Positions 1 through 59,681 of a stretch of DNA of 59,681 nucleotides are shown piece by piece. Both the position numbers and the translations under genes were made by a program. The stretch is taken from contig DAHUYL010000145.1 in the NCBI GenBank assembly GCA_027315255.1, forward strand, positions 1 to 59,681, written 5' to 3'. The notes under the pieces were generated by a model. The model was not told the DNA's origin, ran no database searches, and saw only the letters and a program-made list of their open reading frames with translations. The stretch comes from Solirubrobacterales bacterium (lineage in GTDB: Bacteria; Actinomycetota; Thermoleophilia; Solirubrobacterales; Solirubrobacteraceae). Each line of letters opens with the position of its first letter. The first letter of the stretch is position 1.

Positions 1-62
1 GGGGACCGGCCTCTTCTACACCAGCGGCCGGACGGACGCTCAATCCATATTGTCTAGCAGAG

Positions 63-851
63 CTAGAGCTGGGCGACGACGAGCAGCGCCGACGGGGTCT
101 GGCGCCCACGGGCGCGCGCCGGCGCAGCTGACACCGCGATCGCGTCGCCCGAGCGCAGCCGGCCGGGGATCTCGACGCCGGCTTCGCCCATCGCGTTCAC
201 GGTGAACCGAACGCCGGTGGGCTCGAGCGCCCCGGCTCCGTGCCGGACCCACACGTAGTACAGGTCGCCGGCCGGCGGCGCCGGCATCCCCTCGACGAGC
301 AGCTCGGCCCGCCCGCCGCCCAGCTCGACCGCCGCTCCTCCCGGCGCCCACGCCGCCTGCGCATGCACGACCCGCATGCCTGCGGCCCTACCGCTGACGA
401 CCACCGTGATCACCGCGAGCACGACCAGCGCGCCGAGCGCTGCAAGCACGGGTTTCGGCACCGGTCGCGCGAGCCATCGCACCGCCCGAGCCCTCTCCGC
501 GCGGCGCGCCGGTTCATCCGCCCCAGCCCGCACGTGCCGAGGTTGACCGGTTCCGGGCCTCAGAGCGCCCGTGTCGCGGATGGCCGACGCCGGTGCGTCG
601 GCCGGTCGGGCGCGCTGCGCGCGTCTTGCCGCCAGGTCGACGAGAGGCGACGGGGAGGCAACGCGCGGCACGGGTGGCGGCTGGGAGACGACCAGGGGGA
701 GCGCATCGGCGACGCACTCGAGCAGGTCGACCTCCTCCCGGCATGTGGGGCACAGCGCCAGGTGCCGGCGAAACGCGCTCGCGCCGTCGTCGTCGAGCGT
801 GCCGAGCACGTACTCCGACGGATCCTGGCCGCAGTCTGGCATTGCTCCCAT
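63..851 (-). CDS. RskA-like membrane anti-sigma factor with zinc finger
   Basis: 262 residues. The N-terminus carries a zinc-binding anti-sigma motif (HLALCPTC, an H-x3-C-x2-C pattern, near residues 30-37). A single membrane segment follows around residues 133-158, then an RskA-type extracytoplasmic domain. By family knowledge the cytoplasmic part holds an ECF sigma factor inactive and the outer domain is the target of regulated proteolysis. The gene for the partner sigma would normally lie just upstream, but that side holds only tRNA-Pro and non-coding DNA, so the partner must be elsewhere. ATG 851 is used; a second in-frame ATG lies at 842 and neither has a clear ribosome site. Function of the regulon is unknown. 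Confidence 0.82.
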   Translation of the reverse strand: MGAMPDCGQDPSEYVLGTLDDDGASAFRRHLALCPTCREEVDLLECVADALPLVVSQPPPVPRVASPSPLVDLAARRAQRARPADAPASAIRDTGALRPGTGQPRHVRAGADEPARRAERARAVRWLARPVPKPVLAALGALVVLAVITVVVSGRAAGMRVVHAQAAWAPGGAAVELGGGRAELLVEGMPAPPAGDLYYVWVRHGAGALEPTGVRFTVNAMGEAGVEIPGRLRSGDAIAVSAAPARARGRQTPSALLVVAQL

Positions 852-979
852 GGCCCGGTAATCGTCAGCTCCGAGCGACGGCTGCAGCCGGACCGCGCGG
901 GTGCGCGTCCGTCCGCGCCGCCTCGCCGTCGGAACGGCACCCGCCCGACCCGGGCCACAGGGCTATCATCGGGGCACCA

Positions 980-1053
980 CGGGGAGTGGCGCAGTCTGGT
1001 AGCGCACCCGGCTGGGGGCCGGGCGGTCGCAGGTTCAAATCCTGTCTCCCCGA
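980..1053 (+). tRNA. tRNA-Pro(GGG)
   Basis: A full cloverleaf can be drawn. The acceptor stem is CGGGGAG/CTCCCCG, the anticodon stem CCCGG/CCGGG with loop CTGGGGG gives anticodon GGG, and the T arm contains GGTTCAAATCC. The discriminator base is A1053 and CCA is not encoded. A TATCAT box at 964-969 lies 10 bases upstream and may be the -10 element. Confidence 0.95.
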
Positions 1054-1299
1054 TTCGTCCGCGCCCTGCACGTCGGACAAGCAGTGCCGTGTCGGCTTGA
1101 TCGCCATCATCCTGACGGCCCCCGACGCGACGGCGAGTGCGCGGCCACACTCAGCCGCTGGCCGGGATCGGGTCGGCTGATCCGCGATCGCGTGCGCGTG
1201 ACCGGGCGCCCCCGTGCTCGCCAGCCGCTCGCGGGGTCACACGCGGCGGCGGCAGACATCTGGCCGGCGCGCCGCGAGCGGGCCCGAACCGGCACGCGG

Positions 1300-1339
1300 A
1301 ATCTGCCAACCCCCCGTCCGAGCGGGGGGTTGGCAGATT
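1300..1339. repeat. Perfect 17-bp inverted repeat
   Basis: Arms AATCTGCCAACCCCCCG (1300-1316) and its exact complement (1323-1339) enclose a 6-base loop. No T-run follows, so intrinsic termination is only one option. A second, imperfect hairpin with the same CTGCCA/CCCCCCG core lies about 25 bases downstream, which suggests a repeated element. Confidence 0.75.
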
Positions 1340-1484
1340 CAACCAACTGTGAGCTGGTCTGAGCTGCCACCCCCCGCCGCAGCCCGGGGGTTGGCGGAGT
1401 TGTCGTTCCCCCGCGCCCCGCGCCCCCCGCGCCCCCCGCGCTCCCCGCACCCCGCCTTGCACCCACGAGACGCCAGCCGACGAC

Positions 1485-1571
1485 GTGCATCGCGCGGCCC
1501 ACCTCGTGCGGGACGCAGCTCGCGACTTCATCGGTTCCTACTGGGACTGGATCGAGCCGCACCTCGCATAA
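1485..1571 (+). other. Possible micro-ORF or gene remnant
   Basis: A GTG-initiated frame of 28 codons with protein-like composition (VHRAAHLVRDAARDFIGSYW, then DWIEPHLA and a TAA stop). There is no visible ribosome site. The same frame can be followed upstream only into the C-rich repeat. It may be the C-terminus of a decayed gene. The call rests on composition only. Confidence 0.2.
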
Positions 1572-1809
1572 CCCGAGCCCTGACGGGCACCCGAGGAGCC
1601 CAGGTCCCAGACTCGCCATCGCCGCCGGGTCGGCTCGATGCGGACGCTCGAGTGAATCGGTCGCGGGAAGGAATCTGGAACGGTCGGCGTCTTCGGTCGG
1701 CAGAGGTGTTCGCAAAGGCCGTGCGGGCTTGTCGTGGACACCCGGTGTGCCGGTGGCGGGGTCCGGTCGTGACCCCGTGGGTCAACCTGTCTACCAGGAG
1801 GTCCTGATC

Positions 1810-2949
1810 GTGTCGACACGATGGTTCGTTGCGCTTGTTGCTGTTGGCGCGATCGCTCTCGCCGGCTACGGCGAGTCGGGTGGCGCTCGTGGGTCGACGG
1901 CGGCGGCTGCGCCATTGAAGTCAGTGAGCGCTGCAGCTCCATTGCTGGCGGAGCTGCGGACGGTCTCGACGGTGACATCGACTGTCACAGCGAACGGTGA
2001 CGTCAATCCATACGGACTCGCGATCGTGCCTCGGACGAGCGGCATGCTCCACGCAGGCGATCTGCTGGTGAGCAATTTCAATGACAAGGCAAACGCTCAG
2101 GGCACAGGTACGACGATCGTGCAGATCACGCCTGCTGGAAAGCGGTCGCTGTTCGCCAAGCTGAGCGCTGGCGGCCTGCACGGAGGTTGTCCTGGCGGTG
2201 TGGGTCTTACAACAGCGCTGAGCGTGATCCCTGGCGACTATGTGATCGTGGGCAGCCTGCCGACGACGAACGGCAAGTCGGCGACCGCCGAGACCGGGTG
2301 CCTGATCGTGCTCGACGCGAACGGTGACCCGGTCGGCACTATCTCGGGCGCGCTGATCCAGGGCCCGTGGGACATGACGGCAGTGACCAGGGGCTCGACC
2401 ACGACTCTGTTCGTGAGCATGGTGCTGAACGGCGGCGCGGCAAATGGCATCCATACGGTGGACAGCTCGACCGTCGTCCGCATCCGGCTCTCGTCGCAGA
2501 ATGCGCAGACGCCAAAGGTGCTCGGCGAGCAGGTGATCGCGAACGGGATCCCATGGCGCGACGACCCGAACGCGCTCGTGATCGGCCCGACCGGTGTCGC
2601 GCTTGCACCCGACGGCACCCTGTACCTCGCGGACACGCTCGACAACCGCATCTCTGCGATCCCGCAGGCGATGGCGCGCACGACGCCGGCCGGTGACGGG
2701 GGTACGACCGTCTCCGAGGGCAACTGGCTCAAGCAGCCGCTTGGGCTCGCGCTGTCACCGGACGGGGACATCATCACGACCAACGCCGGCGATGGAAACC
2801 TCGTCGAGACCAGCCCGGCGGGCCGCCAGCTGCTCCGGCGAACGGTCGACACGAAGACCGGTGCCGGATCGCTGTTCGGTCTGGTGGTGGCACCCGGCGG
2901 GATCTATTTCGTCGATGACGGCGACAACACCCTGACGTTGCTGCACTGA
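1810..2949 (+). CDS. Secreted NHL/SMP-30-type beta-propeller protein
   Basis: 379 residues from GTG 1810, chosen because AGGAGG (1797-1802) sits 7 bases upstream; an upstream in-frame ATG at 1729 lacks a site. A signal peptide (residues 1-19) is followed by repeats typical of NHL or SMP-30/gluconolactonase-like propellers, such as GPTGVALAPDGTLYLADTLD and LGLALSPDGDIITTNAGDGN. Export is therefore expected. The signal ends LAGY-GESGG, where lipoproteins of this class have LAGC, so the lipid-anchor cysteine appears replaced by tyrosine (codon TAC at 1867-1869). The substrate or ligand is unknown. GC content is slightly lower than in the neighbours. Confidence 0.8.
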   Translation: MSTRWFVALVAVGAIALAGYGESGGARGSTAAAAPLKSVSAAAPLLAELRTVSTVTSTVTANGDVNPYGLAIVPRTSGMLHAGDLLVSNFNDKANAQGTGTTIVQITPAGKRSLFAKLSAGGLHGGCPGGVGLTTALSVIPGDYVIVGSLPTTNGKSATAETGCLIVLDANGDPVGTISGALIQGPWDMTAVTRGSTTTLFVSMVLNGGAANGIHTVDSSTVVRIRLSSQNAQTPKVLGEQVIANGIPWRDDPNALVIGPTGVALAPDGTLYLADTLDNRISAIPQAMARTTPAGDGGTTVSEGNWLKQPLGLALSPDGDIITTNAGDGNLVETSPAGRQLLRRTVDTKTGAGSLFGLVVAPGGIYFVDDGDNTLTLLH

Positions 2950-2975
2950 CGCGCGGCAGCCACGGTTGGCAGGCG

Positions 2976-3006
2976 GCTGGGAGCGCGGCCGGTCCGCGCT
3001 CCCAGC
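2976..3006. terminator. Bidirectional hairpin terminator
   Basis: A 13-bp perfect stem (GCTGGGAGCGCGG at 2976-2988, its complement at 2994-3006) with a 5-base loop lies between convergent genes ending at 2949 (+) and 3024 (-). No U-tract is present, as is usual at this GC content. Confidence 0.65.
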
Positions 3007-3023
3007 ATGGATGGTGCGTAGCC

Positions 3024-3395
3024 CTACCCCTCCGAGCGTGTCTCCACGGCACCCCGGTCGACGATCGGACGGACCTCGATCGATCCGCCGAGTCGCGCAG
3101 ATGGGATCCGCGCCGCGAACGCGATCGCCTGGTCAAGGTCGGGCACGTCGATCACGTAGTAGCCGCCGAACACCTCCTTGGTCTCGGCGAACGGCCCGTC
3201 GGTCAGCAGCGTCTCGCCGCCCTGCACCCGGACCGTCGTCGCCGTGTCGACCGGTTGCAGCTGCGCTCCGCCTCGCACGGCGGGATCCTGTGTGATCGGC
3301 CCGTATTCGTATTCGGCCATCACCCGCTGAAACTCGTCGGGGCCGAGCGCCTCGTACGAGCCCGGCTTGTCGTAGATCAAGACCGCGTACTGCAT
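3024..3395 (-). CDS. YCII/DGPF-domain protein
   Basis: 123 residues from ATG 3395, preceded by AGGAGG with 5-6 bases spacing. It starts MQYAVLIYDKPG and carries the diagnostic DGPFAETKE motif and GGYYVIDVPDLDQAI of the YCII-related (DGPF) family, a small dimeric alpha/beta fold. The family is often linked to ECF sigma factors of the ECF41/SigJ-like groups, but no such gene adjoins it here. Biochemical role unknown. A longer open frame extends to 3464 but lacks a ribosome site. Confidence 0.88.
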   Translation of the reverse strand: MQYAVLIYDKPGSYEALGPDEFQRVMAEYEYGPITQDPAVRGGAQLQPVDTATTVRVQGGETLLTDGPFAETKEVFGGYYVIDVPDLDQAIAFAARIPSARLGGSIEVRPIVDRGAVETRSEG

Positions 3396-3747
3396 GGCTT
3401 CCTCCTGTTCGCAACTGCGCTTGTCGATACCACGACGAACGCGCCACCCGCGAGGGGACAGCACGTTCGGAGTCCGTTCCCGGCCCTGCCCGATCGTGCG
3501 TCCGGTGGCACGTCACAGTCTCGCCCACCACGTGGCAGCTGCGTATGCGGTGGCGCTCCCAGCGTCCGCGGTGGCGCTCCCCACATCTGCTGGGGCGCTC
3601 CCCACATCTGCTGTGGCGCTCCCCACAAGCACATCTGACCCCCCGGCAGTCGGGGATTCTGCAAGCGCAACTGCGGCGCGGCAGCGCCGGCTGCTAGATC
3701 TCCGCAGCGCCGCGACCGGCGGACCCCACATCTGAAAGCTGACAAGG
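3396..3747. other. Intergenic region with tandem repeat
   Basis: 352 bases between divergent genes. The only structure I see is the 21-bp tandem repeat at 3549-3632 and an isolated further copy of its CCCCACATCTG core at about 3723-3733, just before the hydrolase gene. Frames open on both strands across the repeat are a result of its 21-base period. Confidence 0.6.
3549..3632. repeat. 21-bp tandem repeat, four units
   Basis: Units share TGGCGCTCCC and, in the later ones, CCCCACATCTGCT. The GCGCTC core recurs exactly every 21 bases (3574, 3595, 3616, plus a first copy 21 bases earlier). The period is a multiple of three, so all frames stay open and give spurious repeats. It could be a regulator-binding array or simple slippage DNA. 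Confidence 0.8.
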
Positions 3748-4578
3748 ATGCGAGTTAGATATCTCGGCTGGGCCGGCCTCGAGATCCAAGCCGATGGCGC
3801 CACGGCAGTGATCGACCTGCTCGAGGACAGCGGGCCGATCGAGCGGCTCCTCGGTCGGCCTCGCACTGCACTTCTCTCGCCGGAGCCGGACGGATCCGTG
3901 CGGGTCGCGCTGCTGACCCATCTCCATCCCGATCATGCCGACCCGCCGGCGCTCACCCGGGCGCTCACCGCTGACGGAGTCGTGCTGCGCCCCGCGCCCG
4001 CTCGAGGCGACGCGTTGGAGCTGGCCGGTACGGCTGGCGCCGAGGCCGCCCTGGCCGAGCTCGGACTGTCCACACAGGTGGTCGAGCCGTGGCAGACCGT
4101 CGAGAGCGGCCCGTTCACGATCACCGCCGTTCCTGCCGTCGACGGGTTCGGTGATCCGCAGGTCGGGTGGGTGGTCGCCGCCGAAGGCCGGCGCGTGATC
4201 GTCTATGGCGACACGCTGTTTCACGGCGATTGGTGGCGGACCCGCATGCGGCTCGGTCCGTTCGACGCCGCGTTCCTGCCGGTCAATGGAGCCGTCGTCG
4301 ATTTTCCCCACCGTCAGCCACCCAGCCCGATCTTCGCCGACATGACGCCGGAGCAGGCTGCGGCCGCAGCGGTGATCCTCCAACCGGGTGTCGCGGTCCC
4401 CGTCCATTACGACACATTCGCCAACCCGCCGGTCTACGCTCAGGTCAACCAGCCGGCGGCCGCGTTCGCGGATGCCGCGACGCGGCACGGGGTCGCGGTC
4501 CGCGTCCTCGCACCCGGGGACTGTCTGGCGCTCGACCAGGATCGAACGGTGGCCCGAGTGTGCCCAGCCCGATCGTGA
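3748..4578 (+). CDS. MBL-fold metal-dependent hydrolase
   Basis: 276 residues. The metal-binding signature THLHPDHAD (H-x-H-x-D-H, near residues 56-64) and a later GDTLFH motif (about residues 153-158) identify the metallo-beta-lactamase fold, most like UlaG-type lactonases and related hydrolases. The start MRVRYLGWAGLEIQ is typical of that subgroup. No signal peptide is visible, so it should be cytoplasmic. Its stop overlaps the GTG start of the following glycosyltransferase (GTGA), so the two are co-translated. The substrate cannot be deduced. Confidence 0.85.
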   Translation: MRVRYLGWAGLEIQADGATAVIDLLEDSGPIERLLGRPRTALLSPEPDGSVRVALLTHLHPDHADPPALTRALTADGVVLRPAPARGDALELAGTAGAEAALAELGLSTQVVEPWQTVESGPFTITAVPAVDGFGDPQVGWVVAAEGRRVIVYGDTLFHGDWWRTRMRLGPFDAAFLPVNGAVVDFPHRQPPSPIFADMTPEQAAAAAVILQPGVAVPVHYDTFANPPVYAQVNQPAAAFADAATRHGVAVRVLAPGDCLALDQDRTVARVCPARS

Positions 4579-6089
4579 GTCCGGGACTGCGGTCACGCCG
4601 CGCAACGGTGATCGACGCCGCATCGGTGCCGCAGCTGCGGATGCCGTCCGGGCGGGTGTGGCTCGTCGTCGCGGTGTTCGTCGCAGTCGAACTGGCGGCG
4701 AGCGGCCGCTATGGCTTCCACCGAGACGAGCTCTACTTTCTCGCCGCTGGTCGCCGTCTGGCTTTCGGTTACGTGGACCAGGGACCGCTTGCACCGCTGC
4801 TCGCCCATCTGGCGAGCGTGCTGCTGGGGAGCACCCCGACCGCGATCAGGATCCTGCCCGCGCTGGCGGGCGCAGCGACGATCGTGGTCGCGGTGCTGAT
4901 CGCGCAGACGGTCGGTGGCGGCGCGTTCGCGCAGACGCTGACGGCGGTCGCGGCTGCCAGCGATCCCGTCGCGATCGCCGGTGCCCATCTGGCGACCACG
5001 ATCGTGTACGACCTGCTCGGGTGGGCGCTCGTGCTGCTGTTCGTCCTCCGCGCGCTGCTCGCGGCCGACGAGCATGCCTGGGTGTGGGCCGGGATCGCAG
5101 CCGGAGTCGATCTGGAGAACAAGAACCTGATCCTGATGCTCGCGGCATCGCTCCTGATCGCCCTGATGCTGTCCCCGTCGCGCAGCGCGCTGCGGTCCTC
5201 GTGGCTGCTCGCCGGGGTGCTGGCCGCCGCAGCGATCTTCATGCCGGAGGCGATCTGGCAGGCTCAGCACGGCTGGCCGGCGCTCGCGATGTCGCACGCG
5301 CTCTCGACCGAGCACTCGACGGGCGGCGACTACACGGGCTATATCCCGGCGCAGCTGGTGTACCCGGGTCTGCTCACGCTGCCGATCGTGGTCGCGGGCG
5401 TCCTGACGCTCGCGCGCCGGCCCGAGCTGCGCTTTGCGCTGGTCGCGTTCGCGCTCGTCGTCGTGTTCGTGTTCGTCGACATTCCCGGGCGACCGTACTA
5501 CCCGGCCGGGTTCTACCCGCTGATCTACGCCGCCGGCGCGACCGCGATCGAAGCTCGCGCCGGCGCGCGCCGGCGGCTGTACCTCGCGGCGCCGGCGGTC
5601 GGCGCGCTCGCCACGCTCGTACTGATCCTGCCGCTGCTGCCACTCGCAACGATGGCCAAGCTCAGGTTCCTGCACAAGCTCGCCTACGACCAAGGCGAGA
5701 CGGTCGGTTGGCCGCAGCTCACGAACAGCGTCGCCCGCGTGTATGACGCGCTACCCGCAAGCCGGCGCAGGGCGACCTCGATCTTCACCGGCAACTACGG
5801 CGAAGCCGGCGCGATCGCGCTCTACGGCCCTGCCGATCGGCTCCCCCAACCATTGTCCGGCCACAACAGCTACTGGCTCTGGGGCCCCGGCAAGGCCGGC
5901 GACGCAACCGTGATCGCGCTGGACTCCGTCGGGCAACTCGCGCCGCATTTCGGCCGCTGCCGCTACGACACGACCTTCCACAGCCCGCACGACGTCGACA
6001 ACGACGAGAACTCGAGCCAGATCTGGACCTGCACCCAGCCGCGCGGACCCTGGTCCTCGTTTTGGCGATCACTCAAGCACTACGGCTGA
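4575..6089 (+). CDS. PMT/ArnT-family membrane glycosyltransferase
   Basis: 504 residues from GTG 4575, which overlaps the upstream stop codon. The segment SGRYGFHRDELYFLAAGRRL carries the acidic DE motif in the first outer loop of polyprenyl-phosphate-sugar glycosyltransferases (PF13231-like). About ten hydrophobic segments follow (WLVVAVFVAVELA, ILPALAGAATIVVAVLI and others), then a soluble C-terminal domain. It is expected to transfer a sugar from a lipid carrier to an outer-face acceptor. Acceptor unknown. The open frame extends further upstream, antisense-like, over the hydrolase gene, and that part is not coding. Confidence 0.83.
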   Translation: MSPGLRSRRATVIDAASVPQLRMPSGRVWLVVAVFVAVELAASGRYGFHRDELYFLAAGRRLAFGYVDQGPLAPLLAHLASVLLGSTPTAIRILPALAGAATIVVAVLIAQTVGGGAFAQTLTAVAAASDPVAIAGAHLATTIVYDLLGWALVLLFVLRALLAADEHAWVWAGIAAGVDLENKNLILMLAASLLIALMLSPSRSALRSSWLLAGVLAAAAIFMPEAIWQAQHGWPALAMSHALSTEHSTGGDYTGYIPAQLVYPGLLTLPIVVAGVLTLARRPELRFALVAFALVVVFVFVDIPGRPYYPAGFYPLIYAAGATAIEARAGARRRLYLAAPAVGALATLVLILPLLPLATMAKLRFLHKLAYDQGETVGWPQLTNSVARVYDALPASRRRATSIFTGNYGEAGAIALYGPADRLPQPLSGHNSYWLWGPGKAGDATVIALDSVGQLAPHFGRCRYDTTFHSPHDVDNDENSSQIWTCTQPRGPWSSFWRSLKHYG

Positions 6090-6298
6090 GCCCCTTCCGC
6101 GGCCGCTGACGCGCAGGGGCGCTCACGCCGGCGACCGGCCTGGAGAGCCGCTCGGAACCGGCGACCCTCACGCGGACACGGCCTAACCTGCGCCTGCGGC
6201 CCCGGCTACAGCCGATGCTGGAACCGAGCACCGGTCGCCGGCGTTTAAAACGGTGGATGCACGCGAGAGATGATGCGGACCGTGCCTGAGGGCGCGCG

Positions 6299-6805
6299 TT
6301 GAAGCGCGGGGGCTATGCCGCCTTCGAGGATTTCGCGCGCGAGGAATCGGCGAAGCTTCTGCGCACCGCATATCTGCTGGTGCGCGACCGAGAGCTCGCC
6401 GAAGACCTGCTTCAGACGACGCTGCTGCGTGTCTTTCGACGCTGGGACCGCGCCAAGGAGGCCCCGGCGGCGTACGCCCAGCGCGTGCTTCTCAATGCCT
6501 GCCGCGACAGCTGGCGGCTGCAGCGGCGCCGCCCCGACGAACAGGCGGCGAGCGCCGCCGAGATCGCCGAAGGAGCACCGACGACGGCCGGCGCCGATGT
6601 CGCGCTCGGCCGGCTGATCCTGCTGGACGCGCTGTCGGCGCTGCCGGTCGAGCACCGGGAGATCATCGTCTTGCGCTTCTTCCTGGATCTCTCGGTGCTG
6701 GAGACTGCCGCGCGGCTCGGGATCCCGGAGGGGACCGTCAAGTCCGCCACGCACCGGGCGCTGCACATCATGCGCTCAGCCCTTCTGACCCAATCGGAAA
6801 CGTAG
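6299..6805 (+). CDS. ECF sigma factor, SigE family
   Basis: 168 residues. Region 2 is visible as LLRTAYLLVRDRELAEDLLQ and FRRWDRAKEAPAAYAQRVLLN, and region 4 as LSALPVEHREIIVLRFFLD followed by AARLGIPEGTVKSATHRAL. This matches the SigE-family (SigE70-like) extracytoplasmic sigma factors common in actinobacteria. A TTG start is used because no ATG or GTG fits the frame upstream. The next gene begins 2 bases after the stop and encodes a membrane protein placed as a probable anti-sigma factor. The signal is unknown. Confidence 0.9.
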   Translation: MKRGGYAAFEDFAREESAKLLRTAYLLVRDRELAEDLLQTTLLRVFRRWDRAKEAPAAYAQRVLLNACRDSWRLQRRRPDEQAASAAEIAEGAPTTAGADVALGRLILLDALSALPVEHREIIVLRFFLDLSVLETAARLGIPEGTVKSATHRALHIMRSALLTQSET

Positions 6806-6807
6806 CC

Positions 6808-7509
6808 ATGTCCGTGATCGACGACGAAGAAACCGCCAGACTGCTGCGTGACGCCCTCCGCGAACTGACTGCGGAGCTGAGTCCGACGTCCGACCCGCTC
6901 GTCCGGGTGCACCGGTGGCGCCGGACGCGCCAGCGCGCTCAGGCCGGCCTCGCCGCAACCTGCGTCGCGGCGCTGGCTGCGATCGCGATCCTGATCACGA
7001 ATCGGGCAAACCAGGACAACCATGGTGCGACGGTGCTGCAGCTTGCGGGCTACACGTTCCGGCTTCCACGCGGCGCGCATGTGGCATCCGCCTCGCCGGC
7101 TGCCTGCGCGATGTCGGCGGTGCTCCTCTACAGGACGGGACCCGCCCCTCTCCCGACGGTCCCCAGCGAGCCCAAGGTCGCGAGCGCGGTCACCGCCCAC
7201 GGCGGCTGTGTGTCGATGCTGCTGAGCGCGCCGTATCAGGCCGGCGCGGAGCCACGCGTCGGCTGGGGTCCGGTCAGCGTTCACGCGATCACGATCGACG
7301 GCTTCAGCGGGACGCTCGGCACCTACGACTACGTCGGCCGCGCCACGACCAACGGCGTTCGTATCCCGAGCGGGACGCGGCGCCTCGTGATGACGCTCAC
7401 CCTCCCGTTCGCCACGCAGTATCGGGACCTGCAGGTCGCCGCTTCGGGCGTGAGCACGGCCGAACTGACGAAGATCGTCTCCTCCGGGCTGAACACGCCC
7501 GCGGGTTGA
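6808..7509 (+). CDS. Membrane protein, probable anti-sigma partner
   Basis: 233 residues. A charged cytoplasmic N-terminus (residues 1-45) precedes one membrane helix (QAGLAATCVAALAAIAILIT, about 49-68) and an exported domain of about 165 residues. No zinc-binding H-x3-C-x2-C is present. Position directly after the sigma gene and topology suggest it controls that sigma factor; this is inference, as no family motif is recognised. The exported part has two or three Cys and could sense redox or envelope state. Confidence 0.65.
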   Translation: MSVIDDEETARLLRDALRELTAELSPTSDPLVRVHRWRRTRQRAQAGLAATCVAALAAIAILITNRANQDNHGATVLQLAGYTFRLPRGAHVASASPAACAMSAVLLYRTGPAPLPTVPSEPKVASAVTAHGGCVSMLLSAPYQAGAEPRVGWGPVSVHAITIDGFSGTLGTYDYVGRATTNGVRIPSGTRRLVMTLTLPFATQYRDLQVAASGVSTAELTKIVSSGLNTPAG

Positions 7510-7602
7510 TTCGGACGTTCAAGCGACAGTTCCCGAAAGGATCCGGACCACCGACAGCACCGAGCGATCGACACTGAGCTCCCAGCGGAGCGGCCCGAGT
7601 TC

Positions 7603-7620
7603 CATGTGCATTGTCACATG
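7603..7620. repeat. Short dyad CATGTG-N6-CACATG
   Basis: A 6-bp inverted repeat with a 6-base spacer lies in the 271-base gap between the sigma/anti-sigma pair and the Cys-rich cassette, about 80 bases upstream of a sigma-70-like promoter. It may be an operator. Confidence 0.35.
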
Positions 7621-7698
7621 ACACTTGTCGCTGCACGCTTTCGTCCGTCCTGGTGTGACCCTTGCGCCGTTGACATGCCCGACTTTCACAGATTCGTA

Positions 7699-7728
7699 TT
7701 GACAGCCCGTCAGACCACTGACTATGGT
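7699..7728 (+). promoter_or_regulatory. Sigma-70-type promoter of the Cys-rich cassette
   Basis: A consensus TTGACA (7699-7704), an 18-base spacer and TATGGT (7723-7728) lie about 50 bases upstream of ATG 7781. A second TTGACA at 7670-7675 with TCGTAT at 7694-7699 could be an alternative promoter. This is the clearest promoter in the window. Confidence 0.65.
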
Positions 7729-7780
7729 TCCGCTCCGTCGGCCACAGGCTCGAGCGGACCGGGTAACGGTCAGGAGGACG

Positions 7781-8155
7781 ATGTCACACGGGTTCAATGT
7801 CGGGGTCGGCGAGACTCGGCGCGCGGTGCTTCGGCGCTACGGCTCGCTCGGCCTGGCGGCAACTTTCGGCGCTGGTCTGACGACCCTGTTCCGTGGTCGC
7901 CCGGCGCGGGCGGCGGCGATTCTGCCATCGCCCACCCAGCCACCATCCGCGATCATCGACGGAATCCCGACGTTCGGGCAGATGGGTCCGGACACTTGCT
8001 GCACGATCTGCAACGAGGCTCAACACCAGTGCGACCCGAGCGGGCACTGCGCCACAGGGCAGTGCTGCTATTACTGCAACGGCTGCGGCCTCGGCGGTTA
8101 CTACTGCATTGCCTCGGGCGGCTGCCAGTACACACAGGTTCGCATCTGCACGTGA
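7781..8155 (+). CDS. Tat-exported 12-cysteine mini-protein
   Basis: 124 residues from ATG 7781 with AGGAGG five bases upstream. A twin-arginine signal (ETRRAVLRRYGSLGLAATFG) ends near ARAAA. The mature part of about 75 residues has exactly 12 cysteines in patterns such as DTCCTIC, GQCCYYCNGC and GGYYC, and no tryptophan. The genes that follow encode MauE-like and MauD-like proteins. By family knowledge MauE and MauD form the six disulfides of methylamine dehydrogenase light chain (MauA), itself a Tat substrate with 12 Cys. This protein looks analogous in export, cysteine count and partners but cannot form the Trp-derived TTQ cofactor. Its function is unknown; a folded scaffold or redox/metal protein is possible. 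Confidence 0.82.
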   Translation: MSHGFNVGVGETRRAVLRRYGSLGLAATFGAGLTTLFRGRPARAAAILPSPTQPPSAIIDGIPTFGQMGPDTCCTICNEAQHQCDPSGHCATGQCCYYCNGCGLGGYYCIASGGCQYTQVRICT

Positions 8156-8168
8156 CCGGGATCGCGGA

Positions 8169-8783
8169 GTGAGCCTGATCTCCCTGAGCCTGCTGGGCGC
8201 GCGATGGGCACTCGCTTGCGTGTTCGTGCTCGCTGCCGTCGTGAAGCTGGGCCGGCCCGGCGAGTTCGCGGAGTCACTCATGCGATACCCGCTGCTCCGG
8301 GCACGGCTCGTCGTTCCGGTTGCGGTCGCGCTGCCGTGGCTCGAGCTGTCGCTCGGTGTCGCGCTCGCGGTCGGACTGGAGGTGGCGATCGCCGCACTGT
8401 CCTCCGCCGGTCTGCTGCTCGCATTCACAGCTGCCATGTCGGTATCGCTCGCACGGGGACGAACGTTCGACTGCGGCTGCGGGCTTCGCAGCGGGCCGTC
8501 GGAGCTGTCGTGGCGACTCGTGCTCCGCAACGTGGTGCTGGCCGCGACCGCGGTCGCGATCGCCGCGGGCCCGTCGGGCGATCTCGCGGCATCGGCAGGC
8601 TGGGCTCCGACACGCACACACCTCGGCGCGGCGACCAGCGTGATCGCGGTGCCGCTGTGCGTGCTGCTGGGCCTTGCCTGCCTGCGACTCGCCGAGCTCG
8701 TCCACCACGACCACCTCCTACCCGATCGGCCCGCGACGCGCCGAAGCCGCCGGCTTGCAGCGCTCGGCCAGAGAGCGAGCTAG
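8169..8783 (+). CDS. MauE/DoxX-like redox membrane protein
   Basis: 204 residues from GTG 8169, 13 bases after the mini-protein stop. Several membrane segments are visible (ARWALACVFVLAAVVKL, LVVPVAVALPWLELSLGVAL, VAIAALSSAGLLLAFTAAM, LGAATSVIAVPLCVLLGLACL), and the loop FDCGCGL has the paired cysteines typical of MauE. MauE is thought to pass electrons or disulfides across the membrane for maturation of a Cys-rich partner. The gene order mini-protein, mauE-like, mauD-like supports a dedicated maturation cassette. A longer open frame upstream overlaps the mini-protein gene and is not used. Confidence 0.8.
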   Translation: MSLISLSLLGARWALACVFVLAAVVKLGRPGEFAESLMRYPLLRARLVVPVAVALPWLELSLGVALAVGLEVAIAALSSAGLLLAFTAAMSVSLARGRTFDCGCGLRSGPSELSWRLVLRNVVLAATAVAIAAGPSGDLAASAGWAPTRTHLGAATSVIAVPLCVLLGLACLRLAELVHHDHLLPDRPATRRSRRLAALGQRAS

Positions 8784-8787
8784 CGCC

Positions 8788-9423
8788 TTGTCAACACCTT
8801 GGATCGTGCTGTTCGTGGCGCTGTGGCTCGCGGTCGTCGGGCTGCTCGTCCTGACGCTCGGGCTCAGCCAGCGGCTGGTCGCGCTCGAACGGGCCCGGGC
8901 CGCCCCCGAGACGCCGCCGCTCGACCTGCTGGGCGCCATCCCGCGGGTCGGAGAGCCGCTGCCCGATCTGCTCAGCGGGGGCCGGATCGTCTACCGGCCG
9001 GCCACCGTCGGCCGGACCCAGATCCTCCTGTTCCTGAGCTCGACATGCGCTCCGTGTCGCGAGCTCGCGGCCTCCCTGCACGGCGCACGGCGTGAGCGCC
9101 GGCGCGAGCTCGAGGGCATCGAACTGGTGGTCATCACCGATGCTGTCGGGGCGTTCGTCTACCAGGACGGGACCGACCGCCTGCTCGTCCAGAGCGATTC
9201 GGAGATCTCGAAGCAAGTCGGCGTCAAGGCGACCCCGACGGCGATCTCGCTCGACCGTGCCGGCCGGGTCTGCGGTGTCGGACTGCCGGGATCGGTCGAG
9301 GACGTGGCTCGGCTCGCGGGCACCTGCATCTCGGAGCGCCCGCTCGCGGTCGTGCGCAGCGAACCACTCGCCGCACCCGTCGGTGGCGCTCGTGTTCACC
9401 TGCCGAGGCGCAGGCGCCGCTAG
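8788..9423 (+). CDS. MauD-like membrane-anchored thioredoxin
   Basis: 211 residues from TTG 8788, four bases after the MauE-like stop; GTG 8806 is an alternative. An N-terminal membrane anchor (STPWIVLFVALWLAVVGLLV) is followed by a thioredoxin fold with active site STCAPCREL (CxxC near residue 84) and the cis-proline segment KATPTAISLDRAG. MauD-type proteins act outside the membrane on disulfides of a secreted partner, here presumably the 12-Cys protein. The C-terminus ends in a run of arginines. It converges with araD, with only one base between the stops. Confidence 0.82.
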   Translation: MSTPWIVLFVALWLAVVGLLVLTLGLSQRLVALERARAAPETPPLDLLGAIPRVGEPLPDLLSGGRIVYRPATVGRTQILLFLSSTCAPCRELAASLHGARRERRRELEGIELVVITDAVGAFVYQDGTDRLLVQSDSEISKQVGVKATPTAISLDRAGRVCGVGLPGSVEDVARLAGTCISERPLAVVRSEPLAAPVGGARVHLPRRRRR

Positions 9424-9424
9424 G

Positions 9425-10177
9425 CTAGGCTGGCTGACCGTAGTAGGCGCGCGGGCCGTGCTTGCGCTCGAAGTGCTTGCGACGCAGGGCCGGATCGAGC
9501 GCGGGGCTGCGGGGATCCAGCAGGGTCGTCAACGTCGCCAGTCGCGCGACCTCCTCGAGCGTGACCGCGCTGGCGACGGCCGCCGCCGCCGTGCGGCCCC
9601 AGCAGAACGGGCCATGCTGGCGCACGAGCGCGCACGGCAGCTCGGAGGGCCCGCGCGGCGCCACCACCTCGATCAGCGCCTTGCCGGTCGCCTCCTCGTA
9701 GCCCTCGTCGATCTCGGCTTCGGTCAGCTGCCGAGTCAGCGGGATCGGGTGCGGGCAGAGGTCGGCGTGGGTCGTGCCGAGCAGCGGGATCTCCCGCTCG
9801 GCCTGCGCCCACGCCGTCGCCCAGGTGGAGTGCGTGTGGACGATGCCGCCGACCTGCTCGAACGCGCGGTACAGCGCCAGGTGCGTCGGCGTATCGGTCG
9901 ACGGCCGCTTCTCGCCGCCGACCACCTTCCCCGACAGGTCGACGATCACCATGTCATCGGTGCTCATCGTGTCGTAGGCGACGCCGCTTGCCTTGATCGC
10001 GACGACCCCCCAGTCGCGGTCGATGCCACTGGCGTTTCCCCACGTGAGCGTCACGAGCCCACTCGCAGGCAGCGCCAGGTTCGCCTCCAGCACGTCCTGC
10101 TTGAGCCGATCGATCGCCGCTTGCCGCGTCCGGTCGGGCTCCGGCGACGAGGCGGGCGGCTGCGCGTCCGTGGTCAT
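9425..10177 (-). CDS. araD: L-ribulose-5-phosphate 4-epimerase
   Basis: 250 residues from ATG 10177, which overlaps the araB stop (ATGA). The class II aldolase/epimerase fold is shown by VTLTWGNASGID, STDDMVIVDLSGKVV, the metal-binding HTHSTWATAWAQ and the catalytic-site end segment KHGPRAYYGQ. It converts L-ribulose 5-phosphate to D-xylulose 5-phosphate, the last step of arabinose catabolism. Third gene of araA-araB-araD. Confidence 0.95.
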   Translation of the reverse strand: MTTDAQPPASSPEPDRTRQAAIDRLKQDVLEANLALPASGLVTLTWGNASGIDRDWGVVAIKASGVAYDTMSTDDMVIVDLSGKVVGGEKRPSTDTPTHLALYRAFEQVGGIVHTHSTWATAWAQAEREIPLLGTTHADLCPHPIPLTRQLTEAEIDEGYEEATGKALIEVVAPRGPSELPCALVRQHGPFCWGRTAAAAVASAVTLEEVARLATLTTLLDPRSPALDPALRRKHFERKHGPRAYYGQPA

Positions 10178-11829
10178 CCGGCGTGCTGCTCCGTGCGGAT
10201 CCGCTTGAGCCCGTGCAGCCACTCGGAGCGCGAGCGGCCGAGCACCTCGTAGAGCTCGCGATAGATCGCGTACACCCGGTCGTACGTGCGCTTGGCGGCG
10301 TCGTCCGGGGTGTAGGTCCGGGCGATCTCGGGCTTCAGCGCAGCGACGGCGGCACCGAGGTCGGTGAACGCTCCCGCAGCCAGCCCGCCGAACAGCGCCG
10401 AGCCGCGGGCCGGGATCTCGCTCGATGCGGCCACCGACACCTTCAGGCCGGTCGTGTCAGCGACCAGCTGCATCGTCAACGGGCTCTTCTCGGCGATCCC
10501 GCCGCAGGCGACGATCCGGTGCAGCGCCATCCCGTTCTCCTCGAAGTTGTCGATGATCCGGCGGTTGCCGAATGCGATCGACTCGAGCAGCGCGCGGTAG
10601 ATCTCGGACGGCGAGGAGTGCAGGCCCAACCCGAGGATCGCACCGCTGAGGTCGGCATCGGCAAGGATCGCCCGGTTGCCGTTCCACCAGTCGAGCGCGA
10701 CCAGGCCGGTGGCACCCGGGGCGATCCGGGCGGCAGCCCCCTCGTAGGCGGTGAACGGATCCTCGGCGTCTCCGGCGACGGTCCCGACGAACCAGGCGAG
10801 CATGTCGCCGACCGCCACCTGGCCCGCCTCGTAGCCGTACAGCCCTGGCAGCACGCCGTCGCGCACGACTCCGGTGATCCCGGGCAGGCGGATCTCCTTC
10901 GGGTGAACGACCATGTCGCAGATCGAGGTACCGACGACCATCACATACGCGCCCGCCTCGTCGACGCCGAGCGCGGGGACGGTGACCCACGCGTCGACGT
11001 TGCCTACCGCCACGGCCACCGATTCGGGCAGGCCCAGCCGCTTGGCGACCGACGGGCGCAGCGTCCCGGCGCGCGTCCCGATCGGGACGAACTCGGTGCC
11101 GAGCTTCTCCGTCGGGGCGTCGAACCCCGGATACGCGGCGGTGAAGTAATCGACGCTCGGGAAGCCCTCGTCGGGGGACCAGAGCGCCTTGAACCCGGCC
11201 GTGCTCGCGTTGCGAAGCCGTGCGCCGCTCAGCCACCAGACGATCCAGTCGGTCGCCTCGACATACGCGTCCGCCGCGTCGTAGACGTCACGGTCGTCGA
11301 GCCACAGCTCGATCAGCTTCGGGTAGTACCACTCTGACGAGATCCGGCCCCCGTACCGCGCGAGCCACGGCTCGCCGCGCTCGAGCGCGACCTCGTTGAG
11401 CCGGTCGGCAACCGGCTGGGCTGCGTGGTGCTTCCACAGCTTCGGCCACGCATTGCGGTTCGCCCGCCAGCGCTCCGAACAGCACAGCGGCTCGCCGTCC
11501 GATCCGACCGGAAGGACGGTGCACGAGGTGAAGTCGATCCCGATCCCGACGATCGCGCTCGGTGCAATCCCAGCCTTCCCGACCGCCTCGGGGACCCCCC
11601 GGAGGATCACCTCGCGCCAGTCGTCTGGGTCCTGCAGCGCCCAGTCGTGCGGGAGCCGCTCGCCGGTGACCGGCAGCTCGCGGTCGATCACCGCGCTGCG
11701 GTACGGAACGATCGCAACCGCCAGCTCCTCGCCGGAGTCGAGGTCGAGCACGAGCACCCTGCCCGACTCGGTCCCGAAATCGATCCCGACCGAGCAGCGC
11801 CGGCCGGTGGTTTCAGATGAGGCGCTCAT
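10174..11829 (-). CDS. araB: L-ribulokinase, FGGY family
   Basis: 551 residues. ATG 11829 has GGAGG nine bases upstream; a TTG at 11838 is less likely. CSVGIDFGTESGRVLVLDL is the phosphate-1 motif of FGGY sugar kinases and the C-terminal ATPase half has VACGGIAEKSPLTMQLVAD. The size and the arabinose context identify ribulokinase, which phosphorylates L-ribulose. It lies 56 bases downstream of araA and overlaps araD by 4 bases, so one operon is likely. Confidence 0.94.
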   Translation of the reverse strand: MSASSETTGRRCSVGIDFGTESGRVLVLDLDSGEELAVAIVPYRSAVIDRELPVTGERLPHDWALQDPDDWREVILRGVPEAVGKAGIAPSAIVGIGIDFTSCTVLPVGSDGEPLCCSERWRANRNAWPKLWKHHAAQPVADRLNEVALERGEPWLARYGGRISSEWYYPKLIELWLDDRDVYDAADAYVEATDWIVWWLSGARLRNASTAGFKALWSPDEGFPSVDYFTAAYPGFDAPTEKLGTEFVPIGTRAGTLRPSVAKRLGLPESVAVAVGNVDAWVTVPALGVDEAGAYVMVVGTSICDMVVHPKEIRLPGITGVVRDGVLPGLYGYEAGQVAVGDMLAWFVGTVAGDAEDPFTAYEGAAARIAPGATGLVALDWWNGNRAILADADLSGAILGLGLHSSPSEIYRALLESIAFGNRRIIDNFEENGMALHRIVACGGIAEKSPLTMQLVADTTGLKVSVAASSEIPARGSALFGGLAAGAFTDLGAAVAALKPEIARTYTPDDAAKRTYDRVYAIYRELYEVLGRSRSEWLHGLKRIRTEQHAG

Positions 11830-11885
11830 CGCCCGCAACCTCCAGCTGTCGAGAGATCACTCTGGGTGGCCGGATCATCACCCGA

Positions 11886-13427
11886 TCAGCAGCGCCGGCC
11901 ACCGTAGTACGCCTGGTTCCAACGCAGCTCGCCGAGCAGCTGGGGCAGCCGGCTGTGGTCGTCGACCACCAGCAACTCGACGCCCGCCATCGCCGCGAGG
12001 TCTGCGATCGCGTCGATCCCGAGCGCGGACGTGAGCACGCTGTGATGCGGGGCACCGGCGGCGAGCCACGCCTCGGTCGCGGTGAAGAAGTCCGGCTGCG
12101 GCCGCCACAGCGCGCGCGCCACCGGCAGACGCGGGAGCGCCTGGCCGGGGGTCACCACCTCGACCGCGTTGGCGACCATCCTGAAGCGGTCGCCGAGGTC
12201 GAGCAGCGCGACCGCGACCGCCGGTCCGGGTGCCGCCGTGAACACGAGCCGCACCGGATCGTCCCGCCCGCCGATCCCGAGCGGGTGGATCTCGCAGCTC
12301 GGCTTGGCCGCCGCGATCGAAGGACACACCTCGAGCATGTGCGCGCCCAGGATCCGCTCGTCGCCGGGCGTCAGGTCATACGTGTAGTCCTCCATGAACG
12401 AGGTGCCGCCGGGCAGCCCGCGTGCCATCACCTTGATGATTCGCAGCAGCGCCGAGGTCTTCCAATCGCCCTCCGCGCCGAATCCGTAGCCGTCGGCCAT
12501 CAGCCGCTGGACGGCGATTCCGGGCAGCTGCAAGAGCCCGTGCAGATCCTCGAAGGTATCCGTGAATGCCTGAAACCCGCCGCCTTCCAGGAACCCGCGC
12601 AACCCGGCCTCGATCCTGGCGGCCTCGATCAACGAGCCGCGTCGCGCGCCCTGGGGCCCCAACTCCGGCACGACCTCGTAATCCCGGTCGTACTCGCCGA
12701 CGATCCGATCGACCGTCTCCTCGGACGCAGCCGCGATCGCGTCGGTCAAGTCGCCGACGCCGAAGCCGTTGACCGATACGCCCAGTCGCAGCTGCGCCTC
12801 GACCTTGTCGCCCTCGGTCACCGCGACGTGGCGCATGTTGTCCCCGAATCGCGCGAGCCTCAGGTTCTGCGCCTCACGCCAGCCGCACGCGGCACGGCAC
12901 CACGTCCCGATCCGATCGAGCGTCCGCGGGTCGCGCCAGTGACCGGCGACCGTCTTGCGCGCGACCCCGAGCCGGGTCAGCACGTGGGCGAACTCGCGGT
13001 CGCCGTGGGCGGACTGATTGAGGTTCATGAAGTCCATGTCGATCTCGGACCACGGCAGCCGCTCGTTGAACTGCGTGTGCAGGTGCAGGAGCGGCTTCTG
13101 GAGCGCCGAGATGCCGGCGATCCACATCTTCGCCGGAGAGAACGTGTGCATCCAGGCGATCACCCCAACGCACTCCTCGGTGATGTTCGCCTCGCGGCAC
13201 AGCCTGAGGATCTCCTCAGCGCTCGTCACCACCGCCCGCGGCACGACGCGCACCGGCACGGCCGGCGCCTCGTCGATCGCTGCCGAGATCTCGCGGAAGT
13301 GCGCGTCGACGTGCGCGAGCGTCTCCTCGCCGTACATCGCCTGGCTGCCGGCCACGAACCACAACTCCAGCCCGGGGTACGGCTTCGCACCCGTCGTCTG
13401 CGTCACTTCAATAGGCGATGTTTGCAT
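11886..13427 (-). CDS. araA: L-arabinose isomerase
   Basis: 513 residues, close to the 500 usual for AraA. Characteristic segments are [17 protein letters not shown] at the N-terminus, the metal-ligand glutamates in [13 protein letters not shown] and [11 protein letters not shown], and histidines in [10 protein letters not shown] and GAPHHSVLT. It interconverts L-arabinose and L-ribulose with a divalent metal. ATG 13427 has GGAGA nine bases upstream. First gene of the operon; the upstream gap carries inverted repeats that may bind a regulator, but no regulator gene or transporter for arabinose is in the window. Confidence 0.96.
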
Positions 13428-13531
13428 CTGCTCGTCTCCGTCCGAGAAGGATCTGCGACCCGTTCACCCCAACCGATTTCTCCGCCGCGGGAGGTTACGC
13501 ATTCGTATGCAGGAGCGCAAGTTGCGTTCAG

Positions 13532-13594
13532 CCAAACGCTCCGGGTCCCAAGGCGGGAGCCACGAGCCGGCTCGAACGTGCGTCCAGCGTTTGG
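13532..13594. promoter_or_regulatory. Separated 9-bp dyad upstream of araA
   Basis: CCAAACGCT (13532-13540) and its exact complement AGCGTTTGG (13586-13594) lie 45 bases apart in the 213-base gap between divergent araA and the GNAT gene. A weaker partial palindrome, GCATTCGTATGC, lies just before at about 13499-13510. These could be operator half-sites for a LacI/GntR-type arabinose regulator. Inference only. Confidence 0.4.
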
Positions 13595-13640
13595 TCGGTG
13601 GCTGGCGCCCGAACGGCGCTTCGCCCGAACTCTTCCCGGC

Positions 13641-14201
13641 ATGGGACTCGATCATTCGCAGCCGGGCTGGACCCGCACTTCGTCGTGGACGGCTCGCCGC
13701 TGCTGGCTGCGTGACGGATCGCCCGTGACGCTTCGCGCGGCGCGCGAGAGCGACGAGCCCGGACTCGTGCGGATGCTCGAGCGGGTCTCGCGCGCCGGTC
13801 GCAGCCAGCGGTTCTTCGGCGCGACCGACACGGCCCGCGCTGCCCGTCAACTGGCCACCGTCGCCGCGGGCGACCTCGGCCTGGTCGCGCAGAGCGACCG
13901 GTGCGGGCTGGTCGCTCACGGCGCGCTGTACCGCACCGGCGACGGCCAGGCCGAGGTGGCGTTCCTCGTCAGGGAGGACTGGCAGGGACGCGGCGCCGGG
14001 GCGCTGCTGCTCTCGCACCTGGCCGAGGCGGCCGCACAGGCCGCGATCGACGTGCTCGTCGCGACCGTCCGGTACGACAACCGCGCGATGATCAGCGTGT
14101 TCGAGCACTCCGGACTGCCGATGGAGCTCCGGTACGCGCCCGACTCGTTGCACATCACGCTCTCGACCGCGGCCGACGCGGCGATCGCGCTCGCGGCGTA
14201 G
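13641..14201 (+). CDS. GNAT-family N-acetyltransferase
   Basis: 186 residues from ATG 13641. The GNAT fold is shown by VTLRAARESDEPGLVRMLER (beta1-alpha1), AEVAFLVREDWQGRGAGALL (beta4 and the acetyl-CoA loop, with QGRGAG as the Q/R-x-x-G-x-G/A signature) and a final VLVATVRYDNRAMISVFEHSG. The pattern SRAGRSQRFFG resembles the GNAT domains that regulate acyl-CoA synthetases by lysine acetylation (Pat-like). Target unknown. Divergent from the arabinose operon. Confidence 0.85.
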   Translation: MGLDHSQPGWTRTSSWTARRCWLRDGSPVTLRAARESDEPGLVRMLERVSRAGRSQRFFGATDTARAARQLATVAAGDLGLVAQSDRCGLVAHGALYRTGDGQAEVAFLVREDWQGRGAGALLLSHLAEAAAQAAIDVLVATVRYDNRAMISVFEHSGLPMELRYAPDSLHITLSTAADAAIALAA

Positions 14202-14285
14202 CACCGCTCAAGCCCCGCTCCGGCCAGCCGATCTTCTGTGTTAGACGCGCGGCGAACCCCGGCGCGCTACCACCGGAGCTAACCC

Positions 14286-15923
14286 ATGGCAGTTGAAGAA
14301 TTGACATACGCGGACGCGGCGCCAGATCCTGGCGGCGTCTGGCCGCTTGCCGAGCTGAGCCACGCCGATGGCGTGCTCGGACAGCTCAGCGGCGATGTTG
14401 CGCATGCACTCGACGAGCTCGCGCGGATCGTCGCCGACTTCTCCGCCGGCGCCGCCCGCGGCGCGCTCGGCGTGTCCGACATCTCGAGCAACGTCGAGCA
14501 GCTCGGCGCGCAGCTCGAGGAGGTCACCGCCAGCTCCAGCTCGCTCCGGTCCACATCCGTCGAGTCGGCCGCGCTGGCCGACCGCTCGGAGCAGCTCGCG
14601 GAGCAGCTTTCGGCCGAGAGCACGCGCGGCCTCGAGGTGCTGCGCCCGCTGATTGACGCGATGCGCGAGATCGGCGAGCAGACGGTTCACGTCCACGAGC
14701 TGGTCGAGGCGCTCGCCCGCAACGAGCTCGCACAGATCGGCAAGTTCTCGCTGATCATCGAACGGATCGCCGGGCAGACGAAGCTGCTGGCGCTGAACGC
14801 CGCGATCGAGGCGGCGCGCGCCGGCGAGCACGGCCGCGGCTTTGCGGTCGTCGCGGACGAGGTCGGCAAGCTCGCATCCGAGACCGCCGCCCAGACCGCC
14901 CAGATCCGCGAGACGGTCAACCGCACCCGCTCCCAGATGGAGGACGTGCTCGAAGCCGCGGCGACCGCGCGCGAGCAGGCTTCCACCGGCACCGCCAACG
15001 CCGACACCGGCCGCGACGCGCTCGAGCGGATCGCCGAGCTGGTCGCCGCCTCGAACGAGGCGACCGCGAAGATCGCCGAGCATTCCCGCCAGCAGCTCGG
15101 CGACGTCGAGGCGATCGACGCGAGCCTGCAGGTGATCACAGACGGCACCGTCGCGATCGGGCAGCGTGCCCAGGCGGTCGCCGAGGCGCAGGCGGACCTG
15201 GGGCTCGGCGCCGAGCGCGCCTCGTCCACGATCGGCCGGTTCGCGACCGACGGGCTGGTGTCACGGCTGAAGGGCCGTTGCGAGCTGCTCGCCGGCGAGC
15301 TGCGAGCGATCCTGGAGGAAGCCGTCGATCGCGGCGAGATCTCGCTCGCGCGGCTCCTCGAGCTCCAATACGAGGAGGCCCGGGGGCCCGCGATCGCCCG
15401 TTTCGGCCGCCTGTTCGACGTCTCCCGCGCCGACCCCGCCGGGTTCAAGCCGCCGAAGTACCACACCGCCTACGACGCGCTCGTCGACAAGCAGATGATG
15501 GAGCGGATGGACGCCGTGCTGGCCGACGAGCCCGGGCTCACGTTCGCGCTTCCGTTCGATCTGAACGTGTACGCCCCCGCACACAACGGCGTCTTCTCGA
15601 AGGGCATCACCGGCGATCCGGCGGTCGACCTCGTCGGGAACCGCACCAAGCGGTTCTTCCTCGACTCGGGCGCGCTGACCCGCGCGTCACGGATGGAGCT
15701 GGGCGTCACGCTCCCGCCGAAGGTGCTCACGCGTACGCAGATCAGGTCCGCGGGTGCGCGTCTCAGCGAGCCCGGCGACTCGAGCGCAGGCTCGTTCCTG
15801 CTGCAGACCTACGCGCGCGACACGGGCGCGGTGCTCAGCACGCTGTCGGTGCCGCTGTTCGTGAAGGGCGAGCGGTTCGGCTGCGTCTGCCTCGGCTGGG
15901 ACCCCGACAAGCTGCGCGACTGA
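14286..15923 (+). CDS. Soluble methyl-accepting chemotaxis-type receptor
   Basis: 545 residues with no membrane segment, so cytosolic. The central part is an MCP signalling coiled coil with the conserved tip [35 protein letters not shown] (residues about 160-195, motif quoted only by key parts: [14 protein letters not shown] and GFAVVADEV). The C-terminal 200 residues form a sensor-like domain ([19 protein letters not shown] and a closing [20 protein letters not shown] resembling Cache-domain ends). By family it would signal to a CheA kinase, but no chemotaxis genes lie in the window. ATG 14286 has GGAG upstream. Confidence 0.85.
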
Positions 15924-15944
15924 TCGGCGCGCAGCCGCGCTCAG

Positions 15945-15979
15945 CGGCTGCCCCCGAGCCGGCAAGCCGGGGGCAGCCG
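15945..15979. terminator. Hairpin between convergent genes
   Basis: CGGCTGCCCCCG (15945-15956) pairs with its complement at 15968-15979. It lies between the chemoreceptor stop (15923) and the 6-phosphogluconate dehydrogenase stop (15992), so it can serve both strands. Confidence 0.6.
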
Positions 15980-15991
15980 GAATACCTCGTG

Positions 15992-17017
15992 CTACTCGCC
16001 GACCGCGGGCTTCTCGGCGTGGCCGCCGAACTGCTTGCGCATCGCCGACAGCAGCTTGTCGCCGTAGGCAGCCTCGCCGCGCGAGCTGAAGCGGCTGAAC
16101 AGCGAGGCGCTCAGCACGTTCGTCGGGACGCCCTCGTCGACCGCCGCCAGCACCGTCCAGCGGCCCTCGCCGGAGTCGGACACACGACCGGTGTACTCCG
16201 CCAGCTCGGGCGACTCGACCAGCGCCGCCGCGGTCAGGTCGAGCAGCCACGAGGCGACGACGCTGCCGCGCCGCCACACCTCGGCGATCGAGGGCATGTC
16301 GAACTCGTACGGGTACCACCGCTCCGCGTGACGGATCGGCGCGGTCTCGGCGTCCTGCTCCTGCATGTGCTTGCCGACGTCCGCGTGATAGAGGACGTTC
16401 AGCCCCTCCGCATATGCGGCCATCAGCCCGTACTCGATGCCGTTGTGGACCATCTTCACGAAGTGACCGGCGCCCGCAGGCCCGCAATGCAGGTAGCCCT
16501 GCTCGGCGGTGCTCGGCTCGCCCTCCCGCCCGGGGGTGCGCGGGATCGTCCCGACCCCGGGCGCCAGCGACCTGAAGATCGGGTCGAGCAGCGCGACCGC
16601 CTCGTCGGTGCCGCCGATCATCAGGCAGTAGCCCCGGTCGAGGCCGAAGACGCCGCCGCTGGTTCCGCAGTCGACGTAGTGGATTCCCCGGGCCTCGAGC
16701 TTCTCCGCGCGGTCGATGTCGTCGCGGTAGTAGCTGTTGCCGCCGTCGATCAGCACATCGCCCTTCTCGACCAGGTCGGCCAGCTGGTCGAGCGTCTGGT
16801 CGGTGAACGCCGCCGGGACCATGATCCAGATCGCGCGCGGGGCCGCCAGCTTGTCCACCAGGTCCTGCGGCGAGCGCGCGCCGATCGCGCCCTCCTGCTC
16901 GAGCTGCTCGATCAGCTCCGGCTGCACGTCGTAGACGACGAGCTCGTGCCCGTCGCGCATCAGGCGCCTGACCATGTTGGCGCCCATCCTGCCCAGCCCA
17001 ACCATTCCCATTTGCAT
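15992..17017 (-). CDS. gnd: 6-phosphogluconate dehydrogenase, short (GntZ/YqeC) type
   Basis: 341 residues from ATG 17017; the frame is open to 17059 but that region is the divergent promoter. The N-terminal Rossmann motif is [20 protein letters not shown], then [41 protein letters not shown] and the catalytic [10 protein letters not shown]. The length matches the short, decarboxylating form often linked to NAD. It oxidises 6-phosphogluconate to ribulose 5-phosphate. Only 40 bases separate it from a divergent paralogue of the long type. Confidence 0.92.
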
Positions 17018-17057
17018 ACGCGGCAGCTTACGGCCTGTCCAGGTTAGTGTCCGCCGC

Positions 17058-18539
17058 ATGAGTCAAGAGCGTCACTTCGGACTGACCGGCCTTGCGACGA
17101 TGGGCGCGAACCTCGCCCGCAACGTCGCCCACCACGGGATCCCGGTCGCGGTCCACAACCGAACGACCAGCAGGATGGAGCGGTTCATCGAGGAGCATGG
17201 CGGCGAGGGGCCGCTGTCGGGACATCGGTCGACGGCCGACTGGGTGGCTGCGCTGGCGCGGCCGCGGGTGTGCATGAGCATGGTCCAGGCGGGACCGGCC
17301 ACCGACGCGGTGATCGAGGAGATCCTGCCGCTGCTCGAGGCCGGCGACGTGCTGATCGACGGCGGCAACGCCAACTTCCGCGACACCCAACGGCGTCACC
17401 GGACGGCGGCCGCGCGCGGCGTGCACTTCATCGGCGCCGGCGTGTCCGGCGGCGAGGAGGGGGCGCTGCACGGGCCCTCGATCATGCCGGGTGGGGAGCG
17501 CGAGGCGTACGAGCGGTCGGTACGGGACGTGTTCGAGGCGATCGCGGCCGATGTCGACGGGACGCCGTGCTGCGCGTACGTCGGTCCTGACGGCGCAGGG
17601 CACTACGTGAAGATGGTGCACAACGGGATCGAGTACGCCGACATGCAGCTGATCGCCGAGAGCTATGACCTGCTGCGCCACGGCGCCGGGCTCGAGGTCG
17701 GGCAGATCGCCGAGCGCTTCGAGCGCTGGAACGAAGGCGAGCTCGAGTCGTTCCTGATCGAGATCGCCGCGCGGGTGCTCGCCCACGTCGACGTCTCGAC
17801 CGGGCAGCCGCTCGTCGACGTGATCCTCGACGCGGCGGAGCAGAAGGGCACCGGCCGCTGGACCGCCCAGGACGCGCTCGAGCGCGGGGTGCCGCTGACG
17901 GGGATCACCGAGGCGGTGTTCGCGCGAACGCTGAGCGCGCTGCACGGCGAGCGCGAGCTCGCGGCCGGACGGCTGGCGGGACCCGGCGGCCGGACGGTCG
18001 GTGATGCGGATCCCGCCGGGCTGGCCGGCCCGGCGGGATCGGGCGGGCGTGATCAGCAGCTCGCGGACGACCTCGAGCAGGCGCTGTATGCCTCGAAGAT
18101 CGTCGCCTACGCGCAGGGATTCGCGCAGATGGCGGCCGCTTCGGAGGCCGAGGGCTGGTCGATCTCGCTGGGCGACATGGCGACGATCTGGCGCGGCGGG
18201 TGCATCATCCGCGCTCGCTTCCTCGACCGGATCCGCGAGGCCTACGACCGGGAGCCCGGGCCCGCGAACCTGATGCTGGCCGACTTCTTCGCGCAGGCGC
18301 TGGCCGAGGCGCAGGATCCCTGGCGGCGGGTCGTGGCCCGCGCCGCCGAGCTCGGCATTCCGGCGCCGGCATTCGCGTCGTCGCTCGCCTACTACGACGG
18401 CTACCGGCGGGCGCGCGGTCCTGCGTCGCTGATCCAGGGGCTGCGCGACCTGTTCGGCGCCCACACCTACCGGCGGGTCGACCGCGACGGCGTCTTCCAC
18501 GTGATGTGGGGCGAGGACGGGCGCGAGGTCGAGGCCTGA
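17058..18539 (+). CDS. gndA: 6-phosphogluconate dehydrogenase, long (NADP) type
   Basis: 493 residues from ATG 17058. Motifs are [20 protein letters not shown] (variant Rossmann), [35 protein letters not shown], the catalytic [17 protein letters not shown] and, near the C-terminus, [18 protein letters not shown]. This is the long dimeric family of the pentose phosphate pathway. Odd points are a Gly/Ala/Pro-rich insert before [13 protein letters not shown] (about residues 302-335) and the presence of a second, short enzyme in divergent orientation. The leader is very short, and leaderless transcription is possible. Confidence 0.93.
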
Positions 18540-18559
18540 CGGCGCGGACCCGGAGACGA

Positions 18560-18595
18560 CTGCGAGGTCGGGGCCGGAGGGCCCCGACCTCGCAG
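18560..18595. terminator. Strong bidirectional terminator hairpin
   Basis: A perfect 16-bp stem (CTGCGAGGTCGGGGCC at 18560-18575, complement at 18580-18595) with a GGAG loop between convergent genes ending at 18539 and 18623. Confidence 0.8.
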
Positions 18596-18622
18596 GTACG
18601 GGTTGACGGTCTGAGTCTGCGG

Positions 18623-19246
18623 TCAGGCGGTCTGCGGCGCCTTGGCGGCAAGGCGACGGCCCGCGAGCACGCGCTCCTCCTCGCTGACCTTGCCGGCATG
18701 GGCGAAGCCGAGTGCCACGAACACGGCCAGCAGGCCGGCCATGATGAAGGAGGCGATCGCGCCCCACAGCATGATCTGGCCGATCTTCCAGAAACCGTAC
18801 GCCTCGAGCAGCATGCCCCGCAGCGTCGTGCCCTTGAAGATCGTGGCCACGACGGCCTCGTCCTGGGTCGCTGCGGCGCTGCCGGGCTTGGCCGCCATCG
18901 CGGCTGCGCTCGCCTTCGAGTACACGCCGCCGAACGGCATGCCCTGGAGGTGGTATGCGATGAAATGGTCCGCGTACGCCTCTGCCTGCGCTCCGGTCAG
19001 CACCTGCTGACCGCCGTACTGCGCCAGATACGGGATCATCCGCTTCTGGATCTCGCCGGTGTTGGTCTTCGCGGCCAGGATCGCCGCCTTCGGCGGGAAG
19101 TAGATCTGCTGCATCGCGAGCTGGTTGCGCACGTTGCTGTCGGAGTAGCTGTGCCCCCAGAGGAGCAGCGCCCCTGCGACCACGAGTACGACTGCGACGA
19201 TCGCGCCGCCGCCGCTGGTGAGGATGTCAAAGGTCTTGCGTTGCAT
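18623..19246 (-). CDS. Membrane protein of unknown function
   Basis: 207 residues from ATG 19246, with GAGGAG upstream. A membrane helix near the N-terminus (residues 13-31, GGAIVAVVLVVAGALLLWG) and another near the C-terminus (LWGAIASFIMAGLLAVFVALGFAH) enclose an outer domain of about 130 residues. The domain holds MQQIYFPPKAAI and GAQAEAYADHFIAYHL. I recognise no catalytic motif. Paralogues with this two-helix layout are common as conserved hypotheticals in actinobacteria. No operon partner. Confidence 0.75.
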   Translation of the reverse strand: MQRKTFDILTSGGGAIVAVVLVVAGALLLWGHSYSDSNVRNQLAMQQIYFPPKAAILAAKTNTGEIQKRMIPYLAQYGGQQVLTGAQAEAYADHFIAYHLQGMPFGGVYSKASAAAMAAKPGSAAATQDEAVVATIFKGTTLRGMLLEAYGFWKIGQIMLWGAIASFIMAGLLAVFVALGFAHAGKVSEEERVLAGRRLAAKAPQTA

Positions 19247-19441
19247 GGTGGACTCCTCTCTTCCTTTTCGCCTGAGTCCCACTGATTTGCTGATGTGATA
19301 GTCGGTGATCGGGTGCACCCTGCGATTCGGGCGCCGTCCGCACAGCTGCTGCACGGCTCCCACGAACCGTGTTCGGGCCGACCCCCGCCCCGGTCAGGGT
19401 TTTTGCGCAGGCGACCAGCCGCAGCTGCGACAATCGGTCTC

Positions 19442-19828
19442 GTGTCGGCAGCCAACGTCGAGCTTGCGCGCCGCGGCTACGAGGCGCTCGTGCGAGGCGA
19501 TCTGGATGCGATCGCCGAGCTGCTCGCGCCCGATGTGCGGTGGCACGCCGGTGACCCCGACGCGGAGGGGGCGTGCCAGGGCCGTGCCCAGGCGCTCGCC
19601 TGGATCCACCGGCCTGAGCGACAGGGCCCAGGGCGCCTCGTCGATGTCATCGACGCGGGCGACAAGGTCCTCGTGCTGCTCGAGGCGCCCGACGAAGCGG
19701 CTGGCGGCGGCGCGGTCCGGCTGCGCGGCCAGGTGAGCACCTTCCGCGACGGGAAGGTCGTCGAGATGGTCGGCTACGCGACGCCGGCCGACGCGTTCGC
19801 CGCCGCCGGGCTGCCGGTGCCCGCCTGA
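19442..19828 (+). CDS. SnoaL/NTF2-like protein
   Basis: 128 residues from GTG 19442. The cone-fold pattern is clear: NVELARRGYEALVRGDLDAI, then LLAPDVRWHAGDPDAEGACQ and an end segment VSTFRDGKVVEMVGYATPADAF. Such proteins are small hydrolases, isomerases or binding proteins, and the substrate cannot be told. Its last base is the first base of the next ATG (TGATG), so it is co-translated with the HhH-GPD repair protein. Confidence 0.82.
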   Translation: MSAANVELARRGYEALVRGDLDAIAELLAPDVRWHAGDPDAEGACQGRAQALAWIHRPERQGPGRLVDVIDAGDKVLVLLEAPDEAAGGGAVRLRGQVSTFRDGKVVEMVGYATPADAFAAAGLPVPA

Positions 19829-20373
19829 TGCCCGATCAGCTGCACTTCACCGAATCGGCCGAGGCGAACGCGCTGATCGCGTCCGATCCGATGGCGCTGC
19901 TCGTCGGTTTCGCGCTCGACCAGCAGGTGACCGTCCAGAAGGCCTTCGCGGGCCCGCTCGTGCTCAAGCAGCGACTCGGCTCGCTCGACCCCGCTGCCCT
20001 CGCCGAGGCCGACCTCGAGGCCGTGTTTCGCGAGAAGCCGGCGATCCACCGCTTCCCGGGCGCGATGGCAGGCCGCGTACACGAGCTCGCGGCGCACGTG
20101 CTCGAGCGCTACGACGGCGACGCCGGTCGGGTCTGGCGCGACGCCGCCGACGCAGCACAGCTGCGCGCGAACCTGGCGGCGCTGCCGGGCTTCGGCGAGA
20201 TGAAGGTGAAGGCGCTCGGGTCCGTGCTCGCCAAGCGCTTCGGACTCGCCATCGCTGAGCCGCTCGTCCCCTCGCATCCGACGCTCGGCGACGTCGACTC
20301 CGCCCAGGCGCTCGCCGAGTACCAGGCCGCGAAGAAGCTCCACAAGCAGGAGTGGCTGAAGGCCAGGGCCTGA
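19828..20373 (+). CDS. HhH-GPD-type base excision repair protein
   Basis: 181 residues. The protein matches the actinobacterial HhH-GPD family of unknown glycosylase specificity: MALLVGFALDQQVTVQKAF, then LPGFGEMKVKALGSVLAKRF, which is the helix-hairpin-helix region (PGFGEMKV), and HPTLGDVDSAQALAEYQAAK. A role in removal of damaged bases is inferred from family. Overlaps the SnoaL-like gene by one base. tRNA-Gly follows 116 bases later. Confidence 0.85.
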   Translation: MPDQLHFTESAEANALIASDPMALLVGFALDQQVTVQKAFAGPLVLKQRLGSLDPAALAEADLEAVFREKPAIHRFPGAMAGRVHELAAHVLERYDGDAGRVWRDAADAAQLRANLAALPGFGEMKVKALGSVLAKRFGLAIAEPLVPSHPTLGDVDSAQALAEYQAAKKLHKQEWLKARA

Positions 20374-20489
20374 TCCGCGCCCGGCGGCCGGTGGTCGGCG
20401 GCCGGTGGCCGGCGGCGGCGGCTCGAGTGCGCCCCGCAGCCGCCGCGGTTCCCTCGCCCAGCCGCCCCGGTTACCATGAAAGGGTCCTT

Positions 20490-20561
20490 GCGGGCGAGGT
20501 GTCAACGGTTGCACGGGAGCCTTCCAAGCTCTAAGAACGGGTTCGACCCCCGTCGCCCGCT
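20490..20561 (+). tRNA. tRNA-Gly(TCC)
   Basis: Acceptor stem GCGGGCG/CGCCCGC, anticodon stem GGAGC/GCTCT with loop CTTCCAA (anticodon TCC), T arm with GGTTCGACC. Discriminator T20561. CCA is not encoded. A TACCAT box at 20472-20477 may be the -10 element. Confidence 0.95.
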
Positions 20562-20582
20562 CTGCTCTCGCCGTGCCGGCCG

Positions 20583-21044
20583 CTACTCGCCGAGGACCTT
20601 GATCACGAGCCGCTTGCGCCGCCCGCCGTCGAACTCGCAGTAGAACACCTGCTGCCACGGCCCGAGGTCGAGCCGGCCCGCGGTGACCGGCACGATCACC
20701 TGGTGGTGGACGAGCAGGTTCTTGAAGTGGGCGTCGCCGTTGTCCTCGCCGCCGCGATGGTGGCGATAGTCGCCCGGATCGGGCAAGAGCTCCTCGGCGA
20801 CCCGGTTGGCGGGCGGCTGCCAGCTCGGCGGCGCGAGCTTGTCGAGCCACTCGAGCACGTCGGCCTGGAGCCCCGGCTCGTCGTCGTTGATCCACACGCC
20901 CGCGGTGATGTGCATCGCGCAGACGAGCGCCATCCCCTCCTCGATCCCGGCGTCGCGGACGGCATCCGCGACGTCATCGGTGATCCGGACGAACTCGCGA
21001 CGGCGGGTCGTGTTGAATGTCCGGTAGACGGTGTGCGAGTGCAC
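20583..21044 (-). CDS. YjbQ/UPF0047 family protein
   Basis: 153 residues if GTG 21044 is the start; the frame stays open to an ATG at 21083 and the true start is uncertain. Family signatures are [20 protein letters not shown], the central [15 protein letters not shown] and the C-terminal [24 protein letters not shown]. YjbQ proteins have weak thiamine-phosphate synthase activity in vitro and a debated role. It is flanked by tRNA-Gly and tRNA-Trp. Confidence 0.87.
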
Positions 21045-21086
21045 GAGGTGGCATCGTACGTGGTCACGTTGCCGGCGCGGCACGCG

Positions 21087-21114
21087 TTGATCCGTTCATC
21101 GCATCGGCGATAAT
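21087..21114 (+). promoter_or_regulatory. Probable tRNA-Trp promoter
   Basis: TTGATC (21087-21092), a 16-base spacer and GATAAT (21109-21114) end 16 bases before the tRNA. Confidence 0.5.
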
Positions 21115-21130
21115 TCGAATCACCCCTCCG

Positions 21131-21201
21131 GGGGGACTGGTGTATCGGTAACATAGCGGTCTCCAAAACCGTTGCGCGAGGTTCGACTCCTCGGTCCCCC
21201 G
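21131..21201 (+). tRNA. tRNA-Trp(CCA)
   Basis: Acceptor stem GGGGGAC/GTCCCCC, anticodon stem GCGGT/ACCGT with loop CTCCAAA (anticodon CCA), T arm with GGTTCGACT. Discriminator G21201, the usual base for Trp. CCA tail not encoded. It is not linked to secE-nusG as in many bacteria. Confidence 0.93.
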
Positions 21202-21278
21202 CTTCGCCGCCCCCGGTAGCCCGATCAGGCCGGCCGGGGCCATGCTCCTCCGTCGGGACCAGAACGTAGGTTCCTCAC

Positions 21279-22052
21279 ATGACGCGGACGAACTCAGATG
21301 TGGAGCGCGTCTTGCAGCTGAAGGCGCAGGGTCTGACGGACGCCGCGGTCAGCGGCGTCACCGGGGTGCCGATCGCAACGATCCGCGGGTGGCGCCGCCG
21401 CGGCGTTCCTCGGCGCGCGCGCCACGCTGATGCCGACGCGATCTGCCCGCAGTGCCGGCGAGACCCTCACGACTGGGAGCAGCTGCCACACACCACCTAC
21501 GCCTACCTGCTCGGCACGTACCTCGGCGACGGTCACCTCCGTAACTGGGGTCGGCGCTGGATCCTGCGGATCAGCCTCGACATTGCCTACCCGCGAGTGA
21601 TCGACGAGTGCCGCTCGGCGATCGCGGCGATTCGCGGCCGCCCGGCGCACGTCCACCCGCATCACTCGGGCACCAATTGCGTCGATCTCGACTCCGGGTG
21701 GGTGAGCTGGCCGTGCCTCCTCCCGCAGCACGGTCGGGGACGCAGGACCGCACGATCAATCGCGCTGGCCGACTGGCAGCAGCGAATGGTCGACGAAGCT
21801 CCGGGGCCGTTCCTCCGCGGCCTGATCCACACAGACGGCTGGCGGGGGGTCAACAAGGTGCATGTGAAGGGCCACGACTACGAGTATCCCCGCTACCAGT
21901 TCTCCAGCCGCTCGGACGACATCCGCCGGCTGTTCTGCGACGCCTGCGACCGGCTCGGAGTCGAGTGGACGCCGTGGACCCGTTACCACGTTTCGGTCGC
22001 TAGACGAGCGTCGGTCGCACTCCTCGACCGCCATGTGGGGCCGAAGACATAG
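21279..22052 (+). CDS. HTH protein with two LAGLIDADG-like motifs
   Basis: 257 residues. Residues 1-45 form a homeodomain-like HTH (VERVLQLKAQGLTDAAVSGV, then TIRGWRRRGVP), followed by a CPQC knuckle (55-58). Two LAGLIDADG-type helices follow: YAYLLGTYLGDGHL (about 73-86) and GPFLRGLIHTDGWRG (about 179-193), each with the acidic residue of homing endonucleases. This is a free-standing gene, not inside an intron or intein, 78 bases after tRNA-Trp. It may be a domesticated endonuclease-derived regulator or a mobile free-standing endonuclease. No operon. Confidence 0.8.
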   Translation: MTRTNSDVERVLQLKAQGLTDAAVSGVTGVPIATIRGWRRRGVPRRARHADADAICPQCRRDPHDWEQLPHTTYAYLLGTYLGDGHLRNWGRRWILRISLDIAYPRVIDECRSAIAAIRGRPAHVHPHHSGTNCVDLDSGWVSWPCLLPQHGRGRRTARSIALADWQQRMVDEAPGPFLRGLIHTDGWRGVNKVHVKGHDYEYPRYQFSSRSDDIRRLFCDACDRLGVEWTPWTRYHVSVARRASVALLDRHVGPKT

Positions 22053-22125
22053 TGTCCCGCGACTCCGGGCGAGGAACGGCGATCGTCAAAGGGTGCGGCT
22101 CCTGCGGACCGACGCCGAGCCGTGG

Positions 22126-22140
22126 AGCTGCCTGGCAGCT
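22126..22140. repeat. Hairpin AGCTGCC-T-GGCAGCT
   Basis: A perfect 7-bp stem with a single-base centre, 74 bases after the LAGLIDADG gene. It may terminate that transcript. Confidence 0.5.
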
Positions 22141-22157
22141 GCGCGTGGCGCAGATCG

Positions 22158-22250
22158 CCCCAAATCGTCGGGCGGCTTGTCGATTTGGGGCCAACTGCCG
22201 CTGACAGCGGCGGTTTTCCCCAAATCGCGCTCTGCGCGTGCGATTTGGTG
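22158..22250. repeat. Alternating inverted-repeat array
   Basis: Four arms in order: CCCCAAATCG (22158-22167), CGATTTGGGG (22181-22190), CCCCAAATCGC (22218-22228) and GCGATTTGGTG (22240-22250, one mismatch). Each inner arm can pair with either neighbour, giving mutually exclusive hairpins; GCCGC/GCGGC adds an inner stem to the middle one. Confidence 0.8.
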
Positions 22251-22321
22251 CCAATCGCCGGCTGATCTCCGGTCATCGATGGGTTTGGACGGCGCCCGGG
22301 AGCGGTCGCAGCGCGGACCGG

Positions 22322-22355
22322 CGGATGGATGGATGGATGGATGTGGATGGATGGA
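22322..22355. repeat. GGAT tetranucleotide microsatellite
   Basis: Two runs of GGAT units separated by GT. It abuts the 3' end of tRNA-Leu(TAG), so it is transcribed as TCCA repeats right after the tRNA. Confidence 0.85.
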
Positions 22356-22439
22356 TGCGGGCGGGGGGACTCGAACCCCCAAGGGCCAAGGCCCACCGGC
22401 ACCTAAAACCGACGCGTCTGCCAATTCCGCCACGCCCGC
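22356..22439 (-). tRNA. tRNA-Leu(TAG)
   Basis: 84-nt class II tRNA with a long variable arm. Acceptor stem GCGGGCG/CGCCCGC with discriminator A, D arm starting TGGCGGAATTGGCAGACGCG, anticodon loop TTTAGGT (anticodon TAG), T arm GGGGGTTCGAGTCCCCC. CCA not encoded. Confidence 0.95.
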
Positions 22440-22533
22440 AACGGCCCGCCGCACCGCCGCTGGACCAAGCCTGTTCGCCTCGATCACCGGCATGTGCGGC
22501 AAGGAACGCGCGCAGATTGTACGGTCCCGTCTG

Positions 22534-23067
22534 ATGGCTGCGGTCCAGACCCTGCCGCGATCCACGACGGTCACGTATCCGAACCGCGACACACCCGCGA
22601 GCCGGACCGCGCGGAACGGGGTCGTCGCGGCGCTCGTGGTCTCGGCGATGCTGATCCTGGCGGTCACGGTCGGCGGGTGGAGCAAGCTGCAGGGGATGAC
22701 GCCGCTCGATTTCGCGTGGTCGCTCGCCTATCTGGTGATCGCGTTCTACGTGGGCACCCGCTGGGCGCGCGGTCTGTTGCCGATCGCGGCCGCGCTCGCG
22801 TTCCTGCTGCTGATCGTCTCGCTGATCGCCGGTCTCGGCGGCGCGGGCACGAGCTGGTTCGACCGCAGCGGCGGCGGCTACGCCGGTGCGCGGACGCTGT
22901 TCGGCGCAGCGGGCCTCAATCCGAATGCGCTCGGGCTGCTGACGCTGGCGCTGGCCCCCGTGCAGGCGCTGCTGCTCGCGTTCGCGACGCGCGGCTTCTC
23001 GCAGAAGTGGAACGTCGAGGTGGCAGCGCCCACCGGCGAGGTCAGGCCGCGGCGCGGTCGTAGTTGA
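22534..23067 (+). CDS. Small polytopic membrane protein
   Basis: 177 residues from ATG 22534, in the middle of a longer open frame whose first part covers the antisense of tRNA-Leu and is not coding. After a 35-residue polar start there are four hydrophobic segments: GVVAALVVSAMLILAVTV, DFAWSLAYLVIAFYVG, LLPIAAALAFLLLIVSLIAG and GLLTLALAPVQALLLAFA. No functional motif is recognised. Its last 26 bases overlap the convergent DUF5519 gene. Confidence 0.72.
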   Translation: MAAVQTLPRSTTVTYPNRDTPASRTARNGVVAALVVSAMLILAVTVGGWSKLQGMTPLDFAWSLAYLVIAFYVGTRWARGLLPIAAALAFLLLIVSLIAGLGGAGTSWFDRSGGGYAGARTLFGAAGLNPNALGLLTLALAPVQALLLAFATRGFSQKWNVEVAAPTGEVRPRRGRS

Positions 23068-23407
23068 GGCGCATCAGCGCGATCACGTCGCGCACGTCGT
23101 CATCGCCGGCGATCCTCCGAGCCGCCGGCCCGACCCTGCCGGGGAAGACGGGATGCTCGGTGATCCGCCCGGCCGCGGCGAGCTCGCTCCAGACGTCCTT
23201 CGGGAAGACGAAGTGCGCAGCGTGGTCGCCGTGCAGGTGGCCGAGCTCGCGGCGGCCCAGCCTGAACGCGAACTCGCCGCGCCGCCCATGGCCGGCCTCC
23301 ACTCCGGGCCAGGAGGTCACCGCCGCGGTGATCACCTCGGTGGCGGTCGAGTCGCTTGGCGCGAGCCCTTCGCTCGAACTGCGGCGCTGTGTGTTCTGGG
23401 CGCTCAT
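23042..23407 (-). CDS. DUF5519 (luciferase-domain) protein
   Basis: 121 residues from ATG 23407, preceded by GGAGGAGCC. The family pattern is VTSWPGVEAGHGRRGEFAFR, then LGHLHGDHAAHFVFPKDVWS and a final IALMRLNYDR. Pfam names this small fold Luciferase (DUF5519), but no light-related role is implied. It is divergent from soxR, and a SoxR-box-like palindrome lies in the gap, so redox-cycling compounds may induce it. Function otherwise unknown. Confidence 0.78.
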   Translation of the reverse strand: MSAQNTQRRSSSEGLAPSDSTATEVITAAVTSWPGVEAGHGRRGEFAFRLGRRELGHLHGDHAAHFVFPKDVWSELAAAGRITEHPVFPGRVGPAARRIAGDDDVRDVIALMRLNYDRAAA

Positions 23408-23452
23408 TGGCTCCTCCGTCGATTGAAAGATCACGAACCCGCAACCTACAAG

Positions 23453-23469
23453 CTCAAGCTAACTTGAAG
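23453..23469. promoter_or_regulatory. SoxR box
   Basis: CTCAAGCTAACTTGAAG is an imperfect palindrome matching the SoxR consensus (CCTCAAGTTAACTTGAGG) at most positions. It lies 45 bases upstream of the DUF5519 start and 30 bases upstream of soxR, so SoxR could control both genes. Confidence 0.75.
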
Positions 23470-23499
23470 TCAAGCCACGACCCTGGTTTGCTTCGGCAT

Positions 23500-23955
23500 G
23501 TGGCGGAGCTGCTGACGATCGGCCAGATCGCGCGGCGCAGCGGCGTGTCCGCATCGGCGCTGCGGTTCTACGAGGAACGGGGGCTGATCGCGTCCGAACG
23601 CGCGGGCTCGGGGCACCGCCGCTTTCGCAGGCCGGTGCTGAGGCGGATCGCGTTCATCGTGTTCGCGCAGCGCGTCGGCCTCACCCTCGAGGAGATCGGA
23701 GTCGAGCTCGCCAAGCTGCCCGTCGACTCGGTCCCGACGCGACGCGACTGGTCCCGATTGTCGAGCGCATGGAGCAACCGGATCGAGGGGCGGATCGTCG
23801 AGCTCGAGCGGCTGAAGGCCGGCCTCACGGACTGCATCGGCTGCGGCTGCCTGTCCCTCGACCGTTGCCAGCTCGCCAATCCAAGGGACCGCGTCGGCGC
23901 CGCCGGGCCGGGGCCGCGGTTCTGGATCGGAGACCGCCCGCCCCGCAGCGGCTAG
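23500..23955 (+). CDS. soxR: Redox-sensing MerR-family regulator SoxR
   Basis: 151 residues from GTG 23500. The MerR winged helix is LLTIGQIARRSGVSASALRF with YEERGLIASERAGSGHRRF. The [2Fe-2S] ligand motif CIGCGCLSLDRC (C-x2-C-x-C-x5-C) near residue 110 is the SoxR hallmark. Oxidation of the cluster by redox-cycling compounds activates transcription. In actinobacteria SoxR controls small sets of genes, here probably including the divergent DUF5519 gene. The stop codon TAG sits in the centre of a 14-bp palindrome (23947-23960). Confidence 0.93.
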   Translation: MAELLTIGQIARRSGVSASALRFYEERGLIASERAGSGHRRFRRPVLRRIAFIVFAQRVGLTLEEIGVELAKLPVDSVPTRRDWSRLSSAWSNRIEGRIVELERLKAGLTDCIGCGCLSLDRCQLANPRDRVGAAGPGPRFWIGDRPPRSG

Positions 23956-24019
23956 CCGCTGGCGCTGGCGCTGGCGCTGGCGCCGCGTCTGCGAACCCGG
24001 ACGCCCCGGCGCTAGCGCC
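23947..24019. repeat. Two palindromes and a GGCGCT repeat between soxR and FUSC
   Basis: AGCGGCTAGCCGCT (23947-23960) is centred on the soxR stop and GGCGCTAGCGCC (24008-24019) spans the stop of the convergent FUSC gene. Between them lies a GGCGCT hexamer repeat from about 23961. They may act as terminators for both strands. Confidence 0.65.
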
Positions 24020-26322
24020 GCTCGGCGAGGGTTCGCGCCGGGACCACGAGTGCGTCCTGGAGCCGGCGCACCGCATCGAGGTGATCGCCTGTCCAGATCA
24101 CCCGCACCCCGGTCGCGGTCGCGTGACCATCGGCATCGTGCAGATCGCTCGCGACCGCGTCGACGAGCCGCCCGTCGGCCACCTGGTCGGGAGCGAGTGC
24201 CTCGGGTACCGGCCCGCCCCCGGCGAGGCTCTCCGCGAACCGACCGTACCAGCCGCTGAGCGCGTACGACGCGCCGAGCAGGCGCCGCCCGCGCGGCCGA
24301 GCGGTCGCCACCGGCGGCGCCGTCGCCATTCCACAGGTCGAGCACCGCATCGGCCGCCAGGCGGACCCCGGCGACGCCGCTGACGAGGCTCGTCACCTCG
24401 GCCAGCGGGACCGGCTTGGCGCCGCGTTCGACGAGGTAGCCCCGGAACGTGTCGTCCAGGCGGCGGGCGGCCGCCGCCGCCAGCGCCGCCTCGCGCGGCG
24501 ACTCGGCGCCGGGACCGGTGGCATCGCAACGGCCCACCCCGTACTCGACGGCGCCCGCCAGGTACCGCACGCCGTCACGATAGGCACGCGCCAGCGCTCG
24601 ACCCAGGTCGGCGCCGGCACCACGTGGCCAGAACAGCAACCCGACCGCGAGACTCACCGCGCTCCCGATCGCCACGTCCTCGATCCGGACGAGCCCGAGC
24701 TTCCACCCGACCGGGACGAGCAGGTTGAACAGCACGAGCAGGGTCAGCGTGAACGCCGCCTGGCCGGCTTCGAAGGAGATCGCTGCCGGCGCCAGGCCGG
24801 CGATCAGGATCACGACCGGCAGGAGCACCCACAGCACGGTCGTGTTGGTGCCGACGAGGTAGACGAGCACGCCCCCGACGATGAAACCGGCGGTCGTTCC
24901 GAGCAGCCCGCGCACCACGTTCTGGCCGGTGCTGAGCGCGTTGGAGCGCAGCACGGCCAGCGTGCCGAACACCACCCAGAAGCCGTGCTGGACCGACGTC
25001 AGGTCAGCTGTCAGCACGGCGAGCGCGAGCGCCGTTGCGCCGCGCACGGCGTTGTGCAGCCACGACGAGCTCGGTTGCACGTGCGCCAGCGCGCGCTCCC
25101 GCACCGAGGTCAGCGGCCCGCTGAAGCCCGCCGGCTGGCGTCCGGCGAGTCGCGCGGCCCAGCTTCGCCGCGCCGCCGCCGCGGCGAACTCGACGTTCGT
25201 CGCGATCTGCTGGACGATGAAGCTCAGCTCCTGCGCGCGAAAGCTCGGGTCGAGCGCTGACACCACCCGCCGTGCCGCCTCCACCGTGCCATCGCCATGC
25301 GGCGTGTCGAGCGTCACCGCCGGGAGCCTGACCGTCGTCTCGTGCTCGAGCGCGGTCAGCGCTGCGCGGAGCTGATCGCGCGCGTAGTGCAGCTGATCGC
25401 ACCCGCGAACGGGCGCATCGAGCAGCGCAGCGGCCTGTTCGAGCACGCCCGCGGCGGCGAGCTTGACCGCGCATACCGACTCGTTCGGCCGGTACCCGCT
25501 GGGCTTGGGAGCCGCAAGCGACACGACCCCGTCGAGCCAGCGGAGCTCGTCGACGAGCCGGACGACGGCCCGGGCATCGGTCGCGAGGCCGGTCGGCCTC
25601 CACGGCGTCGCGAAGAAGAGCCGCTGAAGCGCGGCGACTGCCTTCGTCGCCGCAGCGACCACACCCTCGTGGGCCTCGGTCACCGCGGTGCTCCGACCGC
25701 TGCGCACGTAGGCGACGTCGGCACGCAGCCGCATCGCGACGGCGCGGCAGGCAGCGACAACCGACGCCCGCACCGGGTTACGCGCCGGCGCCGGCCACAG
25801 CAGCGCGATCGCCGGCAGCGACACCGCCGCCGCGAGTGCCCACCCTCCGACCCGGTCCGGGATCTGCGACGCGGGGCCCGCGACGGTCACGGGCAGGATG
25901 AACGACAGCAGCAGTGCCGTGGTCGCGCTCGCGAGCACCGAGCTGACGACGCCGATGAACAGGATCACAAGGCCGACGACGAACATCGAGACGACCGCCG
26001 CGGCCGTCGACCTCGACGCAAGCGTGCCGAGGCTGATGAATGCCGAGCACGCGACCGCGAGCGCGGCCTGTGAGCGGAGGCGATCCGCGATCGTGCCGCC
26101 GAAGTCGACGAGCAGCAGCATCGCGAACGACCCGAACGCGACGAAGTACGACATCTCCGGGTTGGCGATCACCTTGTCGGTGAACGCGAACAGCAGTGGC
26201 ATCAGGATTGCGGCGCGTGCCGCTCGCCTCAGCGCGGCGTAGCCGGGATCGTGACCGAGCAGCCACGCCCGCCCCGCATCCCACACCGAACGATCGACGG
26301 ACCCTCGCTGCAGACCCGACAA
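24012..26322 (-). CDS. FUSC-family membrane protein, apparently frameshifted
   Basis: Starts at TTG 26322, one base after the padR stop. Hydrophobic clusters near the N-terminus (AILMPLLFAFTDKVI to SFILPVTVAG) and a second set (GATALALAVLTADLTSVQHGFWVVFG to ISFEAGQAAFTLTLLVLFNLL) match the two halves of FUSC/aromatic-acid-exporter-like proteins. The natural reading runs in one frame to ADAVLDLWNGDG, then continues in the +1 frame as RRLLGASYALSGWYGRFAES and ends at 24012. The total of 2311 bases is 770 codons plus one extra base. Without the shift the frame stays open to 23470 but becomes an Arg-rich antisense of soxR. The shift lies near 24295-24345 in a GC-rich run, so sequencing error, mutation or recoding are all possible. 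Confidence 0.78.
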
Positions 26323-26323
26323 T

Positions 26324-26893
26324 CTATCCCGGCACGCCGAGCTCCGCCAGTCGCCGCAGGATCTCCTCCTGCCAGCGCAGCTCCGCCTCGAGCCGCAGTT
26401 CGCCGTGGCGGAGCAGGAGCTGTCCGGCGACCGGCAGGTAGCCGGCGGCGGTCAGTCGCTCTCGCTCGTGCTCGAGCCGGATCCGGCGCTCCTCGAGCGA
26501 GCGCCCGCGCGCCTGCACCGCGGCGCGCAGCTCTTGCGCCGGCAGCCCGGCCGATATCCAGAAGGCGACGTCGTACGGATCGCTCGGCAAGGTTGTCCCG
26601 TGGAGCAGCTTGTCGCGCAGCGCTGCAAGCTCGATCCCGCCCGCAGCGGTGATCGCGTACACCGTGCGCGTCGGCCGCCGACCCTGGCGCTCGCTCCTGA
26701 CGGCTTCGATCAGACCCTCCTCTTCGAGCCGGCGGATCGCGTTGTAGATCGAGCCGACGCTGGCGTCGCTCCACTCCCCGATGTCGATGCGCTCGGCGAT
26801 CAGGCGAAGTTCGTGACCGTGCGTCGGTCCTGACGCCTCGAGCGTTCCGAGCACGAACAGGCGGGCGGTGCGACCGGCGTCTCTGGAGGGCAT
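26324..26893 (-). CDS. PadR-family transcriptional regulator
   Basis: 189 residues. The winged helix is seen in LFVLGTLEASGPTHGHELRL, WSDASVGSIYNAIRRLEEEGLIEAVR and RRPTRTVYAITAAGGIEL; a helical C-terminal dimerisation part follows. PadR proteins repress efflux or detoxification genes and release on binding small aromatic or drug ligands. It precedes the FUSC exporter by one base, so they form an operon. Two copies of an AACTAGTT site lie 38-63 bases upstream of its start. Confidence 0.92.
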   Translation of the reverse strand: MPSRDAGRTARLFVLGTLEASGPTHGHELRLIAERIDIGEWSDASVGSIYNAIRRLEEEGLIEAVRSERQGRRPTRTVYAITAAGGIELAALRDKLLHGTTLPSDPYDVAFWISAGLPAQELRAAVQARGRSLEERRIRLEHERERLTAAGYLPVAGQLLLRHGELRLEAELRWQEEILRRLAELGVPG

Positions 26894-26930
26894 CTTCGCT
26901 CTGCTTTAGGGGCGGCTTAATAGGTCATCA

Positions 26931-26956
26931 AAACTAGTTCATACAAACTAGTTCAT
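26931..26956. promoter_or_regulatory. Tandem AAACTAGTTCAT operator
   Basis: The 12-bp sequence AAACTAGTTCAT occurs at 26931-26942 and again at 26945-26956, a 14-base spacing. Each holds the palindrome AACTAGTT. It lies between divergent padR and the cupredoxin gene and is markedly AT-rich for this genome. Likely PadR operator. Confidence 0.65.
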
Positions 26957-26980
26957 CGCATCCAAGCGATCGGAGGCATT

Positions 26981-27682
26981 GTGAACGCCGGCGACGATTT
27001 CGAACAGGCCCTCGCGACCGCACGACCAAGGAGCTGGCCGCGGCCAACCGCGACGTCCGCGGTCGTGCTGCTCACGGCGGCCCTCTCAGCCGGCGTCTCG
27101 GTGGCGGTGTCGCTGGCGATCGACAACCCGCCGCGGCCGACCGCCGCGTCGCCCACCAGCGTGACCAACCTCGGTGCGATCTGGGGCCGTGCGCTCACCG
27201 GCGCCGCGCCGCAGCACGAACCACTGTCGCAGGCCGAGCACCAGGCCAACCAGGTGCCGCGTGGCGCGCACGTCGACCGCCGTGCCGACGCGATCTCGTT
27301 CACAGGCTCGACCGCGACGATCACGTTCGTCGCGAACCCGCCGAACGGCCGCGACATGGCGTTCCGCAGCGCAGGGCTCGAGAACCCCACGATCGAGGTG
27401 CGCCGCGGCACCCGCGTGCGGATCCACTTCGTCAACGGCGACAGCGACAGCGCCCACGGCTGGCTGCTGCTCGAGCCGGTGGTCACGGCCGGCAACCAGG
27501 CGCACGGACCACGCGCGTTCCCGGGTTCATACGCGCCGGTCCTGGGAGACCCGACCTCCGCCGGACAGGCGGCCGAGTGGATCACGTTCCGAGCGACGAC
27601 GAGCGGCACCTACCGCTACGAGTGCCCGGTGCCCGGACATGCCGCGATGGGGATGCAGGGCACGTTCGTCGTCAACAGCTGA
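26981..27682 (+). CDS. Membrane-anchored cupredoxin (sulfocyanin/rusticyanin-like)
   Basis: 233 residues from GTG 26981, with CGGAGG five bases upstream. One N-terminal membrane helix (TSAVVLLTAALSAGVSVAVSLAI) anchors an outer cupredoxin domain. Type 1 copper ligands are visible: His in DSDSAHGWLL and the C-terminal loop YECPVPGHAAMGMQG (Cys-x4-His-x4-Met). Such proteins carry electrons outside the membrane. The long insert between the ligands (LLEPVVTAGNQAHGPRAFPG) is typical of sulfocyanin-like members. Divergent from padR across the shared operator region, so the two may be co-controlled. Confidence 0.86.
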   Translation: MNAGDDFEQALATARPRSWPRPTATSAVVLLTAALSAGVSVAVSLAIDNPPRPTAASPTSVTNLGAIWGRALTGAAPQHEPLSQAEHQANQVPRGAHVDRRADAISFTGSTATITFVANPPNGRDMAFRSAGLENPTIEVRRGTRVRIHFVNGDSDSAHGWLLLEPVVTAGNQAHGPRAFPGSYAPVLGDPTSAGQAAEWITFRATTSGTYRYECPVPGHAAMGMQGTFVVNS

Positions 27683-27701
27683 CGCCGGAAAGTCAGCGAT
27701 G

Positions 27702-27720
27702 CGATCGATCGATCGATCGA
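27702..27720. repeat. CGAT tetranucleotide repeat
   Basis: Nearly five CGAT units end exactly at the 3' end of tRNA-Leu(CAA), the second tRNA-Leu in the window with a tetranucleotide repeat at this position. Confidence 0.85.
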
Positions 27721-27804
27721 TACGGCGGGTGGGATTCGAACCCACACGTCCCCGAGGGACAGCGGCTTTTGAGGCCGCCATGTCTACCATTCCATCACCG
27801 CCGC
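27721..27804 (-). tRNA. tRNA-Leu(CAA)
   Basis: 84-nt class II tRNA. Acceptor stem GCGGCGG/CCGCCGT (last pair G-U), discriminator A, anticodon arm GCGGC/GCCGC with loop CTCAAAA (anticodon CAA), long variable arm and T arm GTGGGTTCGAATCCCAC. CCA not encoded. A TAGACT box about 8 bases upstream may be the -10 element. Confidence 0.95.
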
Positions 27805-27865
27805 ACGCCGCGCCCAGTCTAGGTGCTCGCCGGCCGCCGACGGGAATCGGCCGCCGCGAGGTCGC

Positions 27866-28672
27866 TCACCCGCCGACGAGATCGAACAGCTCGTCGACGA
27901 GGGCCGGGGGCGCGACCAGCAGGCCGGCCGGCAGCCCGTCACGTTCCTCCAGCTGCCGCACCGCCAGTCCCGCGCGCGCGCACACGAGCCCGCCGGCGGC
28001 CCAGTCCCACGCCTTCAGCCCGCGCTCGTAGAACGCGTCGAGGCGGCCGCAGGCGCACGCGCACAGGACGCGCGCGGCCGCGCCGGCGCGGCGGACGTCG
28101 CGGACGCGCGGCAGCACTCCGGCCAGCACCTCCGCCTGGCGGGCGCGGACCGCGGCCTCGTACCCGAACCCGGTTCCGACGAGCGCGCGCGAGAGGTCGT
28201 CGCACTCGGAACCCGCGATCGGCTCGTGGCCGAGCGTCGGCGTCCCCGAGCGGGTGGCGGCGAAGGTCTCGCCGCTGACAGGGTCGAGCACCAGGCCGGC
28301 GAGCGGGCCGGCCTCGTCCTCGCAGGCGATGCTGACCGCGAACTGGGGAATCCCGTACAGGTAGTTGACCGTGCCGTCGAGGGGGTCGACGATCCATCGG
28401 AGACCCGATCCCGTCCCGTCCACGCCGTCGCCCTTGCTCGCCCCTCCCTCCTCCCCGAGAATCGCATCGGCCGGCCGCTCGCGACCCAGCACCGCGCGAA
28501 TCGCCTCCTCCGCGGCGAGATCGGCCGCCGACACGGGGTCCGTGGGGCTGCTCTTCGAGCGCAGGCCGACGGGCTCGTGGCGGAAGCGCGCCAGCAGCTC
28601 GTCTCCGGCGGCGTGAGCCGCGGCCCGGGCGACGGCGAGGAGATCCTGCTCGAGCGGGTTCGAACGGTCCAC
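27866..28672 (-). CDS. Inositol-monophosphatase-family protein
   Basis: 268 residues if GTG 28672 is used; the frame is open to 28759, which would overlap the divergent cofD start, so the shorter form is preferred. Metal-site motifs are GEEGGA, WIVDPLDGTVNYLYG and, near the end, KAWDWAAGGLVCARAG. Members dephosphorylate inositol, histidinol or related phosphates, and the substrate cannot be settled by sequence alone. It is the divergent neighbour of the F420 genes. Confidence 0.88.
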   Translation of the reverse strand: MDRSNPLEQDLLAVARAAAHAAGDELLARFRHEPVGLRSKSSPTDPVSAADLAAEEAIRAVLGRERPADAILGEEGGASKGDGVDGTGSGLRWIVDPLDGTVNYLYGIPQFAVSIACEDEAGPLAGLVLDPVSGETFAATRSGTPTLGHEPIAGSECDDLSRALVGTGFGYEAAVRARQAEVLAGVLPRVRDVRRAGAAARVLCACACGRLDAFYERGLKAWDWAAGGLVCARAGLAVRQLEERDGLPAGLLVAPPALVDELFDLVGG

Positions 28673-28752
28673 TTCGACGGGTTGTACCCGATCGGGGCGC
28701 GACCCGTGCGACCCGCGGGCCCGCGCAGCCGCGCGCGCATAGACTGCGCGCC

Positions 28753-29697
28753 GTGTCATCCCCCGAGCCTCTCGCGCCCGTGGTGATCCTCGCGGGCGGC
28801 ACCGGCGGCGCCAAGCTGGCGCGCGGGATGCTCGATGTCGTCGCTCCCGGCGAGCTGACGGTGATCGCCAACACGGGCGACGACATCGAGATCTACGGTG
28901 CCTACGTCTCGCCCGATCCGGATCTCGTCAGCTTCTGGCTCGCAGACCGGATCGACGCGCGCGGGTGGGGCCTGCTCGACGACACGTTCAACGTCATGGC
29001 GGGGCTCCGCGACCAGGGTGAGGACGTCTGGTTCAACCTCGGCGACCGTGATCTCGCGATCGGCCTGCAGCGTGCACGGGCGCTCGCCGACGGCGACCGC
29101 CTGACCGATGCTCAAGCTCGGATCGCCAGCCGGCTCGGCGTGCAGGCCCGGGTGCTGCCGATGAGCGATCGGCCCGTCCGCACCCGGGTGCTCGCCCAGC
29201 GGCGCTGGTGGCCGCTTCAGGAGTATCTGATCCGCTGCGAGGACCAGGCGGTCGGCGGCGTCGAGTTCCGTGGCGCCGCCGTGGCGCGCGCGTCCCCGGA
29301 GGCGCTGTCGGCGATCGCGAACGCCCGCGCGATCGTGATCGGCCCGTCCAACCCGGTGATCTCGATCGGGCCGATGCTCGCGCTCGCCGATCTTCGCGCT
29401 GCACTCGAGCAGACCGCCGCACCGGTGGTCGCGATCAGCCCGATCGTCGACGGTCAGGTGCTCAAGGGCCCGACCGCCGACTTCCTGCGCTTCAGCGGCG
29501 TGCCGGCGAGCGGGGCCGGGATCGCTGCGCTGTACGACGGCCTGATCGACGGGATCGTGTGCGACGACCCGGTGGACGAGCTGCCTTCGCTGCGGACCGA
29601 CGTGCTGATGGACGGACCCCTCGGACGCCGCCGGCTTGCTGCGGAGGCGCTGCGTTTCGCCGGCGGCCTCGCAGCCAGTAGCGTTCACGCGCCATGA
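28753..29697 (+). CDS. cofD: F420 biosynthesis transferase CofD/FbiA
   Basis: 314 residues from GTG 28753. The nucleotide-binding start VVILAGGTGGAKLARGMLDV and VIANTGDDIEIYGAYVSPDP are diagnostic for CofD, as are WFNLGDRDLAIGLQRARAL and ARAIVIGPSNPVISIGPMLA. The enzyme joins the guanylyl-activated three-carbon phosphate to FO, giving F420-0 or, in actinobacteria, dehydro-F420-0. Its stop overlaps the cofC start (ATGA). cofE follows, so the three form an operon; FO synthase is encoded 11 kb away. Confidence 0.96.
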   Translation: MSSPEPLAPVVILAGGTGGAKLARGMLDVVAPGELTVIANTGDDIEIYGAYVSPDPDLVSFWLADRIDARGWGLLDDTFNVMAGLRDQGEDVWFNLGDRDLAIGLQRARALADGDRLTDAQARIASRLGVQARVLPMSDRPVRTRVLAQRRWWPLQEYLIRCEDQAVGGVEFRGAAVARASPEALSAIANARAIVIGPSNPVISIGPMLALADLRAALEQTAAPVVAISPIVDGQVLKGPTADFLRFSGVPASGAGIAALYDGLIDGIVCDDPVDELPSLRTDVLMDGPLGRRRLAAEALRFAGGLAASSVHAP

Positions 29698-30353
29698 GCG
29701 TCATCGCGATCCTCCCGCTCAAGAGCCTCGATCGATCCAAGCAGCGGCTCGCCGCCGAACTGCCGCTCGGCCACCGGCGGGCGAGCGTCGAGGCGATGTT
29801 CGCCGACGTGCTGACGGCCCTGCGCCGCACGCAGTCGGTCGACACGATCGTCGTCGTGTCCTCGGACACCGTCGCCCAGCAGATGGCAGGCGGGCACGGG
29901 GCGACTGTGCTCGAGGACGCGGGCGCCAGCCACAGCGAGGCGGCGTCGGTCGGAATCGCCCACGCGATCGAGATCGGAGCCCAGCGTGCGCTGTGCGTGC
30001 CGGGCGACTGCCCGTTGCTCGACCCGGTCGAGCTCGACGCGCTGCTCGCGCGGCCAGTCAGCGGACGTTCGGCGATGATCGTCCCCGACCGGCACGGCAC
30101 CGGCACCAACGCCCTGCTGCTGACGCCACCCGACGCGCTCACGCCGTCGTTCGGACCCGGCAGCTGCGATCGCCATTACGAGCTCGCATTGGCGCAGGGC
30201 ACCACCCCTGAGGTCGTCACGGTCCCGACGCTGGCGCTCGACGTCGACACCCCGGACGACCTTGCCGCGCTCCAGGAGTGGGTCGCGGTCACGCGCGGCC
30301 GCGCTGCGCACACCCGCGGGATGCTCAGCCAGCTGCTGCGCACGCGCGCATGA
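29694..30353 (+). CDS. cofC: Phosphoenolpyruvate/2-phospho-L-lactate guanylyltransferase
   Basis: 219 residues. The nucleotidyltransferase start VIAILPLKSLDRSKQRLAAE, the central LCVPGDCPLLDPVELDALL and the CofC-typical DRHGTGTNALLLTPPDALTP with SFGPGSCDRHYELA are all present. It activates phosphoenolpyruvate or phospholactate with GTP for CofD (FbiD in mycobacteria). Overlaps cofD by 4 bases. Confidence 0.95.
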   Translation: MSVIAILPLKSLDRSKQRLAAELPLGHRRASVEAMFADVLTALRRTQSVDTIVVVSSDTVAQQMAGGHGATVLEDAGASHSEAASVGIAHAIEIGAQRALCVPGDCPLLDPVELDALLARPVSGRSAMIVPDRHGTGTNALLLTPPDALTPSFGPGSCDRHYELALAQGTTPEVVTVPTLALDVDTPDDLAALQEWVAVTRGRAAHTRGMLSQLLRTRA

Positions 30354-30387
30354 GCCAAGCCCGCTGCGGGTCGCGAGCAGCTGCTCG

Positions 30388-31149
30388 ATGATCACCGCCC
30401 GCGCCGTCGACGGGCTACCGGAAATCGAGCTCGGATTCGACTTGGCCGCGGCGGTCGTCGATCGGCTCGCCTCCGGCCCCGAGCCCGCAGCGCTCGAGCC
30501 GGGCGACGTGCTGGTCGTTGCGCACAAGGCGATCTCGAAGCTCGAGGGGCGAACCCGACGGCTGTCCGACGTCGAGCCCACCGAGCGTGCCCGCGCGCTG
30601 GCACTCGAGCACGGCAGGGATCCGCGTCACGTCCAGGTCGTGCTCGACGAGTCGGCGACGCTGATCCGGGCCCAGCGCGGCGTCCTGATCGCCGAGACCC
30701 GGCACGGCTTCGTCTGCGCGAACGCCGGCGTCGACGCCTCGAACGCGTTCGAGGAGGGCACGCTCGTGCTGCTTCCGCTCGACCCGGACGCTTCCGCACG
30801 CGTCCTCCGCGCCCGGCTGGCGACGCTGACGGGTGTGCGACCCGGGATCGTGATCACCGACTCGTTCGGGCGGGCATGGCGCAGCGGTCAGTGCGATGTC
30901 GCGATCGGCGTCGCCGGGCTGCGTCCGCTCGAGGACTGGCGGGGGCGCCGCGACGGGCACGGGCGCGAGCTGCGGGCAACGATCGTCGCGATCGCCGACG
31001 AGCTCGCCGCCGCCGCGGATCTGGTCCGGCGCAAGGACTCGCAACAGCCGGTGGTGCTGATCCGCGGCTCCGGCCGCCACGTCACTGCGGAGGACGGGCC
31101 GGGAGTGGCGCCCCTGATCCGAGCCCGCCAGCACGACCTGTTTCGATAG
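30388..31149 (+). CDS. cofE: Coenzyme F420-0:L-glutamate ligase, single domain
   Basis: 253 residues from ATG 30388. CofE motifs are GDVLVVAHKAISKLEGRTR, VLIAETRHGFVCANAGVDAS and GIVITDSFGRAWRSGQCDVA with IGVAGLRPLEDWRG. It adds glutamates to F420-0 with GTP. It lacks the C-terminal flavin-nitroreductase-like domain of mycobacterial FbiB, which reduces dehydro-F420-0, so that step must be done by another protein. 68 bases of its 3' end overlap the convergent EamA gene. The open frame upstream of 30388 overlaps cofC and is not used. Confidence 0.94.
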   Translation: MITARAVDGLPEIELGFDLAAAVVDRLASGPEPAALEPGDVLVVAHKAISKLEGRTRRLSDVEPTERARALALEHGRDPRHVQVVLDESATLIRAQRGVLIAETRHGFVCANAGVDASNAFEEGTLVLLPLDPDASARVLRARLATLTGVRPGIVITDSFGRAWRSGQCDVAIGVAGLRPLEDWRGRRDGHGRELRATIVAIADELAAAADLVRRKDSQQPVVLIRGSGRHVTAEDGPGVAPLIRARQHDLFR

Positions 31150-32107
31150 CGGCCTCGGCGACCTCACCCGGCGCCACCGCCCGGGCGACACCCGCACCGG
31201 CCTCGCCGGACGCCAGCGACCGACCCGCGGCCGGACGCGTCGCGAACGCGACCGCACCCAGCACGAGCAGCACACCGCCGAGCTGGACGGTGCTCGGGCT
31301 CTCCGACAGGATCAGAGCGCCGAGGAACAGCGACCCGACCGGCTGGATCATCAGCAGCAGCGAGGTGGTCGCGGCCGCCAGCCGCGGCAGCGAGACGGTG
31401 ATCAGCAGCCAGCCAAGCACCTGCGAGGTAAGCGCCAGCAGCACGAGCCACCCCGCCCCGGGCCATACGGGCACGAAGTGCGCGTCGCCGACGGCGATGC
31501 CGGCCACGCACGACGTCAGGCATCCGACGAGGGTCGCGTCGAGGAGCGGACCCGCAGGCCGGCGCAGGTCGACCCCGCCGCGGCGCAGCAGCAGCAGGAA
31601 GCCGACGTACGCCGTCCCCGCTCCGAGCCCGAACGCCGCCCCTGCGCCCGGGTCTGCGCCGTAGGCGCCCTGCTCGAGCACGCCGGAGATCAGCACGACG
31701 CCGCCGACTGCCGCGGGCAGGGCCATCAGCACCCGCCTGCCGGGGCGCTCCGACAACAGCGCCCATGCGACCAGCGGCACGAGCACGACCTGGATGTTGG
31801 CGAGCACGGTCGCGAGCCCGGCGCCGACATCCTCGATCGAGTGATGCCACAGCACCAGGTCCGCGCCGAAGAACACGCCGCTGGCGATCGCCGCCCGGCG
31901 GTCGGCCCAGTGACGTGCGCCGAACCGCCGGTCCTCGCGCCACGCGAGCACCGCGAGCAGCGGCAGCGCGTATGCGCAGCGGAAGATCGCCGCCGTCGAC
32001 GGCGACGCATGGCTGAGCCTCACGAGGATGCTCGAGAACGCGATCGTGACCGCACCGACGGCAGCGGTAACGCGCGCCCCATCGCCGGACTCGAGCCACC
32101 GTTGCAT
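31082..32107 (-). CDS. EamA/DMT-family transporter
   Basis: 341 residues with ten predicted membrane helices in two EamA repeats (AAVGAVTIAFSSILVRLSHA to VWALLSERPGRR-like ends, and PLLDATLVGCLTSCVAGIAV to LVLGAVAFATRP). DMT exporters move amino acids, nucleotides or other metabolites, and specificity is unknown. The C-terminus beyond residue 295 is a polar tail that covers the overlap with cofE. ATG 32107. Confidence 0.86.
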   Translation of the reverse strand: MQRWLESGDGARVTAAVGAVTIAFSSILVRLSHASPSTAAIFRCAYALPLLAVLAWREDRRFGARHWADRRAAIASGVFFGADLVLWHHSIEDVGAGLATVLANIQVVLVPLVAWALLSERPGRRVLMALPAAVGGVVLISGVLEQGAYGADPGAGAAFGLGAGTAYVGFLLLLRRGGVDLRRPAGPLLDATLVGCLTSCVAGIAVGDAHFVPVWPGAGWLVLLALTSQVLGWLLITVSLPRLAAATTSLLLMIQPVGSLFLGALILSESPSTVQLGGVLLVLGAVAFATRPAAGRSLASGEAGAGVARAVAPGEVAEAAIETGRAGGLGSGAPLPARPPQ

Positions 32108-32154
32108 ACGTCGGACGAAGCGTACGGACCGGACCGCCGCCGCCGGTCATCCGC

Positions 32155-32946
32155 TCAGGCCAAGCTGTCCCCGCGTGGCGCGCCGACCGCGTGAAAGCCC
32201 CCGTCGACGTGGATGATCTCGCCCGAGATCCCGCGCGAGAGGTCCGACAGCAGGAAGCAGACGGTCCCGGCGACGAGGCCCGGGTCCTCCGGATCCCAGC
32301 CGAGCGGCGCCTGGCTGCGCCACAGCTCGGCGAGCCGCTCGAACCCTGGGATCCCGCGCGCTGCGACCGTCCCCAGCGGACCTGCGCTGACCAGGTTGAC
32401 CCGAATCCCGCGAGGGCCGAGATCGCGCGCCAGGTAGCGAGAGACCGACTCGAGCGCCGCCTTCGCCACGCCCATCCAATCGTAGATCGGCCACGCGACG
32501 GTCGCGTCGAAGTCGAGGCCGACGAGCGAGCCGCCGTCCCCCATCAGCGGCACGATCGCAGCCGCGAGCGCCTTCATCGAAAAGGCGCTCGTGGTGAACG
32601 CCTGGGCGGCGCTCTGCGCCGGAGCCGTCATGAACCGCCCGCCGAGTGCGTCCTCCGGCGCGTACGCGATCGCGTGCAGCGCGCCGTCGAGCCCGCCCAA
32701 GCGCTCCCGCAGCGAGTCTGTCAGCACCGCCAGGTCCTCCTCGCGATTGACGTCGAGCTCGAGCACGTCGACGCTCCGCGGCAGCCGCTCTGCCGCCCGT
32801 TCGGTCATCCGCCGCACGCGGCCAAAGCTCGAAAGCACCAGCTCGGCACCTTCGTCCAAGGCGCGCGAGGCAACGTGGAACGCGATCGAGTCGCGGGTGA
32901 TGACGCCGGTGATCAGCAGCCGCTTGCCTGCGAGCAGGCCTGCCAT
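32155..32946 (-). CDS. fabI: Enoyl-ACP reductase FabI
   Basis: 263 residues from ATG 32946 (MAGLLAGKRLLITGVITRDS, the usual start of InhA/FabI proteins); a GTG at 32982 would add 12 residues. FabI features are the GVITRDSIAFHVA cofactor loop, the active-site IYDWMGVAKAALE (Y-x6-K) and SAGPLGTVAARGIPGF. It does the last reduction of each fatty acid cycle with NADH. It is the last gene of the fab operon, 43 bases after fabF. InhA-like enzymes are the target of isoniazid and triclosan. Confidence 0.95.
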   Translation of the reverse strand: MAGLLAGKRLLITGVITRDSIAFHVASRALDEGAELVLSSFGRVRRMTERAAERLPRSVDVLELDVNREEDLAVLTDSLRERLGGLDGALHAIAYAPEDALGGRFMTAPAQSAAQAFTTSAFSMKALAAAIVPLMGDGGSLVGLDFDATVAWPIYDWMGVAKAALESVSRYLARDLGPRGIRVNLVSAGPLGTVAARGIPGFERLAELWRSQAPLGWDPEDPGLVAGTVCFLLSDLSRGISGEIIHVDGGFHAVGAPRGDSLA

Positions 32947-32989
32947 CAGGCCCCGCTTCGCCGTATCGGCTGAGGCACGCACGAGACCG

Positions 32990-34225
32990 TCAACCGGCTC
33001 CCCTGATCACCAGTGCCACGTTGTGGCCGCCGAACGCGAACGAGTTGGAGACCGCCACCGGCGGCCCGCCGTTGACAGGCTGCAGCGGCCGCGCCTGGCC
33101 GGGCACGTAGTCGAGATCGAGCTCGGGGTCGGGCACCTCGTAGCCGAGCGTCGGCGGGATCAGGCGCTCGTTCAGCGCCTGGAGCGTCGCGACCGCCTCG
33201 ACGGCGCCCGCCGCCCCCAGCAGGTGGCCGATCGCCGACTTGGTCGACGACACCGGGATGTCCCCAGCGCGTTCGCCGAGCGCGAGCTTCAGCGCGGCCG
33301 TCTCGGCGGCGTCGTTCAGCTGCGTCGAGGTGCCGTGCGCGTTGACGTAGGCCAGGTCGGCGGCGCTCACGCCGGCGTCTGCCAGCGCCATCCCGATCGC
33401 TCGCGACGCTGGCCGGCCCGTCGGCTCTGGCGCGGTCAGGTGGTGGGCGTCGGACGTCGAGCCGTAGCCGGCGACCTCGCCGAGGATCGTCGCGCCGCGA
33501 GCCCGTGCCGCCTCCGCCTCCTCGAGCACCAGCACGCCTGCCCCCTCGCCCATCACGAACCCGTCGCGGCGAAGGTCGAACGGTCGCGAGCTGCCCGTCG
33601 GCGACAGCGCCTGCAGCGCGTTGAAGCAGGCGAAGCCGAACTCCGTCAGGGTGGCCTCGGCGCCACCCGCGACCACCGCGTCGGCATCCCCGTACTGGAT
33701 CATCCGCACCGCGGAGCCGATCGCGTGCGCTCCGCCCGAGCAGGCTGAGACGACCCCGTACATCTGGCCCTGCAGCCCGTGCCTCATCGACACCGCGGCG
33801 GCAGGCGCGTTGGGCATGTACATCGGCACGCCGAGCGGCGAAACGCGCGCCGCGCCCTTCTCGCGCATCAGGTCGTGGTTCGCCTCGACGGTCGCGATCC
33901 CGCCGATCCCGGTGGCGATCACGCACCCGACCCGGAACGGGTCGTACGGTCGCTCGGCGGCGCCGCCGTTCGTCGCCGGCCCCCCCCAGCCCGCCTGCGC
34001 GAGCGCCTCGTCGGCGGCGACGACCGCGAACTGGGAGACGCGGTCGAGCCGGCGTGCCTCCTTCACGGACAGGAACTCGGAAGGATCGAACGCCGAGCAG
34101 CGGCCGGCGCCGTCCTCGATCCCGCACACGCCGGCGGCCCACTCCTCGTGGAGCGGGCGAGCGCCGACGCCGAGCGGGGTGACCGCTCCGATCCCGGTGA
34201 TGACGATTCGCCGCTTGTCCGGCAT
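32990..34225 (-). CDS. fabF: 3-oxoacyl-ACP synthase II
   Basis: 411 residues. It starts RRIVITGIGAVTPLGVGA, and the catalytic triad is visible as Cys in VVSACSGGAHAIG, His in VNAHGTSTQLNDAAE and His in KSAIGHLLGAAGAVEA. It elongates acyl chains by condensation with malonyl-ACP. Eight bases separate it from acpP upstream. It is the only elongating condensing enzyme seen in the window. Confidence 0.96.
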   Translation of the reverse strand: MPDKRRIVITGIGAVTPLGVGARPLHEEWAAGVCGIEDGAGRCSAFDPSEFLSVKEARRLDRVSQFAVVAADEALAQAGWGGPATNGGAAERPYDPFRVGCVIATGIGGIATVEANHDLMREKGAARVSPLGVPMYMPNAPAAAVSMRHGLQGQMYGVVSACSGGAHAIGSAVRMIQYGDADAVVAGGAEATLTEFGFACFNALQALSPTGSSRPFDLRRDGFVMGEGAGVLVLEEAEAARARGATILGEVAGYGSTSDAHHLTAPEPTGRPASRAIGMALADAGVSAADLAYVNAHGTSTQLNDAAETAALKLALGERAGDIPVSSTKSAIGHLLGAAGAVEAVATLQALNERLIPPTLGYEVPDPELDLDYVPGQARPLQPVNGGPPVAVSNSFAFGGHNVALVIRGAG

Positions 34226-34233
34226 GGCGCCGC

Positions 34234-34479
34234 CTAGGCCGCGCGCGACGCGATCAGCTCGACCGCGTCGTCGACCGTCTTCAGCTCCTTCATGTCCTCG
34301 CCCTTGAGCACCACGCCGTACTCGTCCTCGACGATCTGCGCGAGCTCGACGAGGTCGAGCGAGTCGATGTCGAGCTGCTCGAACGTCGCCTCCGGCGTGA
34401 TCGAGCTGATCTCCGGGCCGAAGCTCGCGAGCGCCTCGATCACGCGCTCCTGTACCTGCTCCCTGGTCACTGTGGCCAT
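34234..34479 (-). CDS. acpP: Acyl carrier protein
   Basis: 81 residues from ATG 34479, nine bases after AGGAG; an ATG at 34488 is too close to that site. The phosphopantetheine attachment serine lies in EQLDIDSLDLVELAQ (DSL motif) and the rest matches the four-helix acidic ACP fold. It carries intermediates of the fab operon enzymes around it. Confidence 0.96.
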   Translation of the reverse strand: MATVTREQVQERVIEALASFGPEISSITPEATFEQLDIDSLDLVELAQIVEDEYGVVLKGEDMKELKTVDDAVELIASRAA

Positions 34480-34544
34480 CTCATGCACTCCTGGTATGGG
34501 TTTTCCGATTCAAACGGCAACGACGATCTCCCGCAGCGCCGCGC

Positions 34545-35291
34545 TCAGGCGGCCAGCCCGCCGTCGACCGGCAGCACCGCGCCCGTGACGTAGGCGGCCG
34601 CCGGCGACACGAGGAACCGCACGCACGCGGCAACCTCGTCCGGGGTGCCCGCGCGACGCGCCGGCACAGCGGTGAGCAGCTCGGTCGAGACTCCGGCGGT
34701 CATGTCGGTCGCGATCCACCCGGGCGCCACGGCATTGACCGTGATCCCCCGGCGGGCAACCTCGACGGCCGCCGTCCTGGTGAGCGCGATCAGCCCGGCC
34801 TTGGCGGCCGCATAGTTCGCCTGGCCCGGGTTGGCGCGAAGTCCGACGACCGATGCGACGTTCACGATTCGGCCGCTGCGCGCACGCATCATCGGCCGAA
34901 GTGCGCGGCGGATCAGCCGGAAGGCGGCAGTCAGATTCGTGTCGAGCACCGTGTTCCACTCCTCGTCCCCGAGCGACGGCACCAGGCCGTCGCGCGTCAC
35001 GCCGGCATTGTTCACGAGCGCAAGCACAGGTGCGTCGAACGCGTGCTCGAGCGCGCCGAACAGCTGATCGGCGGCGCCGGGGTCCGCGACATCGGCCTGC
35101 AGCGCGACGGCCCGCCCTCCGGCGTCCTGGATCGCGCCGACGACCTGCTCGGCGGCGTCGCGCCCCGTGCGGAAGCCGACGCCGACCGGCCAGCCGTCCG
35201 CCGCCAGCGCCCGCGCGATCGCCGCGCCGATCCCGCGAGAGGCGCCGGTGACGAGCGCGCACCCGGCCGGGCGCGCGTCTGCCTCAGCCAT
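34545..35291 (-). CDS. fabG: 3-oxoacyl-ACP reductase
   Basis: 248 residues, an SDR enzyme. The cofactor motif is ALVTGASRGIGAAIARALAA (TGxxxGIG), then LVNNAGVTRDGL, the active-site IVNVASVVGLRANPGQANYA with YAAAK, and the C-terminal RRAGTPDEVAACVRFLVSP. It reduces 3-oxoacyl-ACP with NADPH. The start overlaps the fabH stop by 8 bases. Confidence 0.95.
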   Translation of the reverse strand: MAEADARPAGCALVTGASRGIGAAIARALAADGWPVGVGFRTGRDAAEQVVGAIQDAGGRAVALQADVADPGAADQLFGALEHAFDAPVLALVNNAGVTRDGLVPSLGDEEWNTVLDTNLTAAFRLIRRALRPMMRARSGRIVNVASVVGLRANPGQANYAAAKAGLIALTRTAAVEVARRGITVNAVAPGWIATDMTAGVSTELLTAVPARRAGTPDEVAACVRFLVSPAAAYVTGAVLPVDGGLAA

Positions 35292-36357
35292 CGACCGGGA
35301 ACCCGCCCCACTCGATCACGCCCCCGCCCCACGTGAAGCCGGCGCCGAAGGCGCTGAGCAGCACTCGGGCGCCGGGACGCAGGCGACCGTCGCGCTGCGC
35401 CTGCGCGAGCGCCAGCGGCAGTGTCGCCGCCGAGGAGTTCCCGAGCGTCTCGATGCAGTCGACGACCCGATCGCTGGACAGCCCGAGCCGCTCGGCGAGG
35501 GCGCGTGTGATCCGCGCGTTGGCCTGGTGGTAGACGAACAGGTCGATCTCGTCGAGCTCGAGCCGCGCCTGCGCGACCGCCTGCACGGTCACCTCACGCA
35601 TCCGCGCGACGGCGTTGCGGAAGACCTCGGGGCCGTCGAGCCGCAGCTTGCGCTCGGCGTGGGTGGCGATGATCGTCGTGCCGTGGCTGCCGTCGGCGCC
35701 GAGCACGATCGGTCCGACCCGGCCGCTGCCGGTCCTGCCGTTGGCGCCGGCGCCCGTGCAGTCGCCGAGCACGACCGCGCCGGCGGCGTCGGCGAACAGC
35801 GGTGCCGAGCGCTTGTCCTCGTAGTCGGTGATCCGCGTGATGAAGTCGGCCCCGACGAGCAGTACCCGCCGCGCGCGGCCACTCTCGATCTGCGCGGCGC
35901 CGAGCGACAGCCCGGTCAGGAAGGCGGTGCAGGCCGCGCCGACGTCGAATGCGCCGGCACGCGTCGCCCCGAGCGCGTGCGCGACGAGCGGCGCCGTGTT
36001 GGGAGTCAGCTCGTCCTGGGTCATCGTCGCGACGATCACCAGGTCGAGCTCGTCGGCGGCCACCCCGGCCCGTCGCAGCGCGGCGGCGCCGGCGCGCGCC
36101 GCGTAGTCCGACAAGCGCTCGTCGGCCCCCGCGCGCGGACGTTCCCTGATCCCGGTGCGCGACAGGATCCAGTCCTCGCTGACACCGAAACGAGAGGCGA
36201 GCTCGGTGGTCGTCAGCCGCCCGGCGGGCAACTCGGTCGCGACGGACATGATCCGCGCCACACGCCCATCCGGCATGCCCGGCGACGCAACGACGTCGTG
36301 GTCGAGCCCGGCGAAAGCGTCCGCTTGCGTCCCCGGAGCCGGAGCGGCGCTAAGCAC
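35284..36357 (-). CDS. fabH: 3-oxoacyl-ACP synthase III
   Basis: 357 residues from GTG 36357, overlapping the fabD stop by 8 bases; most FabH proteins align only from the internal Met at 36276 (MPDGRVARIMSVATELPAGR), so the first 27 residues are uncertain. The catalytic Cys is in FDVGAACTAFLTGLSLG, His in FVYHQANARITRALAERL and Asn in ETLGNSSAATLPLAL. It starts fatty acid synthesis by condensing an acyl-CoA primer with malonyl-ACP. Branched or straight primer choice cannot be read. Confidence 0.94.
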   Translation of the reverse strand: MLSAAPAPGTQADAFAGLDHDVVASPGMPDGRVARIMSVATELPAGRLTTTELASRFGVSEDWILSRTGIRERPRAGADERLSDYAARAGAAALRRAGVAADELDLVIVATMTQDELTPNTAPLVAHALGATRAGAFDVGAACTAFLTGLSLGAAQIESGRARRVLLVGADFITRITDYEDKRSAPLFADAAGAVVLGDCTGAGANGRTGSGRVGPIVLGADGSHGTTIIATHAERKLRLDGPEVFRNAVARMREVTVQAVAQARLELDEIDLFVYHQANARITRALAERLGLSSDRVVDCIETLGNSSAATLPLALAQAQRDGRLRPGARVLLSAFGAGFTWGGGVIEWGGFPVDG

Positions 36358-37186
36358 TGACGAGCTCCACGTCGAGCAGCGTACGCTTGGCGAGCCCCGT
36401 GAGCACCCTCCCCGGCCCGACCTCGACGAACCGCTCGACGCCGCGGGCCGCCAGCGCGAGCATCACCTCGCGCCAGCGGACCGGCGAGGTCAACGCATCG
36501 ACGAGCTGCACGCGGACATCCTCGAACGGCTGGACGGTGACCGCCGAGATCACGGTCCCCGCCTGGGGCGGGCGCAGCTCGACACGGTCGAGCGCCTGCC
36601 GGAACGGGGCCACCGCCGAAGCCATCATCTCCGAGTGAAACGCGCCGGTGACAGGGAGGATCAGCGCCCGCAGCCCGAGCTCGCGCGCCGCCTCAGCGGC
36701 GGCCGGCAGGGCCTCGCGGCGGCCCGACAGGACCACCTGCTGGGGAGAGTTGTCGTTGGCGACGGCCAGCCCGTGATCGGCCGCCAGCTCGCCGGCGCAG
36801 TCAGCGGCGCTGGCGCCGAGCAGCGCCACCATGCCGCCGTCGCCGGCCCGCTCGCCGGCCTGCGCCATCAACCGGCCACGCAGCGCCACCAGCTCGAGCC
36901 CGTCGCGCTCGGACAGGCAGCCGGCGGCGACGAGCGCGCCCAGCTCGCCGAGCGAATGCCCCGCCAGGAAGTCGGCCGGTGGCCGGCCGAGCGCCTCGAA
37001 GCCGGCGAGGCTGGCGCAGAAGATCGCGGGCTGCGCGAACGCGGTGCTGTCCTCGACGCGCGCGAACGGATCCTCTCCGACGACCGCAGCCGCGAGCTCG
37101 AGCAGGTCCGGCCGGACCCTCGCGACGGTCTCGCGCATCTCGGGCGTCTGCGACCCCTGACCAGGGAATAGCAACGCAGTGGACAT
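36350..37186 (-). CDS. fabD: Malonyl-CoA:ACP transacylase
   Basis: 278 residues. It begins STALLFPGQGSQTPEMRET. The nucleophile elbow is LAGHSLGELGALVAAGC (GHSLGE), the conserved Arg is in VALRGRLMAQA, and the second active-site His is in LPVTGAFHSEMMASA. It loads malonyl on ACP. First gene of the operon fabD-fabH-fabG-acpP-fabF-fabI. The 87-base gap to the divergent UbiB-like gene carries a CCCCCC-GTTC-GGGGGG dyad. Confidence 0.95.
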   Translation of the reverse strand: MSTALLFPGQGSQTPEMRETVARVRPDLLELAAAVVGEDPFARVEDSTAFAQPAIFCASLAGFEALGRPPADFLAGHSLGELGALVAAGCLSERDGLELVALRGRLMAQAGERAGDGGMVALLGASAADCAGELAADHGLAVANDNSPQQVVLSGRREALPAAAEAARELGLRALILPVTGAFHSEMMASAVAPFRQALDRVELRPPQAGTVISAVTVQPFEDVRVQLVDALTSPVRWREVMLALAARGVERFVEVGPGRVLTGLAKRTLLDVELVSA

Positions 37187-37238
37187 CTGTCCAAGCTACG
37201 CGCGCGCGGCCGCCCGGACACAGGTGCCGTGGCGAGTT

Positions 37239-37254
37239 CCCCCCGTTCGGGGGG
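37239..37254. promoter_or_regulatory. CCCCCC-GTTC-GGGGGG dyad upstream of fabD
   Basis: A 6-bp perfect inverted repeat in the short gap between divergent fabD and the UbiB-like gene. It may be an operator for the fatty acid operon, or only structural. Confidence 0.3.
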
Positions 37255-37273
37255 CACCCGGAATCATGTACGT

Positions 37274-38470
37274 ATGAGCGCTGACGAGCCAGACCGGATC
37301 GAGGCCATCTTGCGCGTCGCCGCGCGGATCGCGACGACCACGCCAAGCGGGCGCGTGCTGCTCGCACGGATCGCCGCGCAGCTCGACCCCGACTGGGTTC
37401 CCGAAGCGATGCGCGCCCGCGTCTCGGGCCACCTCGAGACCGCGCTGGATGCCACGGCCGAGCCGCTGCGCCGGGAGACGGTCGAGGCGATCCTCCAGCA
37501 GGCGTGGGGCGCGCCTGCGTCCGATGAGCTCGACGAGCTCGACCCGGAGCCCGTCGCCGTCACCCCGACGGCGCAGGTCCACCGCGCCACGCTCGCCGGC
37601 GCACCCGTCGCGATCAAGGTGCTCAGGCCCGGGCTCAGCGCGGCGGTGCGCCGCGACCTCGTGCTGCTCGAGGGGGCGCTCGCGCCACTGGCCGCCGTGC
37701 TGCCCCAGCTGGACGGCCTCGCGCTCGTGCACGAGGCCCGCGAGCGGATCCTCGACGAGTTCGATCTCGAGCACGAGGCGACCGTCCAGCGCCGGTTCGC
37801 GCGGGCGCTCCGCCGGCACCCGGTGCTGAGCGTCCCGGCGCCGGTGTCACGGCTCGCCGGCGAGCAGGTGCTCGTCAGCGAATGGGTCGACGGGACGCCG
37901 ATCAGCCGGATGCCGGCCGGCCCCGAGCGGGAGCTCGCCGCCGTACGGCTCGCCGGGTTCGTGCTGGGTGGCGCCCGCGAGGGCGTGATGCACGCCGGCG
38001 CCGACCTCGACGACGCGCTGCTGACGCCCGCCGGGAAGCTCGCCGTGCTCGACTTCGGCTCCGCCTGCGCGGTGCCGGCGGCCGGCGCGGAGCTCGCACA
38101 GCAGGCGGTGGACGCGTTCGTGCGCCGCAGCGGCGACGCGCTCGGCACCGCGCTCGACGGACTTGGACTGCTGCCGCCGGCTTGTGGGCCGGCGGCATTG
38201 GCGCTGCTGGAGACGGCGCTCGGCGAACTGGGCGGCGAAGCTCCCACACGCCTCGACCTCGACGCGCTGGCCGGCGTCGGCCGGCGGATCGCGAGCGAAC
38301 CGGCGGGCTCGCTCGAGCTGCTCGCGGCGGCGCGCCTTCCGGCCGAGCACCTGTGGCCGCTGCGGGCGGTCGGACAGCTAGGGGCCGCGCTCGCCCGCCT
38401 GGGCGTGACGGCGGCGTGGCCGGAGCTGGTCGCGCGCTCGCTGCGCGACGGCTGGGCGGCGGTCAGCTGA
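37274..38470 (+). CDS. UbiB/ADCK-like protein, probable pseudokinase
   Basis: 398 residues from ATG 37274. The ADCK/ABC1 layout is clear: a divergent Q-motif region (TAQVHRATLAGAPVAIKVLR, with the ATP lysine in VAIKV), FDLEHEATVQRRFARAL, VSEWVDGTPIS and the DFG motif (LAVLDFGSAC). The catalytic loop, normally HADPHPGN, reads HAGADLDD, so the catalytic Asp and metal-binding Asn are lost, and the KxGQ element is replaced by RIAAQ. Members with intact motifs act in quinone or lipid homeostasis. Its 3' end overlaps the convergent response regulator by 8 bases. Confidence 0.82.
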   Translation: MSADEPDRIEAILRVAARIATTTPSGRVLLARIAAQLDPDWVPEAMRARVSGHLETALDATAEPLRRETVEAILQQAWGAPASDELDELDPEPVAVTPTAQVHRATLAGAPVAIKVLRPGLSAAVRRDLVLLEGALAPLAAVLPQLDGLALVHEARERILDEFDLEHEATVQRRFARALRRHPVLSVPAPVSRLAGEQVLVSEWVDGTPISRMPAGPERELAAVRLAGFVLGGAREGVMHAGADLDDALLTPAGKLAVLDFGSACAVPAAGAELAQQAVDAFVRRSGDALGTALDGLGLLPPACGPAALALLETALGELGGEAPTRLDLDALAGVGRRIASEPAGSLELLAAARLPAEHLWPLRAVGQLGAALARLGVTAAWPELVARSLRDGWAAVS

Positions 38471-39050
38471 GCAGGCCGATTCGCTGCGCCAGCTGGACCG
38501 CCTCGGCCCGGTTGCGGGCTCCGAGCTTGCGGTAGACGGCGCTCGTGTGCTCCTTGACCGTGTGCGGCGAGAGGTACAACCGCTGTGCGATCTCGCGGTT
38601 GGTCGACCCCGCGCCGATCAGCTCGAGCACCTCGCGCTCGCGCTCTGACAACAGCGGCGCCGGCTGGTCGGCCTTCGGCGGAAACAGCGTCATCCCCTGT
38701 CCGACCATCTGCACCGCGCGCGCCACCGCCCCCGCCTCCATGTCCTTCGAGACGAACCCGGAGGCGCCCGCCGCGCGAGCTGCTGCCGGCGACATCCGGC
38801 CGGCGCCTGAGATCAGCAGCACCCGCGTCTTCGGCGACTCCGCCCGGATCGCCGCGCACACCTCGGCGCCCGACTCGCCGGCGAGGAACAGGTCGACGAG
38901 CGCGACGTGCGGCTCCCAGCGCCGGGTCAGCGCCAGCGCCTCGGCGCCGGTTCGCGCCGCCAGGCAGCGCTCGACCCACGGCTGCTGGCCGAGCAGCACG
39001 CGAAAGCCCCAGTGGACCACGTCGTGGTCGTCGACGACGAGCACCCGCAT
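38463..39050 (-). CDS. NarL/LuxR-type response regulator
   Basis: 195 residues from ATG 39050. The receiver domain (RVLVVDDHDVVHWGFRVLLG, phosphorylated Asp in HVALVDLFLAGESG, and the Thr/Ser and Lys switch residues in LLISGAG and GFVSKDME) is joined to a LuxR-type HTH (LLSEREREVLELIGAGSTNR, then IAQRLYLSPHTVKEHTSAVY). It starts 8 bases after the sensor kinase stop. Target genes unknown. The open frame upstream in this phase covers the kinase gene and is not coding. Confidence 0.93.
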   Translation of the reverse strand: MRVLVVDDHDVVHWGFRVLLGQQPWVERCLAARTGAEALALTRRWEPHVALVDLFLAGESGAEVCAAIRAESPKTRVLLISGAGRMSPAAARAAGASGFVSKDMEAGAVARAVQMVGQGMTLFPPKADQPAPLLSEREREVLELIGAGSTNREIAQRLYLSPHTVKEHTSAVYRKLGARNRAEAVQLAQRIGLLS

Positions 39051-39058
39051 CGCGCCGC

Positions 39059-40201
39059 TCAACCCGAATCCGACTCCGCCCGCGGCAGCACGAGCCGGGC
39101 GCGCCAGCCCCCGGTCCGGTCGAGCTCGCCGAACTCGACCGTTCCCCCCTGCTGGAGCGCCTCGAACGCCGCCAGTCGAAGCCCCATGCCGGCCCCGCGC
39201 TCGTTGCGGCGGACGCCGTCGTTGAGCACCTGCAGGCAGATCGTGTCGCTGTCGCCGCTGAGCTGCACCTCGATCCTGGAGGCGTCCGCATGCTTGGCGA
39301 CGTTGCGCAGCGCCTCGGCGAGGAACGACTGCGCCGGCGCTTCCAGCTCGGCCGGCAGCTCGACGCCATCCTGCCAGCGCACCTCGATCGGGATCGCACT
39401 GACGGCGCGACGGCGCTCGAGCTCGTCGGCGAGCGTCGTCTGGGTCTCCGCCGGCATCGGCGCCAGCGGCCGCTCGAGCGCGGCGCGCAGGTCGCCGATC
39501 GCCGCCTGCAGCTCCGACCGGCAGCGCTCCTGCTCGGCCGCGTCGAGCCCCTGCCCGGCGCTCAGTGCGAGCGAGACGCCGAACAGCCGCTGCAGCACGC
39601 GCTCGTGGATCTCGCGCGCGAGCCCGAGCCGCTCGCCCAGCCGCCGCGAACGCTCCTGCTGTCGCGTCGCGATCCGCGCGGTCGTCACGAGCGCAGCCGT
39701 CTTGCCGAGCGTCCACAGCAGATGGCGCTCGCCGTCGCTCAGCTCGAAGCGGCCGCCACCGCGGTCGGCGCAGATCACCCCGTAGGACCGCCCCGCCGCC
39801 GCCAGCGGCGTGCACACGAGCGTCGTGATCCCGAGCAGCTCGGCGTACTCGGCGGGCACCTCCTGCTCGATCCGCTCGGACACGACGACCACCTGATCGG
39901 ACAGCAGCGCCCGCTGGGCGATCGGCGTGTCGAGCAGGGTCGGGCGAAGCCCCGCCAGCGGGTGGCGCGGGGTGCCGTGGGCGCCGACGGCCCGGACGTG
40001 GCTGCCCTTCTCGTCGGACATGAAGATCGCCGCCCGCCGCATCGTCGTCAGCCGGCAGATCGCCTCGCAGATGCGGTCGTAGAACTCGGCCGAGCTGGTG
40101 TCGGTGTCGATCTCCGCCAGCAGCTCGACGAACACCTCGAGCGGCTCGACTCCCGCGAACAGCGCCGGCGTCCGCTGCACCCGGTCCTGCTCGGCCGACA
40201 T
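39059..40201 (-). CDS. GAF-domain histidine kinase (HisKA_3 type)
   Basis: 380 residues, no membrane helix. Residues 25-180 form a GAF-like sensor (SSAEFYDRICEAICRLTTMR, CTPLAAAGRSYGVICADRGG). The dimerisation helix LAREIHERVLQRLFGVSLAL has the phosphorylated His. The ATPase part shows the N box (FLAEALRNVAKHADASRIEV) and GAGMGLRLAAFEALQQGG. NarX/DegS-type pair with the following regulator. A cytosolic ligand is likely. It lies 22 bases downstream of FO synthase and may be co-transcribed with it. Confidence 0.92.
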   Translation of the reverse strand: MSAEQDRVQRTPALFAGVEPLEVFVELLAEIDTDTSSAEFYDRICEAICRLTTMRRAAIFMSDEKGSHVRAVGAHGTPRHPLAGLRPTLLDTPIAQRALLSDQVVVVSERIEQEVPAEYAELLGITTLVCTPLAAAGRSYGVICADRGGGRFELSDGERHLLWTLGKTAALVTTARIATRQQERSRRLGERLGLAREIHERVLQRLFGVSLALSAGQGLDAAEQERCRSELQAAIGDLRAALERPLAPMPAETQTTLADELERRRAVSAIPIEVRWQDGVELPAELEAPAQSFLAEALRNVAKHADASRIEVQLSGDSDTICLQVLNDGVRRNERGAGMGLRLAAFEALQQGGTVEFGELDRTGGWRARLVLPRAESDSG

Positions 40202-40223
40202 GCTCAGCTCCCGGCGGGCGCCG

Positions 40224-42440
40224 TCAGCTCCCGGCCGGCACCGGCAGCTCGTAGCGGTTGCGGATCTCGTACAGGGTCGTCCGTTCCGCCGCCGGCCGAC
40301 CGGCCGCGTGGGCCGCGCCGATCAGGTCCTCGGGGTCGAGCCGGACGCCGTGGTAGCTGCCCGCCATGCGGCTGATCGACTCCTCCATCAGCGTCCCGCC
40401 GAGGTCGTTGACCCCCCAGCGCAGCGCCTCGGTCGCGGCCTCGAGTCCCATCTTCACCCAGCTCGCCTGCAGGTTGGTGACCGTCCTGCCGAGCGCGAGC
40501 CGGAACACCGCGGTGTGCTTGAGGTTCTCCTCGGGGCTGATCTCCTCGATCCCGTGGGTGCGCCCGAGCAGCGTGTGGAACGGGATGAACGACAGCGGCA
40601 CGAACTCGGTGAAGCCGCCGGTCCGCTCCTGCAGCCCGCGGACGACGCGCATGTGCTCGGCAAGCTCCCACGGCTCCTCGATGTGGCCGAACATGACGGT
40701 CGCGGTCGAGCGCAGCCCGACCGCGTGCGAGGCCTCGATGATCTCGACCCAGCGCTCGACCGGGAGCTTGTTGGGGCTGATCCGCTCGCGGACGCCGTCG
40801 TGCAGGACCTCTGCCGCCGTGCCCGGCGTCGAGCCGAGGCCGGCGTCGCGCAGCCGCAGGAACACCTCGGTCGCGGGCAACCCGGAGATGTCGCACATGT
40901 GCGCGACCTCCATCGGCGAGTAGGCGTGCAGGTGCAGCCGCGGTTCGATCGACTTCGCCAGCGCCAGCCAGCGCTCGTAGTCGCCCAGCTGCCAGTCGGG
41001 ATGGATCCCCGATTGGATGCACAGCTCGGTGGCCCCGAACTCGAGCGCCTCGTGGACCCGCTGCGCGAACTCGCCCTCGCTGTGCTCGTACGCGTCGGGC
41101 GAGCGGCGGCCCTGACCGAAGCCGCAGAACGCGCACCCGACGACACACACGTTCGAGACGTTGATGTTGCGGTTGACGACGAACGTGACGGTGTCGCCGG
41201 CGAGCTCGGCTCGAAGCGCGTCCGCTGCCTCGCGCAACTCCTCGATCACCTCGGGCCGGCGCTCGGCGAACAGCGCCGTCAGCTCCTCGCCGGTGAGACG
41301 CTCGCCCGCCGCCCCCCTCGCGATCGCGCGAGCTGCGACGTCGGGCCCGACCGTCACCTCGCCGCGGCGACCCGAGCCCCGACGCGGGATGAACGACCAG
41401 TAGTCGCGCTTGATCACGTCGAGCACGCCCTGCGAGACCCAGTCCGGATCGACGTAGTCCGGGTACACGCACAGCCGCTCGGTCAACGCATACCCGTCGG
41501 CCGCCAGCCGCTTGCGGATCTGGGCGGGCGCCGGGAACGGGTGCTCGGGCGAGATGTGATCGCCGTTGGCCGACAGCCCGCCGAGATCGGTCGCGCCGGC
41601 GGCGACCAGCTCGGGCCAGAAGTCCGACAGGTTCGGCGGCACCTGCACGCCGACGCCAGGCAGCAGCCGCCGCGCAGCGGCGACGAGCTCCTTCATGTCC
41701 TCGATCGTCACCGGGCTGGCCCACGGCGGCGCCTCGTGGAGCGGGCTCTGCGCGACCCCAGTCCGCCAGTACACGGCCGCGGCCGCCCCCGCGATCTCGG
41801 CCGGCTCGCGCCCGTAGTAGCTCTGGTGCGGGACGAAGTTCTGGAGGATCACCTCCTGCAGGTGGCCGTGCTCCGCGTGCACTGCAGCCAGCGCCTCGAG
41901 CGCCTGCACGCGCTCCTCGCGAGTCTCGCCGATCCCGACGAGGATCCCGCTCGTGAACGGGATCCGCAGCTCGCCCGCGGCACGGATGCAGTCGAGCCGC
42001 CGCGCCGGATGCTTGGTCGGCGAGCCCTGGTGGGCGACCAGATCGGGGTTCACCGACTCGAGCATCAAGCCCTGCGAGGCGGTCACCTCGCGTAGCCGGG
42101 CGAGGTCCTCGCGGTCGAGCACGCCGAGGTTCGTGTGCGGCAGCATGCCCCGGCTGAGCGCCTCCTGGCAGACCCACACGACGTAGCCGACGAAGTCCTC
42201 GAAGCCGAGCGCCTGCAGCCGCGCCGCTACGCCCTCGTTGACCTCCGGCCGCTCGCCGGTGAGGACCAGCAGCTCCTTCGCGCGGTGGCGCCTGACCGCC
42301 TGGTCGAGCAGCAGCAGCACCTCGTCGGGCTCGTGCAGATGGGTCTGGTGGGTGGCGAACGCGCAGTACTTGCAGTAGCAGCGGCATGTGCGCGACAGCG
42401 ACAGCGTGAGGTTGCGTGAGAACGTGACGCGTCGGCGCAT
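40224..42440 (-). CDS. fbiC: FO synthase, CofG-CofH fusion
   Basis: 738 residues from ATG 42440 (a GTG at 42485 is possible). Two radical-SAM domains are fused: the CofG half has CRCYCKYCAF (C-x3-C-x2-C, first Cys near residue 18-20) and the CofH half has VCVVGCAFCGFGQGRRSPDA near residue 415. They join tyrosine and 5-amino-6-ribitylaminouracil into FO, the chromophore of F420. The fused form is typical of actinobacteria. It is separate from cofD-cofC-cofE, and its upstream neighbour is an AbiEi/DUF559 protein 28 bases away. Confidence 0.96.
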   Translation of the reverse strand: MRRRVTFSRNLTLSLSRTCRCYCKYCAFATHQTHLHEPDEVLLLLDQAVRRHRAKELLVLTGERPEVNEGVAARLQALGFEDFVGYVVWVCQEALSRGMLPHTNLGVLDREDLARLREVTASQGLMLESVNPDLVAHQGSPTKHPARRLDCIRAAGELRIPFTSGILVGIGETREERVQALEALAAVHAEHGHLQEVILQNFVPHQSYYGREPAEIAGAAAAVYWRTGVAQSPLHEAPPWASPVTIEDMKELVAAARRLLPGVGVQVPPNLSDFWPELVAAGATDLGGLSANGDHISPEHPFPAPAQIRKRLAADGYALTERLCVYPDYVDPDWVSQGVLDVIKRDYWSFIPRRGSGRRGEVTVGPDVAARAIARGAAGERLTGEELTALFAERRPEVIEELREAADALRAELAGDTVTFVVNRNINVSNVCVVGCAFCGFGQGRRSPDAYEHSEGEFAQRVHEALEFGATELCIQSGIHPDWQLGDYERWLALAKSIEPRLHLHAYSPMEVAHMCDISGLPATEVFLRLRDAGLGSTPGTAAEVLHDGVRERISPNKLPVERWVEIIEASHAVGLRSTATVMFGHIEEPWELAEHMRVVRGLQERTGGFTEFVPLSFIPFHTLLGRTHGIEEISPEENLKHTAVFRLALGRTVTNLQASWVKMGLEAATEALRWGVNDLGGTLMEESISRMAGSYHGVRLDPEDLIGAAHAAGRPAAERTTLYEIRNRYELPVPAGS

Positions 42441-42468
42441 GCGCACCGGGGATGCTAGTGAACGCGTC

Positions 42469-43521
42469 TCACGCGGCAGCCGCACGCCGGGAAAGCATCG
42501 CCGCGATCGCCGCGATCACCACCAGCGGCGTCTCGTCGAGCTGGCGGGCCGTGATCCGCAGCACCTGATAGCCGAGCAGCGCCAGCCGCCGGTCGCGAGC
42601 GCGATCGTTCTCGAATGCGCTCCGGCCGCCGTGATACCTGAAGCCGTCGAACTCGACGACCAGCCGTTGCTCGCGCCAGACGTAGTCGACCTCGAGACCG
42701 CCGATCAGCTGGTTGACCTGTGGCGCAGGCAGCTGCGCGTCGCGGATCAGCCGCAGCAGCCTGCGCTCGTACTCGGATCGCGTGCGCACCGGACCGCCAT
42801 CCTGGGCGAGCAGCCTCCTGATCGTCGCCACGCCCTTGGCATGGGGCCATCGCTCGGTTGCGGCGAGGATCTCGGCATCGCGCACGAACCTCCGAAAGCC
42901 GCCGAGCAACGCCTCCAGCTCGGGCACGGTCAGCTCGCCGGCACAGTCGAGCGCCGTCCGCGCGGGCGAGGTGACGGGGAGGCCGTGTCGAAGCCGCAGG
43001 TCGCGCCGGGCGAGCGCCGGACCGTGGCTGATCCTGAGGCCGCGGCGGGAGCGCGCGTCTCGCCCGATCGACGTGATCGTGACGCGGTCGAGCTCGAGAT
43101 CGATCGCCTCCCACAGTTTCACCGCGGCGGTCAGCCCCGACAGCACGCCGTGTCCCTCGAGGAAGAGCACGGCAGCCGTCTCCCGCCCCAACGGCTCGAC
43201 TCGCGGACGACCCACGAGGTAGACGTTCGGAAACCCGAGGTGCAGCATCCCGGTCTTCATCCGGTGCTTGATCGCCGCCGGCGTCAGGCCGGCCAGCAGG
43301 AGTTGGGAGCGGTGGACGAACCCGCGCTGGCACTCGGCGATCCGGGCGACCTCGCGGTCGCCCCGCCCGCGAACAGCCTCAGGGACCCACAGCGCGTAGG
43401 CGATTGGCGCTGATGGGCGATCGGGCGCTGGGAGAGCCCGATCGCCCATCGGCGGCGACGCCGCGGGGGCCGATGGGCGATCGGGTCGTTGTCGACGCTT
43501 AGCGGAGGGCACGGCGCACAT
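42469..43521 (-). CDS. AbiEi-like/DUF559 protein
   Basis: 350 residues from ATG 43521, preceded by GGAGGCAAAG. After a low-complexity Pro/Arg-rich start (residues 1-50, with the repeat PDRPSAP twice) there is an AbiEi-type winged-helix region (IAECQRGFVHRSQLLLAGLT, then MLHLGFPNVYLVGRPR). The C-terminus is a DUF559 PD-(D/E)xK-like nuclease fold (GGLEVDYVWREQRLVVEFDG, YQVLRITARQL). Proteins of this pattern are very common in actinobacteria and their function is unproven. No partner toxin gene is adjacent. The repeats in the start region suggest the true protein may begin later. Confidence 0.82.
   Translation of the reverse strand: MCAVPSAKRRQRPDRPSAPAASPPMGDRALPAPDRPSAPIAYALWVPEAVRGRGDREVARIAECQRGFVHRSQLLLAGLTPAAIKHRMKTGMLHLGFPNVYLVGRPRVEPLGRETAAVLFLEGHGVLSGLTAAVKLWEAIDLELDRVTITSIGRDARSRRGLRISHGPALARRDLRLRHGLPVTSPARTALDCAGELTVPELEALLGGFRRFVRDAEILAATERWPHAKGVATIRRLLAQDGGPVRTRSEYERRLLRLIRDAQLPAPQVNQLIGGLEVDYVWREQRLVVEFDGFRYHGGRSAFENDRARDRRLALLGYQVLRITARQLDETPLVVIAAIAAMLSRRAAAA
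43412..43485. repeat. 15-bp inverted repeat with third copy
   Basis: GATGGGCGATCGGGC (43412-43426) has an exact complement at 43436-43450, and a 14-base direct copy lies at 43472-43485. All sit inside the start region of the AbiEi/DUF559 gene. Confidence 0.85.
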
Positions 43522-43582
43522 CTTTGCCTCCGCGCGCGTCCGCAGTCCAGGAATGTGACGCGATTGGTACAAACCCGGGCTG

Positions 43583-44605
43583 GTGCAGGCGGCGATAGAC
43601 GTGTCGTGGTGGAGGACGACCCTCCGGAACGCAGCGGCCCTGGTCGCGGCAGGGACGCTGCTCGCCGCCTGTGGCTCACAGGCCACAGGCGGTGCGGGCC
43701 ACGCGCGCGCCCGCACCGCCTCGCTCGTGCTCGACTTCACCCCGAACGCGATCCACGCCGGCATCTACCTGGCGCTCGAGCGCGGTTACCTGCGCAGCGC
43801 CGGCGTCGATCTGCACGTCGTCGTACCCGGCGCCAGCACCGATGCGATCAGCCTGCTCGCCGCCGGCCGCGTGCAGTTCGCGATCCTCGACATCCACGAC
43901 CTCGCGCTGGCCGACGCCCGCGGCGAGCACCTGGTCGGGATCATGGCGCTCGTCGAGCGCCCGCTCGCGTCCGTGATCGCGGCGCCGCCGTTCACGACGC
44001 CACGCGCGCTCGACGGCCACACCGTCGGGGTGACCGGCGACCCGAGCGACCTGGCCGTGCTGCGCTCGATCGTCAGCGGCGCCGGCGGCGACCCGGCCGG
44101 GGTCAAGACGATCACGATCGGCTACGACGCGGTCCCCGACCTGATCGCCCGGCGCGTGGCCGCCGCCACGGCGTTCTGGAACGACGAGGGGATCCAGGTC
44201 GCCCACTATGCCCGCGGATTCCACGTCTTCCGCGTCGAGCGGTTCGGCGCTCCACCCTACCCCGAGCTGGTCGTGACCGCGACCGCCGGGCTGCTGCGGC
44301 GCCGCCCGGGCCTCGCCCGTGGCCTCGTCCACGGCCTCGTCCGCGGTTACGAAGCGACGATCGCCGATCCCGGCGCCGCCGCCCGCGCGCTCGAGTCGCA
44401 GGTCAGCGGCCTGTCCGAAGCCGCGGTGTCCGAGCAGCTCGCGGCCGAGCTGCCCGCGTTCCGGCCGGCCGGCGGCGGCGCCCCGGGCGCTCTCGATCGC
44501 ACGACGCTCGAAGCGTGGGCGCGATGGGAGGTGGAGTTCGGGATCGTCCGCCGCCGCCCCGACGTCGCGACGATGTTCGACCCCCGGTTCCTGCCGGGCG
44601 CCTAG
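43583..44605 (+). CDS. NMT1/THI5-like ABC substrate-binding lipoprotein
   Basis: 340 residues from GTG 43583 (GTG 43601 also fits). A lipoprotein signal ends LLAACGSQ. The mature part begins SLVLDFTPNAIHAGIYLALE, the pattern of binding proteins for pyrimidine precursors of thiamine (HMP) and related compounds, and continues with GRVQFAILDIHDLALADARG and AAATAFWNDEGIQVAHYA. It should bind ligand outside the membrane for an ABC importer, but no permease or ATPase gene is adjacent and no TPP riboswitch is seen in the short upstream gap. Confidence 0.86.
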   Translation: MQAAIDVSWWRTTLRNAAALVAAGTLLAACGSQATGGAGHARARTASLVLDFTPNAIHAGIYLALERGYLRSAGVDLHVVVPGASTDAISLLAAGRVQFAILDIHDLALADARGEHLVGIMALVERPLASVIAAPPFTTPRALDGHTVGVTGDPSDLAVLRSIVSGAGGDPAGVKTITIGYDAVPDLIARRVAAATAFWNDEGIQVAHYARGFHVFRVERFGAPPYPELVVTATAGLLRRRPGLARGLVHGLVRGYEATIADPGAAARALESQVSGLSEAAVSEQLAAELPAFRPAGGGAPGALDRTTLEAWARWEVEFGIVRRRPDVATMFDPRFLPGA

Positions 44606-44619
44606 CCTGGCCAGGCGCC
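44597..44619. terminator. Short hairpin between convergent genes
   Basis: GGCGCCT (44597-44603) pairs with AGGCGCC (44613-44619) between the binding protein stop (44605) and the next gene end (44624). Weak evidence. Confidence 0.35.
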
Positions 44620-44623
44620 GGGA

Positions 44624-44986
44624 CTAGAGCGCGCGCAGCCGGCGGAACTCCTGGCGGACCGACTCGGGCCGCCCCCACATCTGCTTGACCTCGGCGCGGC
44701 CGGTCCGCACCTCGCGAACCGCGAGCTCGCCGGCGATGCCGTCGTCGTCGAGCAGCTTCAGCCCGGTGTGGACGGCCGGAACGGAGGCGGCGTGGCCGAA
44801 GCGGTGCGCGCAGATGATCCGCCAGTGCCAGTCGTGCTTCGAATACGGCTGGGCGTTGCACGTCACGAGCAGCACCGCCGCCTCGACGTAGCGGCGCTCC
44901 TCGAAGATCCGCAGGTCGAGCTCGAGGTCGGTCCAGTCGTCGGGCAGCGACTCGACGATCGCGGTGAACGTGTCGGCCAGGGACAT
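44624..44986 (-). CDS. Conserved hypothetical protein
   Basis: 120 residues from ATG 44986. No membrane helix or signal. The visible pattern is DTFTAIVESLPDDWTDLELD, CNAQPYSKHDWHWRIICAHR, and VREVRTGRAEVKQMWGRPES. The balanced composition and conserved tryptophans and histidines argue for a true protein, but I cannot assign a family. It lies alone between convergent and tandem neighbours. Confidence 0.7.
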   Translation of the reverse strand: MSLADTFTAIVESLPDDWTDLELDLRIFEERRYVEAAVLLVTCNAQPYSKHDWHWRIICAHRFGHAASVPAVHTGLKLLDDDGIAGELAVREVRTGRAEVKQMWGRPESVRQEFRRLRAL

Positions 44987-45017
44987 CGCGCCCGAGAACC
45001 TTACCGGTGAGGCCCGA

Positions 45018-45146
45018 TCACGCGACCTGCGAGGCGAACGTGTACAGCACCATCGCCGCCAGCGCGATCGCGAAGATCCGCAGCGCCCATAGCGCGACGT
45101 GGGCGCCCCGGCCGAGGTGGCGGCGAGCGACGGGCGTGCGGTTCAC
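45018..45146 (-). CDS. 42-residue single-span membrane micro-protein
   Basis: The GTG at 45146 overlaps the stop of the Nramp-family gene (GTGA), which suggests translational coupling. The product has a basic N-terminus (NRTPVARRHLGRGAH) and one membrane helix (ALWALRIFAIALAAMVLYTF) and ends in SQVA. Small single-span proteins can be subunits or regulators of transporters. Too short for most gene finders, and its reality rests on the overlap, topology and codon use. Confidence 0.55.
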   Translation of the reverse strand: MNRTPVARRHLGRGAHVALWALRIFAIALAAMVLYTFASQVA

Positions 45147-46531
45147 GAGATCACGTGCACGGTCTGGAGGAACGAGTCGATCGCGTACGCCGCGCCGCAC
45201 ACCGAGATGAACGCGACGATCGTCGCGCCCAGCCAGTTGCTCAACCGGCCGTTGGCCCAGCGGCCCATCAGCTCGCGATCGCTCGCGAGCATCAGCATGA
45301 ACACGAGCGCGATCGGCAGCAGCACCGTCGCCAGCACGTTCGCGTTGAGCGCGATCGACAGCAGCGGCGCTCCGGGGATCAGGATGATCGCGGCTGCGAT
45401 CGCCGCGGCACCGACGTTCGCGCCGTAGAACACGAGCGACGCCCGCCCGGTGGCGTTGAAGCTGTGCGCCGCGCCGATCGACTCCCCGACCGCGTAGCCC
45501 GTGCTCGCCGAGATCGTCAGCAGGGCCACGGCGCCGGCTTCGATCAGGCCGAGCGCGAACACCGTCGCGACGCCGCCACCCGACACCCGCGCGAGCGCGC
45601 CGGGGAAGTCCGCGCCGGCAGTCCCCAGAACCCCCGCGCCACCGTGGGCGACGAGCGCGGCGCCGACGATCAGCGCACCGCAGCCGAACAGCGCCGCCAG
45701 GCCTGCGCCGGCGATCGTGTCGGAGCGGCCCTGGCCGATGTCCTCAGGGGTCATCCCCTTGTCGGCCGACGCGCTCTGCTGGAAGAAGATCATCCACGGG
45801 GTGACGGTCGCGCCGATCGTCGAGGCGAGCAGCAACAGCAGCGTGTTGAAGCTGCCGCCCGGGAACGGCGAGAACGTCGCGAACGCGTGGCCGACCGCGC
45901 CCCAGTGCGGGCGCACCATCACGGCCGCCAGCAGGAACAGGCCGTTGAACACGGCCATCCCCAGCACGACCCGCTCCCACATCCGGTAGCGGCGACCGCT
46001 GATCGTGACGACCACCAGCGCGACGCCGAGCACGGCCGCCCAGACGGAGCCGATCCCGAAGTAGCTGAGTCCGATCCGGATCGCGACGAACTCCGCGATC
46101 AGCGTCACGAGGTTCGTGAACACCAGGTCGCCGGCCGCAAACCACCCCCACACCGCGCCGTAGCGCTCGAGCACGAGCTTGCCGTAGCCCTTTCCGGTGA
46201 CCGCCCCGACGCGCATCGACATCTCCTGGCAGACCGCCGCCATCGCGAACGTCACGAGGATGAACGGCAGGAACAACCCGAGCCCGTAGGTGGCGCCCGT
46301 GGTCGCGTAGGAGATCATGCTCGGGCCGTCGTTCTCGCCGAGCATCGCGAGGATCCCGGGGCCTGCGAGCAGCCACAGCAGATACCAGCGCCGCCCGCGC
46401 GAACGGGCGTCCTGGACGCGGCGCACGTCGCCGAGGCGGACCCGCTCCTCTGCGCTCAGCGGCGGCAGCGCCGCGACCCCGTCGCCGACCTCGAGCGTGC
46501 CCGGTGCCACCGACGCGGGCGGCGGCGTCAC
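45143..46531 (-). CDS. Nramp-family metal transporter with altered metal site
   Basis: 462 residues with about eleven membrane helices. The fold is recognised by GPGILAMLGENDGPSMISYA in TM1 and TIGATVTPWMIFFQQSAS in TM6. In classical Mn/Fe Nramp proteins TM1 has DPGN and TM6 has a metal-binding Met (GATVMPH type). Here TM1 reads DGPS (Asp68 kept, Asn replaced by Ser) and the Met position is Thr244. Metal selectivity may therefore differ, as in Nramp-related Mg or Al transporters. Its start overlaps the stop of the DtxR-type regulator (ATGA). A 50-residue polar N-terminus precedes TM1. Confidence 0.86.
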   Translation of the reverse strand: MTPPPASVAPGTLEVGDGVAALPPLSAEERVRLGDVRRVQDARSRGRRWYLLWLLAGPGILAMLGENDGPSMISYATTGATYGLGLFLPFILVTFAMAAVCQEMSMRVGAVTGKGYGKLVLERYGAVWGWFAAGDLVFTNLVTLIAEFVAIRIGLSYFGIGSVWAAVLGVALVVVTISGRRYRMWERVVLGMAVFNGLFLLAAVMVRPHWGAVGHAFATFSPFPGGSFNTLLLLLASTIGATVTPWMIFFQQSASADKGMTPEDIGQGRSDTIAGAGLAALFGCGALIVGAALVAHGGAGVLGTAGADFPGALARVSGGGVATVFALGLIEAGAVALLTISASTGYAVGESIGAAHSFNATGRASLVFYGANVGAAAIAAAIILIPGAPLLSIALNANVLATVLLPIALVFMLMLASDRELMGRWANGRLSNWLGATIVAFISVCGAAYAIDSFLQTVHVIS

Positions 46532-47223
46532 TCGCCCACCTCGACCCGCATCTCGCGCGCGAGCGCCCCCCCGAGGACGTGGACCTGGTCACCGAAGCGG
46601 ACGAACAGCGGCCCGTCGAACGGCTGCTTGTCGATCACCTCGAACTCGTCGCCCGGGGCGATTCCACGGCTGGCGAGGAACCGCAGCATGTCGGGCTCGG
46701 AGTCGGACACGCGCGCGAACGTGCCGTGCGCACCGGCCTCGAGCGATTGCAGGCTCCGGGTCGGCTCCTCGTCGATCGTCAGCTCCGGCGTCGGGATCGG
46801 ATCGCCATGCGGATCGTGCGTGGGGTTGCCGAGCTGGGCGGCGATCAGCTCCTCGAGCTCTTCGGACAGGACGTGCTCGAGCACCTCCGCCTCGGCGTGG
46901 ACGCGGTCCCACGGGACGCCGAGGCTCTTGACGAGGAACAGCTCGAGCAGGCGGTGATGGCGCACCACCTCGAGCGCGACCCGGCGCCCCTGCTCGGTCA
47001 GCGTCACGCCGCGATAGGGCGCATGCTCGACGAGGCCGAGCTCGCCGAGCCGCTTGACCATCCCCGACGCCGACGCCGCGGTCACGCCGAGCCGCTCGGC
47101 GAGTGCGTTGGTGCTGACCGTAACCTGATCGCTCGCGCCGCCCCCGTGCGTCTGGAGCGCGTATATCGCCTTGGCATAATCCTCGATCGCGGAGGTCACA
47201 GGATTCGGTTCGCGAGCGCACAC
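46528..47223 (-). CDS. DtxR/MntR-family metal-dependent repressor
   Basis: 231 residues from GTG 47223. The HTH is DYAKAIYALQTHGGG to STNALAERLGVTAASASGMV and KRLGELGLVEHAPYRGVTLT; the metal-binding dimer domain follows (RHHRLLELFLVKSLGVPWDRVHAEAEVLEH, quoted by its key His/Glu residues) and a C-terminal FeoA/SH3-like domain (SRGIAPGDEFEVIDKQPFDG). Metal-loaded protein would repress the coupled Nramp-family gene. A dyad matching a DtxR-type operator lies 8 bases upstream of the start. Confidence 0.93.
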   Translation of the reverse strand: MCAREPNPVTSAIEDYAKAIYALQTHGGGASDQVTVSTNALAERLGVTAASASGMVKRLGELGLVEHAPYRGVTLTEQGRRVALEVVRHHRLLELFLVKSLGVPWDRVHAEAEVLEHVLSEELEELIAAQLGNPTHDPHGDPIPTPELTIDEEPTRSLQSLEAGAHGTFARVSDSEPDMLRFLASRGIAPGDEFEVIDKQPFDGPLFVRFGDQVHVLGGALAREMRVEVGE

Positions 47224-47231
47224 GAATCAGA

Positions 47232-47247
47232 TTATGGCATGCCTAAA
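47232..47247. promoter_or_regulatory. DtxR/MntR-type operator
   Basis: TTATGGCATGCCTAAA is palindromic at 12 of 16 positions with a GGCATGCC core. It lies just upstream of the regulator GTG (47223) and 50 bases upstream of the divergent ygfZ-like gene, so autoregulation is likely. Confidence 0.6.
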
Positions 47248-47297
47248 TTGTCGATGCAAGAGTCTGCAACATTCGTGGCGCGCCTATCCTCGGACAC

Positions 47298-48257
47298 ATG
47301 CGCCAGCTCGCCACCTTCGAGGCCGACTACGCCATTCTGAGCGAGCGTTGCGGCATGCTCGATCGCTCCGAACGCGGCAGGCTCGCGCTCGCGGGCTCCG
47401 GCGCCAAGGCGTTCCTGCAGGGGCAGGTGACCAACGACATCGAGTCGCTCGTGCCCGGGAGCGGCTGCTACGCGGCCTTCCTCACCCAGAAGGGCAAGAT
47501 GCTCGGGGACCTGCGCGTGCTCGACGCCGGCAGCGAGCTGCTGCTGGACACCGAGCGCGTGGCGCTCCAGGAGCTGTTCAACATGATCCGCCGCTTCTCG
47601 ATCGGCTGGGACGTGGAGCTGCACAAGCGCACGCTCGAGTCCGGGCTCCTCAGCCTCGCCGGCCCACAAGCCGGCGAGGCCGTCCTGGCCGCGTTCGGCG
47701 ACGTTCCCGGGCCGGCGGAGCACGACCACGTCGAGCTCGCGCGATCGGCGGACGCCGGCAGCGTGCGCGCGATCCGCACCGACGTCGGGATCGATCTGCT
47801 GTGCGCCACCGAGCAGCTCGATGCCGTGCGGACGGCGGCGCTCGACGCCGGCGCGGTCATGGTCGGCGACGACGCGGCCGAGTGCCTGCGGATCGAGCGG
47901 GGCCGCCCGCGCTACGGGATCGACCTCGACGACACCGTGATCCCCCAGGAGGCCGGCCTCAACGAGCGCGCCGTCTCGTTCACGAAGGGCTGCTATGTCG
48001 GTCAGGAGACCGTCGCGCGGCTGTTCTACAAGGGCAAGCCGAACCGGCGGCTGCGCGGTCTGCGCAGCGCCGTCCCGATCGCCACCGGAACCGAGCTGAG
48101 CCTCGACGGCCGGGTCGTCGGCCGCGTGAGCAGCGCGGCGATCTCGCCGCGGCTCGGGCCGATCGCGCTCGCACTGGTGCGGCGTGAGGCGCCGGCAGGC
48201 GAGACCGTCGACGCCGGCCCCTCCGGACCGGCCCAGGTCGTCGAGCTTCCGTTCTGA
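47298..48257 (+). CDS. ygfZ: YgfZ/GcvT-like folate-binding protein
   Basis: 319 residues. The family signature KGCYVGQE is present (SFTKGCYVGQETVARLFYKG, near residue 233), with the N-terminal GRLALAGSGAKAFLQGQVTN and ECLRIERGRPRYGIDLDD. YgfZ proteins bind tetrahydrofolate and help iron-sulfur enzymes such as MiaB, probably in cluster repair or assembly. It is divergent from the metal regulator and convergent with the nuclease gene 15 bases away. Confidence 0.93.
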   Translation: MRQLATFEADYAILSERCGMLDRSERGRLALAGSGAKAFLQGQVTNDIESLVPGSGCYAAFLTQKGKMLGDLRVLDAGSELLLDTERVALQELFNMIRRFSIGWDVELHKRTLESGLLSLAGPQAGEAVLAAFGDVPGPAEHDHVELARSADAGSVRAIRTDVGIDLLCATEQLDAVRTAALDAGAVMVGDDAAECLRIERGRPRYGIDLDDTVIPQEAGLNERAVSFTKGCYVGQETVARLFYKGKPNRRLRGLRSAVPIATGTELSLDGRVVGRVSSAAISPRLGPIALALVRREAPAGETVDAGPSGPAQVVELPF

Positions 48258-48272
48258 GCGGAGCGCTCGACG

Positions 48273-50000
48273 TCAGGCCGCGCAGCGCGGCTCGAGCTCG
48301 ACAGCGTCTCGCTGTGCGGCGGCGAAGCGGGCGAGCGCGGCCGGCGCCGGCGGTGGCTCGAGCGCCAGCGCCGGCAGCTCCGGATGCGAGGCGAGGTAGC
48401 TGCCCAGCAGCCGCAGCTCGTCGATCTCCCCCGGCGGCACGTGAGCGCCGAGCTCGGCGACCCGGCCGGCACGGGCGAGCACCCTGTCGGTCCGGCGCTG
48501 AAGCTCGGAGGCGCCGTCGGGGAGCGGGCCGAAATCGAGCAGTCGGCCGCCCGCGATCCACAGCGCATCGAACCGTCCCGGCTCGGCCGGGTGCGGAGCG
48601 AGCACGAGGCGCGGCCGCGCGTGCGTCGCCTGCATGACGCCCTCGAGGCCGGCGAGGATCGCCGCGAGCCGCGCCCGCCGGCGCCGGAGCGCCGCTGCGC
48701 GCTCGTAGTGGCGATCGGCAGCGGCCGTCTGCATCTGGCGGTCGAGGTGCTGCAGGAGCCCGTTGCGCGCGTCGCCGTGGAAGATCCGCAGCGCCTCGTC
48801 GAGCCGGCGGCGGTACAGGTTCGGGTCGAGGTCGCCGAGGCACGGTGACAGGCAGCGGCCCATCTGTCCGTACGCCGAGGGCCACTCGCGACGCTGCAGC
48901 CGCCGCCCGCAATGACGCAGCCCGAACAGGGAGTCGAGCTGCTCGACCAGCTCGCCCAGCAGCCGCCGCCCACGCAGCGGCCCGATCGTGACCGCGTGGC
49001 CGGCCGCAGGGGCGCTCGCGACCTCGAGGATCGGATACGCGATGTCGAGCCGGCAGACGAGGTAGTGGAGCGTCTCGTCGCGCGCCGCGAGTCGCACGTT
49101 GCCCGGCGGCCGAAGCTCCTTGATCAGCCGGTTCTCGAGGATCAGTGCGCCGAGCTCGCTCGTCACGGAGCGGTAGTCGACGAGCTCGGCATGGGCGGTC
49201 CAGGCTGCGCGCAGCGTCGCGGGCGCGAAGTGGGCCCGCGCGCGGCGGCGGATCGACACCGACTTGCCGACGTACAGCGGCCGGCCGGCGCCGTCGCGGA
49301 AGATGTAGACGCCCGGGTCGGTCGGGAGGTCCTTGAAGTCGAGCTGGGGAAGCTCGCGAGCACCGGCGGCGTACTGGCGTCCACGCGCACGCCCGCGGGT
49401 CCCGGCGGTGCGCGAGCGGCGGCGCGGGCGCAGCAGCGCGAGCGCCTCGCCGACCGTGCCGGCGTGCGCGCACAGCCGCGGGAACAGCGCGCACAGGATC
49501 CGTCCGCACGTCTCGGCGTCCGCCAGCGCCCGGTGCGCGATCTCGACCTCGACCCCGAGCGCGCCGGCGAGCGCCCCCAACCGCCGCTCGCGCTGCAGCG
49601 GCAGCACCGCCCGCGCGAGGGCGGCGGTGCACAGCACCGGCGGATTCGGCCAGTCGAGCCCGACCCGCGCGAACGCCTGGCGCAGGACGCGGCGGTCGAA
49701 CGCGGCGTTGTGGGCGACCATCACGCGCCCGCTCAGCATCTGGGCGAGCGACGGCAGGACCTGCGCTGGGTCGGGAGCCGTGTCGATCTGCGCCTGCGTG
49801 ATCCCCGTGAAGCGCTGGATCCCGCGGCCGAGCGGCATGTTCGTGCGCACCAGCGAGCTGAAGCGGTCGTGCAGCTCGCCGCCCCCGACGAGCACGGCGC
49901 CGACCTCGGTCAGCTCGCACGAGTCGCCGCCGAGCCCGTTGGTCTCGGTGTCGAGCGCGACGAACTCCGCGGTCGCGACCGGCTGCTCGAGCAGCTGCAT
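48273..50000 (-). CDS. DEDDh exonuclease fused to UvrC-type GIY-YIG domain
   Basis: 575 residues. Residues 1-180 form a DnaQ-like 3'-5' exonuclease (VALDTETNG with Asp17 and Glu19, MVAHNAAFDRRVLRQAF, AHRALADAETCGRILCALF). Around residue 225 a GIY-YIG nuclease begins (DPGVYIFRDGAGRPLYVGKS with SIRRRARAHF), followed by UvrC-like regions (MGRCLSPCLGDLDPNLYRRR). This fusion is known from actinobacteria and related to Cho/UvrC; a role in nucleotide excision repair or its accessory incision is inferred. Confidence 0.92.
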   Translation of the reverse strand: MQLLEQPVATAEFVALDTETNGLGGDSCELTEVGAVLVGGGELHDRFSSLVRTNMPLGRGIQRFTGITQAQIDTAPDPAQVLPSLAQMLSGRVMVAHNAAFDRRVLRQAFARVGLDWPNPPVLCTAALARAVLPLQRERRLGALAGALGVEVEIAHRALADAETCGRILCALFPRLCAHAGTVGEALALLRPRRRSRTAGTRGRARGRQYAAGARELPQLDFKDLPTDPGVYIFRDGAGRPLYVGKSVSIRRRARAHFAPATLRAAWTAHAELVDYRSVTSELGALILENRLIKELRPPGNVRLAARDETLHYLVCRLDIAYPILEVASAPAAGHAVTIGPLRGRRLLGELVEQLDSLFGLRHCGRRLQRREWPSAYGQMGRCLSPCLGDLDPNLYRRRLDEALRIFHGDARNGLLQHLDRQMQTAAADRHYERAAALRRRRARLAAILAGLEGVMQATHARPRLVLAPHPAEPGRFDALWIAGGRLLDFGPLPDGASELQRRTDRVLARAGRVAELGAHVPPGEIDELRLLGSYLASHPELPALALEPPPAPAALARFAAAQRDAVELEPRCAA

Positions 50001-50050
50001 CCGCCGTTGATACGACAGTCCCCGGACGCCGCGACAGCGGCGTTGCAGCC

Positions 50051-50821
50051 CTAGCCGGCGGCTGGCTTGCGGGCGCGGATGATCGCGGCGGCCGCGTGCT
50101 CGTGCACCCGGTGGGTCTCGCGGATCTCGACCTGCTCGAGGCCCGCCGCGCTCAGCGCCGCGCGGAACTCCGCCTCGGTCAGCGCGCCGGCGACGCAGCC
50201 CGTCCAGGCCGCCATGTCCGCTCTCGTCTGCTCGTCCATGTCCGGGTCGGCGATCACGTCGGAGACCGCGAACCGCCCACCGGGCCTCAGCACCCGCGCC
50301 GCCTCGCGAAGCACGGCCGGCTTGTCGCCCGACAGGTTGATCACGCAGTTGGAGATCACGACGTCCACCGACGCGTCCGGCAGCGGCATCTGCTCGAGGT
50401 AGCCCTTGCGGAACTCGACGTTCTCGAGGCCCGCCGCGGCCGCGTTGGCGCGCGCGAGCTCGAGCATCTCGTCGGTCATGTCGAGGCCGATCGCCCTGCC
50501 CGTCGGCCCCACCCGCCGCGCTGAGATCAGCACGTCGGCCCCGGCGCCCGAGCCGAGATCGAGCACCGTCTCGCCCTCGGCCAACTCGGCGACGGCGGTC
50601 GGGACCCCGCAGCCGAGCGAGGCATCGAGCGCCGCCTGTGGGAGCTCACCGGTGACCGACTCGCCGTACAGCGAGCCGCCGAACGCCCCGGTAGCGTCGG
50701 CGGGGCTGCACGCGAGCGACGCCGAACCGCAGCAGCCGGCGCTGTCCGGGGTTGCGGCTGCCCTCGCTGCCGCGGCGTACTTGTCGCGAACCGTCTCGCG
50801 GATATCGGTCAGCTCAGCCAC
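50051..50821 (-). CDS. arsM: Arsenite S-adenosylmethionine methyltransferase
   Basis: 256 residues from GTG 50821, overlapping the arsR stop by 13 bases. SAM-binding motifs are [20 protein letters not shown] and [20 protein letters not shown]. The arsenic-binding cysteines are in [20 protein letters not shown] and [20 protein letters not shown], and the N-terminus has CCGSASLAC. It methylates As(III) to less bound or volatile products. Co-transcribed with arsR. Confidence 0.94.
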
Positions 50822-51162
50822 TCGGACAGCTCCTTCAGCGCGTCGGGGATCACGTAGTAATAGGCCCACAGGCCCTCTCGCTCGGAGCCGACGATGCCGG
50901 CCTGGCGCAGCACCTTCAGGTGGTGCGAGACGGTCGGCTGCGAGAGCTCGAACAGCGGCACCAGCTCGCACACGCACACCTTGCCCGCGTGCTTGCGCAG
51001 CACGTCGACGAGCTGGAGGCGGACCGGGTCGCCGAGCGCCTTCGCGATCGCGGCCATTCGCACGGCCTGGCCGCGCTCGACGTCCGGGTAGACGACCGGC
51101 TCGCAGCAGGCGACGCCGGGCGGACGCTTGGTCTTCGGGGTGAGCTCCAGATCGATCACCAT
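50809..51162 (-). CDS. arsR: ArsR-family metalloregulator
   Basis: 117 residues from ATG 51162. The winged helix is [20 protein letters not shown], then [20 protein letters not shown] with [20 protein letters not shown]. The VCVC cysteines in the DNA-recognition region are placed as arsenite ligands of the ArsR type, and a CC pair lies near the N-terminus. It should repress its own operon and the divergent arsC operon until As(III) binds. Confidence 0.94.
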
Positions 51163-51200
51163 CGATATACAAATACCGATTGAACTGATGCTTGTCAATG
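51161..51200. promoter_or_regulatory. ars operator region 1
   Basis: In the arsR/arsC divergent gap the dyad ATTGA-N11-TCAAT lies within 51177-51200. It closely matches a second site at 53377-53400 before arsD (20 of 24 positions). An overlapping ATCG-N12-CGAT dyad lies at 51161-51180. Confidence 0.65.
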
Positions 51201-51240
51201 CGTAGACTGCCGGTCTCGTCCAGTGTCCGGGAGGTCGATG

Positions 51241-51888
51241 ATGCAAACGCGCATGCGCAGTCCGATGATCCGCAGCGCGGTCGAGGCGGCGACCGGCAGG
51301 CTTGCCTATCGGTTCCGCGGCGTCTTCTCGCGCGAGACGGTCGCCCAGTTCGTCCAGGACTCCTACGAGCAGCTCGGACAGCGCCCCAATGTCGCACCGC
51401 AGTTCCTGCCGATCTTCATCGAGCGGTTCGCGCGCGAGCGGCTGGAGGCGATGGCGCAGGCGCAGGGGCTGATCGCCAAGCAGCTGCCCGAGGTCCTGTT
51501 CGTGTGCGAGCACAACTCCGGACGCAGCCAGATCGCCGCCGCGTTCACGCACGAGCTCTCGAGCGGCCGGGTCGCGGTCCGCTCCGCCGGGTCGCGTCCA
51601 CGCGAGCAGATCAACCCGGTCGTGGTTGAGGCGATGGGCGAGCTCGGGATCGACATCGGGATGCAGTTCCCCAAGCCGCTGACGACCGAGGTCGTGCAGG
51701 CGGCCGACGTCGTGATCACGCTCGGGTGCGGCGACGCCTGCCCGATCTACCCCGGCAAGCGCTACGAGGACTGGGAGGTGACCGACCCGGCCGACCAGCC
51801 GCTCGAGGTCGTGCGCCAGGTCCGCGACGAGATCCGCGCGCGCGTCACGACGCTGCTCGGCGAGCTCGGGATCGGAGCGAGACCTTGA
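51241..51888 (+). CDS. arsC: Arsenate reductase, LMW-phosphatase type, with N-terminal helical domain
   Basis: 215 residues from ATG 51241, preceded by GGGAGG. The first 75 residues are a helical domain (GRLAYRFRGVFSRETVAQFV, FIERFARERLEAMA) seen in actinobacterial ArsC. The catalytic loop is VLFVCEHNSGRSQIAAAFTH (C-x5-R) with the later Cys pair in ITLGCGDACPIYPG. The mycothiol/mycoredoxin-coupled form is expected. It reduces arsenate to arsenite. The stop overlaps the next start (TTGA). Confidence 0.94.
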   Translation: MQTRMRSPMIRSAVEAATGRLAYRFRGVFSRETVAQFVQDSYEQLGQRPNVAPQFLPIFIERFARERLEAMAQAQGLIAKQLPEVLFVCEHNSGRSQIAAAFTHELSSGRVAVRSAGSRPREQINPVVVEAMGELGIDIGMQFPKPLTTEVVQAADVVITLGCGDACPIYPGKRYEDWEVTDPADQPLEVVRQVRDEIRARVTTLLGELGIGARP

Positions 51889-52607
51889 GCCGGGTCGCCG
51901 TCGTCACGGACATCCACGGCAACCTCCCCGCGCTGCAAGCGAGCCTCGACGCGATCGATCGGCTCGGGATCGATCGGATCTACTGCGGCGGCGATCTCGT
52001 CGGCTACGGCCCGCACCCGAATGGGGTGTGCGAGCTGATCGAGGACCGCGGGATCCCGACGATCTACGGCAACTACGACTACGCGATCGCGCGCGAGCTC
52101 GACGACTGCGGATGCGCGTACGTCACCCAGCACGATCGCGAGCTCGGGCAGCAGTCGGTCGCCTGGACGCTCGCGAACACGAACCGGCGCTCCAAGGACT
52201 TCATGCGCGGGCTGCCGTTCGACCTGCGCTTCGAGCTCGGCGAGCACGCTGTCCACCTCGTCCACGGCTCGCCGCGGAAGGTCAACGAGTACCTGTTCGA
52301 GGACAAGCCGGCCAGCCTGTACGAGCGGCTCGCGGCCGCCGAGGAGGCGGAGGTGCTCGTCTTCGGCCACACCCACAAGCCGTGGATCCGCGAGCACGGC
52401 GGCGTCCTGTTCGTCAACTGCGGCTCGGTCGGCAAGCCGAAGGACGGCGACCCGCGGGCGGCGTTCGCGATCCTCGAGCTCGACGATCGCTCGCACGTGC
52501 GCGCCTCGATCGAGCGGATCCCCTATGACGCCGCGGCGGTCGCCCGCGAGCTCGAGGCGGCCGGCCTGCCGGGCGAGTACGCGCACAAGCTGGTCGCGGC
52601 GGCGTGA
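51885..52607 (+). CDS. Calcineurin-type metallophosphoesterase in ars operon
   Basis: 240 residues from TTG 51885, overlapping the arsC stop. Metal motifs are VAVVTDIHGNLPALQASLDA (D-x-H), YCGGDLVGYGPHP (GDxxxxGP), IYGNYDYAI (a GNxD variant), HLVHGSPR and VFGHTHKPW. The family (YfcE/MJ0936-like) hydrolyses phosphodiesters or monoesters. Its place between arsC and the aquaglyceroporin, with coupled starts on both sides, points to a role in arsenic response, which is not defined by the family. Confidence 0.9.
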   Translation: MSRVAVVTDIHGNLPALQASLDAIDRLGIDRIYCGGDLVGYGPHPNGVCELIEDRGIPTIYGNYDYAIARELDDCGCAYVTQHDRELGQQSVAWTLANTNRRSKDFMRGLPFDLRFELGEHAVHLVHGSPRKVNEYLFEDKPASLYERLAAAEEAEVLVFGHTHKPWIREHGGVLFVNCGSVGKPKDGDPRAAFAILELDDRSHVRASIERIPYDAAAVARELEAAGLPGEYAHKLVAAA

Positions 52608-53383
52608 GCGGCCGGGATCGAAGCGCGGCGCGCGGCGGGCTCGCCCGGCGCCTGCTCGCCGAGCTGCTCGGCTCGGCGTTCCTCGCCGCGATCGTGATCG
52701 GGTCGGGGATCGCGGCGCAGCGGCTCTCCCCCGGCGCCACGGGCCTCGAGCTGCTCGAGAACTCGGCGGCGACCGCCGCCGGCCTGTTCGCGGTGATCCT
52801 GATGTTCGGCCCGGTATCGGGCGCCCACTTCAACCCGGTCGTGACGCTCGTCGACGCGAGCCTCGGCGGGCGCCCATGGCGCGAGGCGCTCGCGTACATC
52901 CCGGCGCAGGTCGGCGGCTGCAGCCTCGGCGCGATCGCCGCCAACGCGATGTTCGCGCTGCCGGCGATCAGCATCTCGGCCAAGCACCGGGCGACGGGCG
53001 CGCACCTGCTGGCTGAGGCGATCGCGACGCTCGGGCTCGCGCTCGTGATCTTCTCGCTGACGCGCACCCGGCGCGCGAACCTCGCGCCCGCGGCCGTCGG
53101 CGCGTACATCGGCGCCGCCTACTGGTTCACGAGCTCGACCAGCTTCGCGAACCCGGCGATCAGCGTCGGGCGCATGCTGTCGGCGACGTTCGCGGGCATC
53201 GCGCCCGCCTCGGTTCCCGGGTTCGTCGCCGCGCAACTGCTCGGCGGCGCGGCGGCGATCGCCGTGCTGCGGGTGCTTTACCCGGACCCATCCGACGGGG
53301 CGGCCACCGACCCGGTCCGGGTGGATCACGGAACCGTTCCGGCGCCGCTTGCAGTCCTGGCTACATCGACTATCGTCGATTGA
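52604..53383 (+). CDS. aqpS: Aquaglyceroporin (AqpS-like) of ars operon
   Basis: 259 residues from GTG 52604, overlapping the upstream stop (GTGA). Six helices and two half-helix loops are seen, with the motifs SGAHFNPVVTLVDASL (NPV in place of NPA) and SFANPAISVGRMLSA. In Sinorhizobium an AqpS channel next to arsC lets arsenite leave the cell down its gradient; the same job is inferred here since no ArsB or Acr3 pump is present. The last codons overlap the second ars operator. Confidence 0.9.
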   Translation: MSGRDRSAARGGLARRLLAELLGSAFLAAIVIGSGIAAQRLSPGATGLELLENSAATAAGLFAVILMFGPVSGAHFNPVVTLVDASLGGRPWREALAYIPAQVGGCSLGAIAANAMFALPAISISAKHRATGAHLLAEAIATLGLALVIFSLTRTRRANLAPAAVGAYIGAAYWFTSSTSFANPAISVGRMLSATFAGIAPASVPGFVAAQLLGGAAAIAVLRVLYPDPSDGAATDPVRVDHGTVPAPLAVLATSTIVD

Positions 53384-53400
53384 AACGATGCTTCTCGATG
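53377..53400. promoter_or_regulatory. ars operator region 2
   Basis: Nearly the same sequence as 51177-51200 (20 of 24 positions; shared CGATTGAA, GATGCTT and ATG). It spans the aqpS stop codon and lies 50 bases before arsD, which implies a second ArsR-controlled promoter inside the locus. Confidence 0.65.
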
Positions 53401-53449
53401 TAGTGTCGCCAACGGCGCCGGACCTAGATCACGACGAAAGGAGGACCCG

Positions 53450-53818
53450 ATGAAGATCGAGGTGTTCGACCCCGCGATGTGCTGCTCGACGGGAGTCTGC
53501 GGCCCGAGCGTGCCACCCGAGCTGGCGCGGTTCGCCGGAGACCTGGAGTGGCTCGCCGCCCAGGGCGTCACGGTGACCCGTCACAACCTCGCACACGAGC
53601 CACAGGCGTTCGTTGCGTGCGAACCGGCACGGGCGGCGCTCGCCGAGCGCGGTGAGCAGGCGCTGCCGCTGATCCTCGCCGACGGCCGCCGGGTGTCGGC
53701 AGGCCGCTACCCGGAGCGCTCGGAACTGGCCGGCTGGAGCGGCCTCGAGCCGTCGCACGCCCCCGTGTCCATCCCGCTTGCAGCACCCACCTCGGGCGGT
53801 TGCTGCGGGGGAGGCTGA
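53450..53818 (+). CDS. arsD: Arsenic metallochaperone ArsD
   Basis: 122 residues from ATG 53450 with a strong AAAGGAGG site. The arsenite-binding cysteines are in VFDPAMCCSTGVCGPSV (Cys11, 12, 17) and a C-terminal CCGGG pair is kept (residues 118-119). ArsD passes As(III) to ArsA and raises its affinity. Six bases upstream of arsA. Confidence 0.95.
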   Translation: MKIEVFDPAMCCSTGVCGPSVPPELARFAGDLEWLAAQGVTVTRHNLAHEPQAFVACEPARAALAERGEQALPLILADGRRVSAGRYPERSELAGWSGLEPSHAPVSIPLAAPTSGGCCGGG

Positions 53819-53824
53819 CCACCG

Positions 53825-55597
53825 ATGCGCCCGCTCGCTCCGTTGCTCCTGCGGCCGACCCGCGTGCTGTTCTTCACGGGCAAGGGTGGGATGGGTAAGA
53901 CCACGCTGGCGTGCGCCACCGCGGTCGGGCTGGCGCGCCGCGGCCGGCGGGTGCTGATCGTCTCGACCGATCCGGCCTCGAACCTCGACGAGGTGCTGGC
54001 CACCGAGCTCACGCAGCAGCCGCGGCCGATCGCCGGAATCGCCGGGCTCGACGGCGCGAACATCGATCCGGAGGCGGCGGCGCGCGACTACCGGGAACGC
54101 GCGGTCGGACCGTATCGCGGTCTACTGCCTGATTCCACGATCGAGAGCATGGAGGAGTCGCTGTCAGGTGCCTGCACGGTCGAGATCGCGGCGTTCGACT
54201 CGTTCGCCGCGCTGCTCGGCGACCCGACGGCGACGTCCGGCTACGACCACGTGATCTTCGACACCGCGCCGACGGGGCACACGCTGCGGCTGCTCGCACT
54301 CCCCGCCGCCTGGACGGGCTTCATCGACACCAACACCACCGGGGTGTCGTGCCTCGGGCCGCTCGCCGCGCTGCAGGACCAGCGCGAGCGCTACGCAGCG
54401 AGCGTCCGGGCGCTGAGCGACCCGGCCCTGACGACGCTCGTGCTGGTCGCGCGCCCCGAACGCACCGCGCTTGCCGAGGCCGAGCGCACGCGCGCGGAGC
54501 TCGCCGGCGCCGGGATGCGCCACCAGCTGCTGGCGCTCAACGGCGTGTTCGAGGCGGGCGCAACCGACGACGGCACCGCGCTGGCGCTGGCGCGACGTCA
54601 GGCCGAGGCGCTCGCCTCCCTGCCGGCCGCGCTCGGCGAGCTGCCGCGCGTGGAGGTGCCGCTGCTCGACTTCGCGCCGATCGGACCCGAGGCGCTCGCC
54701 CAGGTCCTCGACCCGGCGGCGTCCGCGCCGTCACCGTCGCAGGGCGAGGTCGAGGCGGCCGACTCGAGCACGGCGGCGGCAACGCTGCCGGAGCTGATCG
54801 ACGATCTCGAGGCCGCCGGGCGCGGGGTGGTGATGACGATGGGAAAGGGCGGAGTCGGCAAGACCACGCTCGCCGCCGCGATCGCCACCGAGCTCGCCCG
54901 CCGCGGCCACCGCGTACACCTGTCGACCACCGATCCGGCCGCGCACGTGGCCGACGCGGTCGGCGACGGCGTACCCGGGCTGTCGGTCTCGCGGATCGAC
55001 CCCGCCGAGCAGATCCGTCTCTACACCGAGCAGGTGATGGCCACAGCCGGGGCCGGGCTCGACGATCACGGCCGCGCGCTGCTCGAGGAGGACCTGCGCT
55101 CGCCGTGCACGGAGGAGATCGCCGTGTTCCGCGCGTTCGCCGACGTCGTCGCGCGCGGCCAGGACGGCTTCGTCGTGCTCGACACCGCCCCGACCGGTCA
55201 CAGCCTGCTGCTGCTCGATGCGACCCAGTCCTACCACCGCGACATCGCCCGCGGCCTGTCCGAGGTCCCCGACGCGGTCGCGAACCTGCTGCCGCGGCTG
55301 CGCGACCCGGACTACACCCGGGTGGTGATCGTCACGCTGCCGGAGGCCACGCCGGTCCACGAAGCGGCTCGGCTGAGCGACGACCTGCAGCGCGCGGGAA
55401 TCGTTCCCTACGCGTGGGTCGTCAACCAGAGCCTCGCCGCCGCCGGCGCGGAGCACCCGACGCTCGCCGCCCGCGCGGAAGCCGAGCACGCCTATGTGGC
55501 CGAGGTCGCGGAGCTCGCCCAACGCGTCGCACTCGTCGCCTGGCAAGCCGACGCGCCGGCCGGCAGCGCCGGACTTCAGGCCCTCCTCAGCAGGTAA
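53825..55597 (+). CDS. arsA: Arsenite-stimulated ATPase ArsA
   Basis: 590 residues with two ATPase halves. P-loops are FFTGKGGMGKTTLAC (about residues 17-30) and MTMGKGGVGKTTLAA (about 337-351), with DTAP signature regions (IFDTAPTGHTLRLLALP and VLDTAPTGHSLLLLD). The metalloid-site cysteines are in SGACTVEIAAF, GVSCLGPL and SPCTEEIAVF. ArsA normally drives ArsB, yet no arsB or acr3 gene is in the window, so its membrane partner is missing or replaced. Confidence 0.95.
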   Translation: MRPLAPLLLRPTRVLFFTGKGGMGKTTLACATAVGLARRGRRVLIVSTDPASNLDEVLATELTQQPRPIAGIAGLDGANIDPEAAARDYRERAVGPYRGLLPDSTIESMEESLSGACTVEIAAFDSFAALLGDPTATSGYDHVIFDTAPTGHTLRLLALPAAWTGFIDTNTTGVSCLGPLAALQDQRERYAASVRALSDPALTTLVLVARPERTALAEAERTRAELAGAGMRHQLLALNGVFEAGATDDGTALALARRQAEALASLPAALGELPRVEVPLLDFAPIGPEALAQVLDPAASAPSPSQGEVEAADSSTAAATLPELIDDLEAAGRGVVMTMGKGGVGKTTLAAAIATELARRGHRVHLSTTDPAAHVADAVGDGVPGLSVSRIDPAEQIRLYTEQVMATAGAGLDDHGRALLEEDLRSPCTEEIAVFRAFADVVARGQDGFVVLDTAPTGHSLLLLDATQSYHRDIARGLSEVPDAVANLLPRLRDPDYTRVVIVTLPEATPVHEAARLSDDLQRAGIVPYAWVVNQSLAAAGAEHPTLAARAEAEHAYVAEVAELAQRVALVAWQADAPAGSAGLQALLSR

Positions 55598-55695
55598 ACG
55601 TTCGGACTACCTGAACCTAACGCGCTATCCGCACCTTTCCACCCCTGCCGCCGTTTAGGCTCACAGCAGGCAATCACTGGGAAGGAGGACTGCCG

Positions 55696-55899
55696 ATGGG
55701 AACGATCACTGCCGAGACGAAGATGCTCCACGAGCTCGACGAGGACGCCCGGCGCGCGTGGGCGGCCTACCGCGAGCGCACCCGCGCCTTGGACGGCGAT
55801 GCCTATGAGTACGCTGAGCTCGAATCGTGGGCGATCCTCCAGCACGAGCTACGCCGGCTCGAGCGGCGCCGACGCCTGATCACCGACCCGCCCGCCTGA
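55696..55899 (+). CDS. Small conserved hypothetical protein
   Basis: 67 residues from ATG 55696, with AAGGAGG seven to eight bases upstream. Helical and charged (LHELDEDARRAWAAYRERTR, then LESWAILQHELRRLERRRRL). No known motif. The strong ribosome site and composition support translation. It follows arsA by 98 bases and may or may not belong to the arsenic unit. Confidence 0.75.
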   Translation: MGTITAETKMLHELDEDARRAWAAYRERTRALDGDAYEYAELESWAILQHELRRLERRRRLITDPPA

Positions 55900-56360
55900 C
55901 GGCAGCGCTCCGGGCGCGGACCCGCATCCGACCGGCGCGCCGGGCCGCCGTCCTCCTGCTCCCGTGCGCCGCGACCCTGGCCTCATGCGGCACCGCGGCG
56001 CGCCTGCGGCGCGCGAACAGTCCCGCTCCGCGCCTCGATCTCGCCGTCTACATCTCAGCGATCGGCGTTCGCGTCTCGCCCGCCACGGTTGGTGCCGGCG
56101 CGCTGTTGCTCGACATCGCCAACCAGTCCCCTGATCCGGTCACACTGACGGTCGCGCGGCGGAGCCGCCCCGGGTCGGCGGGCACCGGCCCGATCGGCGC
56201 AGGCGCCAGCACGCAGCTGAGCGTCGAGGTGTCCCCAGGGACTTACGAGATCGGTGCGACCCCCCGCCGCGCCACCGGCGGATCACACCCCCTGCCGGGC
56301 GCCGTCCTGCGGGTCGGCACCGCCAGGCCCAGCGGCGACAACGTGCTGCTGCGGCCCTGA
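55827..56360 (+). CDS. Probable lipoprotein with cupredoxin-like fold
   Basis: 177 residues if GTG 55827 is the start, but this overlaps the previous gene by 73 bases. No ATG, GTG or TTG lies between there and the signal sequence; a CTG at 55896 that overlaps the upstream stop (CTGA) would give an ideal lipoprotein signal (TRIRPARRAAVLLLPCAATL, then ASC-GTA). The mature part (VRVSPATVGAGALLLDIANQ, LSVEVSPGTYEIGA) resembles cupredoxin-like or Ig-like domains without copper ligands. Function unknown. Confidence 0.6.
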   Translation: MGDPPARATPARAAPTPDHRPARLTAALRARTRIRPARRAAVLLLPCAATLASCGTAARLRRANSPAPRLDLAVYISAIGVRVSPATVGAGALLLDIANQSPDPVTLTVARRSRPGSAGTGPIGAGASTQLSVEVSPGTYEIGATPRRATGGSHPLPGAVLRVGTARPSGDNVLLRP

Positions 56361-56389
56361 CGCGCGGTCGATTGCGGTAGTACCACGTG

Positions 56390-56438
56390 TTGCGTGTACG
56401 CAATCACTACCGACGTGCAATACTTGCGTGCGTGCAAG
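56390..56438. promoter_or_regulatory. Two MarR-type operators
   Basis: TTGCGT-GT-ACGCAA (56390-56403) and CTTGC-N6-GCAAG (56423-56438) lie just before and over the marR start. Likely autoregulatory sites. Confidence 0.6.
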
Positions 56439-56923
56439 CAACGTTCTCAGAACAGGAAGCAATCAGGGCGGACGCGCTCGCCGCGGACCTCTACGCGTTC
56501 GTCGTGTTCCTGCACAAGAGCTGCACCACGGACCTGTTCGAGGCGCTCGGCGCAGCCGATCTGTCGCTCACCCAGGTGAAGGTGCTTCACCACCTGGAGG
56601 AGGCTGAGCAGCAGTCGTTGAAGGCGCTGGCGGAGCGGATTCCGGTCAGCGTCGCCGCGGCCAGCCGCGCGATCGACGACCTCGTCCATCGCGGATTCGT
56701 CGAGCGCCACGAAGACCCGGTCGACCGCCGGATGAAGCGGGTCCAGGTGACCACCGCGGGTCGGACGGTGAGCGTGCGGCTGGCCGCCGCGAGGCTGACC
56801 GGCCTCGAGCAGTTCGCCACATCCCTCGATCCACACGAGCGGGAGATCCTCGCGTCGGCGCTGCGCACGTTGCTGGCGCACGAGGAGATCGCCGCGTGCC
56901 GACCCATGGAGGCCTCGGAATGA
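56432..56923 (+). CDS. MarR-family transcriptional regulator
   Basis: 163 residues if GTG 56432 is used; an upstream GTG at 56387 would place coding sequence over both operators. The winged helix is LSLTQVKVLHHLEEAEQQSL, AERIPVSVAAASRAIDDLVH, RGFVERHEDPVDRRMKRVQV. It should repress the exporter that follows; its stop overlaps that start (ATGA). Inducer unknown, probably a drug-like or phenolic compound. Confidence 0.9.
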   Translation: MQATFSEQEAIRADALAADLYAFVVFLHKSCTTDLFEALGAADLSLTQVKVLHHLEEAEQQSLKALAERIPVSVAAASRAIDDLVHRGFVERHEDPVDRRMKRVQVTTAGRTVSVRLAAARLTGLEQFATSLDPHEREILASALRTLLAHEEIAACRPMEASE

Positions 56924-58494
56924 CCGGACGCATCCTCGCCCACCGGCACCGACTGATCAACGACGAGAACAGCCGCTGGTGGACGCTCGGAGCGATGTGC
57001 TTCGCGCTGTTCATGATCATGCTCGACAACACGGTCGTGAACGTCGCGTTGCCGTCGATCCAGCGCGATCTGAAGGCCTCGCTGTCCTCGCTCGAGTGGA
57101 CCGTCAACGCCTACACGCTGACGTTCGCAGTGCTGCTGGTGACGGGCGGGCGGCTCGGCGACATCTTCGGGCGCCGGCGGATGTTCCTGTTCGGCGTGGC
57201 CGTGTTCGGGATCTCCTCCGCGCTGATCGGCTTCTCCTCGAGCGACACGATGCTCGTCGCGTTCCGCGCGGTGCAGGGGATCGGTGGCGCGTTCATGATG
57301 CCCGGGACGCTGGCGATCATCACGCAGGCGTTCCCGCCGGAGCAGCGGGGCACCGCGATCGGCACGTGGGCCGGGGTGAGCGCGCTCGCGCTCGCGATCG
57401 GGCCGGTCGTCGGCGGCTTCCTAACGCAGGACGTGAGCTGGCGGGCGATCTTCTTCATCAACCCGCCGATCGCGGTGATCGCGACCGCCGTGACGCTGTT
57501 CGCCGCCCGCGAGAGCCGCGACGAGACGGTCAGTCGACGGATCGACTTCGTCGGAATCGGGGCGCTGACGATCGGACTCACGGCGCTCGTGCTGGCGCTC
57601 GTCGAGGCCAACTCGTGGCACTGGGGCTCGGCCCGGGAGATCGCGCTGTTCGCCGTGGCGGCGGTGGCGCTGATCGGGTTCGTGGTCACCGAGCTGCGGG
57701 TACGCGCGCCGATGCTCGACTTCGCGTTCTTCCGCAGCCGGACGTCGGCAGGCGTCAACCTGGTCGCGTTCATCGTCACGTTCGCGATGTTCTCCGACTT
57801 CTTCTTCCTGACGCTGTACATGCAGAACGTGCTCGGCTACTCGCCGCTCGGGACCGGTCTGCGCTTCCTGCCGACCACGGTCGTGATCGTGCTGACCGGG
57901 CCGATCGCCGGGCGGCTGACCGACCGGATCGGGCCGCGCCCGCTCCTCACCGGGGGGCTCGTCGTGACCGCTGCCGCGATCTTCATCCAGTCGCGGATCA
58001 CGATCCACAGCGGCTACGGACTGCTCGCACCCGGGTTCGTGCTGCTCGGGCTCGGGCTCGGGCTGGTGATGTCGCCGATGAGCACGGCCGCGATGAATGC
58101 CGTCGATCGCACCAAGGCCGGCGCCGCCTCGGGCGTGCTGTCGATGAGCCGGATGGTCGGCTCGAGCTTCGGCGTCGCCGTGATGGGCGCGATCGTCACG
58201 ACGATCGGGCGCTCGCAGCTCACGACATCGCTGCCGAACCTGTCGTCGCACGCCCGCGACCGGATCGTCAGCGCGCTCGGCGCTGGGACGCTCCCCACCG
58301 GCGACCACGCCTCGCCCACGGTGGTGCACGCGGTCAAGAGCGCGTTCATCTCGGCGCTGGGAACGGGCCTCACGGTCGGCGCCGCCGTCACCCTGGTGAG
58401 CGCCATGATCGCCTGGGTGCTCGTCTCCCGGGTCACCCGCCAGCCGGCCCCCGCCGTCGCCGCCGAGCCCGCGGCCGAGCGCGTCCCGGCCTGA
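56920..58494 (+). CDS. MFS drug exporter, DHA2 (EmrB/QacA) family
   Basis: 524 residues with about 14 helices. DHA2 motifs are FALFMIMLDNTVVNVALPSI (TM1 motif D1), GGRLGDIFGRRRMFLFGVAV (motif A) and GPVVGGFLTQDVSWRAIFFI (motif C). It exports toxic compounds with proton exchange. Co-translated with the MarR regulator. A strong hairpin terminator follows. Confidence 0.93.
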   Translation: MTGRILAHRHRLINDENSRWWTLGAMCFALFMIMLDNTVVNVALPSIQRDLKASLSSLEWTVNAYTLTFAVLLVTGGRLGDIFGRRRMFLFGVAVFGISSALIGFSSSDTMLVAFRAVQGIGGAFMMPGTLAIITQAFPPEQRGTAIGTWAGVSALALAIGPVVGGFLTQDVSWRAIFFINPPIAVIATAVTLFAARESRDETVSRRIDFVGIGALTIGLTALVLALVEANSWHWGSAREIALFAVAAVALIGFVVTELRVRAPMLDFAFFRSRTSAGVNLVAFIVTFAMFSDFFFLTLYMQNVLGYSPLGTGLRFLPTTVVIVLTGPIAGRLTDRIGPRPLLTGGLVVTAAAIFIQSRITIHSGYGLLAPGFVLLGLGLGLVMSPMSTAAMNAVDRTKAGAASGVLSMSRMVGSSFGVAVMGAIVTTIGRSQLTTSLPNLSSHARDRIVSALGAGTLPTGDHASPTVVHAVKSAFISALGTGLTVGAAVTLVSAMIAWVLVSRVTRQPAPAVAAEPAAERVPA

Positions 58495-58524
58495 GTCCGG
58501 GGTCGGAGGCGGAGTTCTCGACTG

Positions 58525-58563
58525 GGCATCGCCCGGCCGCCTGTGGGCTGGCCGGGCGATGCC
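58525..58563 (+). terminator. Terminator after the drug exporter
   Basis: A perfect 14-bp stem (GGCATCGCCCGGCC at 58525-58538, complement at 58550-58563) with an 11-base loop, 30 bases after the exporter stop. Confidence 0.75.
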
Positions 58564-58641
58564 GCGCGAGCTGCGCGCCGCCTGCCTTCGGTCCCGTAGC
58601 ATGGCTGCTCCAGCCATGCCGAGCAACGCGACAGACCGCCC

Positions 58642-59681
58642 GTGGCCATCGACCTGAGCCAGCCGGCACGCATCGACACCGAGCCCGGCACGCTGCCGGC
58701 GACGATGGCCGCGTGGGTGATCCGCGAGGAGCGCCAGGGCGAGCCGCTCGACGCCTTCCAGCTCGAGGAGATCGAGGTGCCCGAGCCGGGGGCGTTCGAG
58801 GTGATCGTGCGGGTGATGGCCGCCGGGGTCAACTTCAACAACGTGTGGGCGGCGCTGGGCGAGCCCGTCGGCGTCTGGCGCTACGGCGACCACCCGCGCT
58901 GGGGTCACCACATCGGCGGCTCGGACGCCTCGGGCGTCGTCTGGAAGGTCGGCGAGGGGATCACGCGCTGGCAGCCCGGCGACGAGGTCGTGATCCACTG
59001 CAACCAGGCCTCCTACGAGGATCCGGAGGTCCACGGGCTCGACCCGCTGGCCGCCCCGTCGCAGCAGATCTGGGGGTACGAGACGACCTGGGGGTCGTTC
59101 GCCCAGTTCTGCAAGGTCCAGGCTCAGCAGCTGCTGCACAAGCCGAAGCAGTTGAGCTGGGAGGAGGCCGCCGCTTACGGGCTGACGTACTTCACGGCCT
59201 ACCGGATGCTGATCGACCGCTGCAACCTGCAGGCCGGGCACCGCGTGCTCGTCTGGGGCGCCGCCGGCGGGCTCGGGGTGTTCGCCACGCAGCTGTGCGC
59301 GATGTCCGGCGCCGACTCGCTGGGGGTGGTGTCGAGCGAGGAGAAGGGCGAGCTCGTCAGGCAGCTCGGCGCGATCGCGTACATCGACCGCAGCGAGTTC
59401 GACGGGATGATGCGCCGCGGCGGCGAATCGGACGAGCAGGAGGCAGCGCGCTTCAGGGAGTCGCGGCGGTTCTGCAAGCGCGTCGAGGAGCTGCTCGGCG
59501 GGCCGCCGGACATCGTCTTCGAGCACGTCGGCCGGGCCACCTTCCCCACCTCGGTGCTGTCGGTCAGGCCGTTCGGAAAGGTCGTGATCTGCGGCGCGAC
59601 CTCCGGCTACCAGCTCGACTTCGACGTCCGCTACCTGTGGATGCGCCAGAAGGAGATCATCGGCTCGCACTTCGCCAACGC
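58642..59681 (+). CDS. ccr: Crotonyl-CoA carboxylase/reductase (partial, 5' part)
   Basis: Opens at GTG 58642 and runs without a stop to the window edge (346 codons of about 440 expected). It is an MDR-family reductase with features of Ccr: VMAAGVNFNNVWAALGEPVG, WGHHIGGSDASGVVWKVGEG, LTYFTAYRMLIDRCNLQAGH, the cofactor motif VLVWGAAGGLGVFATQLCAM and VVICGATSGYQLDFDVRYLW. It reduces and carboxylates crotonyl-CoA to ethylmalonyl-CoA in the ethylmalonyl-CoA pathway or for polyketide extender supply. The pathway partners would lie beyond the window. Confidence 0.93.
   Translation, partial: MAIDLSQPARIDTEPGTLPATMAAWVIREERQGEPLDAFQLEEIEVPEPGAFEVIVRVMAAGVNFNNVWAALGEPVGVWRYGDHPRWGHHIGGSDASGVVWKVGEGITRWQPGDEVVIHCNQASYEDPEVHGLDPLAAPSQQIWGYETTWGSFAQFCKVQAQQLLHKPKQLSWEEAAAYGLTYFTAYRMLIDRCNLQAGHRVLVWGAAGGLGVFATQLCAMSGADSLGVVSSEEKGELVRQLGAIAYIDRSEFDGMMRRGGESDEQEAARFRESRRFCKRVEELLGGPPDIVFEHVGRATFPTSVLSVRPFGKVVICGATSGYQLDFDVRYLWMRQKEIIGSHFAN

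What the first reader, a model, noticed from the sequence alone, without database searches (positions are those of the whole stretch)
7699..9423. Tat-exported 12-Cys mini-protein with dedicated MauE- and MauD-like maturation proteins
Seen: a consensus promoter, a Tat signal, a mature part of about 75 residues with exactly 12 Cys and no Trp, then a MauE-like and a MauD-like gene (CAPC thioredoxin) in tight order. Known: MauE/MauD are needed to form the six disulfides of methylamine dehydrogenase light chain, a Tat substrate with 12 Cys and two Trp that become TTQ. Inference: this is a related but cofactor-less system that makes a densely cross-linked secreted protein of unknown purpose. No dehydrogenase heavy chain, MauG or amicyanin lies nearby.
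Basis: partly seen in the sequence, partly recalled or inferred. Interest (0 to 1): 0.82.

Follow-up and report, generated by a model that had tools for sequence, protein, structure and literature searches.

The report
Secreted Cys-rich mini-protein with MauE/MauD folding pair
An actinobacterium carries a tiny exported-looking protein packed with cysteines next to two membrane proteins thought to help form disulfide bonds in a different enzyme, and relatives keep the trio together with a sigma factor, so it looks like a self-contained factory for a heavily cross-linked secreted protein of unknown use.

Summary
Window 7781-8155 encodes a 124-aa preprotein with a twin-arginine signal and an 80-aa mature part holding 12 Cys and no Trp. 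It is followed by MauE (PF07291, E 1e-26) and a membrane-anchored CAPC thioredoxin resembling MauD. Three intact relatives in two genomes of the genus (one is Conexibacter sp. S30A1) keep the order Cys-MauE-MauD. Ten Cys correspond; the window protein adds exactly two (C77, C99), as expected if one disulfide is gained or lost. All four loci also carry an orthologous SigE-family sigma gene with a membrane protein and a GGAACC-N16-CGTT promoter. No methylamine dehydrogenase chain or MauG was found in the own genome, and the mature protein shows no similarity to MauA. In MauE-centred loci, Tat-signal Cys-rich ORFs sit mostly beside MauE (18 of 18 in the genus within 1 kb; 12 of 14 phylum-wide within 2 kb), in several families without detectable mutual similarity; about half or more of the MauE loci have none. 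MauE/MauD thus look like a reusable folding module. One paper already reported mauE(+mauD) beside Cys-rich candidate peptides in Streptomyces; this family, its Tat signal and its sigma link were not found there. Disulfides and end function are untested.

The parts
6220..6245 (+). ECF-type promoter-like site GGAACC-N16-CGTT in front of the sigma gene
   Evidence: Strict motif once in the window and once in each of three relatives' loci (two of them near-identical), always just upstream of the sigma gene; 1 in 326,310 bases of 34 other loci. That it is an ECF-type motif is recalled.
6299..6805 (+). SigE-family RNA polymerase sigma factor
   Evidence: TIGR02983 E 2.9e-40, 137.8 bits against a cut-off of 141.55; best own-genome match of the relative's sigma by far, 136 bits against 56.8 for the next
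6808..7509 (+). single-TM, anti-sigma-like protein with two Cys in its outer domain
   Evidence: One TM segment at 46-64, Cys 100 and 134 beyond it; weak similarity to the relatives' counterparts, best E 5e-5 in a two-protein comparison; no Pfam or NCBIfam hit. The anti-sigma role is inferred from its place and layout.
7699..7728 (+). housekeeping-type promoter TTGACA-N18-TATGGT of the Cys gene
   Evidence: TTGAC-N17/18-TA[TC][GA] also lies within 200 bases upstream of the Cys gene in the three relatives
7781..7912 (+). twin-arginine signal peptide (TRRAVLRR..., PARA site)
   Evidence: By eye; TRR..LRR and PAR-A invariant in 4 of 4 homologues; no signal predictor was run
7913..8155 (+). mature Cys-rich mini-protein, 80 aa, 12 Cys, no Trp, net charge -3
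8169..8783 (+). MauE-like membrane protein with a conserved CxC (C102, C104)
   Evidence: PF07291 94.1 bits, E 1.1e-26, cut-off 27; CxC kept in the alignment with four MauE proteins of mau-type clusters; tblastn against plasmids, which hold such clusters, found no match at E 1e-3
8788..9423 (+). MauD-like membrane-anchored thioredoxin, CAPC
   Evidence: TIGR02661 29.3 bits, E 5.4e-7, below its cut-off of 188.6; alignment with four MauD proteins; one N-terminal TM

Best explanation
A self-contained maturation operon for an exported, disulfide-rich mini-protein. The preprotein goes to the Tat translocase through its RR signal, is cleaved at ARA|AA, and its 12 cysteines are joined outside the membrane into up to six disulfides (five core bonds shared with relatives plus C77-C99). 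MauD, a membrane-tethered thioredoxin with CAPC, makes or shuffles the bonds; MauE, a multi-pass membrane protein with CxC, keeps MauD in the right redox state. A SigE-family sigma factor, probably autoregulated, with a membrane anti-sigma-like partner belongs to the module. The Cys gene itself has a housekeeping-type promoter, so the sigma link may be indirect. Shown: gene order, homology, conservation, promoter motifs. Inferred: Tat export, disulfides, the redox roles, autoregulation, the sigma link. The end use is unknown.
For: PF07291 match of MauE; MauE and MauD align with those of four of the five mau-type clusters fetched as records, in all five of which MauE, MauD (a redoxin by annotation in one) and the light chain are consecutive. 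Trio conserved in 4 of 4 intact loci. Ten Cys correspond and two extra come together. Scans of MauE loci: 18 of 18 Tat+Cys-rich ORFs in 38 genus loci lie within 1 kb of MauE on the same strand; 12 of 14 in 40 phylum loci lie within 2 kb. Orthologous sigma gene and its promoter. A paper says MauE has been speculated to form disulfides in the MADH beta subunit (PMC7794033, passages).
Against: No disulfide, export or redox measurement. 20 of 38 genus MauE loci and 28 of 40 phylum loci show no Tat+Cys-rich ORF near MauE by the scan, so MauE has other partners too; in the phylum set at least 4 of the 12 near hits are on the other strand. The MauD match is far below the NCBIfam equivalog cut-off, and MauE finds no plasmid-borne MauE by tblastn at E 1e-3, so both are distant relatives. 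Only two genomes besides the own one hold clear homologues, and two of the three intact copies are near-identical. Tat usually carries folded proteins, which sits uneasily with folding after export. Structure prediction was weak (pLDDT 57.9).
Confidence: 0.7

Rival explanations
1. The protein is a metallothionein-like or metal-cluster protein folded in the cytoplasm and exported folded by Tat; MauE/MauD keep its thiols reduced.
For: Tat favours folded, cofactor-loaded proteins (general knowledge); 12 Cys in 80 residues.
Against: No hit in Pfam, NCBIfam or PHROGs; a phmmer E of 7.5 to rubredoxin is noise. MauE/MauD are tied to a disulfide-bonded protein in the known case, and Cys number changed by two, though a two-ligand metal change would look the same.
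Confidence: 0.13
2. It is a secreted bioactive peptide (RiPP-like or bacteriocin-like) whose only modification is disulfide formation; the sigma pair times its release.
For: mauE(+mauD) next to precursors with at least 8 Cys was read as candidate RiPP clusters in Streptomyces (PMC7794033, passages); the relatives' copies lie beside a VirB4-like gene, so perhaps on mobile elements.
Against: Mature charge is -3, -7 and -8, unlike cationic antimicrobials; no immunity gene or transporter was noticed by eye next to it (not searched for). This rival concerns end use and is compatible with the best explanation.
Confidence: 0.3
3. Chance neighbourhood: the MauE/MauD pair serves general envelope disulfide formation and the Cys gene merely lies upstream.
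For: MauE is common in the genus (25 of 28 genomes at E 1e-3, 22 over the cut-off), and about half of the loci lack a Tat+Cys-rich neighbour.
Against: Same trio in all four intact loci at different genomic places; Tat+Cys-rich ORFs were seldom found away from MauE in the loci scanned.
Confidence: 0.08

Closest known systems
MauE/MauD/MauA of methylamine dehydrogenase (Paracoccus denitrificans, NC_008688.1)
   Same: MauE and MauD relatives in tight order; Tat-type signal and dense Cys in the substrate
   Different: Substrate unrelated in sequence and shorter, no Trp for TTQ; no heavy chain or MauG found in the own genome; sigma/anti-sigma-like pair instead
decRiPPter candidate families with mauE (one also with mauD) in Streptomyces (PMC7794033)
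   Same: MauE, and once MauD, beside a precursor with at least 8 Cys and without other mau genes
   Different: Those precursors could not be compared (supplement not read); no Tat signal or sigma pair is mentioned in the passages seen
Tat mini-proteins with MauE and MauD in other Actinomycetota (L138 = place of L109; L141 = place of L112)
   Same: Tat-like signal, 42-51 mature residues by eye, 8-12 Cys, MauE and a MauD-like ORF adjacent
   Different: Cys spacing differs; no similarity shown that I would trust (E-values from a six-sequence comparison)

Membership tests
MauE (PF07291) | Profile match over the gathering cut-off | tested here: met
   94.1 bits against 27, profile positions 5-125 of 128
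MauD (TIGR02661 equivalog) | Score over the curated cut-off | tested here: not met
   29.3 bits against 188.6; so MauD-like, not a MauD equivalog
MauD (TIGR02661 equivalog) | N-terminal TM anchor, CxxC, conserved Pro late in the thioredoxin domain | tested here: met
   Alignment with four MauD proteins of mau-type clusters; TM at 6-24. These features are recalled as typical.
MADH light chain (PF02975) | Profile match | tested here: not met
   No Pfam hit for the protein; 0 of 61 genomes, while the Paracoccus record rings at E 3.6e-54
MADH light chain (PF02975) | Two Trp that form TTQ | tested here: not met
   No Trp in the protein nor in the mature parts of two relatives counted; the third relative's sequence has none either
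Disulfide-rich secreted protein | Cysteines joined as disulfides | not testable with these tools
   Only indirect: Cys change as a pair
Tat substrate | Tat-dependent export | tested here: inconclusive
   RR motif, hydrophobic core and AxA site by eye, invariant RR in 4 of 4; no export test, no predictor

The most novel reading that the evidence does not exclude
MauE/MauD is a general, repeatedly recruited module that installs disulfides in many unrelated Tat-exported Cys-rich proteins of Actinomycetota; in this branch it is coupled to a self-activating sigma/anti-sigma pair whose outer Cys pair could read the oxidative folding state, making a mobile, self-monitoring disulfide factory for an acidic mini-protein.
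Probability: 0.25. Interest if true: 0.75.

Novelty: new variant of a known kind. Interest (0 to 1): 0.55.

Why it matters
MauE and MauD are best known as helpers of tryptophylquinone amine dehydrogenases (general knowledge), and their chemistry is described as speculative or unclear (PMC7794033, passages). A minimal, separate substrate of 80 residues without a cofactor would let their role be tested directly. The wider survey suggests a reusable disulfide module for Tat-signal Cys-rich proteins in Actinomycetota, which would also bear on how reduced or unfolded Cys-rich chains pass the Tat system.

Tried and rejected
MauA homology of the window protein: rejected (hhalign 2.6% with, 0.1% without signal). 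MauA homology of the 18-Cys class C proteins: 91% at first, but 5.2% once the Tat region was cut off, so withdrawn as a claim; no Pfam family but a stray hit in 1 of 11 members. The same for the 10-Cys class (86.5% from the Tat stretch only; 0.9% mature). Structure: AlphaFold2 of the window protein mean pLDDT 57.9 (blocks of the Cys part 61-81), no Foldseek match with E <= 0.001; class C model useless (pLDDT 32.7). Searches with no relative of the Cys protein: plasmids, viral contigs with the alignment, genome contigs with the single protein. Window MauE against plasmids: no match at E 1e-3. Phylum search of 396 genomes with the Cys alignment found only the own genome at E 1e-4. Conjugation-like genes of a relative's locus (L017): no homologue in the window. 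Paper PMC8406197 was a false lead: 'MauE' matched the author name Mauer.

Full report
What is there. The 1.7-kb stretch holds three genes in tight order: a Tat-signal Cys-rich protein (7781-8155), MauE (8169-8783) and a MauD-like thioredoxin (8788-9423). Gaps are 13 and 4 nt. Twelve Cys in 80 mature residues has a binomial P of 2e-11 against the Cys content of 14 ORFs of the first 19 kb of the window. The protein has no hit in Pfam, NCBIfam or PHROGs and none beyond noise among solved chains.

Relatives. A search of 232 genomes of the order with the protein gave matches at E <= 0.01 in 11 genomes; apart from the own one, only two, both of the same genus, are convincing (E 4.7e-14 and 9.9e-13), and the other eight are weak (E 0.0017 to 0.009) and were not followed up. 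With the alignment, 8 of 399 genomes of the class matched at E <= 0.001: the own genome, the same two, and five weak partial matches (E 8e-5 to 5e-4) not followed up; it also strengthened a degraded extra copy in one of the two. Of 396 genomes drawn from the phylum only the own matched at 1e-4. The three intact copies each have MauE directly downstream and then MauD. The proteins are 43-44% identical to the window protein over the whole preprotein. Their ten Cys can be matched by order and spacing to ten of the window's twelve, with spacings equal or off by one or two; the alignment program places nine in common columns and leaves the end ambiguous. The two extra ones, C77 and C99, sit in two different loops. 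A change by two is what gain or loss of one disulfide predicts, though a two-ligand metal change is not excluded.

The partners. Five mau-type clusters were fetched as annotated records; MauE, MauD (a redoxin by annotation in one) and the light chain are consecutive there. Four of the five were used in alignments: window MauE is 26-35% identical to those MauE proteins and shares the CxC; window MauD is 21-23% identical and shares the N-terminal anchor and CxxC. Family membership of MauE rests on the Pfam profile: tblastn of window MauE against the plasmid collection, which holds such clusters, found no match at E 1e-3. The MauD match is below the equivalog cut-off, so MauD-like is the right word.

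No amine dehydrogenase found. The light-chain profile rings in 0 of 61 genomes, own included, the heavy chain not in the own genome, MauG not in the own genome. The first two searches rang in none of the 14 control genomes, but both profiles ring in the Paracoccus plasmid, and MauG rings in two control genomes. The own genome is 92.2% complete, so absence is likely, not proven. An NHL-repeat protein lies at 1810-2949.

A sigma pair belongs to it. The relatives carry a SigE-family sigma gene and a single-TM protein after MauD (with a transposase-like gene between in L018); in the window they lie before the Cys gene. The window sigma is the best own-genome match of the relative's sigma at 136 bits, the next having 56.8. 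A strict GGAACC-N16-CGTT site stands just before the sigma gene in all four loci, once per locus, against 1 in 326,310 bases of other loci; two of the four loci are near-identical. It looks like an autoregulated ECF promoter (motif recalled). The Cys gene has a TTGAC-N17/18-TA[TC][GA] site in all four instead. So the sigma factor is a conserved companion, but direct control of the Cys gene is not shown. The anti-sigma-like proteins each have two Cys in the outer domain, a lead only; their mutual similarity is weak. In the relatives the module lies beside conjugation-like genes (by eye in three loci); the one tested, in L017, has a VirB4-like ATPase (NCBIfam TraC, E 8e-25, under its cut-off; PDB VirB4-like, E 2.5e-5), while Pfam gave nothing; no such gene is in the window.

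Is MauE linked to such proteins in general? A mechanical scan asked for an RR motif, a hydrophobic core and at least 8 Cys within 80 residues. In 38 MauE loci (all 37 over the cut-off in the genus search, plus the own genome's second, sub-cut-off one; the 9 other sub-cut-off matches were left out), 443,238 bases (sum), 18 ORFs passed, one per locus, and 18 of 18 lay within 1 kb of MauE on its strand. Many are one family, so they are not independent, and the stretches are MauE-centred, so the background is what lies a few kb away. One more (L064) is Cys-rich with a PqqD-like part but missed the motif. In the 40 best non-own matches of the phylum search (of the longer list), 312,279 bases, 14 passed and 12 lay within 2 kb, one locus each; four of those 12 are on the other strand, and two are unusual (a 650-aa ORF with 30 Cys in L140; a 753-aa ORF spanning MauE in L166). 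Of the two others one is a second Tat mini-protein of L141 and one (L145) looks like a wrong-frame ORF. 20 of 38 and 28 of 40 loci had none near MauE. By eye the classes are: the window family; PqqD-like domain + Tat + Cys-rich (PqqD below cut-off in two of three, no hit in the third); an 18-Cys class, sometimes in one ORF with MauE; a 10-Cys class; and 8-12-Cys mini-proteins with MauE and MauD-like ORFs (L138, L141). Mature parts of the window family, the 18-Cys class, the 10-Cys class and MauA show no convincing similarity in the six pairs compared (highest probability 5.2%).

Mechanism. Shown: the genes, their conservation and their company. Inferred: Tat export, cleavage, oxidative folding by MauD with MauE as its redox partner, and a secreted or wall-held product. 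Direction of the redox chemistry (oxidation or bond shuffling) is open. The mature charge of -3 (-7 and -8 in two relatives) speaks against a cationic antimicrobial.

Known or new. Seven searches of the held library (three of them listed only part of what they found) gave one paper on point among the titles seen: PMC7794033 (passages read) reports three candidate families with mauE, one also with mauD, beside precursors with at least 8 Cys in Streptomyces, and proposes a role in modifying them. The general idea is therefore in print. This substrate family, the Tat signal, the pairwise Cys change, the sigma link and the association counts were not in the passages seen; the library lacks most subscription papers. 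Verdict: new variant of a known kind.

Noticed in passing
L096:5258-6322 (- strand; own genome G000:C203): Second MauE locus of the own genome (sub-cut-off match): one ORF with a MauE-like membrane part, a Tat signal and an 18-Cys domain, followed by a MauD-like gene and a third membrane protein, next to groEL/groES-like genes (named by eye). Similar 18-Cys ORFs recur in the genus.
   Followed up: partly
L063, L064, L065 (same-genus genomes): PqqD-like part joined to a Cys-rich tail, with a Tat-like signal in L063 and L065, directly beside MauE; HPr-kinase-like and nucleotidyltransferase-like ORFs stand in other MauE loci with PqqD-like ORFs (L066, L067, L075; named by eye).
   Followed up: partly
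L141:2804-3055 and 6742-7083: Two different Tat-signal mini-proteins (10 and 8 Cys) in one MauE/MauD-like locus of an actinobacterium outside the class.
   Followed up: no
L017, L018, L019: Relatives' modules lie beside conjugation-like genes, with a resolvase-like fragment upstream in L018 and L019 and, in L018, a transposase-like gene between MauD and the sigma gene (named by eye except the VirB4-like gene of L017).
   Followed up: partly
L062 around 1447-1785 and 1751-2080: Decayed extra copy in one relative: remnant of the Cys gene followed at once by a MauE-like remnant.
   Followed up: partly
window 1810-2949: Protein with NHL-repeat match (beta-propeller-like) about 5 kb upstream; a link to the module in relatives was not tested.
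   Followed up: no
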